Source: Hyperoplus lanceolatus
Taxonomy: Eukaryota > Chordata > Actinopteri > Uranoscopiformes > Ammodytidae
Assembly: GCA_026929865.2 (NCBI GenBank)
Contig: CM049407.1
Location: forward strand, 18,527,501-18,591,500
Direction of reading: 5' to 3'
Length of the DNA stretch: 64,000 nucleotides
The notes below the pieces were generated by a model. It saw only the letters and a program-made list of their open reading frames with translations. It had not been told where the DNA came from and did no database searches. The position numbers were made by a program, and so were the translations under genes. This document shows positions 1 to 64,000 of the stretch, piece by piece. The first letter of the stretch is position 1. The number at the start of each line of letters is the position of its first letter.

Positions 1-3000
1 AAACAGCAGTGACCAAATTAACTAAAATATTCCCCATTTTCCCTCTTATTTATGTCTCCTGCTTCAGAAGAGCAATTAACTGCCATTATTTAAATTTGTA
101 CCATTTGAAAAGCAGCAAAGTATTTATATTTTTCATAAACCATGAATAGCCAATTCACCAAACAGCAGATCTTTAGATTTATGTTAAATACATAAAAACA
201 TCCCTAGCGTTTTAAACAGATATGTTAATACCTGTGTTTTATCAATAGAGGGTTGTGTTTAAATCATATTGGCTTCCCTTAACATTGAGTACTAAGCATT
301 TTTTATCTTTAGAAGGTTTTGTTAATCTGGCCCCAGGTGAATATATTTACTATATTTTAAATTAGCTTGTTTGATGATTATCTCTGGTAACCTCTGAGGC
401 ATGTAGCAATGTATTTCCATCACAGTTCATCTCATAAAGAGACTGACTGTAAAAAATTAAATTAAAAAGGCTTTGTACTCCTTAAGTGTACATGATAAAC
501 CTTTCGGTTTAAGGTTAACTAGTTCCTGTCTTTTGTCATTGAACCCCTTGTTACAAGGACACCATAAAAGGCAGCAGGGAATAGACTTAATATACCGTCA
601 ACATTGTCAATTCTCCACTTGTTTTGTGTGTAAGAGAGTTCGAAGGTTTGAAATATTTAAATTCATCTTGCCAAACCGAACATGTGCCTGGCAGATCTGC
701 TGTTTGTTAGAGGAAGAATGTGTCGTATCATGTTTTTTGTCACACTCCAAGCTGAGCATGTCATTCTGTGCATCTAGGGAGTTCAATGTTTGAAGACCTG
801 CTCACAGTGTCCTTACATTCTTATGGTTATTCTGCAGGTGCTCAGGTGCCTTTTTTAGTTCCATTTCAAACACTAATTTCATATATTTGGGGTAGCTCTT
901 GGTGCATATTATTGAGGATATTTATTCATCCTTAATAATGTTCACCTAAAATAACCTGAAACAACGGTGAACGTAAACATAATGACATTAATTCGGAGTG
1001 CATTCATCAGCTAAGCTTCACTATTGATATTCATTTGCCAAATTAGAGAGTTGTTTGGTAAATTATGGTTGGTTCAGCCAAGAGAGCATCAGCAGCAACA
1101 TGTGTTGCTCACGAGGTGATTTGGGAGATTTTAACCACCTCAGCACTGGTACATTATTTTTTCAAATGTACAAGGGTATGTTGACATTTTGAATTTCAGC
1201 CTGTGTTCTTTTTTCTTGTCTGGTACTTTGATGCATTATTGTGAAAAATTAAACGTCTGCACTGATACCTCAGGTAGCCCAAAAAGAAAAGAGAACCTCC
1301 ATATCAAAGTGCACTGCTTGCAGCAGGAAGAAAAAAATAAGAAAAAGTACACATTGTAACAATACTACTAGGCTATGTAAAGGGTACCCTTCAGGGAAGG
1401 GTGTATTATTTGTAATGTTGAAAGTATTTAGTCAGATAAAAAGACAGACTCATATTTCAAATGTCAATAATACCTGTCCTAAAACAACTGAAAATGCCTA
1501 CAGTGCGAGTATTTGTTGTACTGTAATAAACTACTGTTACATTGAGGGCGGCAGATGACGCGCCATGAAAACATTGGTTTTATGTGCGCGCCATTGTAAT
1601 AAAAAGACTGTAAGGGACTGATATTGTGTTGGCTCTATTGTTTTCTCTAAAACTTTAACCTAGTAGTCTACTGCTGTGAATAGTGGTCATTGTGCATTGC
1701 TTTGTTAAAGCATACTATTTAGAATTGGTGTATGAATGCATTATGCCATGGCTTTTAAACGTAATTAATTTTTAGTTGGAGGACCATAGCATTAAAATGA
1801 AAAGAAAACAGATTTCTTAAAAGGTCAATAATAACTGGTATGACTTTTTATTCTTGTTAATCGTGAAACTTAAAAACCTTTGCACAAACTAATTGATCGG
1901 TGTGGAGGAATGCTATGCTGGATGATATAGACATAGCTACTGTGGCGTGGGGCAGAGTGAAAAAGAGATAGGGCGGACCATGGACTTTTTCTTGAGGATG
2001 CAGATCTGGTACTCACACAGGCATCATATTTAATAGGCTACTTAAAAGTGTTTTATGCAGAAATACAATCTAAACATTGTAGCCTATTATAAACCTAAAT
2101 AAATAAACAACCATAGCCTACCGTGTGAGCTTTCTTGCCAATGTTCAGAAGAGTTAGCTTTTACATATTTTGTCCGTAATTTTTCCATCCACTCTGTGCA
2201 TGTCTTCAGTAACGCGACAGCAACTGACGGCTTTTTCCTCTCACGTGAACCGTGCTTGGCCCAAACGTTATAAAATGTTACCAGCAGGCAGCGCCAAACT
2301 CAAATAAGTAGGCTATGTAGTTTGGTCTGGCTATGCGAGGCTATACAATATAGTCTGGAGTAGGCTACCACTATTCAGGGGAAAAAAACAATTGGCCCTA
2401 TAAAAGTAAATAGGCTAAATATCAGAAAAATTAAATACATTTTCTGAGACAGCTACACACAGCCTAAGCTCCGTAAACGGACAATGTGCAAGCTACACTG
2501 GGCCCCTTTGTTCACATAGGCGGCGGCCTACCAGTTTACAGAACATAGGCTTTGTATTAACACCAGATTTTTTTCACCGCACGCAGTTCAAACAGGTAGC
2601 CTTGCGGTCCTGGATTGTGAGGATAAGGGATTTAGACGTCAATCGTTCTTTAGGATCACCGACCCCACCTTTAATATGAAAAGCCACAGTTAGAACTAAC
2701 TAGCATTTACTCAAAAATGCAAATGTATTTTCATCTAATCCATCTATATATTTTAGATTTTTTTAAGACGAAAAATAAAATAACGTAGGCCTAGGCTACG
2801 CAGGAAACTTTTTTGTTTAACACTTTGTTTCGCATGGACTTGTTTGTATTAATTTGTGTTGTCAGTGTAACATTGTATAATTGAAATTGCAAACATCAGT
2901 AGATTTAAGTCTCTTTCTCCCAGAATTTATTTTGCTGATGAATGCCTTATTCAAGAAATATAAGATTTACAGGGGGATGAGTCGAAGAGAGACTGGAAAT

Positions 3001-3348
3001 GAAAGTGATGGAGCTGAATATAATGCTGCATGTTTGTGTGAGGTGAGCAGGACTGTTCCACTTCAATTTGAACCACTTTTTTCAGATAAAATAAAATAAA
3101 CATATCAATGTTATTTATTTACTATGATAAATATAATGTTTATGTTTCATATGTATACAACCCTGAACAGAATAGAATGTTCCTGGGTTCTATTTGACAT
3201 CATAGTTGTTACATTCCATAGAACCTGTTGATGCACTAGCTGTAGAACCCGGCACTTCTCAGTCACAAACTGTTCAGCTCAGAGAGAGAGTACTAGTCAC
3301 TTATTTCTACTTGTGAACATTTTAGTTGCGTGTGTTATTTTGGAAGAT
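1..3348. other. Upstream intergenic region, no gene recognised
   Basis: AT-rich DNA without a convincing coding exon. The few open frames here are short, unsupported by splice sites or codon pattern, and match no family I know. The last 150 bases or so before position 3349 should hold the promoter and 5' UTR of the TOG-domain gene, but I see no clear TATA box. A stretch near 2640-2680 ending in a CACCTTTAA motif looks like a decayed transposon end. Confidence 0.6.
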
Positions 3349-6130
3349 ATGGATAATCAAGAATCACCAAACATCTTCCATCAGTTGTGGAAGCGGACCC
3401 AGAGGAAGTTCAATGATTTGGATGTGAGTATAAGCAGCTTCACTGATCTCTGACCTGCCTGCTTTGCACATCTGTAGGTCTTTCAGAAATGATGACGATC
3501 TTAAAACTTCTCCGACATTTGATAAAAAACAGTTTTTTTCATATTTTTTCAACTCAACTGCGATTATTCCCCGAGTGACTCAGTTGTAATGTAATGTTTG
3601 TACTTATATTTCCACAACAGACTGGGAGCCGGTGGAGTCAGGAGAACCCTGAAGGCTACAACACCAGTGAGTCTCAGGTCCTGCATATAGAGAGAATTGA
3701 GAGGGCTGTCTCAGCTCACAGGGCAGAGAGGCTGTGCTCTACCAGGAAATCCCAAAATGATGCTGTCCTGGGGAGGCTGGGACTCTCCGTTCAGGACGGT
3801 GCCCTGCCTTCCCTCCCCAGAATAAGCACCAAACCCCCTATGCAAGCCAGGAGGATGAGCCCTCTGTCAGATGGAGCTTTTTTGAACAAAGAGGACATGG
3901 AGAGAAACCGGAGGAGTTTGGATAAGGAGGACAATGACACCTTCTGGGAAAAGGTTCTTATTGGCAGTCAGATGGCTTCACTTGCATGTAAGGAGGCTAA
4001 GATGGCGGTGGACAGAGAAGGCAGCCCGACTGGCTCCATAGGTTATATGTATACCTCTGCTGATGCTCAAACACCCAGTGAGCTGAGGGCCATTCCTCTA
4101 CTCGAGGTGACACACTTCAAACCATCTCCGCCTCCTCCTCGAGGAGCTGCCCCTCATTCCTGCAGAAGATTGTCTCGCCTGCCTGTGTTCACTGCCAAAA
4201 TCATTGGAGAAGGTCAGTACCTTTATAAAAAAAACACTGCTAAAGTTAACATATTGTGCTCATTTTCAGTTTCAAAACTGTAATTTGGGTTTCTACTACT
4301 AGAAACTGTTTTCATGGTGTATATTGCTCCAAAAAATTATGCCCATTTTTTGTTTATTCTCAACAGAAAAAGAGATGGCCAATGGATGTAGGCTCCAATC
4401 GGCTACGAGTAAAGTCCAGGCTATTATGGACAAACTGGGGCGTATCCAGCGCAACTACGTCCCTGTCCCCCGACCCCAAGAGGTTGCCAAAAGGAGCCAT
4501 GTGCTGGAGGCTTTGGCCCAAACCCCACCAACAGTTTCTCAAACCAAGAAAAGAAGAACTAAACCAGGGACCATCTTGCGCCCTGTAAAGCGCATCCCCA
4601 GTACTTCAAATGATAGACAGGTTGAGCTGCAGCCATTAACCAACCCTTGGGAGAGCCTGTCTCTGTTCTTCCAGCTACTCTCTTCAGACGACTGGTAAGA
4701 CACTGACACCAGAGAGCAGACTCTTTTTTACTACCTCAGCGTATTGATCTTTAGTTGTTATGTTGCAGATAGCTAAGTTTAATATCTAATTTGTCAGTTT
4801 AGGCATTAATTCGCCCTGCCCAAAGCTCCTTTTCCAGAACATATAGGTGGAGTCAGCGATTCTTGTCAAAATCACTTATGGTCAAAATCAGTGATTATCT
4901 CCTCGCAATCCGCTAACTGTCGGCACCGTGTTTGCACTTCGAAAAATTGTAAGGAGATATTCACTGATTTTGATAAAAAGTGATATTGACATCATGCTTC
5001 CCGCCAAAATCACTGACTCCACCTTTAAATGAGGAGCCAGTAAAGATTGTATAAATCAGCATAACCTGCACGTGTGTAGGGGCTATACATTTGTTCTTCC
5101 TAAAGTATTGTATAATGAGGCTTATTAATTGAACCATGCAGGTCGAAGAAAATGACCGGCTTGATGACCCTGCAGGCTCTGGCACGGTACCACTCAGAGT
5201 ACCTGACGAACAAACTCCATGAAGTCTGTCTGGTCCTCATTGAGGAGGTATAGTACACACTTTCCTCCTTGTATCTATGTCTCCATGTGGTTCTCATTCG
5301 CCCAACATGTGTTAACGCTACAGTTTGGTCTGTTGACTGATGATGGTTATCCTATCTATACAGGTGAAAAACTTGCGCTCATCAGTGGCCTGTGCGGCTA
5401 TGGACGTGTTAGCTGAGCTTTACGTTCAGCTCCAGAAGACCATGGACCCAGAGGTGGAGAGAACGGGCAGAGCACTGCTCCTCAAACTGGCACAAACTAC
5501 AAACGACTTTATCATCCAGCAGGCCAATCTCGCACTAGATGCCATGGTGGAAAACTGCAGCCATGGTCGGATCATGGGTGCCCTCTTGAACACTGGGATG
5601 AGGTGAGAGGGGAGAAGAGACAAGGCTGCATTTGTTTTTTTATCAGCATGAAAAGGCTTGAATGAAGTGAATTGAAAAACAGTCACTCGATTTGTTTGTC
5701 ACGTAGGCCTCCTTGTCTTTGTTCTTCCTCAGCCACCGTTGTGTCGCAGTCAGAGGTAGCATGGCCCAACACCTGCACCAGCTGGCTAACAGCATCGGAG
5801 CAGCTCACATCCTGACAGCGGGAAAGAGCTTCACCATGCGCTTCCTTATAGCGGTCTCTAAAATGTGTGTGGATGCTGCACCACAAGTGAGGTGGGTTTA
5901 TCAAGTTCTACATAGTTCAGTTTACAAACTTCAAACTTGTGACTTGTAGCACTGTTTTTATTTTCAACATTGTGCTTAATGATAAATGTACTCCTCCTCA
6001 CAGGCACTACGGGCAAATGATCTTCCACGATCTGGCTCTACACAAAGACTTTCTGAACTTGTGGACAAAGATCATTCCAGAAAAAGAAAGAGGGTCGCTG
6101 GACAAGATCTTAAAAAATATCAAGAAGTGA
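3349..6130 (+). CDS. TOG-domain protein, TOGARAM/crescerin-like, seven coding exons
   Basis: Coding exons are 3349-3423, 3621-4212, 4367-4694, 5142-5247, 5364-5602, 5733-5891 and 6004-6130. All introns are GT-AG and the phases agree, giving 541 residues. The first about 320 residues are polar and low in recognisable structure. The last about 220 form one alpha-helical TOG array, starting at PWESLSLFFQLLSSDDW and including the heat-repeat helix EEVKNLRSSVACAAMDVL. This resembles the TOG3/TOG4 domains of TOGARAM1/2 proteins, which bind tubulin and act in cilia. TOGARAM proteins usually carry four TOG domains, so this is a short, single-TOG relative. The ATG at 3349 is chosen because it opens a 25-codon exon ending in a good donor. 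A CLASP or XMAP215 fragment is less likely. A polyadenylation signal lies at 6189-6194. Confidence 0.82.
4250..4335. repeat. Fragment of interspersed repeat family C in an intron
   Basis: Inside the second intron of the TOG gene. It shares a run around GGGTTTCTACTA-CTAGAAAC plus TTTTCATGGTGTA with the reverse complement of 35640-35720, and more weakly with 45214-45240. It is a short relic of a fish repeat that also occurs at those two sites. Confidence 0.5.
4845..5024. mobile_element. MITE family E, copy 1
   Basis: A 180-bp element in the third intron of the TOG gene. Terminal inverted repeats read AGGTGGAGTCAGCGATT and, at the other end, AGGTGGAGTCAGTGATT. The right side abuts TTAA; the left flank is ATAT, so the duplication has decayed or was mis-copied. 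The interior matches the element at 39191-39365 around TATCTCCTCGCAATCCGCTA. Confidence 0.7.
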
Positions 6131-7057
6131 ATCTGATATGCAATATTGCAGTTTCATGTGTATATTCATTTCTGATTGTTATTGTTGTAATAAATATTAT
6201 TTTGTACTGTAAATGCACTTGTCTTTTCAAAGTTATTTGTAAGAGGCTTTTTGAGTTGGCTCAAAAACATAACCTGCAGTATGGAGAATACAGAACAAAA
6301 CCACAAGCAGAACCACTTTCAATTTTGTCTTTAATTAACTTTAACTTTAGATTTACATTTCTACGGGATATGGTCTTCCACTGAGCCAAATCTTTCATTT
6401 TCATACATTTATATTTTAATTTGAGTCTTTTGTTAAAATGCCAATGATTCGAATAGAGTTAATTGGAAAAAGAAAAGCCACTTTATGTTATATTTTAGCA
6501 ATTGGGCTTTCAATTTTGTTTTATGTTTTGAATAGGCCTACATCGATTTATTTTATCATGCCTTCCACGTTGAGGATATAGCAACACAACATTTGTGAAT
6601 AATGAGGAACTAGGCCTGCTATAGTAATAAGTTATTACGATACATTTTTCAGTAGAAATTATTATAGCTTCTTGTCCTTTAAAATTGCTCTACACTGGGG
6701 AGTTTTAAAACAGATTAAATCTATATTATGGTATTTTTATGCCAGCTAATAATGCAAGGATTTCCACAAGCGTTTGATAAAATAAAATAAATCACAGATA
6801 TAAAACAGGTGCTGCTCCAATTGTTTGTGGAAAAGTAAGGTAGGTTTATCCCATAGATAGTATATTATATTAGCTTCGCTAATTAGCTCCAGAAGATGGC
6901 GGTAATGCGAAAAGAAGGACGCCACCTGCAGCAGAACTAGATGAAGAAGACGAAGAAGAAGCGGAGAAGGAAGAAGGCTCTTCAAATCCAATCCCACACT
7001 AAAAACCTGAGACGCGTTGCCCAGTCGGTGGCTACGTGCTCTCACAGCAACAACACT
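6131..7057. other. TOG-gene 3' UTR and prdx4 promoter region
   Basis: Follows the stop codon of the TOG gene. A polyadenylation signal AATAAA lies at 6189-6194. The rest is AT-rich with no gene seen. The 100-150 bases before 7058 are richer in G, A and C and probably hold the prdx4 start site; an upstream in-frame ATG at 6941 gives a lysine/arginine-rich extension that does not resemble peroxiredoxin, so it is treated as 5' UTR. Confidence 0.55.
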
Positions 7058-10000
7058 ATGGAGTTTGTCTCCCGCACGAACCTGAAAAAGGAGCTTCTCT
7101 GCGCCGCTCTCCTCCACTGCTTCCTCCTACTCACATCTGCAGAGGAAGGCGCTCATGCCAAAAACTCCCAGTGTCACAACTACGCGGGAGGACACGTCTA
7201 TCCTGGGGAGGCTTTCCGTGTGCCAGTGTCTGACCATTCCCTGCACCTCAGCAAAGCCAAGAGTGAGTTTCTCTTCCCATAGGCGGCAAAATCAGTGTTT
7301 ATTTCCCCCCAAATGTTCTACTAAACGCAAGCAGCTGCTGTAGCTCTTGCGTGTTGATCCTGACAAATAAAACAAACTGTCAGTGTCTGTCCGTCTGTGG
7401 TGCCTGCAGGCAGCGCGTGGTGATATTTGATTGGCTGTGCAATGCATTATGGTTTTATTCTTACATTTAAATTGTTTTGGTAAAAACTTTTGATCGCAGG
7501 CTTTTTTTGTTTTGTAGGACACGTCAGTCAATTAATTCATTCTCGTTCCTCCCTCCGCCCCTTCCCGAGTCCTCATCATAGATATGTCCAAACACATGAC
7601 CTGTGCAGCCTGTCTGGCCAGGCTCCAGCACGGCTCACTAATGATAACGCTACTGGGTGTGGGACAAAATAAAATATACACTTGCAAACTACCAGAGGCA
7701 TCTCTTAAACTCACGTGGTCATGTACGTGATTGCCCCGTTTAATATGCAGCCTTGTAAACAAATTAGAAGGTTTGCATTAAGTCGTTCCACTTCTGGACT
7801 CACTCATCCAGTGTGTCTTCATGTGTCATCATGAGTTTTTGGGGACTTTACCCTGCACAACAGCCACCACAACACAGAATGTTTTATGGCTTCTGAATTC
7901 CAAACCTAACTTATAGTTTTAAATGTGTTTATCATACGTAACTAAATGTACTTACAATCATCTAAAGTAAAAGTAGCCTACTCATTCTGCAGAAAGTGTT
8001 TTACTAACATCTGGATTAATATTACTTCTGCACTATGTGTATGTTGCATTTTACTGCTGTAAATGAAGGCAGCGATCCTTTTAAAGCCTTCTTATCATGC
8101 CTCTGTATGCGGGTGTATCAGGCACAGAGACTGGGAAATGCACAGACTGCACCAAACTGCTACAGGCATTGGCTATCTGAGACAGGGGATAGCAGCATTA
8201 GAATGCATCTCTGTGAGATCATCATATGTTTGTTGTGTCTCTGTCCTGTTAGAAGAATGAATCTATATATAGCATTGTATACAGTAGTTCAAGAAGTAGG
8301 AGAATATTCTCAACCCAAGAATTCATCAAAAAAATGTCAAAAACCAAAACCAATGTAGAGAATACTCCAGTAAAGTATCTGGAAAGTGAATACACTTGGT
8401 TACATTCCACCACTGCTTGTTCCACTTGTCTCTCTCATGTTGTCCATTGAAGTTGAGTCAAACATGTCAAAGTGATGTAATGCATACAATGTGAGAAGAA
8501 AAGTCCTTAAAATAAGGATGACGTATTAGGTCAAATGTAAAAGACTGTGCACTGAAATGCTTCATTACCATCTCTATAGACTGTGCATATGGCATATGTG
8601 ACACCATTTTTATTAATTTTTTTATATAGGAATATTTCAAGGACCCAATTTATAAAATAAAATAAAGAGTTCCCAACCAAAATGTGAATATTGGTAAAAT
8701 TAAATAATAGATGTAAGTCAACGTGTGATTATTGTACTGTATTTGAGTTTGGATATACTTCACCTCATGGTCTCCAAACTACTAAAAATATGTTTCAATG
8801 TGACATTTAAAAGCTGTGATATATAACCTCAAAAATATCTTTAAAAAAAATTTGAAATATTTATTTGACATGCAACAACAACGTGTCATGGATGCAAGTA
8901 TTCCCTCTTTCATCAATCAATGTTTTTTCTTCCTTCTTGCTTCAGTTTCAAAGCCTGCACCACACTGGGAAGGAACGGCGGTCATCAACGGTGAATTCAA
9001 GGAGCTGAAGCTGTCGGACTACAAAGGCAAATACCTCGTCTTTTTCTTCTACCCCCTAGACTTGTGAGTACACCAACCACTCTGAGACACACATTATATA
9101 TAAGTGCTAGTCTAGTCTCATGCTAGTGGGATTTTCTCTTCTGTCTTTTTGCAGCACATTCGTTTGCCCCACTGAGATCATTGCCTTCAGTGATCGTGTG
9201 CATGAGTTTCATGCCGTCAACACAGAAGTGGTCGCCTGTTCTGTCGACTCCCAGTTCACCCACTTGGCCTGGTGAGACTCAAACATTTTGACTAGCTTGT
9301 GCTCTAGAGATCTGCTCCCAAGTTTTCGCTGACGCGTAAATAAATATTTCTCACATTTCTTGGTATTGACAGGATCAATACAGCCAGGAAGGTAGGGGGA
9401 CTTGGACCAATGAAAATCCCTCTGTTATCTGACCTCACCCACCAGATCTCAAAAGACTATGGAGTCTACCTGGAGGACCAGGGACACACACTGAGGTATA
9501 GTTTCACATTTACTTTTACTGCCATTGTAAAAGCTATAAAGGGTGATTAACAACGTTATGCCAGTGTGTATTTGAGCCTTCTAAAATGTGGACTGATGTG
9601 TTTGATAACTTGATAAGTCACAGGCAAAACGGTAGCCTGGTGAAGACCAGCCTGATCTTGAGAGCTTTGTTTCTCCCCCTCAGATCAGTCTGGACTTTCT
9701 CCAATCTCCGTGGGAAGGAGACCTGTCAATCAGGACCCACTTTCTGACCTAACATTAGCCCCTTATAGTAGAAGGCAGCTACTATTCACTATTGACGACT
9801 ACATGGTTCATGTAGTCGTCAATCTGGCCTAGTGAGACCGAAGGCTAGATGATGACTACATGAGGGCTGCCTTCCACTAACAAACGGCGGCCCCACGAGA
9901 AAGTCTTGACTGTTCTGTGGTAGAGAGAAAAATGTGAAGCTCGTGAGATGTGGTTGGTCTTCTTACCAAGCTAGTAAAACTGCATTTCGAAGATGATGTC

Positions 10001-10793
10001 GAAGTTAACAGTAAAGCACTAACAGTATGCCACGCCTGAATCAACCACAGGGGACTCTTCATCATCGACGACAAAGGCGTCCTGAGGCAGATCACCATGA
10101 ACGATCTTCCTGTGGGGAGATCTGTGGATGAGACTCTGCGGCTGGTGCAGGCCTTCCAGTACACCGACAAACACGGAGAAGGTACGAGGAGCTCCCTTTT
10201 TCATGCTCAAATGACAGCTGAAACTCATTCCTTATTATGTCATGGCTATATGGAGTAACTAATTACTGGTGGTTAGTGGATTTTTGAGCTGTTTTTCTTG
10301 TGCTGACTGGAATTGTGTCATTGTTTTACAGTGTGTCCAGCAGGATGGAAGCCAGGCAGTGACACAGTGAGTATTAGCCTACTGTTAAATATAATTATTA
10401 CATGACAAGCGGTCTCAGTCCATTTTGCAAAAACTTAAGTATTTAAATTCTCAAATAAGCTATGACAAATAAGGTAGGCCTACTTTGGACTGCCTGCCAC
10501 TATTGCCTAAAGCTAGCTACTTATACTTCTGATTTTTAAATAGAAATTCAACTTATTCTCATGCCCGAATTATTTTATTGGGGAATACAGCTTTTTAAAC
10601 CAAATGACTAGTGGACTATTTAGTAGTCAGGTATCTTAAGTATACACAGCTTTTCTTTTTAGCATATTGTTGTTTATTTCTATTGTGCAGTGTATATTAT
10701 CATAATTATTATGTACTAATTTAAATGTATTCTTTCACGCAGATCATTCCCGACCCTTCAGGCAAGCTGAAGTATTTTGATAAACTGAACTGA
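7058..10793 (+). CDS. prdx4: Peroxiredoxin 4 (endoplasmic reticulum thiol peroxidase)
   Basis: Exons 7058-7262, 8946-9063, 9155-9271, 9373-9495, 10051-10181, 10332-10366 and 10743-10793 give 259 residues (human 271). This typical 2-Cys peroxiredoxin reduces H2O2 and helps oxidative folding in the ER through protein disulfide isomerases. A hydrophobic signal peptide ([16 protein letters not shown]) leads, followed by the PRDX4-specific extension with an extra cysteine (SQCHNYAGG). The peroxidatic cysteine is C112 in TFVCPTE, the resolving cysteine C233 in VCPAGW. Both hyperoxidation-sensitivity motifs are present, GGLG and the C-terminal YF. The start at 7058 is chosen because it places the signal peptide as in other PRDX4 proteins. 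PRDX1/2 are excluded by the signal sequence. Polyadenylation signal AATAAA at 11187-11192. Confidence 0.97.
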
Positions 10794-11494
10794 TTTGCAT
10801 AATTGAAATCCACCAACTAACTGAAAGTTCATATAAAAGGTTTTCCTAAACTGCTGTCTCTCTGGTGTTTTTATGTTTAACACAAAAATTGTGGCTTAAG
10901 CTCCCGTAATGCTTTGTTTACCCGGGAGCAGACAGTTTCAAAGCACACAGGGGAAGAACAGCTGTGGTTGATGTGAATTCACCCAGTGGGTGCCAGATGC
11001 TGCCACTGAAAGTGTAGCTGACTAATGACTGGGAGAGCATACAACTAAATAGTATTGTTTTTTTTGCAACTGAACTATGCAAAAAGTAAAAAAATATAAA
11101 GTTCTGGAATGAACATCAAATCTGTGCATTGATTACAGGTGCACTTGGTAATTTTGTTGCTCTGTACTTGTGACATGTGCAATGACAATAAAGTATTCAT
11201 TCACTTATTTGAGGACAGTGAGTACAAATTAGTAAGATGTACTTAAAGTATCAAAGTTAAAACATACTTATTGTTCTTGAATGTACTTATATGCTACAGC
11301 ACTGCTTATGTAAAAACAAACTTTGTGAAAAGACTATGATTGACTTCTAGGGCCTGACAACTGCAGCTGAAAAGTGCCTCCAAAAGCATAAATGTCTTGT
11401 TTAAGAGGGAAGTTTCCAGTGTGTTCGTAATAACAGGAAAATTGCTCTTGGAATAAAAGTCAACCAAAATCGGGGTCTTTCTTAGGTAATTTGA

Positions 11495-12084
11495 GGAATC
11501 AATTAGCCTGGCATTCCCAGACCTGCCACTAGGCGCTGGCAAATTAAATTTGCTGCGCGTGTTGGTCTGGACCTGGACACGCTCCGTTGAAGCTTTATCA
11601 AGAAAGCCAGAAATCTGGCTATGGTTTCAATTGGTTCTATCTAATATGGGCGCGCCAGAGCCCCTTATATGGTACTCTGGGGAGGACGTAACCGGATGAC
11701 GACAATGACGTGCATGCGACGTCGAAGCCGTGATAGTAAACATCAAAGATTGCTGCGGATATGAGTTTGAGACTGCTTTGGCCTCGACCCTTAACGATTT
11801 GGAAGACGGCACTCAAATCTTTCATTAGCAAGCAAGTGGAATGTTCTATTTTGCCGACCGACAACGGCAAACGTTTAATTTAACAGTTTAACAGCTGTTC
11901 GCTAAACGAAAGGGGCTTACGTCGCCTTGTGCATCGCTCTGATTGGTTGTAGTGCTATCCAACTGCGTGCAGTGGCATTTGAAATGCACGAGTAGGAGCC
12001 GCCCCTTGAGTTGGAAATTACTATTGATCGTGGCCAGACCCTCTATCGTTCAAGATATCATGGATTTCCAGGCTAGGAATCAAT
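11495..12084. mobile_element. TAGCCTGG-terminus DNA transposon (family G), copy 1, with 9-bp target duplication
   Basis: The element body is 11504-12075, 572 bp, non-coding. It starts TAGCCTGG and ends CCAGGCTA. It is flanked by perfect direct repeats GGAATCAAT at 11495-11503 and 12076-12084. The relative at 19200-19573 has the same start and its own perfect 9-bp duplication. A 9-bp duplication is seen in Mutator-like and some related superfamilies, but with a non-autonomous copy the superfamily is only a guess. Confidence 0.85.
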
Positions 12085-13077
12085 ACAAAGGCATAAAACA
12101 TGTTGACAACATTATGCTTTCCTGGTTAATCATTACACCAGAAGGTGTCGCCACAACACAGCCTCTATAAGCTCCCACCTGCTCATTCCTGGCTATTGAC
12201 GACCCAAACTGACCCAACTAAAAAGCCCATTTTGATAAGGAATGCCAAGGTAAAAAGCCCGTTTTGATAAAAAAAAAGGACAAAAGATGTAAAAGATGGT
12301 TGTGTCAAAGCTTAGCTCAGTAATTTAGAATATGTTGGATACATTTTGTTTAATTTGCCTAAACATAGGGTTTGTATTTTTTCAACATTTCACCCTGTTT
12401 TGTCCATGGACCTATAAAGAAGGTTTTATCCCACTAGTTTCAGGCCGGTGCTGGTTCGCAGTTGGACGTAGCCTATTCACAATAATCCCGCCCCATCGTC
12501 TGACGTAAGCAGTTCCTGGTTGCAGCCAATGGACGTAATACGTAACAACAGAGATCCAACTCAGCTAAGAGTTTGGTTCCGCTTTTGGAACCAGTTTTCC
12601 TGGCTGAATATCGGATATTTTGCGGTAGAAAAGTAAAGTATTTGCTGGGGTAAGTTATAACAACTGGGCTATTGTTGATTTGAACAGTGATTTTCACATT
12701 GAATATGATATGGGAAATGGTGGTTGATTCTCTTTACTCGGCTTTACAGAAGTTTTGTTGGCCATGTTTCTTCCAGGTCTGGTTAAATATCTACCTTTCA
12801 AAATGACACGTGAAGTAGGCTACCTGCAGTGATTGCCACAGAGATAAGGTCAACCTTTATATAGCCTATACTAGGCTATCTATTGGGTCAACAGAGGGAG
12901 GGGAACAAAGGGAAACGGGGCGTGAAGTGCTGCTTGTCCATTTTCTTGATTATTGAGCAGCTTTAATTACCTACCTCCTCCAGGTATAAGGGAGTGACTG
13001 AGGCTGACTCGCTCACTCTGTGCGACTCTTCCAATGCAACTCTTTCAATTCTGGTCTTCTACAGTCATTGTCCGGGG

Positions 13078-13089
13078 ATGAACTCCTGA
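13078..13089 (+). other. Very short uORF in sat1 leader
   Basis: ATG AAC TCC TGA, three codons, just before the longer uORF at 13097. A 15-codon uORF also starts at 13034 and stops at 13081. If transcription starts near 13010 the sat1 leader would carry three upstream ATGs ahead of the main start. Confidence 0.4.
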
Positions 13090-13096
13090 GGTGCGG

Positions 13097-13189
13097 ATGA
13101 AGAAACAAATTTTGCTTTTATTCACATTCAGAGGACTAGTGAGCAAAGGGAAAAGGGGCAAAAAGAGAAAATGGATAAATTCATATTGA
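13097..13189 (+). promoter_or_regulatory. Overlapping upstream ORF of sat1
   Basis: A 30-codon ORF opens at 13097 and ends 19 bases inside the sat1 coding sequence, in a different frame. Its peptide is hydrophobic then basic: LLLF, then RGLV, then KGK, then KKRKW, ending INSY. From memory, the human SAT1 leader carries an overlapping uORF with the same order of motifs (LLLLF, RGLV, KGK, RKW, NS). SAT1 translation is known to be controlled by polyamines through its leader. Conservation of the peptide between fish and human is inferred from recall and needs alignment. Confidence 0.7.
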
Positions 13190-14287
13190 GGAAAGCTGAA
13201 CCCAGTGATGTGCCAACTATCCTACGACTAATAAAGGTGAGCCCAATGTTAAAGTTGGCTATTAATAGCAAAACATATTATTACTGTTATGAATTTGAGT
13301 TCCATTACAAAAAAAATAGATCTTGTTTCGGTTTCTTTCTTTATGCCTTCATAGGAACTTGCTAAATTTGAAGAGATGGAAGAGAAGGTTGTGCTGACTG
13401 AGAAAGGTGCTTTCATTTCACCCACTTAGTGTACATTGGATTGAACTATGTTGAACTATAAGTGTAGCCTACTATTTAAAAATACATGTAACTGTATTTT
13501 CAAAAACAAAAAGCCTTCCCACACATTCTCATAAAATGTCCCACTTGTAGATCTACTTGAAGATGGCTTTGGTGATCATCCGTTCTACCACTGTTTGGTT
13601 GCTGAAGTCCCAAAAGAGCAAATGAGCTCAGAGGGTAAAAACACATCCCTTACACAATAACTACACAGTCTGAGAGATATTTCTTAAGAAATAGGTTCAC
13701 CCTTCAAATTTGACCACTCATGTGTGTTGATTTCTTCCAGGCTACACTGCGATTGCCTTCGCCATGTACTATTTCACATATGACCCTTGGATTGGAAAAC
13801 TGCTGTACTTAGAAGACTTCTATGTCATGCAAGACTTTCGGGGTGAGGTTGTCGACAGTATATAATGGTTGTTAATAAGTTCCTGATTAAATGTTTTTGT
13901 GGGGCTTTTATTTTTTTTTTTCTTGTTATGTCACTGTTTTAATCACTCATTGTACATTGAATCTTTGACCAGGTCTTGGCATTGGTTCACAAATCCTGAA
14001 GGTTCTGAGTGAGGTATGTTTGTTGATGTGCAGTTTAAGCTGCTTTGAAACTTAATTTCAATTGTACAATTGTACCGTCTCTGTGCTTTAGTTTTATTTG
14101 TTCTTATTTTTTTCCCCTATAGACGGCAGTGAAGACTCGTTGTAGCGGCATGCACTTCCTTGTGGCAGAGAACAACACAAAGTCCATTGAGTTCTACAAG
14201 CGAAGAGGAGCGGCGGATCTCTCCTCTGAGGAGGGCTGGCGTCTTTTTGAGATAGAAAAGGAGGACCTGTTGAAAATGTCTGCCTAA
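13171..14287 (+). CDS. sat1: Spermidine/spermine N1-acetyltransferase 1
   Basis: Exons 13171-13236, 13355-13406, 13551-13634, 13741-13842, 13973-14013 and 14123-14287 give 169 residues (human 171). It is a GNAT-fold enzyme of the cytosol that transfers acetyl from acetyl-CoA to the N1 position of spermidine and spermine, the rate-limiting step of polyamine catabolism and export. The acetyl-CoA loop RGLGIGS is at residues 101-107. Signature blocks [31 protein letters not shown] and [16 protein letters not shown] are all present. The start is the only ATG giving the family N-terminus ([13 protein letters not shown]). SAT2 is less likely given the neighbours prdx4 and zfx. Translation is probably limited by the overlapping uORF at 13097. 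Confidence 0.97.
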
Positions 14288-14723
14288 AAGAGTTTACTGA
14301 GAATTTACTTGTTTGTGCCAGTTGTCTTGCTTTGCTTGGTCAGCGATTTGGCGCAGTATTAATATATACATTTACAAATCAGCTGTTACTGACAAAAAGT
14401 TCCTGCTAATTACACAATCGGATATTTATGGAAATGTCTGCTAATACGTGAATGAATTCTCACATTATAGAACAACTATGCTAATAGCCAATAATAAGAT
14501 AATGTGTTTAATTGAAATGTTTTTTCGAGGCCTGTATGGGGAAAAGTAAACAAAAAATAAACATAATATTGTGTATTGGAAGATTTCTTCCTGTTTTTTC
14601 TTGTTTTTAGTCCTGCCACCCTTGGGTCCTGAGAGCCAGGTTGGGAACACTGGAATAATTATTTGCTTTTGCAGTCATATTCTTTATTGCTTTAAATAAA
14701 AAAAACAGATATTTATTAAATAC

Positions 14724-14919
14724 AAGTTGTGAGGGCGCCCTTAGCTCAGTTGGTAGGGCGTCCCCCTCCATGGGCCTCGGCCAGCAGCGGACCCGGGTTT
14801 GATTACAGCCCGCGGTCGATCTCTGTATGTCACCCCCCTCTCTGCCCCATTTCAACTCTGTCTCTACACTATCAATAAAGCATAAAAATGCAAAAAAAAA
14901 TCAAAAAAAAAAGTTGTGA
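14724..14919 (+). mobile_element. tRNA-derived SINE with perfect 9-bp target duplication
   Basis: Body 14733-14910. The head reads like a tRNA gene: box A TAGCTCAGTTGG at 14742 and a box-B-like GGGTTTGATTA near 14796. It continues with a pyrimidine-rich body, AATAAAGC and an A-rich tail. Direct repeats AAGTTGTGA flank it at 14724-14732 and 14911-14919, proving target-primed insertion. It lies just past the sat1 3' end. Confidence 0.88.
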
Positions 14920-15589
14920 AACATAAACATAGGCCTAGCCTACTTCATACAAGTAAAATAACTGCATTTAAAATGGATATTTTATTTTTTTTAATAAAGA
15001 AATATGATGCTGTTAACAGAATGCCCTCTGTCAGTGGTATGTTCTAATATTGTATTATTATTAATGATGCATTAACAACATGTAAATAGCATTTTAACTG
15101 TAACCAGTTTGAACAATGTTTTACATAGGCTACTGAGTGTAAAAATATAGATTTATAGCTATGTTGCCTATATTGTGCAATAGGCAGATCATCATGTTGT
15201 CTAGGCCTACATCATTAAAGTGTTAATAATATATTAATTTGTATGTAGAATGAACATAATCTAATATATCTAATTTGATATATTCTCCTTTACCAACCAG
15301 AAGAAATAAACACAAACGTTGAGGGATTGATGAATTAATTAACTTTATTTTAACCTACTCTATGAATCTGATCGTATCAGAGTGTTTCATTGAGCGGTGG
15401 GTTTAAATGTTAGATTATGTCTTTCTTGAGGTCATCGTTTAAAGCTGAATATGCGTATGTTGGTTGGCCAGGGAAGTAAAGAGGTCCAAGGCCTTTTGCC
15501 ATAGCTCCACTAACCTTGGGGCATAAACTAATTAAAAGGACCGCCACAGTGTGCATGTTTTGTCGCAGATCCTCAGATTATGGCCTGTT

Positions 15590-16620
15590 TGGTGCCTGCC
15601 GGTGTGATCTCTCCACCACAACCCTTCCGCATTTTCCTGCTGCTCTCGGGCTGTGACGTGTCGTGCTGACGGCGGCCTCGGAGCTGGAGGAGCAGGGGGC
15701 TGTAGCATGTCAAGATCTGGCTCCAGACGTCCTGCTTTGCTTTCACCAGAGCTCCAGAAACAAACCCATAACCCCTCCTTCTCTGCTCCTCTGCGGCCCG
15801 CCCAAATAACACTAAATTCCCGACTGATTCCGGCCCGATTCTGGGGGAAGCAGGCGGCCTGGGATAGCCGAGGAGCGGACGGAGGCCAGCCCTGCAGCAT
15901 AAATCTGGTACGCGGCTCATTTTCGCCCATGGGGCGCCATGTTTGCACAGCTATGTTTGAATCTGTGCGTGTCCGTGTCTCTTTATTTTTGCATGCATGT
16001 GGTATTTAAAATTTGTTATTCTCGCCGAGAGGCCGCAAAGGGATGGGCCTTTTCTTCTCGGGCCCAGGCCTCCACAAAGGCCGTTATTAGTAACTCAAGC
16101 CTGTCCGGTTAGCAAGCCAGCCCTCGGAAAGGAGCGGGCTTTTCTGTTCGCCGGTCATCGATAACTCCTTTGTAAGCGAATACACCAGTCCCCATGCAGC
16201 GTAGTATTCGTTAGATATGCAATTTACATTTATTTAAATGCCGAGGGGTGTTTTGTATTTAGTGTTAAAATTAGCAACCGTCCAGACACGAAGCTAACAA
16301 AATGGCGGATGCTAGTGTGATGAAAATCCGTTGTAGGAAACGAGTGTATTTGTAGACCTCCAACTAGCTGGCTTTTACACAGCCGCACCAAAAGGGAGCT
16401 AACGTAACCAGACTTCTTATATTGTGTGGTTTTTAATGGTCCTGCTCGTTTGTGTGTCAGTGTAATTAGCTGTTTCCGAGAGTGCGTTTTGGCGGCGACA
16501 GTCGGATTTCTGCGAGCGGTGCTAACGCTGCTCCAGTGGTCAGTCGGCGACATTACCGTCAATCACCTCATTGCTGTGTTTAGTCTTATTCGTGCATGCA
16601 GGTTTTAATGTGTCGGAAGC
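15590..16620 (+). promoter_or_regulatory. CpG-rich segment, probable zfx promoter
   Basis: CpG dinucleotides are dense here compared with the AT-rich sequence on both sides, especially 15640-15960 and 16020-16160. Overlapping open frames occur on both strands, as expected for GC-rich non-coding DNA, and none looks like a protein family. ZFX genes have CpG-island promoters with non-coding first exons. I cannot place the exact first exon or its donor. Confidence 0.5.
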
Positions 16621-18119
16621 ATCTTTAAGCGTCCTGGTGCACTGTTATGCGCCACATCTCCACCCACCGTTGTCATCATTTTCCACCTGAAGGTGGGGGA
16701 TGGTGCACCCTAAATGGCAATCCCGGCTGCATCGTCCACACCACTGTTTACATATCTGCATCGTCCCGTGTGTGTGTCACGAAAGACGAGATTTGTTACT
16801 CATTGTCTCCCCTTTACCTCTGCGAAATACCTAGTGTCAGTCAATTGGGCTGAAACATATAAATATATATGTATTTGAAATATTTTGGTTTAAGAAGTAG
16901 TGCTAAAGGCATGACAATTGTACAACTGGTCATTTCAATTGCTCTCCGTTGCCGCAGACGCAAGCTAACGCTGCAAAAATCGATCTTCCTATAATTCATT
17001 CAATCGGTTATTGACCAAATCCACTCAATGTTTCAGTGAACACCAGACTTCTTTTCAGGCCAGAGTTTGACATCAGGCAGCTCTAGGTTGTTGCATGTGT
17101 GTAAAAGTATCCGAATAAAATGTCAAAACAAATTGAACTGTCCACAGAAACTTATTCATTAAGGCAGCAGGATGCAGTAACGGGGCTATACATCGGAGCA
17201 ATTTAATATGGCCTCAATAATAACGTCTGAAAAGGCTGATATTAAGTTGTTTTTAATGGTTTTATATAATGTAAATGAATAATATTTATTATATAAATAA
17301 CATCTTATCTTACAAATGTATGGTATTGTTTAAAAAGTTTCTACTAGACCTGATTGAATGAATAAGTACTGTGAAGTACAAATTAATAAATCCTTAATAA
17401 AGCTACAGAGTTTGACAGTATTTACTGCAACAATGACTTGAAACAGTCCATTTAAAGATTGCTATTAGCTGTCAGGGAGATGTTCAGGCTGCATTAGCCA
17501 TGCAACACCAGGCCGGTGGTCCCTCTATCATGTGAATCACATTATCATGTCAAATTGATAATTAACGGCACACAAACAACCCTTATTTTTCTTCAACAAG
17601 CTGCTGCTGATGACAATCTCATTGTGGCTCTTCCCTGGGCACATCTGGAATTAAAATGACTTGACTTGGATCTGCTCAAGTTAACATACAATGCTAGTGT
17701 CATGTTCGATGGGCGGCATCATTTGTTTTTCTATAATAAATTGTTTCAAATGACATTAATGACCACAAAGACACATGGTTTTTACTTGAACTGGTGCCTA
17801 TTAATTTGCTTAAGATCCACAGTTCTAGCACACGCAGGACATGAGAAAACATTTTCTAGACTGCTGTACAGATTCATTATCTTTATTATGCAATTAATAT
17901 TGACATACACCATTAGAGGAAATGGACTAGGGTGACATGCAGTGCATTGCCCCAGTCTGCTAGGTTAGCATGGGCTGTACATGTATGAACCTATGTCTGA
18001 CGAATGAGGATGTAGTGATGTACCGATTTAAGTTACTTTGGCAAGCTTTGTCTCCAATAGAAAGTAAGCTTTCAATCTTGTGCTTTCAACTCTCCAGTAA
18101 CAGATGCAGTGCGAGGACA

Positions 18120-21100
18120 ATGGATGAGGACGTCACCAGGCTTTCCATACATTCTGAAGAGCCTAAAATAATATTACACGGATCGGGTAAATAGCCATGC
18201 TCCTATTCATGTGGGTTTTATACACACAGGGTTTGTCTCTGTGAGTTCAGCTAACTTAGAATTTGAAGAAGCGGATTCTGTGAACGGACAACTTGAACTA
18301 TTTGAATTGCATAAGCAAAGTCTTGCTAGGAGCAAGATGTTACTGTTGTTGGAATTACGGATGGAATTCTATCAGAAGTTGAATGTGCTACTTAAAACAT
18401 CCTCACACAATTAATGCCGTCTGGTTGACCTTGGTGTGTGTGTGTGTTTGTGACCCTGCTTCTTCCAGATGACGGTGGTGCTGGCGGGCAGGAGTTTGTT
18501 GTGGAGCTTCAAGAGACTGTGTTGGTGTCGGAAGGCGAGGGGGAAGGCATGGCGGTTCATAGGTTTGCCCCAGAGGAGCTAGTTATCCAGGATGCTGTGG
18601 AGGACGTAGTGTCTGAGTATGTGCACTGTGACGAGGACGAAGACGTGGCTGTAGAGACCTGCGTGATGGCTCTGGAGGGCGAGGAGGAAGGTGTTGCCAT
18701 GGGAGACATCCCTGAAGACGGGCTGGACTCGGAGCAACAGGAGGACGACCAAGATGGCTGTGGAGATTATCTAATGATATCCTGTAAGTTTCCTGCTCTG
18801 CTCTGCTGGAATTAGCTTCAAATGGACCATTGCTCCTCTTGAAAGTAAAACTTGAACCATACTTGGTGCGTCTTTGGGCGGATCCAAAATGTATCCGCTG
18901 ATAAGTGTAAATTATGCCTTTATATGACAAGTCATGTTACAATATAGGCTATCTGTTAGGATGATTGTAATTCACAAGTTATGTTAAATGTCTAGCTCTA
19001 ATACAGTAGTTGGTTCATTTATTAATTACATGTTTGTTTTTTTACATCGAAAGCTTCAGTCATGAACATTTATATAACAGTTACAAATTAAGGGTGTCTT
19101 TTTGATAGGGAATTAAACAATTGTTTTTTATTGTCTTATATATTCACAAATTTAACAAGATGATTTGCGTATTTATTCTATTTCAAAGCTCCAAAAACAT
19201 AGCCTGGCTCCGCCCGCCCGCCTACTTCCGGCCAAATTTTATTTTCCTTTCAGTAGTCAGTCTGGGTGTACAGCCCATTTCCCAGTTTTGCCGGAGATTC
19301 GACAGCCGGTCCAATCAGCGAACAGAGCGAGAGGCTGAGAACGATGACGTCGAAGTCGCGCTCCAGTTTCAGTTGCCAGAAGCCGGCTCATGACACACGT
19401 GACGACCAAACGTTATGCGATTGGTTGGCTAATCCAGAGTGGCACTGGGCAGATCCAATAGTTTTAAACTTTAACAGACACCCGCCTCCATGAGTGAACG
19501 TTTGCCAATTACAGCACTGCCAGACCTTCTGTACAAATGAAATGAAGTACGATGGTCTGGTAGCACCACGCTACCAAAAACATGACCTAAAACTAAAAAG
19601 CAATCCTAAATAGATAAAGAAAAATAAAAAACCTTAAATTCTTTTTTTTTGCGATTTCACTTATTTCGGCTGAAACCGAAAATTATGTTTTTGCCATTTT
19701 CGGTGGCCAAACATTCGGTGCATCCCTTCTAATAACATAATAACATCTATGCTCAGTGAGGAAATGCTGTTGTTTTTGAAAAAGACGCATATTAAACAGA
19801 TCTGTTACGTAGTCATGTTGTTGTAGATATTATCCAGCAATGACTGCCACCTTGTACATTTTCTCCATTTATTGTCAGAATTCAACATGGACTCAGTGTG
19901 TTAGTGGAAATGCTGCACACTGGTTTTTGATTGATTTGACATTGTTTTTAGCCACTAATACTGTAATGGTAACTAACCCGATATAAGAGGCTATGTGATG
20001 TTTAAAGCCCAGTTCAGACCAAAGATTTGCCTTGCTACTGCTTGCGACGAGACGGTTTTAGAACGTCGCGGGGGATAAATCGCAGCAGTGTGAACTGCTC
20101 GTTGCAAGGAGTCGCAGAAGATTCAACATGTCAAATCGCAAGGTCCAGTTTTAGAACGTCCAGGTCAGCTCGTTGCAAGCGGTTGCGAGCAGTTGCAGTT
20201 GCGTCTCGTTGCAAGGTGAATCTTTGGTCCGAACTGGGCTTTAAAAGACAGACTGTTTGAAATAATGGAATGTAAACTCAGTTTTGATTTGCTCTCAAAA
20301 TTTACCTTGTAAAGTTTATTTTGTGTACAGATTCTTAATATCAATTGGTTTAATAGCATTTTTTAGTTATACTGACATATTAAAATAAAATCCCAGTTGC
20401 ATTTTCCCTAAACATAAAAACTGGTGAGTTAAAAAAGCCCATCTTAAATGACATGTGACTCGTGTCTCCTCCACTAGTGGATGAAGCTGGTAAAATGGTG
20501 TCTGAGGATGGAACAGAGGTGACAGTGGAGGGAGCTGTGGAGGACCAGGAAGTGGAGAAGGATGAGGACGGGCAGGAGGTGATAAAGGTCTACATCTTCA
20601 AGGCCGATTCTGGGGAGGACGACATGGGTGAGTAGTAGTTATAGTACGAGGAATTACTACAAAATATACTGTTAGATGTTGGCTTTTTTACATTATCAGC
20701 AATCCAAGTCCAATCTGGATCCAAGTCACATTAATTAATTATATCATAAGAAAGACATTATTGTTGTTTGTTGTACTGGAAAATATCTTGACTATAATAC
20801 ATTATTCAAGGCCTTTGTTGTCCCCATTGCTTTCCATCACACTTTTATAATTTAATTTGAACGATTTGGTACAAGATTTGAAATGGTATTAAAAGGTGTT
20901 GTAAAAAGTCTTGAACATAACTTGAGGTTAAACCTGCATAGAACCAGAGGTTTACCAAGTATTTGTGGCGAGTTGTGCCAAAATGTTGAGGATTTAAAAG
21001 TTATTTTTGTTCTGCAGGAGAATCGGTTGACATCAGCGATGGAGAAACGGAGTTAACGGAGTCTTCGGGCCAAACGCTCAGAGAGAAGATGGTTTACATG

Positions 21101-22663
21101 TCTGTCGGGGACTCTCATCATAATCAAGGAAACCATGGTGAATACTTAAGATCTAGCGAGCGGTGACAACTGTCATGAAAGTAAACGTCATTACCATTTT
21201 AGTTTTGTACATGTTGGGCTCATCTACAGGTGGGTCCAAGGTGACTGATGAGGTTTATATGGAAGTGGTGGTAGGAGGGGAAGAGCCAGTAACTCACGAC
21301 CGCTCGTATGACAGCGTGTCTCTAAGCAAGGACTTCATGCCTGTGGCCTGGGCAGTTGCTTATGGTCAGCACCCCCTGTCTATTAAATTGCTTTTCAAAC
21401 AACACTGGAAGCTTGTGCAACCACCTTGCTCTGCGTGTCTTGGCTTAAGCTTTTACAGGAGTTGGTTTGGTATTTTTCTGTTTTTAATATCACTCTGTTG
21501 CTCTCCCAGGTGCGGACGATAGCGAGAGTTGTGAAAACCGAAACGGGGCAGCAAGCGCATTGCTGCACATCGATGAATCAGACGGAGTCGATGAAATCAA
21601 TAGACAACGCAACAAGAGCAGGAGACGGTCGGAGCCTCGCCAGGTGCAGACAGGTAAGGACAACACAAAGTTAAAGGAGATGCCTTTATCTCATCAAACA
21701 ATGAAGAAGGCCTTTGGATCGTACAGCAGAATGAATGCTTAAAGGATGAATGCTCCTACGGACTGTATTGTTCTCAATGTCATAAGTTGATGATATTTTT
21801 TATTGAATGGATCAAAAACAAATGCACAATAAATGATATTAAGGCCCATAGTGGTTTTTAATTTGCAGTCTAAGGAGCACTCAAACCTCCAACAATTTGA
21901 ATTTAACTAAATAAGAAAAGAAAGCAACATATAGCGTTTGTCATCTAGTTGCCCCATCAAGGTTTTAGGAGCATATTGTTTGTCATATATCTTCTTTGTC
22001 CAGCTGTTTTCTTCCACTAGTTCATCCTGTTTATTCTGCAAAAGATTATTTTGAGGTTAACCCCATTTAAAGCTGGGGTGGAGGATTTGGGTAGAAAATG
22101 GCAGTTGGTATAGAGATTCGAATCCAAATACCTCAACCGCTCCACTTGTTCTCTTTGGTCCCTCCCTGACATGCTCTGCACCAACAAAGTCGCGCCAAAG
22201 TGAATGGACAGTCCGAACAGCCAATAAGAACAGAGAATCGGAGCCTTGCTCTGATTGGTCAAAGTGTACAGCTCATGTTAACTTTGACCAATCAGAAATC
22301 ACATACCCCAGCTTTAAGTACCTTCCACTCACGGCACCAGGAATGGAATGCTATGCTAATAGGGAAGAATAACACGGTCATGGTCTGAAGGTGTGGCTAA
22401 CTTACTGTGTACCGCACCTAATAAGATGACAGAATATGTCAATGGAATTGACTAATAGAAACAAGAAAACTCATGCTTTAATCAATGAAACCATTTTGAT
22501 AAAGTGAACCGTAAGGACAACTTTGAATAACATCTACATACACTCCTGCCTCGTGCTACCTCTGAATCTTCGTAGTTATTGATTTGGTTGTTAGTCCCTG
22601 ATTTCAGATCAGATTGTATATATAATTTACGCTTGAGTACCACTGCATTTTCTGCTCAGTATG

Positions 22664-22697
<34 letters not shown>

Positions 22698-24243
22698 ACT
22701 TATCTAACCTTACTGATACCGAACCATAATGTGTGATGGTCATTTAATTTATTGATATATATTCCAAATATTAAAATCCAGGCCAAACATGTCACTAATA
22801 TCAATTGTTTGTATCTGGATTTTTGTTGGTTAAGAATATGTGTGCCTAATATTTTTTTTTTTCCCAAGTTAACTTTATGAACACCACTATGGACACGTTG
22901 TAATTTCTGTCTCCCTCTTGTCATTTTTCTCTTTAGCAATCATCATCGGTCCATACGGGCAGCCTCTCACAGTTTACCCCTGCATGCTATGTGGTAAAAA
23001 GTTTAAGTCCCGGGGCTTCCTGAAACGCCACACCAAGAATCATCACCAGGACGTTCTGACCAGGAAAAAGTACCAATGTACAGACTGTGAGTTCACCACC
23101 AACAAGAAAGCCAGCCTCCACAACCACATGGAGGTGCACGCTCTGAGCAGCAAGGCCCCCTTCGAGTGTGAAATGTGTGGCAAGGAGTTCCACCAGCAGG
23201 CAGCGCTGTTCTCCCACAGACTGCAGCACCACCACCGAGAGCCCAAGAGCCAGCCGCCTCCGACTCCCAACAAAATGCATAAATGCAAGTTCTGTGACTA
23301 TGAAACTGCGGAGCAAGGACTGCTCAATCGGCACTTGTTGGCCGTTCACAGCAAAAGCTTCCCCCACATCTGTGTGGAATGTGGAAAAGGCTTTCGACAT
23401 CCGTCAGAGTTGAAGAAACACATGCGCACGCACACAGGCGAGAAGCCTTACTCCTGCCTGTACTGTGACTACAAGTCGGCCGATTCCTCCAATCTCAAGA
23501 CACACATCAAGACTAAGCATAGCAAAGAGATGCCATACAAGTGTGAGCGTTGTTTCCAGACCTTTGCAGAGGAAGAGGAGTTACTGCAGCACGGACTAAC
23601 ACACGAGGAGAATAAGACCCACCATTGTGCCCACTGTGATCACAAAAGCTCCAACTCCAGTGACCTGAAACGCCATATCATTTCTGTTCACACCAAGGAC
23701 TATCCACACAAATGTGCCATCTGTGGGAAAGGCTTCCACCGGCCATCGGAGCTGAAGAAGCACTCGGCATCCCACCGCACCAAGAAGCTTCATCAGTGTC
23801 GGCACTGCAACTTTAAAAACGCAGACCCTTTTGTTCTCAGTCGTCATATCTTGTCAGTCCACACAAAGGAGCAACAGGAGTCTCCTGAAAAGAGTGAGGC
23901 AAAGAGGACAGAGACGCACACTCCTGCTGCCACACCTAAAAAGTCTGCACCTAGCGGCTCCAGCAGCAGCAGCTCTGTGCCGCCTGGCAGAGTCAGTGCA
24001 GCTAGCTTAGCCAGCAGCGTGACTGTAGTTATGGGCAAAGGACAAAAAGAAAGGAGAATTTATCAGTGCCAGTACTGTGACTACAGCACCGGGGATGCCT
24101 CGGGCTTTAAGCGACACGTCATTTCCATTCACACAAAAGACTATCCGCACCGCTGCGATATCTGTTCGAAAGGCTTCCGACGACCCTCGGAGAAGAGCCA
24201 GCATATCACGCGCCACCACAAGGACGTGGTGCAGGCCGACTGA
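18120..24243 (+). CDS. zfx: Zinc-finger transcription factor ZFX, 12-finger form
   Basis: Exons 18120-18186, 18469-18783, 20478-20627, 21018-21137, 21230-21364, 21510-21653 and 22937-24243, all joined in phase 1, give 745 residues. The acidic N-terminal activation region carries family blocks such as [37 protein letters not shown] and ALLHIDES. A basic nuclear-localisation-like stretch ([10 protein letters not shown]) precedes the finger array, which lies wholly in the last exon and starts at C326. Twelve C2H2 fingers are visible. Finger 11 of the standard 13 is absent: finger 10 (HQCRHC) is followed by about 65 residues of Ser/Ala/Pro/Glu-rich linker and then the finger-12 equivalent (YQCQYC). 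ZNF711 is the closest alternative, but ALLHIDES and the prdx4-sat1 neighbours favour zfx. ZFX acts in the nucleus at CpG-island promoters. The 3' UTR runs to a signal at 25771. Confidence 0.95.
19191..19582. mobile_element. TAGCCTGG-terminus DNA transposon (family G), copy 2, with 9-bp target duplication
   Basis: Body 19200-19573, 374 bp, in the second coding intron of zfx. Starts TAGCCTGGC and ends CCACGCTA. Perfect direct repeats CCAAAAACA flank it at 19191-19199 and 19574-19582. It shares the start and a GACGTCGAAG block with the element at 11504-12075 and is shorter. Non-coding. Confidence 0.82.
19636..19728. repeat. Probable hAT-type transposon end
   Basis: The segment TTCGGCTGAAACCGAAAA through CATTCGGTGCATCCCT resembles the subterminal repeats and terminus of common fish hAT elements, whose ends read AGGGATGCACCGAA. 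Only one end is seen. Assignment is from memory of fish repeats. Confidence 0.4.
20002..20244. mobile_element. Fold-back element with 30-bp inverted repeats between TTAA sites
   Basis: Body 20006-20240, 235 bp, in zfx intron 2. Both ends read AGCCCAGTTC-GACCAAAGATT with about 3 mismatches in 30 positions, flanked by TTAA at 20002-20005 and 20241-20244. The interior has repeated CGTTGCAAG and TTTTAGAACGTC motifs. A TTAA target points to piggyBac or Kolobok machinery. Confidence 0.85.
22067..22317. mobile_element. MITE family A, copy 1 (uninterrupted)
   Basis: Body 22071-22313, 243 bp, in the intron before the finger exon of zfx. Ends are AGCTGGGGT and ACCCCAGCT, with TTAA at both sides. It matches 45823-46243 along most of its length (for example CCTCAACCGCTCCACTTG and AATAAGAACAGAGAATC). 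This copy keeps the internal TTAA that is the insertion point of family B in the other copy. Confidence 0.88.
22666..22695. repeat. CA microsatellite
   Basis: About 15 pure CA units in a zfx intron. Confidence 0.95.
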
Positions 24244-26628
24244 CTCTGAGCGAGCCAAAAACTGTGCCACAAAAACCAACAATGTTGAAGTTACCATCAC
24301 ACCCCAATCACTACACCCTCAGCACAACACCAGTCACATTGAAATAATGTGGTGTGTGCTGCACTTAGTCCCTTCTGTTGTTTTGCTCCTTTTTGATCCT
24401 CAGCCTAATGTTTGTTCAGAAATGTATACACATGTACATAACGTTACAGAGTTAACAACAGAACCCCTCCGTAGACTTGCACTTTTAATTGCATGTCCGT
24501 TGGTGGTGACAGTGTGCATGGCATATAGTGCAAATGTCTCTTGGTAGATATGCATTTTTAATTTTGCAGGCAGCAATCAGATGCCTTTCACAATGGTCCT
24601 AGTTACTTGTTTCAAAACGAAGTGTGATTTGCAAAACGTTTGCATCATTTTGTTAATGTACTAAACACGGCAGTATCAATAAGCAACCTGTTCCCAGTAG
24701 CACTTGTCATCTTGGTAAATCATGATGAATGCAGTAATCAGGCCATGTGGTGTGTGTGTGAGACAGAGAAGAGTGAATGACGAACAAAGCATCTGTTGTG
24801 CTTGCTGGTGCTTTGACCCCACCACTCTGTAACATAGTGCTTTTAATGCGTTAACAAAAACACAAGGCTGACTATCTACAGCACCTAGAGACAGAAAAAA
24901 CAATCATTCTTAGTGTTATACACAGGGATGTATGATCATGAAACCAACACAAATTACACAGTGAAATAGTGGATGTGCCATGGGTAGTGGAAGGAGAGTT
25001 CATGTATGCACCTAATTCTACAATGCGATAATTAGTCCATCGCTTGATAATCACATACCTGTCCAATATCGCAGTTTCAAGTCTGTTTGTCCAGAATGAA
25101 ATGGAAACCCAAATGATGGTATTTTTAGTCCAATAATGCTACCTGGGGTGGGAAATCTCATTAATTTAAAAACACAGATTTTAGCGATGAGGAAAATGTA
25201 TGTTTTTAACATTATTACAGATGACAAGCTGTTGGTACACATGGTTTCTTTTTCTATGAACAAACTGTTTTTTCATATGAATTGACATATCTGTTAATTC
25301 ATAGAAAAATCGTCAGTATGATATTGATATTAGGCTGGGTTGAGAAGAAAAAAAAACATTGTCCTAATATAAGTGTCTCGTCTAAATAGAAATCCTACAG
25401 TGTATCTGGTGCTGCTGTTAAACTATGGACTGAGCTCTTAGTTTTTGCCCACACAGATGTACTTTTGCCAGTAGAAAGGGAAAATGTATGTCTTTTTAGA
25501 TGCAACTTCAGAAGACAGGTGCTGGTGGTGTACTTGTACTTTGGCTTTTTACATTTTTGTTTTCACCTGTGATCATTTCTGTTTTTATATTTATTGCATT
25601 TACAAGTTGTTGTATAGTTAAGTGTAACTAGACTTCTATGGGACGTAAATTATTGTTTTGTATAAAAATCTGTACAAAGCGTGTAGATGTAAACACTTGA
25701 TAAAAAGGAAATCTGAACTGTGTTGTTATGGATGTACTGCAGCGTATTTGTTAAAAAAAAAAAAAAAAGTAATAAAAGCAAAGTATTTTAGCCTTTTGTC
25801 TTTTATTTGTCTTCATTTTTAAAGCCCACTCTCCATTCCAAAATGTTTTTTTTTACTGCTACATCACTTGGATTTTTGACCTACATTGGGTAGAAAGATG
25901 TATGTGCAGAGATTGACTAGAAGGCTGTTCTTAAAGCCATCTGCTGAAAGGGGAAACGTATGTGTGATCACCTTTTTTAGAGTTTCAAGATGCACTGTAG
26001 GTTTATTGTAAACAAATTAAAGCAATACATTACTCAACAAAACGGTATGTGTGTGTCCTCCAGGTCTGACAAATGCGCCAAATTCATTGTCTCGCTCAAA
26101 AAAAACTTTTAGAAAGAAGATATGTATTAGGTTTTAAAACTTGTGTTTGCATTCTTGTTTACTAACTTGCTGTCAGTGCTGCATTTCTTAGGGGTTACCA
26201 CAATATGCACATCAGTGGAATAGTGTGTGAAACCATTGGCTGGACTGTATTGTGTCACCCATGCATGTTCATCCTTGTTCACCAGAGAAACAAAACGGGT
26301 CAAATAAGCAACTTCGACAAGTGTAATGTGGAGAAGAAATATATTGCAGATACACTATTTCGGAAAGCAGAGCATTTTATATGTCCAAGAACATGTCTGA
26401 AGGGGATCTGTTACAATTGCAGGTATATAGCAGCAAAGTATAGGCTATTGTATATTGAAACCAGATATGACAACATATTTGGTGGCATTAGGAGCTATCC
26501 TTAATGCATCTTAACTGGTAGAGCAGAGTAAATAAACTGAAAAAAGAACAAAATTCTCTAGATTAAGTGGCCTTGATAAAACGAATACAAAACATAAGGT
26601 CTTCAGATGTGACGACTGAGGCAGAAAA
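24244..26628. other. zfx 3' UTR and convergent gap to the lipocalin gene
   Basis: The zfx 3' UTR appears to run from 24244 to a polyadenylation signal AATAAA at 25771-25776, preceded by a run of A. 25800-26628 is AT-rich and contains no gene I recognise; it should include the 3' UTR of the lipocalin gene, which is transcribed toward it. Confidence 0.6.
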
Positions 26629-27106
26629 CTAGGCAGCTGGGCACTCCGCTGAAGAAAATAATAAAACGATAAAGAGTTAGCTGATGAGTGCATAACATCA
26701 CAATCACAGGTTAAGCTCAACATTGATATATGTATAGAAAAAGTACCATTTTTGGGAAGGAAAGCGATATTTTCTGGCAGGACACCAGTGTCCAAGGAGA
26801 ACTGCCTGAACTTCTCCAGCAGATCAGCACTGAGGTCCATTGCACGACCTTTCAAATAATTTTAGTAAACATATCACAATTCATCAATAATTGACATTGA
26901 AAATGATATTTACAATGTACTCACTAAACATTAATTTCTATTTTTATCTGGCCAAATCCTTTGCACACACCCTCTTTTTACAGCACAAATCCCAAGTGGT
27001 AGAAATCTATTGATTTAGCTCCACCATCATGCATTTACTTTTCCTTTTTCTTATCAAGAATATTAGTGGTGTTCCCGGACATGGGGCACAACATCTTTTC
27101 ATTGGT

Positions 27107-27143
<37 letters not shown>

Positions 27144-27387
27144 CTGTACTGGACTGCTGATCAAATTCAGATTCATAAAAAGGAGGCTGACTTTACCGTA
27201 GAGTTTGTTGACCACGGTTTGATCACCATCCTTGGCCTTAATGGTGTGAACCAGTGCATACTCGTCATACCTCACATCCACCAAGACCATGTCGTTCTGA
27301 TTCCCCCTGCCTGACCAAGGGAGGAGGGAAAAATTGGAGAAGCAGAAACACTGCAGATGCTTTCATTGTGAATGTTGCATGCATGCC

Positions 27388-27470
<83 letters not shown>

Positions 27471-28330
27471 ACTCAAGCTCACTTGTGTATGTGTACTTTC
27501 CAGGCAAATCGGTCTTTTTGGCCAGGTTGTTCAGTCTCCAGCAAGAGCCATCAGAGCTGCAAATAAAAACGTATTTAAAAAAAACAGTAAACAGTATCAC
27601 TATTGATCTCCTTCCTCTTGGTCTGTCTTCTCACACTCACTTGAGACTGGCGTATGAAATGTCCAGGTCCCCATCTGCATTTGGGGTGAGCATGGCTGTT
27701 CCAACCTTCATGCTGGCTCTTCGGTTAACAAACCACTGAGCGTTAGTGGCGAATCCAACCAGGTACCACTTCCCTGCCATCTGTGCGCACACACAGCATA
27801 GCATTTAATTAAACATAAAACACCATATACAGTATATACTTAGAGACTGAAATTAAACCGTGTTTTACTAATAACCAGATTCAATGTTAAGGTTGTGCTA
27901 TTTTTTGAAAAAACACAAATAATTCAAGGACAAAGCTATCTAAATGCATTTTTACAAGACAGGCAGGAGGTATAAATAAGTTTACAACCTCAGTAAAATA
28001 CTCTTTGTCTAACACATTTTAGCTAATTTTATACAGTAAATACAATCCTTTGACAATTTAATAGTCGATTTCCTGCATAAATCCTTCCTTCAGCCAAATG
28101 CTCAAACTGCAGCTGAGTTGTGAGTAGAAATTAACCTAATTTGTAACTTTGTTTTGAAAGGTACTATACAAATAAAGGTTTTGATGCACACAGCCGTCAT
28201 AAAGCAATACTGTGTCTAAAATGAAAGTGGATCTCACCCCCTGTACGTTGAAGTCTGCCTGGGGTACGACTTGAGAGGACGCTGTCAAGGAGCAGAGCAG
28301 GGCTCCAAGCACCGTCAGCAGTAAAGCCAT
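26629..28330 (-). CDS. Secreted lipocalin of the prostaglandin-D-synthase-like group (no catalytic Cys)
   Basis: Minus-strand coding exons 28330-28238, 27780-27641, 27556-27483, 27310-27197, 26848-26747 and 26648-26629 give 180 residues. A signal peptide (MALLLTVLGALLCSLTASS) leads. The lipocalin motif GKWYLVGFATN follows, then DVRYDEYALVHT as the second conserved block and KFRQF as the third. Two cysteines (GSCW and AECP) can form the family disulfide. It resembles the fish ptgdsb-type lipocalins. In mammalian L-PGDS an active-site cysteine lies in the first strand region; here that stretch reads RRASMKVGT with no cysteine, so it probably binds and carries small hydrophobic ligands rather than making PGD2. 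CA microsatellites lie in two introns. A TATA box sits upstream. Confidence 0.93.
27107..27141. repeat. GT microsatellite in lipocalin intron
   Basis: About 17 GT units (CA on the sense strand), roughly 55 bases inside the donor of the intron between coding exons 4 and 5. Confidence 0.95.
27390..27470. repeat. GT microsatellite beside a 5' splice site
   Basis: About 40 GT units; CA on the lipocalin sense strand. It starts 13 bases into the 172-bp intron (27311-27482) between coding exons 3 and 4 and makes up nearly half of it. Confidence 0.95.
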
Positions 28331-28410
28331 AGCTAGAGATGATTAAAGTGGAGAGAGGCTTGAAGGGACGATCTGTTGGAGGTCTGTTGTTTGAGGTTCT
28401 GTCTGACTGC

Positions 28411-28421
28411 CCTTTATATAG
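28411..28421 (-). promoter_or_regulatory. TATA box of the lipocalin gene
   Basis: CTATATAAAGG on the minus strand, about 85 bases before the ATG. Transcription would start near 28385-28390, leaving a 5' UTR of about 55-60 bases. Confidence 0.7.
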
Positions 28422-28540
28422 AGTAGAGGAGAGGGAGATTTCTCCCTTTCTCCCTCCCAGCAAGGACACACATTTTGATGCAACCACACCCACACAAACC
28501 CTGCAGCAGGGATGGGTACAAACAAGTAAAGCTTCAGAAT

Positions 28541-28613
28541 TACCCACACACACACATACGCACGCACGCACGCACGCACACACGCACACACGCACACACA
28601 CACACACATACAG
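28541..28613. repeat. Compound CA / CACG microsatellite
   Basis: CACACA, ACGCACGC and CACACG blocks in tandem, upstream of the lipocalin promoter. Confidence 0.9.
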
Positions 28614-30576
28614 TTCCACTGCTACAAGGTAAGATTTTAGCCCTGCCAGGGAACTCAATGAGACAGTATAGGAGCAGCTTGCCAAACATGACATAACCTT
28701 TTAAGTGGTAGATAGAGACGATCTGTCCGTCACAAAGTTACTAATTTCTCATTTGGCTAAGCCAATTTCATATTGATTAGTTTAATTCTACTCTTGTACC
28801 TACATTCATTATTTGGTCATTGTATGAAGTGTAATTCCTCTCATCTTAACTACTGATGTAACCTGTCTGGAGTTTCTATTGTAATTAAATCAGTCCGATT
28901 GGGCTGACACCCTAGGTGTGGGCCATCCTGGAAGCTCCCAGATTCAGATTAGCATTGATGTCATCAAGAACCAAACTTGATTGTTCCATTGTTATTCTAC
29001 CTATCTGACCATGTCAACCATTCTGTATAAAGCAGCTCATTTTGTGTATACAACTCAGTCAAGACCCTGGCATTGCTCTGAGCATTATGCTATGGTTTTC
29101 TCTCCATGCAGGAATGCTGACCATAATCATCTGTATTGTCTTTTGAAACTAAGTAAATATTTGTTTTCACATTGGACTATAGTGAAGTTTTATTCAACAA
29201 AAAACTTCTTCCACACTAGCCTCCTGTGATTGAGGTGAGGATAAGCTGTATGAAATACACAGTAACCAAAGTGGTAAACAAAGCAGCTGCTGCTGCCATC
29301 CAGTGCTTTCTGTGGCCGAGACCACAGAATTAAATTCATCTGTCAGCAGTTACGAAAGAGAAAAACACGAATGACTTTGCAGATTGGATGCGTGGTGAAC
29401 TGAAATGTTTTTGTGGAAAACTGCAGTGTCTCTTCTTTGGGCTGAAAGTCCATTAATACTTCTCTTTCCTCATTCTTTGATAATTAAGTTGACTTTGGAA
29501 ACAGCTGTTTCTTCATCAGCAGATGGAGTATAAATGACATAATACAGGAAGAGTAGAACAACAACAACTAACTCAATGGTCCTTCAGGTGAGATTGTTTC
29601 ATCAACTGCTGTTTCCAAGCTCAAGAAATGGATTTAAAAAACCCAATTGAAAGCCAATATAGACAAGGACTCTCATTTCAAATTTCAAAAAATGTCAACA
29701 CTGTGCACATTTCAACTGATGATAAAGATCAAAAGGATGAAAACAACAACAAAGCTGCTCATTGGACTTCCAGGTGAGATTGTTTGGTCAGCTGCTTTTA
29801 CGTTGTTTAAGGGATAGGTCACTGCTTTCAAACTTGATATATCAGAGATCTCTAAATCAATGTATCATCTATTGCCTCCTCCCTGGCTCCGTTCCATGCT
29901 AGCTGTCTTTGACCAAAAGCATCGCTGATGGATTGTAGCAAAGCTACAGGAGCAGAGTGGACAAAAACAACAGCAGACTGGCTATTTATATAGATGTTAT
30001 TCAGGACCAATGGACCATTAAACTTTTCACCCAAATCGTGCAGTGTAAGTTTAATCAATAGTTTGCACTATACTAAAGTATACTGGAAAAAACACATACT
30101 CATACTAGGACTCTGAATGTTGTGAACACACCACTGTGTAAGTACTTTTAATCAAGTAACATTTTTAATTAGTATTATTTTCATAAGTTATCTGAGATCT
30201 GAGTACTTCTTCCAACACTGCTCTGTGCAAGTAACAGGGCTCTGAACTTAAAGTGTGAAGTTGAAAATATTTCCAATACACCTCGGTTTGGTCTGTAATC
30301 CTGATCCAATTACTTTCACAAGGCTGAGTTACATACTTTCTGCAGGATCTTTTCTGCACTGCTCTGCTTAAAATTTGAACCCAAGAGTGATGATAAGGTT
30401 ATGAATTAGTGTAATAATTTGTTGCTTGCATTCAGGTGCAGGCAGATACATGCCACAGGGATAAGATATCTCCGACCTACATACCTTGCCAGTTAAAACA
30501 GGTGTGCTTTTTGTCCTGAGAAAACTAATATATTCAAAGTAGTGAGCCAGAAATACATGTTATAGTTGCACACTTG

Positions 30577-31845
30577 TTAAGCCTTCCTCCTGTGTTAACT
30601 TTCTGTTACCATCTCATGTGTTAACTGGTCGGTTTTGACCCGTGTCTGAAATCAGCTGTAAAAACACACTAAAACAATTATCTATCATCCAATTTGTTTA
30701 TCATCTCTTGGTTATCCATGAAATTATTGTTTTGAATATTTTTGGTGAAGGCCGATGGGACTTTGTTTTGTCAGCATGCCTCTCAATTTCAATAAAACAA
30801 ATGGTAAAATGAACCTCAAGAGAATAATTTAAATACATATTTGGTCGTTGTGTTACCTGATTATTACTGAAGGGTATGAGAACACATTTCTTAACTACAT
30901 TTATTTTATTTATTTTTTCATATTAATATTATTGACTATAGGAACATCTATGGTGTTACTGGTCAATTTTGACCCATATATATTTATTTCAGAAAAGAGA
31001 AAAAAGCCTTTTATTTCAGCAATATGCAAACACACAAGGAAAACCAGAACAAGTCATAACACAAAATATAGATTTGTAAGGTCAAACAAACTACAACCAA
31101 TCAACAAATTAAATCAACAAATTACTAGTTCCAAAACTAGTAAAAATAATAAACAGAGTAAAAGTTTCTGTGTGCATGTGTATGTATGTGTGTTCAGATG
31201 TGTGGCAAAAAGCAACACTTTTTGTGTTCTTTGCAGAGATATTTCTTGCAGGTGAAGCACAATACGTTTGTCTTTCTGTCCTTAGTGCTTCGGCAGATCT
31301 GACATCTCTTATTTTTAGAATCAGGTGGCTATGTTCACCAAAAACATGGTCCAGAACATGGCTCACTGTAAATCTCCTCATTTCTGAAGGCTTCAAATAG
31401 GAGATGTGCACTCTGCAAGTCACCAACTCTTTACTTAATTGACCTCACATATATTGGATATGCCGACCTGTTTGTTTTGCTTTTTGTCAGGTATACGGGA
31501 AAACAAGGCAAAATGAGAACCCCCTAAAGCTCACATGATTGGGAAAGGAGCTGGCTGTCTTTGTGTTGGCTGACACTTATGATTTCAGTTTTGGCTCTAG
31601 TTATTGTTTTTTAAATCTTATTTTAAAGCTGGGTCAAAAACGACCCTAACTCCACAAAGGTTATAATTTCCACCAGAGCATTTTATAATTAAGTGAAAAG
31701 TTGTATATTGTTTTTATTTTGTTGAAATTGAGGTTTCTGACAAAGTCAAAAAGGGTTGATGCAATACACAAAATATATGTGGTTCTTTTGAGCTTTTAAA
31801 ATCCAAAACAGGTCGGTGTCGACCCTAACACAAGAGAAAGGTTGG
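30577..31845 (-). mobile_element. Decayed piggyBac-like transposon with transposase C-terminal remnant
   Basis: Body about 30581-31841. The ends are imperfect inverted repeats (CCTTCCTCCTGTGTTA and CCTTTCTCTTGTGTTA) with subterminal palindromes built on GGTC-GACC (GGTCGGTTTTGACCC, GGTCAATTTTGACCC, GGGTCAAAAACGACCC). The left flank is TTAA; the right flank is TTGG, a mutated TTAA. On the minus strand, about 31330-31197, a frame encodes a cysteine-rich tail (RCQICRSTKDRKT, then LCFTCKKYLCKEH), the C-terminal zinc-binding domain of piggyBac transposases. Most of the transposase gene is gone. Confidence 0.78.
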
Positions 31846-33635
31846 CAGCAGCCTCATACAAAAACAAAACATAAGTGTGCATTTGCCTGCGATTTATGCA
31901 TTGTTACAACTAGTGCAGAAAGGGTCCTATTCTTGAATCACCGTATGCTTTTTCATAGAGAGTTAACTGTAAAGGTTATGTGTCAGAAACGATAAAGTGA
32001 ATGGCAGAGAATTCCCATTTAATTTTTTCGACTTATAATAACGCTGTAAATCACAGCAGAGAAAATGTGACTGCATATTTCACTAACAGCTCATTGCCCA
32101 AAGCAGTCTTCGTGCCAAGGAGCTCCAGGTATGCACACACACTGTACAGGAACTTAGTATGTATACTTAACTGTACATTCATTGTGGGAAAGAGAAACAA
32201 CATGTATTAAATCATATCAACAACAGAACAAATAGAAATTAAACATGCATTGTTCAATCTTTATTAGCAGTTTGGCTACAGACTACTTAGGCCTCACTGT
32301 GGCACTATAATCAGGCGTGCAAAAGAGTTAAATTTGCTATGCTATTAAGTTCATAAGATGTTGATAGACTAGGGATGGTGCTACGGTAAGAACTCATGTA
32401 CCACCCTTTACCTCAATCTGATCAGTAGTTGTTTCAATGTCTGAGATAAACTGATATCATCATCTGTATGCACTGACACAAGTGGAGCAAGACAAACAAA
32501 GGTTGTCTCTACCATATATAATGTCTATGGTCTCTACACTCAGAGATAAAAATATACAGACTGTCCAGAGGGTGGCACTATAGGAAAGACCCTTCATGCC
32601 TCCATACTATCCATGCTCCAGACCCACTTGCATGGGATTGAGGAGTGTATACGCCAAATATTGATACTCAGCTTAAAGACAATATAATGAAGGAAATGTA
32701 TTGATTTAAACAGGCTAATCAATTGTCCTATCCATTATGTACATTATTACTGATAATGGAAACAATGGGGAGTGAAACGCTGGAGCCAAGACATTACAGG
32801 ATAGTAGGCTATACATCTAGGTTATGTTCTACATAAAGGTGTACTTATACACATTAAATAGTATACATTACATTGGTGGGAAATGATTGTGGCCTTCAGA
32901 TTAATATAAATAAATAATATCTGTAACCATTTACAGAAACAATCCTGACATGTACTAAAACCAAACGTGTAGGTCTGTGCAGTGTAGAAGGCTGGCACTA
33001 TGAGACAGCAGTGGGGGAAAACAACAACATTAGATTAAAAAATCCATAACAGAACACTGCTCACTCTAACCCTGAGTAAATCATAGTAGTAAATATGACT
33101 GAAGCCACTCCGGGAAGATACCGTATGACTGTGTGCAACCATTAGCGACTCACAATAACTTCCCACCAACTGCATTGTTTTCCAGGGGTTTAATGGTCAC
33201 AATAACACCTCACAGAGCTGAACTTGTGGCTGTTGTTCTTCTATTCACATAAACCCCACAGAGTCACTGCTCATTTATTACTACATTTTTAATTACATTT
33301 TTTAATTTACATACATAGTCAACAGTAGCCTGTTTTGATTTTAGCATATATATGTACAGTAAAATGGAAGTGTCTTCTTGTTTTGCAGAACATTCCAGCC
33401 CCAGAAGAAAGTCTTTCTAAAACAGTCAACATTAGCATCCAAATATAAGACAGTAAGTAATTATAGAGCACAAATGTTTTTAAATAAAATAAATAAGAAA
33501 GAAATCAATAGGCATTGAAGGTCATCGGTTGATGAGTCATAATACATATATGAGATGGAGTTTCACTTCACACATGCTTTGTTAGCAGCCTGTTACCAAT
33601 GACGTTACAGGACTACTACAGAGTACAAAGCAAAA

Positions 33636-36600
33636 CTAAACCAAGTCAGTGAGGTTGGAGCGTGGAGGAACCGAGGCGGCATCTGGCATGGTGAGGAACT
33701 CAACCCAGTTCTGGCAGAAACCATGTGAATAGTCTCCTGTGTCGACCACCAGCCCCCACAGGCGGCTCCGGCCCGTTTTGTTCCTCAGAGCCAGCAGAGC
33801 CTCCCGCTCCGTCACATTGAAGCTGATGTTGAGAACTTGAGCCACCAACAGGTAAAACAATCCACCAGTCACGATGCTGCTGTACCAAGCACAGGTGAAG
33901 CAAAGTGCTGTGCTGTGAACAAAGAAGAAAAAGTGAATGTAACATACCAGCAATATAGATTAATGTTTGAAATGCATTTTAAAGAACAGTATTTTAAACC
34001 TTTTTTAGTTTGCTTATATATCAGGATATTCACTCTGTTGGCAAAATAAATTGAAGTACTGCTATTCACTAAAAAGCACATTAAGGTATGACAGTACTTT
34101 CGGCCCTTTGGTCTCTCTATCCTAAAATAGTCTTTCGAAAATCATATTCCCCACTGTCGGCTGTTCACTTTATCTGAATGTTTGTAAAAGCCTACTCCTC
34201 CCATGTAACCATAACCCTGTTGTTTCACTTTTAGGATCACAGTTCAGGTTGAACAGATTATCAGTTTTTACCAATCTGCATTTGTAGTAAATAGGGCACA
34301 ATCCAAGGCAAAACACAAGGAATGCTACAATGTCTTAAATGTGTATAGGCACTTTGCCATGAATGCTGTTATTGCTAATTTCCAAACACAAAATTAACAA
34401 AGGAAGGAAACATATACATAAATAAAGTAATACAATTGCAGAAATTTAACCATTACACAAACTGAAAATGTGAACAGCTTCTACAGTACAAACAGATGCA
34501 AGTCTACAAATAATATTTAAACTGTTTCAAGCGATGAAATAAATACATGACACACTGTTAGATGGGGAAAAAATATCTTGTTTTTGAATAATTTAGGTCC
34601 TTTCCAAAGCTATATGTCTGACTATTTTGGCCAATACTCAGTCATATCAACCAGGAAAGTATATTCTCACATTTACGTTTTAACATTACTTTAAAGAACT
34701 TTTATAACTTGGACTTCTTATCTACTCGTCCATTTAGTGTTATAGTCCCCTGCAGCCATGGTGGAGAGACAAGAATACAAAAGAGTTTTGGTACCTCGAC
34801 TGGCTGTAGACGCCAGGGCAATAGAAGAGAGCTGTCATTAGATACTGTCGAGGACAGAGGCTGCAAAGAACCAAACTGATCCCGTACAGGGAGGTCAACA
34901 CGAACACAAAGAGGGTCAGCAGGAAGCTGCGATGGTTGGCCTGTCCAACACAGCTGTTCATCCTGCAGCACCTCAACACATACACACATAACGCAGGAGA
35001 AAAAAATTAAGTTGCAGTCAGACAAGATCAAATCAGGAACACACAGTATGATATAATGATATAAAAGTAGTTTTAGAAGTTCACATTTGAAGGGTTTGTT
35101 TAGTTTTTCTACTGAGAAAACATTAAGTGAGTGGACCCTCTGCTGAATACATGATGGTTGGTGTGTAATTACATGGCAGTTGTCTAATCAATCATAATTC
35201 TATATTTAGTTTCATGACCTGTTATGAATGCACAATATATAAAAGTACCGATTTAAAGGTCACCTTTTATGCAAAATGCACTTTTTCATGGTTTTTCAAC
35301 ATTAAAACAGGTACCTGGTGTGACTACAGAATCAGTATGAGAAAAAACAATCCTCACTCTTTTTCTACACCTTTCTGAAAACCTGCTTTCAAAAAACCCA
35401 GTCAGATTTCTTTCCCCATATGACGTCATAATGTCAGAAGCCAGACCCTGCTCATTACCAACCTAACTTAGCTCTACATCCACCTGTGATAAGCATACCA
35501 CCCCTGAATCTAAGTAGAAGTTAGATTCACACCGACATTTAGATTCAGGGACCGATCAGAATAGACAGGGCTTTTTGATAGGCGGGGCTTGAAGAAACAG
35601 GCTCTCCAATGGAGGAGATTTAGCAATGGCACTGCGAGAAATATAAATTGTTTCCTGGATACTACACCATGAAAAGTTTCTAGTAGAAACCCAACTTACA
35701 TTTTGAACTTGAAAAATGTGCTTAATATGTGACAAAAATGATAGAAACCTGAATATTATATTCAACCCACCAGATACAGTGGTGGTCCAGACGATGCACA
35801 CAGGCTCCGCACGTCCGACAGTGTCCGGCCCGTGGGGGTCGCACTACTTTGCACACGGGACACTGTCTCCGTTTCACTTTCTGGGCCTTTTCAGGTCCAT
35901 TTAGGTGTGTGGAGTCCTTGTTAGCCTCCTCAGTGTGACTGTGTTCTTCATGCAGGTAAGTGGTCACAAACCCCGGTCCCCTCTTGGTGTGAATGAGAGA
36001 GAGGATAGTGGCAACCATCCCTGTGGTGGCTGTACACACCTGCAGCAGGCTGATGTCCCCGCGAGGTACAATCTCTGTGATAAAAAGGTAATACATGTAG
36101 AACAGGGAGTAGAGCGCCAGAGTGAGGAAGAAGAGGGTGCGTCTCTTCTTTCGGTGGGTGGCGTAGTAATACCACAGCACCAGGCCGGGCAGAGCTGTCA
36201 GGATGATGACACCCAGCAGGTAGTGCAGCGCCGCAACCCGCAGCAGGACAGGTAGCAGCACTAGGGCCGGGAGCATGGAAATCTCTAGCTTGTCAGTCAC
36301 CGCTGTAAGCACAGGTGACTGCCATCCACTTTTAGGTGGTTTGTCTTTCAGCCACCTACATAGAAAAGTGGTCTGTAAGTCATAATTTTAAAATGGCTAA
36401 TAGGTAACAGTTGGTCTTTCGTTATTGAAAAGCTATGTTATGCTCTTATGCTGCAAATATTTTTCAAATTCAGGATACAGTGTAGCTTACATTGAATATC
36501 GTCACCCTCATAAAATAATGGCCTAAGTCACTTTTTGGCCAAAATGATTTTTTTGCTTAAATCAACTCCTTATCGTCACCCTCTTAACCATTTAACTCCC

Positions 36601-39600
36601 GCTCCAAGAAAAAAGCAATGAAAAAAATATTTTTTGGCATTTTTTCCCCCTTGGGTAAATAATAAACACAATCAGATTTTTTTTTTTGCTTGGACCCCAT
36701 GGTTTTTTAAATATTAACCTCTACCAAACGGTTGAGATGGCGATTCATGGTTAAAGTACCAAAATTCCTAAACATACCAAAAACAGTAGAAAAGTAAAAT
36801 ATAACGTATAGGTATAATGAAATAAACAACAAAATATGTTTTGTGGGCATTGGATCAAGTTTTTTTCTTGTAGTATGCCACAGAAAATTGCTGTTTTTTA
36901 TTTCAACAGACGGAAATGTTGAATTGAGCAAGAAAACTTTGCATTTCCAACTTTCATCGTGACCTCATCTGTGTTGAGGTGTAACAGCCCAATATACTCA
37001 ACTTGAATTCACTTTTGATTGTATGCTAGCTGTCTTGTCATCAAAATACTGCAGTATAGCGACTGTCATAGTGCCACGGCTACTCCGATTCTCCAGGCAG
37101 TCTCATGTTCCATTGCCCGCTCACTTGCAAACAAGGCCCAGAGGTTCTTGAATTCCTGACTTATTCTAATACTTAAAAAAAACATTGCATAACACAGGAA
37201 AAAATTGCATCAATGACTTATGTCTTACCAACATTAGTCATTTGGTTGAAATCGGATTATGTTTGATAGTTATGATTTCCACATATTTAGTTACGATTTC
37301 CACATATTAATTTAAGATATTTACCAAATTCAATCGGAAAACATCCTGTTTGTTATATTCTTGGACAATATATCAAGGCGTAGTCATGGTGGGGAGGGGT
37401 TACAGTTCAGTGGGCTGAGGATCTCATCTCTGCTGTTTGCAGATGATGTGGTAATGATGGCATCATCGGTCTTTGACCTTCAGCTCTCACTGGATTGGTT
37501 CGCAGCCGAGTGTGAAGCGGTTGGCATGATGATCAGCACCTCTAAATCTGAGGCCATGGTGCTCAGTAGGAACCTCATGGATCAACTCCAGATATGGAAT
37601 GAGTCCTTACCCCATAGTGAAGGAGTTCAAGTAGCCTACTTTTGGGTCTTGTTTGCGAGTGAGGGAACAATGAGAGTGAGATGGCCAGAGAATCGGAGCA
37701 GCAGGGGCGGTTTTGCACTCGCTTTACCGCAATGTTGTGACGAAAAGAGAGCTGAGTCAGAAGGCAAAGCTCTTGATCTACCGATCAATCTTCATTCATA
37801 CTCTCACCTATGGTCATAAAGACTGGGTAAGACCGAAAGAACGAGATACGAGTGCCCAAAATGGGTTTCTTCAGGAGTTTGGCTGGTAGCTCCCTTAGAG
37901 ATAGGGGAAAAGCTCAGTCACCCTGAGAGATTTGGAGTAGAGATGCTGCTCCTTTTGCAAAGAAAGTAGTTGAGATGGTTGGGACATCTGGTAAGGATGC
38001 CCCCTGGGCGCCTCCCCAGGGAGATGTTCCAGGCACGACCAAGACTCAGGACTAGATTGCGAGATTACATCTCTAAGCTTGCCTCTGAACACCTCAGGAT
38101 CCCCCAGTTAGAACTGGTTAATGTGGCTAAGGAAAGGGAAATTTGAGATCCGATGGAGCCGTTGGCCCACCGACCCAACCCTGGATAAGTGGATGGGCAA
38201 CGTATAAATGGCTGAATTTTGAAAAAATCTCAGAAAGTGACAAAAACGACATAAATAAGAAATTATTTTAGCATATTTATGATGAAATAGCATTACATGT
38301 TTCATATTTACAGCAATGAATAATCAGAAGTATTGATTTGTATTGCACATATTAAATTATAATAGCATTACATGCACTTTGCTACATTAACCATAAAGTG
38401 GTAAAACAACCGTTTGGTTGGGGTAGTTTTCAAAAAATTATTACACGTTTATTTAAGTCTTTTTTGTGGTATCAATTTACATAATTCTGATCATTAGGCG
38501 CTGGACAATATGACTTGTTGAAAAAATATAATTTCACCCAAAAACTGTCAACATGTTTGGTGTGATTTTCCTGTTTACGATTTTCAGGTTTTAGGGGACC
38601 TAAGAGGCATACCATTTAAAGACACAGTGACATCTAGTGGGTTTTTTAGGATAACATACGTTAGCCGAATGGTAGAGATGGCCCAATCAGGTTTAGTTAA
38701 ATTGAGCAACCCCCTCAATAAAATATAGTGACTCAAAATGTGCTCTACCAAACGTTTGAGCAGGGAGTTAAAGGGTTAAAATAATGGCCTAAGTCACTTT
38801 TTTGCCAAAATGATTTTCTTGCCTAAATCAGCTCCTTGTGATGCTGGCCACCTCTGGTAAAACTCTCAGCATCCTCAGTTGAACAGATCATGTGATACCA
38901 CCCCTTTAGTGTAATGGCCTATGTCAAGAGTGTGAATTAGGCCATTTTATTTAGCCTAAGTCACTAGACGGAGTGACTTCGGCAATTTTATAAGCGTTTC
39001 AAAATGGCGGTGGTTTGTAAAAAAATATATTTTATATGAAATTATAACCAAATATGGTAAACATTTACAATACGGTTTAGGGTTAGGGTGTTATTTGCAT
39101 TAACAGTAAGTTTATTTACCATTTAATTACCATGATTATTCACGTAATGCCTAGTTCATGCTTAATATCTTAGTTAATCAGTTAATTTAAAGGTGTGGTA
39201 AATGATTATTCAGAATGTTTGTTGACAAATCGCTTTTTGTCAACATCAGTGAATATCTCCTCCCAATCTGCTACCAGTCCATACTGTGTGAGCACTGACA
39301 AAAATCTTGTTAATACACAGCCTAGGCTAGGGAATTTTAACAAAGAAGATCCGCTTAACCCACCTTTAATGCTAAGTTCATGCTTATAAAACATTAACTT
39401 AGCATTGATTAATGCTTATTAAGCATTAAATAACCATTAATTAATGATTATTAAGCATTACATAACCATTAATGAATGCACCCTTATTGTGTGCATTGAT
39501 AAGAAAAGATAAGATAAGATACAACTTTATTAATCCCCGTAGGAGAAATTTGTTTGTTGCAAAAACAGCCCAGCAGCAGTGGAAGGACACAGACAGATAA

Positions 39601-41070
39601 AATGTCCTTGGTAGCCTGCCACACACGTCAAACGACCTGAGCCTCCTGAGGAAGAAGAGTTTGCTCTGACTCTTCCGGTAGAGGGCCTCTGTGTTGTCTC
39701 ACCAGTCCAGTTTATTGTTGATGTGTACTCCAAGGAATTTATACGAATCCACCGTCTCTATTTAAACCCCCTGGATGGAAATAGGGGTTGGGGGCTTCCT
39801 CTTCCGGCGGAAGTCCACCACCAGCTCCTTGGTCTTGCCGATGTTGAGTTGGAGGTGGTTCTCCTCTGCCCATCTGACAAAGTCCTCCACCACACCTCTG
39901 TACTCGTCCTCCCTGTCCTCACTGATGCAGCCCTCGATGGAGGAGTCGTCTGAGAATTTCTGGAGATGGCAAGTTCCAGAGTTGAAGCTGAAGTCAGAGG
40001 TGTAGATGGTAAAGAGGAAGGGTGAAAGTACTGTTCCTTGGAGTGCGCCAGTGTTGCTCATCACAACATCTGACAGGCCGCTCTGCAGCCGCACGTACTG
40101 TGGCCTGCTGGAAAGGTAGTCACCAATCCAAGCAACCATGTTGGGGTGTACCTGCATTGCTGAGAGCTTCTTCTCAAGCAGGGGAGGCTGGATGGTATTG
40201 AACACACCGGAGAAGTCGAAGAACATGACTCTCACTGAGCTCCCCGGCTTCTCCAGGTGTGAGTAAGCCCTGTGCAGCAGGTAAATGATGGCGCCGGCCA
40301 CGCTGAGTTGGGCCTGGTACACAAACTGCAGTGGGTCCATGGAGTCACACATCTGGGGCTTAAGGTGAGCCTTTCGAAGGTCTTCAACTGGGGCACCTTC
40401 TTCAGCCTCAGGGAAAGGTTGAAGAGGTGTTGGAACACTCCAGCAAGCTGTCCGGCACACGCTTTAAGCACCTTGGGATTGATGTACTGTTCCTTTCGAG
40501 CTTGCCCTCCAGCCTCTCCTTATAGCATGTTTTGGCCGCCTTTAGTTCCCTTCTCAGTTCCTTCTGAACTGATTTTACCCCCTCTCTGTCTCCTGCCATA
40601 AAAGCCCTCTTCTCCCTGTTGAGTATGTTTTTAATGTTCTTATTGATCCAGGGTTTGTTGTTAGGAAAACAGCGGACCTTTTTTTTTTTTTTTTTTTTTT
40701 TTTTTATACTTTATTGTAGGATCATATAGTATTCCTAGTAAGTTATTTTTATATTTACATCATCCTACAAACATTTTTTTTTTTTATAAATGTAAACAAT
40801 ATAAATAAATGAATAAGTAAATAAATAAACAAAAATAACAAAATGTAGTAATGATAAATTATATATATATATACATACACATACATACATATACACACAT
40901 ATATATATACATACATATACATACACACATACATACACACACACATATACACACATACATATACACATACATACATATAAACACACATACACATATGTAC
41001 ACACATATGTACATGTACATCCGCATATGCCTAGGCCAAAATATATTCATCAGTACTACATATAATTAAA

Positions 41071-41119
<49 letters not shown>

Positions 41120-43281
41120 AAAAGAAAATAAATAAAAATAAGACAAAAAAAAAAAAAAAAAAAGAACACATAAAGTATATACAGACAAGTTCAACTCTTC
41201 CAGCTCCTCACGACTTTCTTCAGGATATTAATAATACTAGTTTAATTACAATCCATATATGTTAACCATTTATTCCATCGTAACGAACACTCAGTTTCTA
41301 GGTTTCTAATTTTATAGGTAGTTATTTCCATTTCTAAAATATTATTTACGTTTGACTTCCAGTTTTTAAAAGATGGTGGACTAGGTTTTAGCCAGTTCCT
41401 TGTTATCTGTTTCATTGCTGCTATCCTAGCAGCGGACCTTCTTGATGGGTACAACGCTGTCCTCACAGAACCTGATGTAATCTGTAATGCAATGGGAGAG
41501 TCCCTCAATGTCCTCTGTGTGGTCCTCCAGGAACAGATCCCAGTCTGTACTCTGGCAGCAGTCCTGCAGGGCCTCCTCAGCCTCTCTAGACCACACCTTC
41601 CCAGTCCTGGTGGTAGCCGGCTGCTTGCTTACTACAGGCTTGTACACAGGTGTAAGGTGTATCAGGTTGTGGTCAGACTGGCCGAGGGGAGAGGAGCTGT
41701 ATGCCTCCCTCACATTGGCATAAAGCAAGTCCAGGATTTTATTTCCTCTGGTTTTACATTTCACATACTGTGTGAAGCTGGTCAGAGTTTTGGAGAGGGA
41801 GACATGATTGAAGTCTCTGTTGAATATCATGAGAGCTGTGGGGTGCCGAGTCTGTAGTCTTGCGTCGGTAGAGTGGATTAATGGTGCCATTCACAGCCAA
41901 ACTTCCCTCTGTCTCATGAGTCTATGTGTGCGCCACTAGCATATTCAAATGTTTGTGGCATACCCTTCCTCATGGTATGTTACAGTAGTTGGGGAAAAAA
42001 ATAAATGCACTGCTTTGCCTTACTTATCCCAGAATTAATTTGGCCCAAGTCAGGTTCAAAATTGCGTAAATCGCAAAGGCATGTTCATAAATTGGCCTAA
42101 GTCATTTTGTCCTCTCATGTTACACAATTGACTGACATCCTTATTTGTATATCAATAGTCATCTATTGTCATAACCTTTTTGTTTGAAATGATTCATAAA
42201 TATCATATACTCTATATATGATTCAGTTTTTTGTTTTCTGAACAACTTGAAAATATGACTTAGGCCATTATTTTAAGAGGGTGACGATATGTGTATTTTT
42301 TTCACTGTGTGAGTTAATCTGCAGGGAATGTATTCTTATGTATTTTTAGGAGGATTGATACCACAAAACAATGATGGTTAGCTTAGTTAGCCTAGGACAA
42401 GACTGAAACCGCTAGACGAGCTCTAAGTGACAACATGTTCCTACTAAAAGAGCTTCCTACTTTAAAGCTCACCAATTAACAGTACAAATTGTGCAGTCCT
42501 TGTACATGATTTAAAGTCATGACGAAATTACATTTTGTGTTTAACAGAGGGTTTATGTGCCAGATTTCTTGGTTGGGAGACATTTCCAGAAAAACCAGCG
42601 GAGCTCGTAGGAAGTTACTTCTCCCACTCTCAAGCCAGGTTAACAACCAGGTTTCCACATGTTTACAATATGCTAAGCTAAGCTAACCAGCTGCCGCATT
42701 TAGCTTAAAGGTGCTTCGAGGAACTTTCAGTTTGTGTTAATTCTTGCACAAAAGCGATAGGGTTTTTAACACACCAGCTGTAGTTCCTGGGTGAGCATAC
42801 CCATGACAAACAGGCATTAAGAAAAACTATATAGAAGTAGCCTTCTTTGCGCTGATGGTCTCATTTGCTTTTACATGTAATTTATGATCATCAGAGGACA
42901 AATTAGACTTAGTTTCAGAAATATTTAAAGGTTTCTTGTAGCACCTTTAATTTTTCATGGACATTTCAGTGCTGTGGGTCTGGGGCCCTGGAGCAGTCTG
43001 CCCACTGGCTCACTTCAAATGAGACACTGAACTTTTTTGTTTCCTTTATTATTATTATTTTTTACACTCAAGTAGCCTACTTCTTATACACTATGTGCAA
43101 CTTATTTTACTGTAGTGCTCAGTAGGTATACTGACCCTTTTCCTGAAGCTCAACCTTCATACCTTGTAAAGGCTTCATCCAGATCTTCACAGTCACAGCA
43201 ACATCCGTACTGGACGATATCACACTCACAGCAACACATAGGGTCATCGGGCTCTGGAGGCTTTAACTTCTCCCATTGCAT
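33636..43281 (-). CDS. zdhhc23: Palmitoyltransferase ZDHHC23 (NIDD)
   Basis: Minus-strand coding exons 43281-43163, 36355-35771, 34962-34795 and 33912-33636 give 382 residues (human 409). It is a multi-pass membrane S-palmitoyltransferase. The N-terminus has clustered cysteines (MCCCECD, CCCDCEDLDE). Membrane segments are visible at about residues 67-110 and after the catalytic domain. The DHHC cysteine-rich domain runs from CPVCKVVRPPRAGHC to the DHHC tetrad at residues 230-233, with C233 as the acyl-carrying cysteine. The conserved NVTERE motif lies near the end. The C-terminus is TDLV, giving the D-x-V ending preferred by the nNOS PDZ domain; mammalian NIDD binds nNOS through such an end. 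The first coding intron is about 6.8 kb and packed with nested transposons. A small acceptor at 43291-43292 puts 9 bases of leader on the first coding exon. Confidence 0.95.
35253..35725. mobile_element. Interspersed repeat family C, copy in zdhhc23 intron
   Basis: Starts TTAA-AGGTCACCTTTTATGC at 35253 and ends near 35721 before another TTAA. The same family, in opposite orientation, lies at about 45214-45587, where it ends GGTGACCT-TTAA. Sequence starting AGGTCACC with ATGCAAAATGCA is typical of a common fish non-autonomous DNA repeat. The two ends do not form a clear inverted repeat. Confidence 0.6.
36497..36587. repeat. 74-bp tandem repeat at the left end of the composite element
   Basis: A unit starting TATCGTCACCCTC repeats with a period of 74 bp (36497 and 36571). 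The second unit is cut at TTAA by the 2.2-kb insertion and resumes at 38780 (AATAATGGCCTAAGTCAC, then CAGCTCCTT). Confidence 0.82.
36584..38779. mobile_element. 2.2-kb TTAA-flanked piggyBac-type element
   Basis: Body 36588-38775. Ends read CCATTTAACTCCCGCTC and, inverted, CCCTTTAACTCCCTGCTC. TTAA flanks both sides (36584-36587 and 38776-38779). The undisturbed site CCCTCTTAAAATAATGG survives, inverted, at 42266-42284, so this insertion is proven against an empty site. The interior is AT-rich at both ends and holds a LINE fragment at 37361-38210 but no recognisable transposase. Confidence 0.82.
37361..38210 (+). mobile_element. LINE reverse-transcriptase fragment (3' part)
   Basis: An open frame starting 37361 contains SSLLFADDVVMMASS, the reverse-transcriptase active site (FADD), followed by FAAECEAVGMMISTSKSEAM and a frame-broken tail in which GHLVRMPPGRLPREMF is still readable at about 37980-38030. 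This is the end of a common fish non-LTR retrotransposon. 5'-truncated and with stops and shifts, so dead. Confidence 0.8.
39187..39369. mobile_element. MITE family E, copy 2
   Basis: Body 39191-39365, 175 bp, flanked by TTAA on both sides. Starts AGGTGTGGTAAATGATT and ends CCCACCT. Its middle (CAGTGAATATCTCCTCCCAATCTGCT) matches the copy at 4845-5024. Confidence 0.7.
40671..41440 (-). mobile_element. 5'-truncated L1-like insertion inside another LINE
   Basis: Body 40681-41430. Direct repeats AGCGGACCTT at 40671-40680 and 41431-41440 flank it. On the minus strand it begins with the last about 60 codons of an L1-type ORF2 (ARIAAMKQITRNWL through LRWNKWLTYMD, stop near 41242), then an AT/AC microsatellite-rich 3' UTR and a poly-A tail ending at the repeat. 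Removing it restores the frame of the host LINE. Confidence 0.85.
40857..41116. repeat. Compound TA / CA microsatellite
   Basis: Long TATA, ACATAC and CACACATA runs in the 3' UTR of the L1-like insertion. They give open frames of alternating Cys-Val or His-Thr on both strands that are artefacts. Confidence 0.9.
42715..42950. mobile_element. TTAA-flanked MITE (family F)
   Basis: Body 42719-42946, 228 bp, in zdhhc23 intron 1. Starts AGGTGCTTCGAGGAAC and ends GTTTCTTGTAGCACCT; TTAA at both sides. Imperfect 17-bp inverted repeats. Single copy in this window. Confidence 0.65.
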
Positions 43282-44244
43282 AATGGCTCGCTAAAGATGA
43301 CTGAAGTTTACAACAAAAAAAGGCCATCATTTGTACTCTTGTACACTTTAGCAATGATATACATACACAGTTACAGCACATTGGTGTGGGGAAAATATTC
43401 AAATATAGCCCTTTACAGCAACCATGCAGGTAGGCCTATTGAAAGTGATTTGGATATAAAAATATCTTGCCCTAATTTGACCTCCCTTTTAATTGTTTCT
43501 TCATATCTTAGAAACAATGATAATGATGGCAAATCTGGTGTAAATCTAACTTCAAGTGAAGTTTGTAAAAGGCCAAATCTAACAGTGATCTGGATTACAG
43601 AAGACTTAACGATGCACACGGCAAAAAACACATGAAGGACAGTGAGTCCAATAAAGACAATAGAAACAGGTGATAGCACCAAAGCTTTGATTCAGTTTAC
43701 TGCTTATAAATCAATTTACAGAAACAGTAAATCATTCTTTAATCATCTAAAACAATACTTTTTAAAATCCAAAGCTTAACATAACACAGGATACAGCATG
43801 TTTTCGCTACACCTGTCATTTACGTCAAAATCCTTTGTCTGCTATAAGAAATTATTTATTTCTAAAATCAGAAGGTTCTCAGTCCCAAGAGCTTTGAATG
43901 TAATTTGTTTAAACGAGGCCACTGTGTCTACAGGGTCAAACTAACTGGGCCAGCAAACGCAAGTCCTCAACACTCAGAGATTTTGTCGAGTTATGTAAGT
44001 GTTAAGAGTGATTAGTTGAATCCGATTTATAACTTTGACCCTAGATAAACAGGAATAAACAGTAAATATATTAAATACAAAGAAATATATATTTCATCCA
44101 GCTTTAGTCTGTGTGTAGTTTCCTCCTTTAACCGTTTTTGTCAGCATTGTCTAATAACGATCACTATCATTCACCAACAAGAACTTACTAAACTAAAATC
44201 CATCTTCACGAAGAATAATGCCTTTGAATATTTTTCTAACTTAC

Positions 44245-44400
44245 CTTTTGTCTCCACAAGAAAAATACAAAACCATCAACACACATGGGCTGTCAAATTT
44301 ACTCTCTCCAAGTAAAATAAAAATGCGATCTTCTGCGAATGATGATGAGGAGAATGATTGAGAAGGTGAGCCCCTGTCACCAAGCTCCTTCTCTAAATGA
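44245..44400 (-). other. Probable non-coding first exon of zdhhc23 (5' boundary not defined)
   Basis: A strong donor AAAAG-GTAAGT on the minus strand has its exon edge at 44245, and a matching acceptor (CATCTTTAG) precedes the first coding exon at 43290. The exon start is unknown; the upper coordinate is a placeholder. Confidence 0.4.
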
Positions 44401-45010
44401 CTGAGGGGGGGAAAAAGCAAACAGCAGCCTACTTTCTCATCAGTCATTTGTGTTGAAAAAGGAAATTGGCATGTTTCTCCTCTGGTGTTGCTGTGGCGAC
44501 AGCGTGTCATTGCAGTGAGATGGTTTTCATTTCTTGGATTCCCATGGTAAAAGTGTCCCAACTGAAGGCAACTTGGATTCCCTCCTGAGAAGTGGTTTGA
44601 TAATGTGTTGCATCTGCCGGCTCAATTTTCCCAAGACTATCCTCCTATTTCATTAAATAGTTCACAAGTTGTCCTCTAGCGTAGCCTGCTTCTGCTTTCC
44701 AGCTTCTTTCAGTTACAATTTTAAACTTTAATACTGGCATGGTTTGGTAAATATAGGCGCTACCTTGAGAGAGCATGAGAGCCACAAGCCTCACATACCT
44801 CGTCCCACAGCTGACAGGCTAAGTTAAGGTGATCAAAAGCTGCAGGAGCAAGCCTGGCATTCACACTGAGCTGGAAGAGAGAGTGTATATGAGAAGTATG
44901 ACAGGCACTCATGGATGGAGTGAGAGATGATCCATGGGGCAGCCCCACCCTCCGGGATCATATTTCCTCCCACAAGCCACATGGCTGCTCACAAACAGAC
45001 AACTCTGGAA

Positions 45011-45115
<105 letters not shown>

Positions 45116-45213
45116 GTTGGTCAGAAACAGCCTGCTCCTGTGCTGTTAACATGAGTCCTGTTTTTCTGCACATTTATTAAGTCTGGTATCCAGACAAATG
45201 TTTATTATTGAAA

Positions 45214-45587
45214 TTTAGGTTTCTACTAGAAGCTGTTTTCCAAAAGCCCTTTTCTTTTTCATACAGTGCCATTGCTGCATCTCCTGAGGAGAGATTCTCC
45301 TCTTTTCACCCTTTGTCAGAAATGCTCTGTTTTAGAGACTGCCTCTTTAAGCCCCACCTTCCAAAAAGCCCTATGTGCTCTGACTTGCCATGAATCGTCT
45401 GCCATTTAATGAGGGGGCTTAGCTTCCAACAAACTTTTTTTAACAGAGGTTTTCAGAAAGGATGAGGTGGAGAAAAAGATTATTGTTTTTTTTTCTCATA
45501 CTTTGGAAGTCTCTAAACACAACCATCCATATTATTATTTATTTTTTAAACTGAAAAAATGCATTTTGCATAATTGGTGACCTTTAA
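45214..45587. mobile_element. Interspersed repeat family C, second copy
   Basis: Opposite orientation to the copy at 35253-35725: GTTTCTACTAGAAGCTG on the left, GCATTTTGCATAATTGGTGACCT before TTAA on the right. The shared middle includes AGTGCCATTGCTG and AAGCCC-CCT segments. Confidence 0.6.
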
Positions 45588-45818
45588 AGTCTTGTCTTAG
45601 CATCGACCACATTACTAGGTGATTAGGTATTCGACTTTATTTTAAGACTGATCAAGACCGCAGCTGTGGGGTTTTCACCTTAATTTAAGTTGTGAATGGC
45701 AATAAAAGCAGTGAATATAATAATCTTACTTTATTTTTTGTGGGTGTTTTTTCCAGGAATGTGGATCTTAAAGATACATTTGCAGCTATACTATGGTGTG
45801 CATGTTCCACATTTTAAC

Positions 45819-46247
45819 TTAAAGCTGGGGTGGAGGATTCGGGGAGAAAATGGCAGTTGGGATAGAGATTCAAATTCAAATACCTCAACCGCTCCACTTG
45901 TTCTCTTTGGTCACTCCCCTATGGTCCCTCCCTGACACACTCTACACACCAACAAAGTCGTGCCAAAGTGAATGGACAGTCCCAACAGCCAATAAGAACA
46001 GAGAATCAGAGCCTCGCTCTGATTGGTCAAAGTGTACAGCTCATGTTAAAGGTGAAGTAAGTGATTTATTTATGTTAATATAAGTGTTAAATCACTCTGT
46101 TTGAAGAACGCAGTGCATTAATATGGTGACGTGGGGACGAGGGAGGGGACTGCTGACTGCAGTCAGTGACAGGAAGTTAGCTAAACTGACCATTCCGCTT
46201 ACTGAACCTTTAACTTTGACCAATCAGAAATCATACCCCAGCTTTTA
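45819..46247. mobile_element. MITE family A, copy 2, split by a family B insertion
   Basis: Body 45823-46243. Left flank TTAA, right flank TTTA (one change). Outer parts match 22071-22313; at the internal TTAA a 160-bp family B element interrupts it. Confidence 0.88.
46046..46213. mobile_element. MITE family B, copy 1 (nested in family A)
   Basis: Body 46050-46209, 160 bp. Ends AGGTGAAGTAAG and CTTACTGAACCT, TTAA duplicated on both sides. The empty site (CATG-TTAA-CTTTGACC) is present in the intact family A copy at 22275-22288. Matches the ends of 55717-56201. Confidence 0.9.
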
Positions 46248-48401
46248 GCGTTGCTTCAACCAAACCTCAAAGTCTTGGCTCTGTTTTTATCTTGGTCACT
46301 TAGGTCTCAGTCATGACTCCGTCTTGGTTTAGTTTAGGTCATGACTAAAACATTACCTGATTCTAAGAGTGAGCAAGTGATCCCTGTTGGAAAGTTTTCC
46401 TTTGGCCCCTGGAGAGGGTTAGAGCACAGGGTCAAATACTCTCCCTGTGTCAGGAATTTGAATGCAGATTCTTTATCATGAACACTTTGTCAGACAGCTT
46501 GTTTGCCAACAGAGGAGCTTAAATCCGGTCTTTACCCTGCTGCTACATTCACCAAGTCTATCCCTATTAGTTAGCTGATGACAGAAAATCCAAAAAGTGT
46601 GGAACTAAAAAGTTATAGATATGGAGTAAGGTGTCAGTTACAGTGACTGGGGCTGGGCAGAAGTGAGGTATATTCTGACACCATTGAAACCTCTTAATGT
46701 GAGAGCACAGTGTGAGTCTGTCTGGACTGAATCAATGCAGACAAAAAGTATGCTGCTCTTGCTTCCATTAGTGTTGATGGAGCCCGAGACAGCAGCTCTA
46801 ATCTGTTTTGGAGGAATTACTACAGAGATGACGTGCTAAACCAAGATCACACATCAGCATACTACAGCAGCTGCTGGATTTGCAGTGAACAAAGCACGAC
46901 AAAGGAAATGGAATGAAAAGCGCCAACTTATGTTTTCTGCTGTCATGTTTGATTGACCAGCAGTATTCTTCTGATCAGACAGGAAGCTGTAAAAAAAGAC
47001 TCCTGGAGAAACTAATCATTTGCATCTCTCCTCCCGACATCGTATGTGCCTTTGCTCCAGGTCAACTTTTCTTTTTGGTTCAGATAGAGCCTTTACGTCA
47101 TGCAGTTCTTTTTTTAAGGGCTCTGAAAACTTTTAATTCATATTTTTTTACAATGAGTAATAGGGTCTTACATGAATGAACACCCGTCTCCCTGCCAAAG
47201 TAAAACAGTTTGGGTTAGTTATTTGTCATGATATATTTCATGTTTTTAGTTTTGTGTTTGCGCTTTTCACCAATGAGAGGAACTTGTTGGAAAAAGGCTG
47301 TCATGTTTGTATTTATTGGCCCCAATCAAAAGTTAGAAAATTTGAATCAAAACATACATGACAGTTGAGGGATTACTTGGTCATGTATCCAGGCCACTGC
47401 CATTCAAATCTGATCACACCACATTAACACAGTCCAGATAAAGCATGATCAGATTAGCTGAGTGTTTTAGTCTTGAATCTAGGTCTGATCCTGCAGAATA
47501 CAAGCAGTGCGCCATCTACAGGTGAGTGTCTTTCAATGAATATGTGTGTTCATGAGTTTCAGCAATCAAGGTTGCTACAAAAAAGGTAAAAAAAAATTGC
47601 TTTTCTTTCACTATCATTTTAACACTACTATTTGTTATCTCTCAGCTTTAAAGAGTGCGCTTTCAGACCATCACAGGAGGAACTTAAGTAATTTTTTTTT
47701 TACATTTATTTCAGGAGACAACATACCATGAATATAATAGACATTTGTTACAACACAACACAATGAACAGATTCATTCATTCACATTTTTTTTTTTTTTT
47801 TTTTACACATAATATCAAGTATATAGTCAACATCATCACGATCACACACTATAGAGGTAAGATGTGGAAGAATGCCTTTGACCCCCTGATATACAGCCAC
47901 ACAGTGCATCTGTCCCTTTACCCAGGTGGATGTTCCCATTTGATTATTAATCTGTGTTCACCGTCACAGCAGTGGGGGAACAGAGACGTCCCTTTACACT
48001 CTTTGCTGCAGCCATTTGTTTAAGTGCAAGTACAGCACATGATAAGGGCCCACTGATTTAAAACCACGCCAACATGATGGTGCAGTGATCTAAGTGCAAC
48101 GCAATGGGCTGAGTGAAGGTGTTGCTACATTCTTAGAGCAAACCATATTTGAAGGTGTCTTTGGGGGGGGGGGATTCCAGTACTGCGTTTCTGAAGTAAA
48201 CGAGGCAAAAATCATCAAAATTAAATGGAAATTTGTGCAGGTCATGGAATGTTTAAGGGGACGTAAACACCAAGAAACAAAAGGAGTTCACATGACTTGA
48301 GGCAGACATTCAGAACACGGGCCATTTAATCTGCACTATCTTGCACTGCACTGGGGTTTGGATATGTGGGAGAGGGGCTGGGAGGCAAAAGAAAAGAAAA
48401 C

Positions 48402-53515
<5,114 letters not shown>

Positions 53516-53531
53516 CTTGAAGGTTTTTGTC
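53516..53531 (-). other. atp6v1a: 5' UTR part of the atp6v1a first coding exon
   Basis: Sixteen bases between the acceptor (TTTTTGCAG) and the ATG at 53515. Confidence 0.7.
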
Positions 53532-54091
53532 CTGCAAAAATCCCTTGAGGAATGAAACAGATATGACACACAGATGCTGTCAAGCCATTTAAATGTAATA
53601 CACAAGGATTAACAGTCTAAAAACGCACACACACATATTATGCGGTACCTACTTTAAACTATAGCTAACCAGGCACGATGAGACGGAACTATAGACTATA
53701 TGAGCGCCGTAACACACAGCACAGCGCTCTTTAAGAAATGAATGGCCCAGCCTGGCAGTGTAAGGTCACCAGCTAACCAAACTGAGGCTGCAACACATTC
53801 ATGGATTTCCCTGACACCCAGCGTTGAAGACAATGTTAAGTGGGCTACTACTGTTCATCGTTGGGCATATGTTTGCTAGCCAGACGGTTGCAAAATATTT
53901 GTTACTACACAGACGTTGCGTTGAGCAAAGCGGATTTGCGTGTGTCAGGTTACTAGCTAGCGAACACTAGCTACCTTCCTCATCATCACATACAGGTTTA
54001 GCTAAACCAACGATTAGTATGTAATATTTAGTCCAAGACAAGAATGAAACGTCCAACTGTTATAAATCCAAAAGCTACAATAATATCTTAC

Positions 54092-54190
54092 CTTGTCCTG
54101 ATATGCTGTTCTCCAGGTCCGTCTTCTCTTACTACGTAGCAGCTGGGGATGAGCGTCACTGTGCTAATCACCTGCCAAGCACCGGACTGT
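54092..54190 (-). other. atp6v1a: Non-coding first exon of atp6v1a (upper edge approximate)
   Basis: Ends in a strong donor ACAAG-GTAAGA whose exon edge is 54092. It lies in a short CpG-containing stretch, as expected of a housekeeping promoter. The transcription start is not defined by sequence alone. Confidence 0.6.
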
Positions 54191-55063
54191 CACGGGAAGA
54201 AAACAGTCTCCATTGTGGCTCAACTGGCTTCATTAGGTTCTAACACTGTAGAGCCAAGATGGCGGCTTCACGCTTAGCAGTTTCCTAGTATACGATAGTT
54301 CCGCTTTTCTTGCACCAGGTTCATTACTGACCTCTGCTGGATATAAATGAAACATTCACCTAAATTGACCAACTACGTTAATAAATAATTTATGTTTTTA
54401 CATAACGTATGGGCTGAATAATTAATTTAAATACATACAGTTACAAACGTATTGACATTATTCACAGCGAAAAGCTTCTGCATATGAACAAAAATACAAA
54501 CTCAACATTATAATTTTTCATTCTATAAAAATAGTTAATATAGGATCATGTGTCAGATATATAAGAGAGTTTAAGGCAAATAAAGACAAAGTGATAGAAG
54601 AGGACAATAAAGGAGGAGACAATCACAACATGATTGTCTGGCTGATACTGATCAGATTTAATGATACGTCAAGATTATCAGAGATATCACAACAAATAAT
54701 ACTGTTATGTCAGGAAAAAAAACTGTTCAAAGACTGTTCATGATACCCTATCACACACACAGTGGGACAGCAAAATGGTCACAAATTGAGGTAGCAATTG
54801 CAAACTGTAATTATTCACATCACACATCTAACACTCACATAATATAACAAGGGGTACGTTCAGTCCGAAATATGAGCAGGAATAGGTAATTTCATAAAAT
54901 AATACAAAATGAATAACACTTTAAATATTCACTTTATATTATTTTACTCATTTATAAATAACAGGCCTTTTTTCACATTTTCGCTTGATATATTATGAAA
55001 AGGCACAGGTGTTACCATTACCAATAACTTCAATGATGACCCTGTTCTATTCAAGTTTCTTAT

Positions 55064-55366
55064 AGGGCTTTCACACTGACAAGGCTCCGTGCTGGTTCCG
55101 GTTCCAGAATCTACTTTTGAACCGGCCGGTGTGTTGACACCAAAAAAATTTGCTGCAACAATATCAAGGCAGCAGAAAGGCAGACCTAGCAGTGTTCTGC
55201 CGAGGCACCTAAATGCTTGGTGGAGATTTGGGCAAGAACCGACTTCTAGGAGAAGTTAGAGAGCCCAACAAAAAAGTAAAACACCATGACATAGGGGGGT
55301 TAAACTTTGGTAAACGCAGAGTGGTTCACCAAAAAGTGCACATAGCCGTGTCGGTGTGAAAGCCCT
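55064..55366. mobile_element. 303-bp inverted-repeat DNA element
   Basis: Begins AGGGCTTTCACACTGACA and ends TGTCGGTGTGAAAGCCCT, about 18 bp inverted repeats with one mismatch. No clear target duplication. The terminal sequence resembles fish hAT- or Harbinger-type MITEs; superfamily not assigned. Confidence 0.72.
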
Positions 55367-55712
55367 ACCAGTGAGCCATGACATTTTTTTATACCTGTGC
55401 TTTTCCTACTGTGACATGTCAAAAGGTCTTTTGACCTGGGATATGGTTGGGTATGGTGTGTTCTAGGTGTTGGTCATTAGAGAGGAAGAGGACATTTTAT
55501 TTGAATGTACAGTTTAGGTTAAGTTAAAAAAAAAATAATGTTTCACATTTCATCTGTTGTAGAAAACTAAACATTTATTTCTTATGCAATTTTTGACTAC
55601 TGTATACAGTAGATCTGAAATGTCACCTATTTCAGAAGAAAGGTGTAAACTGCTCAATCGTGCAAAGTCCTCATGAGAAATACACGTGGCAGCACATATT
55701 TATAATACAAAA

Positions 55713-56205
55713 TTAAAGGTGAAGTAAGCGGTTTATTTATATTAATATAAGTGTTAAATCGCTCTTTATTCATACAGTAATCACTTACACGATGTGCGCG
55801 TTTCATAAAGCCAATCTCTTAGTCAGCTGCTCTGCATGTAATAAGCAATTAAACTTTGTGTAGTATCCCAAAATTTTATCCAATCACAAGAGAGTACGAT
55901 ACAAACCGACACCCGTCCGCACCCATCTCACTCATGGTCTCACTGCAGGTGCACGCCAGAGTGACACATGGGTGAATGTTTATGCGCCTACAATGGCGGA
56001 GCAGGTAAAAATCCTTCCCAATGTCTGTTTTGATGGTTTTTATGATGTTTTATCACACTTATGGTCTGAGATGATGCTAGATAACTTGCTGCTCGAAGAC
56101 CGCAGTGCATTAATGTGGTGACGTAGGGACGAGCGAGGGGACTGCTAACTGCAGTAACTGACAGGAAGTTAGCTAAAAGAACCATTCCGCTTACATCACC
56201 TTTAA
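55713..56205. mobile_element. MITE family B, copy 2 (long form)
   Basis: Body 55717-56201, 485 bp, flanked by TTAA on both sides. Ends AGGTGAAGTAAGCGG and CCGCTTACATCACCT form a 15-bp inverted repeat with one mismatch. The 160-bp copy at 46050 matches both ends and lacks about 320 bp of the middle. Confidence 0.88.
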
Positions 56206-56335
56206 GTTACAGTACTCTGGCAGCAGTAGAGTTGCATGTAGAGTCCACTAGGTGGAGCCAAAGACAGTAATTCTCTGTTTTGCTGAATTTGCACTGGGGC
56301 ACCACTTCAACCAAGGTGCTCCACTTAGGGTTTGG

Positions 56336-59300
56336 TCAATCCGACCACTCGTTTTCCTCCAGCTCAGAGTCGTCTTCAGAGTCAGTGTACTCCACCGCAA
56401 TGCGTCGCGACAGGATGGTGGCCACGTCGTTCCCCACCGGCTCATGCTTGTTCTGCTGCTCCTGCTGCTCCTGGACTTTCTTCAGCTGGATGCCTGGTGA
56501 GGTCACACATACAGCACATTAAAATAAGATCACATGTACTACCTGTCATGTACGGGGCCATGTACAGAGCACAGTGGTGGAAAAAGGACTCAACCCAAGT
56601 AATTTAGTCAAAGAACTGATACTCCTGGTCAAATATTACTCTACTACAAGTCAAAGTAACTGCTTTTAGAAATGACTTTAGTATTCAGAAGTACAAAGTG
56701 TAATTTGTTGCTGGATACATGCAAAGGATAAACGTTGGACTTGTGTACTCCTTTGTCCTCGATTGTTCATCTCCTGCCGTCACAATTACCACAATTTGGT
56801 CTGAATGAAAGAGCACGCCTGGGTGACGTATGAAAACCAGCAGAGAGTTGGTACTGTGATTGGTTTCCTTATGTGAAGAACCTCGCCTGGGGCAAATTAC
56901 ATTGTATGAAAAATAAAAAATAAACAGCTGAATTCAAAGCTATGCTTAGCCAGAGAGTAATGAGTAACGACAAGCTTCCTAAAAAATGTAGCGTGGTCAA
57001 AAGTTCAAATTATGTCTTGGAAATGTAGTGGGGCGGAAGTCATAAGTTCCCAAAAAAGCAGATAGTCAAGAAAAGTCAAAATAACCAAAATATGTGCTTA
57101 AGTTCAGTACCCAAGTAAATGCACTTTGTTACTATCCACCACTGACAGTGGGGTATATAGTTCTATACAACCGTGTTCACTTTTTTATGACCAGAAGAAA
57201 AAAACACTGCCAACTAAACCTACTGCAACAGCCCATACTCACCTATGCGTATGGCGGACAGCAGGTCACTTCTTGCATCCCTCACTGGTTTGGTCTGAGC
57301 TCTGCCACCTTCACCGTGTCCCGCCAGGTGTGAGGGTGCAGCTGGGGGAGGGAGGGGTGGAGGTGGGGGGCCTGGGGGAGGAGGAACCATTCTGGGCCCT
57401 GGAGGAGGCACAGGAGGGAGCGGGTAGCCCGGGCCAACTCCATTATGTGCCGTTGGTGGCAGTACGCCCATAGGAAAACCAAAGGCCGTCTGGGCTGATG
57501 GGATGGGCGGGCCGGGGGCAGGGGGCGCGGGGACAGATCTGGTCCACAGTGAATGAGTAAGAGAGAGAATTAGATTGCACTAGAAAAGTATTATCATACT
57601 GTATTTCATCCTTTTTTTTCGGATTTTGCTAACATTGGACAAACATACTTAAAGTCGCCAGGCGGACGCATTGAGCCGTTGATTCTGTCTGCCGTGTGAG
57701 GCTCTGCAGCGCTGTAGGTTGCTCTCACGTCAATGCTGTGGTATTCGTGCTCCACAGGTGGTGAGGGAGGCACGTAATCATGTGACCGGGCAAAATTACA
57801 AGCAGTGTGGGCAGGGACTAGAGGGACAGGGTAGCCTGGGATGTCAGGCCTGGATGAACAATGAAAACATGCAGATGACTTCACACATCCTAACGGCGGA
57901 TTTGGTGTTATGCAAATCATAAAACGTTACAAAACTGCAGAGATATTGTGATTTGAGTCACATGATGCCATTCATGAAAATAGGAACAACCCCCTTCTGA
58001 AGTCCATTCTAGATTTTTTTCCTTGAAATCGGTTTTTAATAAAACTTAATAATTATTCAGTTTGTCTCATTTATCATATTTCTAAATATTTTACATTTAT
58101 ACAATCTTTTTTTTAAAGCACATTTTTAAAATAAATGTTGATTTAAAAAAAAGTGGTTGCATGTTTGCTTTTAAATGGGAAAAATAAGCACAAACCCGTC
58201 CGGAGAGAGAGAGCCCTCAGATGATGCCCCTCGGCGCAGAGTCTGCGGATGACGGTGGTCTGGGCGAAGCTCTTTGTCGAACGCCATCATGTTCCACTCT
58301 TGCCTGCGGTTTCGAGCCTTTCTCACCTTCTTCACCTCGCGCTGAAGCGTGCTGCTTTCCACACATCGCTTCTGTTCCTGAAACACAAGAAATAAAGAGT
58401 GGATGCAGCAGTGGAGCAGAAGAGGAGATGCAAACCTAACATGCCAGAATAAATCCATGAAACTAAATCAGTGGGTAGAGTGCACACCCTTACCCTTTGC
58501 CTCCGCCTTTCCCTCCGCTTCTCCTCCGTGTCCTGAAGCATTTTCTCCTTCCACAAGTCAAAAAAGTACGACGGGTCCGAGTAGAATTTCATCGCGTCCG
58601 TTGAATCCTCCCTGTGTGTCGACGTAAAATGTTCCACGAGAAATTAGATTAACTTCAAAAAGAAAATGTAACGTGTTCAGAAGTTCTGCATTACCTGTAG
58701 GCAGAAAGGGTGCTGAGTGGAGGAGGCCTGTCGCTGCTGTTGTGCATCTCAGCCACAGAGTTGGGAATGCTGGCCTTAGACAGAACCTGCTGGTCCTGGA
58801 CAGTAGAGCTTTTGAATCCCTTCCTCGTGTTTATATTCGGAAGAGAGACTAGAAAACAGTAAGACAGAGGTTTTTACGTTTTATATAAAGCATGCAAGAA
58901 TGCAACAAGAAAAAAAAAAAAAAAAAAAGAGTAGAGTAGACATTAAATTGACATACAGATGATTTCCAGTAAACTAACCCTCCTCCACGCTGGAGTCCAG
59001 CTGGATGACCTTGACGGCCAAGCGGTCGATGCGATCCTGGAGGGAGTTGGCACGCCCATAGAATGTGTTAGCCTCATTAAAAAGCTCCCCAAAAACATTT
59101 TCTGCATGTTTACCTGCAGCCCGAGTAAAGAACCAAAAGGAAAGGAAGGAAGTTAAGGAGTCTTACTAACTTATCGAAATGATTGTGTTTATATGTATTT
59201 ATAAAAAGCAACAGTACAGTCAAGTTTTATACACCTAAATAAAATAAAACAAGTTCTGTATTCAACTACCATATAAAATAGAGATACTTCATAATTGACG

Positions 59301-59522
59301 AGTACTGTTTGTACATTTCCTCAATCCATTACAGCTCTCTGTATTAACACATTAGGATTGAGTGTTTGTTCCCTGCACATAAAGGCATGAATGGCAGTGC
59401 CTAATGCGGACGCTATCATTAGACCGCCTGTGTTTGGGTCCCCGCCCACCCTCTCTTCGTCTTATCTGCCTGCAATACAAAGCTCTACGGTAAGCTCTAA
59501 TCTCATGTAACTTCACTAAATC

Positions 59523-59574
<52 letters not shown>

Positions 59575-60076
59575 TCAGAGTATCCACGCGCCAGATGTCC
59601 AGGAGTACAATTTGATTCCCAAAATAGTAAATATTCTAGCCCTATGCCTCAGTGCACCAACTCTAATACCAACACAGGAAGAACACACAGGTTTACAAGT
59701 GCTTACATTTACTTATATTATGTAGAAATGTGTGTGTTTAGAGTGTGCAGTAGAGAAATGTAAGTAACGACTACAGTCTTGAATAATGTTTATTAACTCA
59801 AACAATTTAGTTTGAAATGCTTTGCCTAAAAAATCAAAGTTTGACATGTGGCCTTGTTTTCTGATAATAGCCATTAATGAATTCAGAACATGTAAACAAG
59901 TGCAGTAGATGAAAGTCAATGTGTTAAGTAACAGGGATCTTACTCAGACTGCTGAGCTGGCGGATGATGGCAGACAGTGTGTTGTTGGTTACGCATTCCA
60001 GCTCATTGCCAATCCCATCAGGCACTGCACCGTGGCACAGGTGCCGAGGCTCGATGTTTCTCTTGACCAAAGGCAT
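56336..60076 (-). CDS. wasf3: WAVE-family actin nucleation regulator WASF3
   Basis: Minus-strand coding exons 60076-59944, 59113-58979, 58848-58695, 58611-58494, 58377-58196, 57849-57649, 57538-57243 and 56493-56336 give 458 residues (human WASF3 502). It links Rac signalling to the Arp2/3 complex at the leading edge. The WAVE homology domain opens [14 protein letters not shown] and includes [20 protein letters not shown] and [20 protein letters not shown]. The basic region [13 protein letters not shown] and the motif [11 protein letters not shown] point to WASF3, not WASF1 or WASF2. A proline-rich region follows, then a single WH2 motif ([18 protein letters not shown]) and the acidic Arp2/3-binding tail ending ELEENEWSD. 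The proline region is shorter than in human. Fish have two wasf3 copies; which one this is cannot be told here. The first coding exon extends as leader to 60153. Confidence 0.95.
59525..59571. repeat. CA microsatellite in wasf3 intron
   Basis: About 23 CA units in the first coding intron of wasf3. Confidence 0.96.
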
Positions 60077-60153
60077 GGCCCCGTCTTACATCTCGACCAC
60101 AGCACCTGCTGGGGGACAGAGGACAGCTCTGACAGCACCTTGGACACTACAAC
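60077..60153 (-). other. wasf3: 5' UTR part of the first coding exon of wasf3
   Basis: Acceptor TTCTACTTCGCAG ends at 60154. A further upstream non-coding exon is expected but not identified; the CpG-containing stretch around 61680-61990 is a candidate promoter. Confidence 0.6.
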
Positions 60154-61385
60154 CTGCGAAGTAGAACAAGCACATATACATATTGATGAGGAAACATTAT
60201 TGCTTATCAGTGAGTGGATCATAGTTTACCTTGACCTATGCATCACCGATGTATGGAGTTATGCACTTGAAGTCAAGGTCTATGCATGTAAAGTATTTCT
60301 TTCCTTTTTCAAAGTTAATAATTTCACAGTTAGTAATAGCACATACATGTACAAAAACTTGAAATGGTTTATTATTTGTAAACTGAAATTATTCAGTTTT
60401 GTCTTGATTATATTAGTGTAATTAGAGTGGTAGAAATTGTAATGGACAGCATGGAAATCCAAATGAGACCTTTTATGATTTCCTGTGTTGAATATTGGGC
60501 CACTTCCTGTTGTATGTCTCAATTTATCACCACCTGTCAAAGTGGTGAAACGATCTTATGTAATTTTTTTTTGTTAAACATGCTCGGCAAAAGTTGTTCT
60601 ATTCTGTGAGCGAATATTGTGAAAACTGAGGTGTGAAGACAACAGATAGGACGAGTTATATTGGTAAATCACTTTACACTCCATTATTACTTGGACAACC
60701 AAGGGATTGGGACAGTGATTGCCAGTAATGACTTTATATGCTATCTATGGTAATTACAGGTAGGTCAGAGTGAACTCACTAGTAATAATAAGAACAATTT
60801 ACCATTACTGCCACTGCAGGCATATTTTTATTCTGTGCCCAGTCCTATGTTATTTTGAATTGTCTCAAAGGGGCAGAGTGTCTTCCCAGACATTCCTTAA
60901 TCCAAACCTGTTTCAATGGCTGAAGGCTTGGCTTGCCCATTGTAGCCTATAGCACGAGAAGAAATTAAAGTTTTAAAGATTGTTTGATTCATTTTCAGAA
61001 AAAAGACAATAAACGTTGAAACAAAATGTAAGGTATAATTGTTATATACATTTTAGAACAATTCGAAGAGTTTGAAGAATATGTCGATGTTTAGCCTGCC
61101 TACCTGGATAATATCGTGAATCGCAATTTATTTGGTCAGGATAATAGTGACATTACATTTTCATATCTAAACTGCCTAGTTGTGATACAAAATGAAACAA
61201 ACTAACTTTACAATGAGCACAATAATTTTCTCCACCCAGCAGATGAAATTTAGGCCCATCAAGCTCTACTGTAATATGTTCATCTTTCTTCATAATGTCC
61301 AGATGCTAAAACATTTTTGGGCGGAGGACTAAAATATTTTGTTTTGTTCCTGAGGAAGAATTCAGTCAGACTGTAAAATTAGGCC

Positions 61386-61389
61386 AGCA

Positions 61390-61424
<35 letters not shown>

Positions 61425-61440
61425 TATTATTATTATTATT
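61386..61440. repeat. ATT microsatellite
   Basis: About 18 ATT units with one ACT interruption. Confidence 0.95.
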
Positions 61441-62616
61441 ACCAAACATGATTCGCGGGAAAACTTCCCATAATTCACTGCGTAACTGTAGCGCGAGCAA
61501 GATAGTCGGCTAGCTAGTTTTTCCGTTTTGCTTCGGACTTCTGTTAAATTAGTCATAAAGTTGTTTGTTCAAGAATGTTAGCAGTAGCAACAGGTCAATG
61601 TTTTTTCAATACACGCAAACATCACATGAGATATGTAACAATGTGTCTGCTGCGCCAGAAGAAGCCATTAAAACACAATAGTATCTTATCCTACCATAGA
61701 GTTGTCGATGGGGCTTGTCCGACGTACGTTTTTGTTCTTTGACGTCAGCACGCGGGCACGGAGCAGTGAAAGTTCAGTCCAAGCTTTTTCATCCAAATGA
61801 AACAATCTATTCTGTGGCCAGCTGCGGTCTTGTGTTGGACGGCGACAGTAGTCATCTCTGCTAGGGCGCAGTTCACTCTGTAAACAAATCTCTTTGGTCC
61901 AGATCACAGCTTGAGCCGTGGAGGGATTTGGACACCAGATTTACTACCGTCATCCAATCACAGCCGCCGTACCAGCCATTTGACTTCCACTGTTTTCTTT
62001 CGGACAGTATTAGTCCAATTACGGTATCATAGGCTGTAATAAGGCATTAGCTGCCTTCTATGGCAAATATGGCAAATTTGTACTTTCTATTAATCATATT
62101 CAGGCTGCAACTAAAGAAGAGGCCAACTTGTAGGCCTACGAAGACATATAGTTAAGCCTAGCCTACTTGTTATGTCTGACCAAGCAGCAGGAGGCTATAG
62201 TAAACAAACAATATGAATGTTTGAATATGTGGCGTTTTTCCTGACAGAGACAGATTTTCAGAGGAATTATCCATAGACGCAGTGTTTGACATTAGCTCCC
62301 GCGCAAAAAATAAATGCAGAGGGCATTTATTTATTTTCAAAAGTATTTATATTTTTTCTGCCACCCTTGAGTTTCTCCTGTGTTAAACTCTCATAATTAT
62401 TATTATTTTTTATTGCAGAGAATAAAAAATGTCTCTTCTTTTTTTTTATCTAAACCATCTTCAAATTTGCTTAGTTTTTCTCCGAGTTTTGTTTTAAACC
62501 AACCACATCATAAATACTGGTATGGTATGCCAGTCCGTGGCTGTCTATTAACATCTTAGTCTGGATGACCTGGATTAATACTCAAAGGAGACTCTCAGCA
62601 TTTGATTTGAAAGCTC

Positions 62617-62617
62617 T

Positions 62618-62664
<47 letters not shown>

Positions 62665-62676
62665 CACGCACGCACG

Positions 62677-62717
<41 letters not shown>
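62617..62717. repeat. Compound CA / CACG microsatellite
   Basis: CA run, GTCACGCACGCACG interruption, CA run. Confidence 0.95.
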
Positions 62718-62720
<3 letters not shown>

Positions 62721-63698
62721 TCTTTTCTCACAGATGGCATCATCTGGATGGCTGAAGCGACTAGTGTAACCCAGATATGGGGGCTTAAATCTTTATAAGT
62801 AGCACACCATGATTATATCTCATGGCTGTTACAGGAGTATTGCTTGTTTTAGGGGACATTGTTAAATCCAACTCTCTCCATGTAATATGCTTGGATGATG
62901 GCTCTAAAGTGCTAGTTAACTTTTTCAACCCCCAAATGCTGGTGTTAATTTGAATCAAGCAATCCGACTTAATTTAACAAGTAGACTTTCAAGACAGGGG
63001 GGACAAAGTGTGTTCCATTAATGAGAAGTATGGAAGAGACTTCGTATAAAAGCAGGAAAAAGATAGTGTAAAACAAAATAAAAAGTTTTAAAATCAAGAG
63101 AAAGTTAAAGATGTGCACAGGTTCAGCCTTAGTGTCTGTGATTGCGCAGCAGGCTCTTCAGGAGTCTAAGTTTAAGGCAAACAAACGTGTATTTTCCCAA
63201 AGAGAGGTAGGTTTACGCTGGATTAACACAAAAAGGTATGTGATGATAGGAAAACATAGTAGCCTAACATTTGATTATTTTAGCTCCAGCTTTATTTGAC
63301 TGCAACAGGCAAATGGCTAACATGACAAAGAGCAACATACAGTATAGATGTTGACATTCCCTGAGGGGTCTTACATATTTTAGACAATGCCATAAGCTCT
63401 TGGCCAGCTCAGATGTATTAACCCCAATACAGTACTTACCCTCCCATTATCACCCTCATTGACCCTGCTGGGTCCCACACGATGGAGCCAACCACTGGCT
63501 TACCCACGTAGTACACACCGGCACAAAACGCTAACACCTCTATCATCCATTACACGCAGACACCCTAACTGCCACTCCTCTGATATTTGTCCTCCTATTA
63601 TGGCTTTCTAGTCCCACTCTGATCACTGCCAATGCCTTCCCAGTTATTACCCAGTGAGAGTGAGCGCCACCAAAATGCACGCATTCACAGTCTCACAC

Positions 63699-63721
63699 AC
63701 ACACACACACACACACACACA
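63699..63721. repeat. Short CA microsatellite
   Basis: About 11 CA units. Confidence 0.93.
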
Positions 63722-64000
63722 GCTTTTAAAGAAGCATCAGTTTATAGATCCTCTCTCCTGTTTAGCTGTTTGTTTCATGATAATATTTTAGCCATTGGTT
63801 AAAAAATGTATTTACATTACACCCTGTCGACTATCAAAACAAAATCTTTGAAAACGTTGAAAGAGACACAATGTTAAGTGCTCATTGTCCGCATGGTTGT
63901 CCTTTTGGTTTTTCTCACAGTTGAATATATAATTGCGGTTCCCTTTCTCCGTGGTATCCATGTCTGGCTGTCATGAAACATTGAAATACTTCCTTGAGTC

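Follow-up and report, generated by a model that had tools for sequence, protein, structure and literature searches.

A fish zfx with a 66-residue linker in place of zinc finger 11: predicted consequences for DNA recognition

The window analysed here, a stretch of 64 kb on contig 13 of an assembly of 806.7 Mb and 527 contigs, contains a zfx gene in which a linker of 66 residues is found where the eleventh zinc finger (ZF11) is expected. The explanation that we favour, and consider probable, is that of a genuine, functional zfx in which ZF11 has been replaced in frame by this linker, leaving a two-finger reader of the core motif whose binding would be weaker and less extended. An intact-looking vertebrate zfx without ZF11 would reveal what this finger contributes, and would test whether the fingers upstream depend on being held in a fixed register with the core.

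The zfx gene, its finger array and the znf711 paralogue

The predicted gene model comprises seven coding exons on the forward strand and encodes 745 amino acids from ATG to stop, with no internal stops. Exon borders were picked by eye and then checked by a script, which found a GT donor and an AG acceptor at all six introns. The first coding exon (18120..18186) starts with the ATG at 18120, begins with MDEDV and ends in frame at its GT donor. Exon 2 (18469..18783, AG/GT borders) encodes the acidic activation region and is assigned to PF04704, the Zfx/Zfy transcription activation region; taken alone, it scores 19.1 bits against this family, under the cut-off of 25. Exons 3 (20478..20627) and 4 (21018..21137) both have AG/GT borders, keep the frame and fall in the part of the spliced protein that matches PF04704; the open frame containing exon 5 (21230..21364, DEVYMEV...) matches this family at 1.8e-10. 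Exon 6 (21510..21653, AG/GT borders, in frame) carries the basic stretch KSRRRSEPR, a candidate nuclear localisation signal that lies between the acidic region and the fingers. For neither exon 5 nor exon 6 was a second copy found in a whole-assembly search. Once spliced, the gene matches PF04704 with 203 bits (8.7e-60, cut-off 25) over positions 87-328 of the 328-residue N-terminal part searched. A match to this family is also found in the exons of the znf711 paralogue on contig 8. The last coding exon (22937..24243) holds the C2H2 fingers and the stop codon, and lies inside a single stop-to-stop frame (22873-24243, +), as expected from the original prediction that this exon is one open frame. 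Judged from its sequence, the window gene is apparently a genuine zfx orthologue of a ray-finned fish, functional and with an intact gene model; gene content and repeats of the window likewise suggest a ray-finned fish. Within a zfx intron, the stretch 20001-20245 is likely a small transposable element: by eye, one end is over some 25 bases nearly the reverse complement of the other.

A Pfam scan of other frames of the window gave matches above the cut-off for three out of ten, all on the reverse strand: a DHHC palmitoyltransferase frame (35728-36387), a frame with an ATP synthase alpha/beta N-domain that by eye looks V-ATPase A-like (52946-53218) and a reverse transcriptase fragment (39765-40463). 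The frame 13090-13362 (+), for which Pfam gives no match, presumably resembles the start of a spermidine/spermine acetyltransferase; in human, SAT1 lies near ZFX.

The pattern scan finds twelve fingers with Cys2His2 ligands in the last exon. It had been proposed that twelve fingers are present and that finger 10 is followed by a linker of about 65 residues and then by the equivalent of finger 12. This is confirmed, with a gap of 66 residues. According to the finger scan and its composition, the Ser/Ala/Pro/Lys/Glu-rich linker spans 23863..24060 (+); the span 23860-24065 given earlier overlaps both flanking fingers slightly. ZF3 (23161-23235, +) and ZF7 (23536-23604, +) are intact. ZF10 (23791..23862, +), of the even type, is identical to ZF10 of znf711 at 18 of 24 residues. 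Beyond the linker come the equivalents of ZF12 (24061..24132, +; even type, 20/24 residues identical to znf711) and ZF13 (24148..24219, +; odd type with an RR pair, 21/24 identical), whose recognition helices, DASGFKR and RPSEKSQ respectively, are the same as in znf711.

The alternation of odd and even fingers is a trait of the ZFX family. When each of the first ten fingers of zfx is set against the average of the odd fingers and against that of the even ones, itself excluded, all ten fall into the class of their own position, some of them narrowly (by matches, 2.0 vs 1.8 for finger 2, 3.5 vs 3.0 for finger 4 and 3.25 vs 2.6 for finger 7). The first finger after the linker is even (4.2 vs 1.6) and the second odd (4.8 vs 1.4), and the order of the array reads O E O E O E O E O E (66) E O. 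Since the alternation is broken only at the 66-residue linker, one odd finger must be missing there. Seven of the eight inter-finger linkers from ZF4 to the end have five residues and the eighth has 66; the three preceding ZF4 have 8, 7 and 14 residues.

The znf711 paralogue of the same assembly (contig 8, piece L009, 3083-4300, -) keeps ZF11-13, and its ZF11 lies between its own ZF10 and ZF12 (piece L002, 1494-1426, -). This finger and the odd/even alternation within zfx itself are two independent lines that bear out the claim that zfx has lost finger 11, as opposed to having merely gained an inserted linker. On the sequence comparison the absence is a derived loss, since there are 13 fingers in human ZFX and ZFY, and only ZF3 and ZF7 have been lost in ZNF711, as described in PMC7293018. 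The contig-8 gene has 11 intact fingers, with ZF3 and ZF7 degenerate, and is named znf711 because the same two fingers are degenerate in human ZNF711 (PMC7293018). Unlike this paralogue, the window gene has intact ZF3 and ZF7, which identifies it as ZFX rather than ZNF711. Over the alignment of their last exons the two genes are 66% identical. The most interesting feature is that the finger losses are complementary in two paralogues of one genome, zfx being without ZF11 and znf711 without intact ZF3 and ZF7. In zfx, the absence of ZF11 means that the tandem ZF11-ZF12-ZF13, the standard ZFX-type recognition module, is not found; orthology to zfx is thus claimed here, and the standard DNA-recognition module is not. 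The open frame of the znf711 acidic exon (L009, 5792-6814, -) is long and repetitive, with VEGLE-type repeats and long runs of His.

Probable DNA recognition in the absence of ZF11

Published promoter binding of human ZFX had been placed in fingers 11-13 by the original prediction, in agreement with PMC7293018, where ZF11-13 are described as necessary and sufficient for promoter and chromatin binding in cells. For ZFY, PMC10287918 predicts F12-13 at positions 1-6 (the core), considers it very likely that F11 reads a 2-base TA at positions 7-8, and attributes to F7-10 a contribution at positions 9-18 that is made only with an intact core. The two papers support the view that finger 11 is part of the DNA-recognition module. 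They report Grants 2010 differently: PMC7293018 cites it for the in vitro binding of an AGGCCY oligonucleotide by ZF12-13 of mouse Zfy2, and PMC10287918 for fingers 11-13 of mouse ZFY being enough for RGGCCT. These conflicting citations leave the sufficiency of two fingers uncertain, and in the passages used neither paper names a construct of its own with ZF12-13. Searches of solved structures brought up C2H2 proteins of a generic kind and a single-finger peptide from ZFY, with no ZFX array among the best 60 of 194 and the best 60 of 149 matches.

The suggestion of the original prediction that this copy may bind DNA differently is a reasonable one. Since the helices of ZF12-13, and most of their residues, match those of znf711, reading of the core is probably kept, and these two fingers would still bind an AGGCC-type sequence. 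The two bases that follow (7-8) would no longer be contacted by ZF11, and ZF7-10 would be uncoupled from the core, their register being broken by the linker. The protein would then read the core with two fingers held on a flexible tether, and its binding is predicted to be weaker and less extended than that of znf711.

The main rival to this explanation accepts that the loss is real and proposes that promoter binding by zfx is essentially abolished, fingers 1-10 and the activation domain being retained for another job while znf711 serves promoters. We consider it unlikely, although by no means negligible. It is favoured by the requirement of human ZFX for ZF11-13 on chromatin (PMC7293018), by the early in vitro work in which, as reported in PMC10287918, ZF11-13 and not ZF12-13 were sufficient, and by the retention of ZF11-13 in znf711 of the same genome. 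However, ZF12 and ZF13 still share 20/24 and 21/24 residues and the same helices with znf711, a comparison in which this sole reference does not allow changes before the loss to be separated from changes after it. The RR of ZF13 is, moreover, kept, and by its position is presumably the Arg pair that is mutated in parathyroid adenomas. That pair, near the C-terminus, is of a kind conserved in lamprey and from zebrafish to human according to PMC4278311, which argues against abolished binding, as does the in vitro binding of mouse Zfy2 ZF12-13 cited in PMC7293018.

Beyond the two-finger core reader favoured here, we tentatively suggest, as a possibility held with less confidence, that in this fish lineage the two ancient paralogues may have split the DNA recognition of the family, with znf711 alone keeping ZF11-13 and zfx reading the core through two tethered fingers, its upstream fingers no longer bound to the core. 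If true, this split would offer a test made by nature of whether recognition in long finger arrays is 'dependent'.

The linker and other readings of the locus

The linker contains 14 Ser, 7 Lys, 7 Ala, 6 Thr, 6 Glu and 6 Pro among its 66 residues, and neither Cys, Phe, Trp nor Tyr; 51 of the 66 are disorder-promoting. A charge/hydropathy rule places the linker as a whole on the disordered side, although its second half lies just across the line to the folded side, and from its sequence the linker is probably disordered. Of the six frames, its own has the highest codon likelihood, and the synonymous codons it uses suit the gene's codon usage more closely than do 98.6% of 5000 uniform synonymous recodings. 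Third-position GC is 0.485 in this frame, compared with 0.628 for the remaining coding sequence and 0.615 for one of the linker's other frames, and from composition alone the chance of finding no stop in 66 codons is 5%; given these figures, there is no more than moderate support for the linker being constrained as coding sequence. A run of six serines (23959-23976) includes four consecutive AGC codons, a possible source of linker growth by slippage; Tandem Repeats Finder called no array over this run, and a separate repeat search brought up only repeats between fingers. Two S/T-P-x-K/R sites were located by a script at linker positions 7 and 24 and are by eye SPEK and TPKK; it is speculation that they may be CDK-type sites.

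As to the origin of the linker, a decayed finger was rejected: against ZF11 of znf711 the linker scores 19.0 as protein (shuffled mean 19.4) and 14.0 as DNA (shuffled mean 15.5), while in the control ZF9 of zfx scores 100. The lack of leftover similarity means that the finger was replaced, or decayed beyond recognition. A transposon or a copy of another sequence was likewise rejected, the linker DNA having a single match in the whole assembly, namely itself, with a best Pfam E of 0.26, below the cut-off, and no array according to Tandem Repeats Finder.

Might the locus have 13 fingers that the assembly misrepresents? We regard such an assembly or sequencing artefact as very improbable, given that the frame stays open across the linker into intact ZF12-13 and that the window contains no N and no ZF11. 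The linker, whose only match in the assembly is its own locus, is moreover no copy of other assembled sequence put in the wrong place. A pattern scan of the six frames of the linker finds no encoded finger. Over the whole window, a loose six-frame C2H2 scan returns the 12 zfx fingers and nine other pattern matches, none of them ZF11-like; the full set of four ligands is present in two of these (31888-31956, +, and 5442-5501, -), which are taken for chance. When ZF11 of znf711 is compared by tblastn with the 64-kb window, it matches ZF5 (2.6e-9), ZF9 (2e-6) and ZF7 (6e-5) of zfx and, more weakly, ZF6 (0.08) and an unrelated stretch at 53310-53366 (0.10). The 15-mer quoted in the original prediction matches ZF5, ZF9 and ZF13, and then KGFRRQS at 2625-2645 (E 0.064), where the in-frame reading shows no finger.

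The original prediction had also raised the possibility of a diverged duplicate. Teleosts have undergone an extra genome duplication, which makes it conceivable that a 13-finger zfx lies elsewhere in the genome. The whole assembly was queried with the finger array, the ZF10-13 stretch and the zfx-specific N-terminal sequence, and the best 97 of 1182, the best 150 of 1787 and all 26 candidates, respectively, were scored. Among these candidates in the assembled sequence, only the zfx locus and znf711 rise above the generic finger background, the best other place reaching 42% identity (2.0e-29) for the array and 39% (1.8e-16) for ZF10-13. The zfx-specific N-terminal stretch is found on contig 13 only, the lone match on contig 8 being the shared start of the finger exon. 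A second zfx with 13 fingers was thus not found among the candidates scored, and neither a 13-finger array nor a zfx N-terminus turned up elsewhere; znf711 being the only other family member found, the idea of a diverged duplicate is not upheld, and we hold it to be as improbable as an artefact. Searches of prokaryote and viral sequence collections found no relative.

Least likely of all, to the point of being barely credible, is that the linker is partly an intron or that ZF11 is supplied by an alternative exon. Under the splice weights applied, the linker has a donor-like site at 23893 with a score of 1.5, comparable to the six real zfx donors (1.2-7.4); downstream of it, however, the acceptors in the part of the exon examined reach at most 0.1, against 1.0-8.6 for real ones. 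Of the eight best-scoring splice pairs, seven use this donor and all shift the frame into stops, the remaining pair is in frame but cuts into ZF10, and ZF11 sequence is absent from the window. With these weights no splicing pattern emerged by which the finger could be hidden, nor any ZF11 match in the window, in keeping with what had been predicted.

Comparison with known systems

Finger loss in C2H2 orthologues is common, and the surprise of the present case is its position inside the recognition module. In flies, according to PMC4351887, 24.8% of non-reference one-to-one poly-finger orthologues have lost or gained a domain, figures subject to the caveat of poor assemblies, and 75.6% of these events lie outside or at the end of the canonically linked array. 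Searches of the open-licence literature, mostly at the level of titles, yielded general papers on finger loss, but neither a report of a ZFX-family member without ZF11 nor, among the titles listed, one on fish zfx.

The gene resembles human and mouse ZFX/ZFY in its PF04704 region, its C-terminal C2H2 array, its intact ZF3 and ZF7 and its ZF12-13; it differs from them in having no ZF11, a 66-residue linker between ZF10 and ZF12, and 12 fingers instead of 13. ZNF711, in human and in its contig-8 counterpart, belongs to the same family and is the reverse of the zfx described here, having lost ZF3 and ZF7 and kept ZF11-13. BCL11A and IKZF1 are C2H2 factors whose finger clusters are split by long linkers. 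Like this zfx, they have two finger modules with a long fingerless stretch in between; however, they stand outside the ZFX family, whereas in zfx the split is secondary and would have been made by the loss of a finger.
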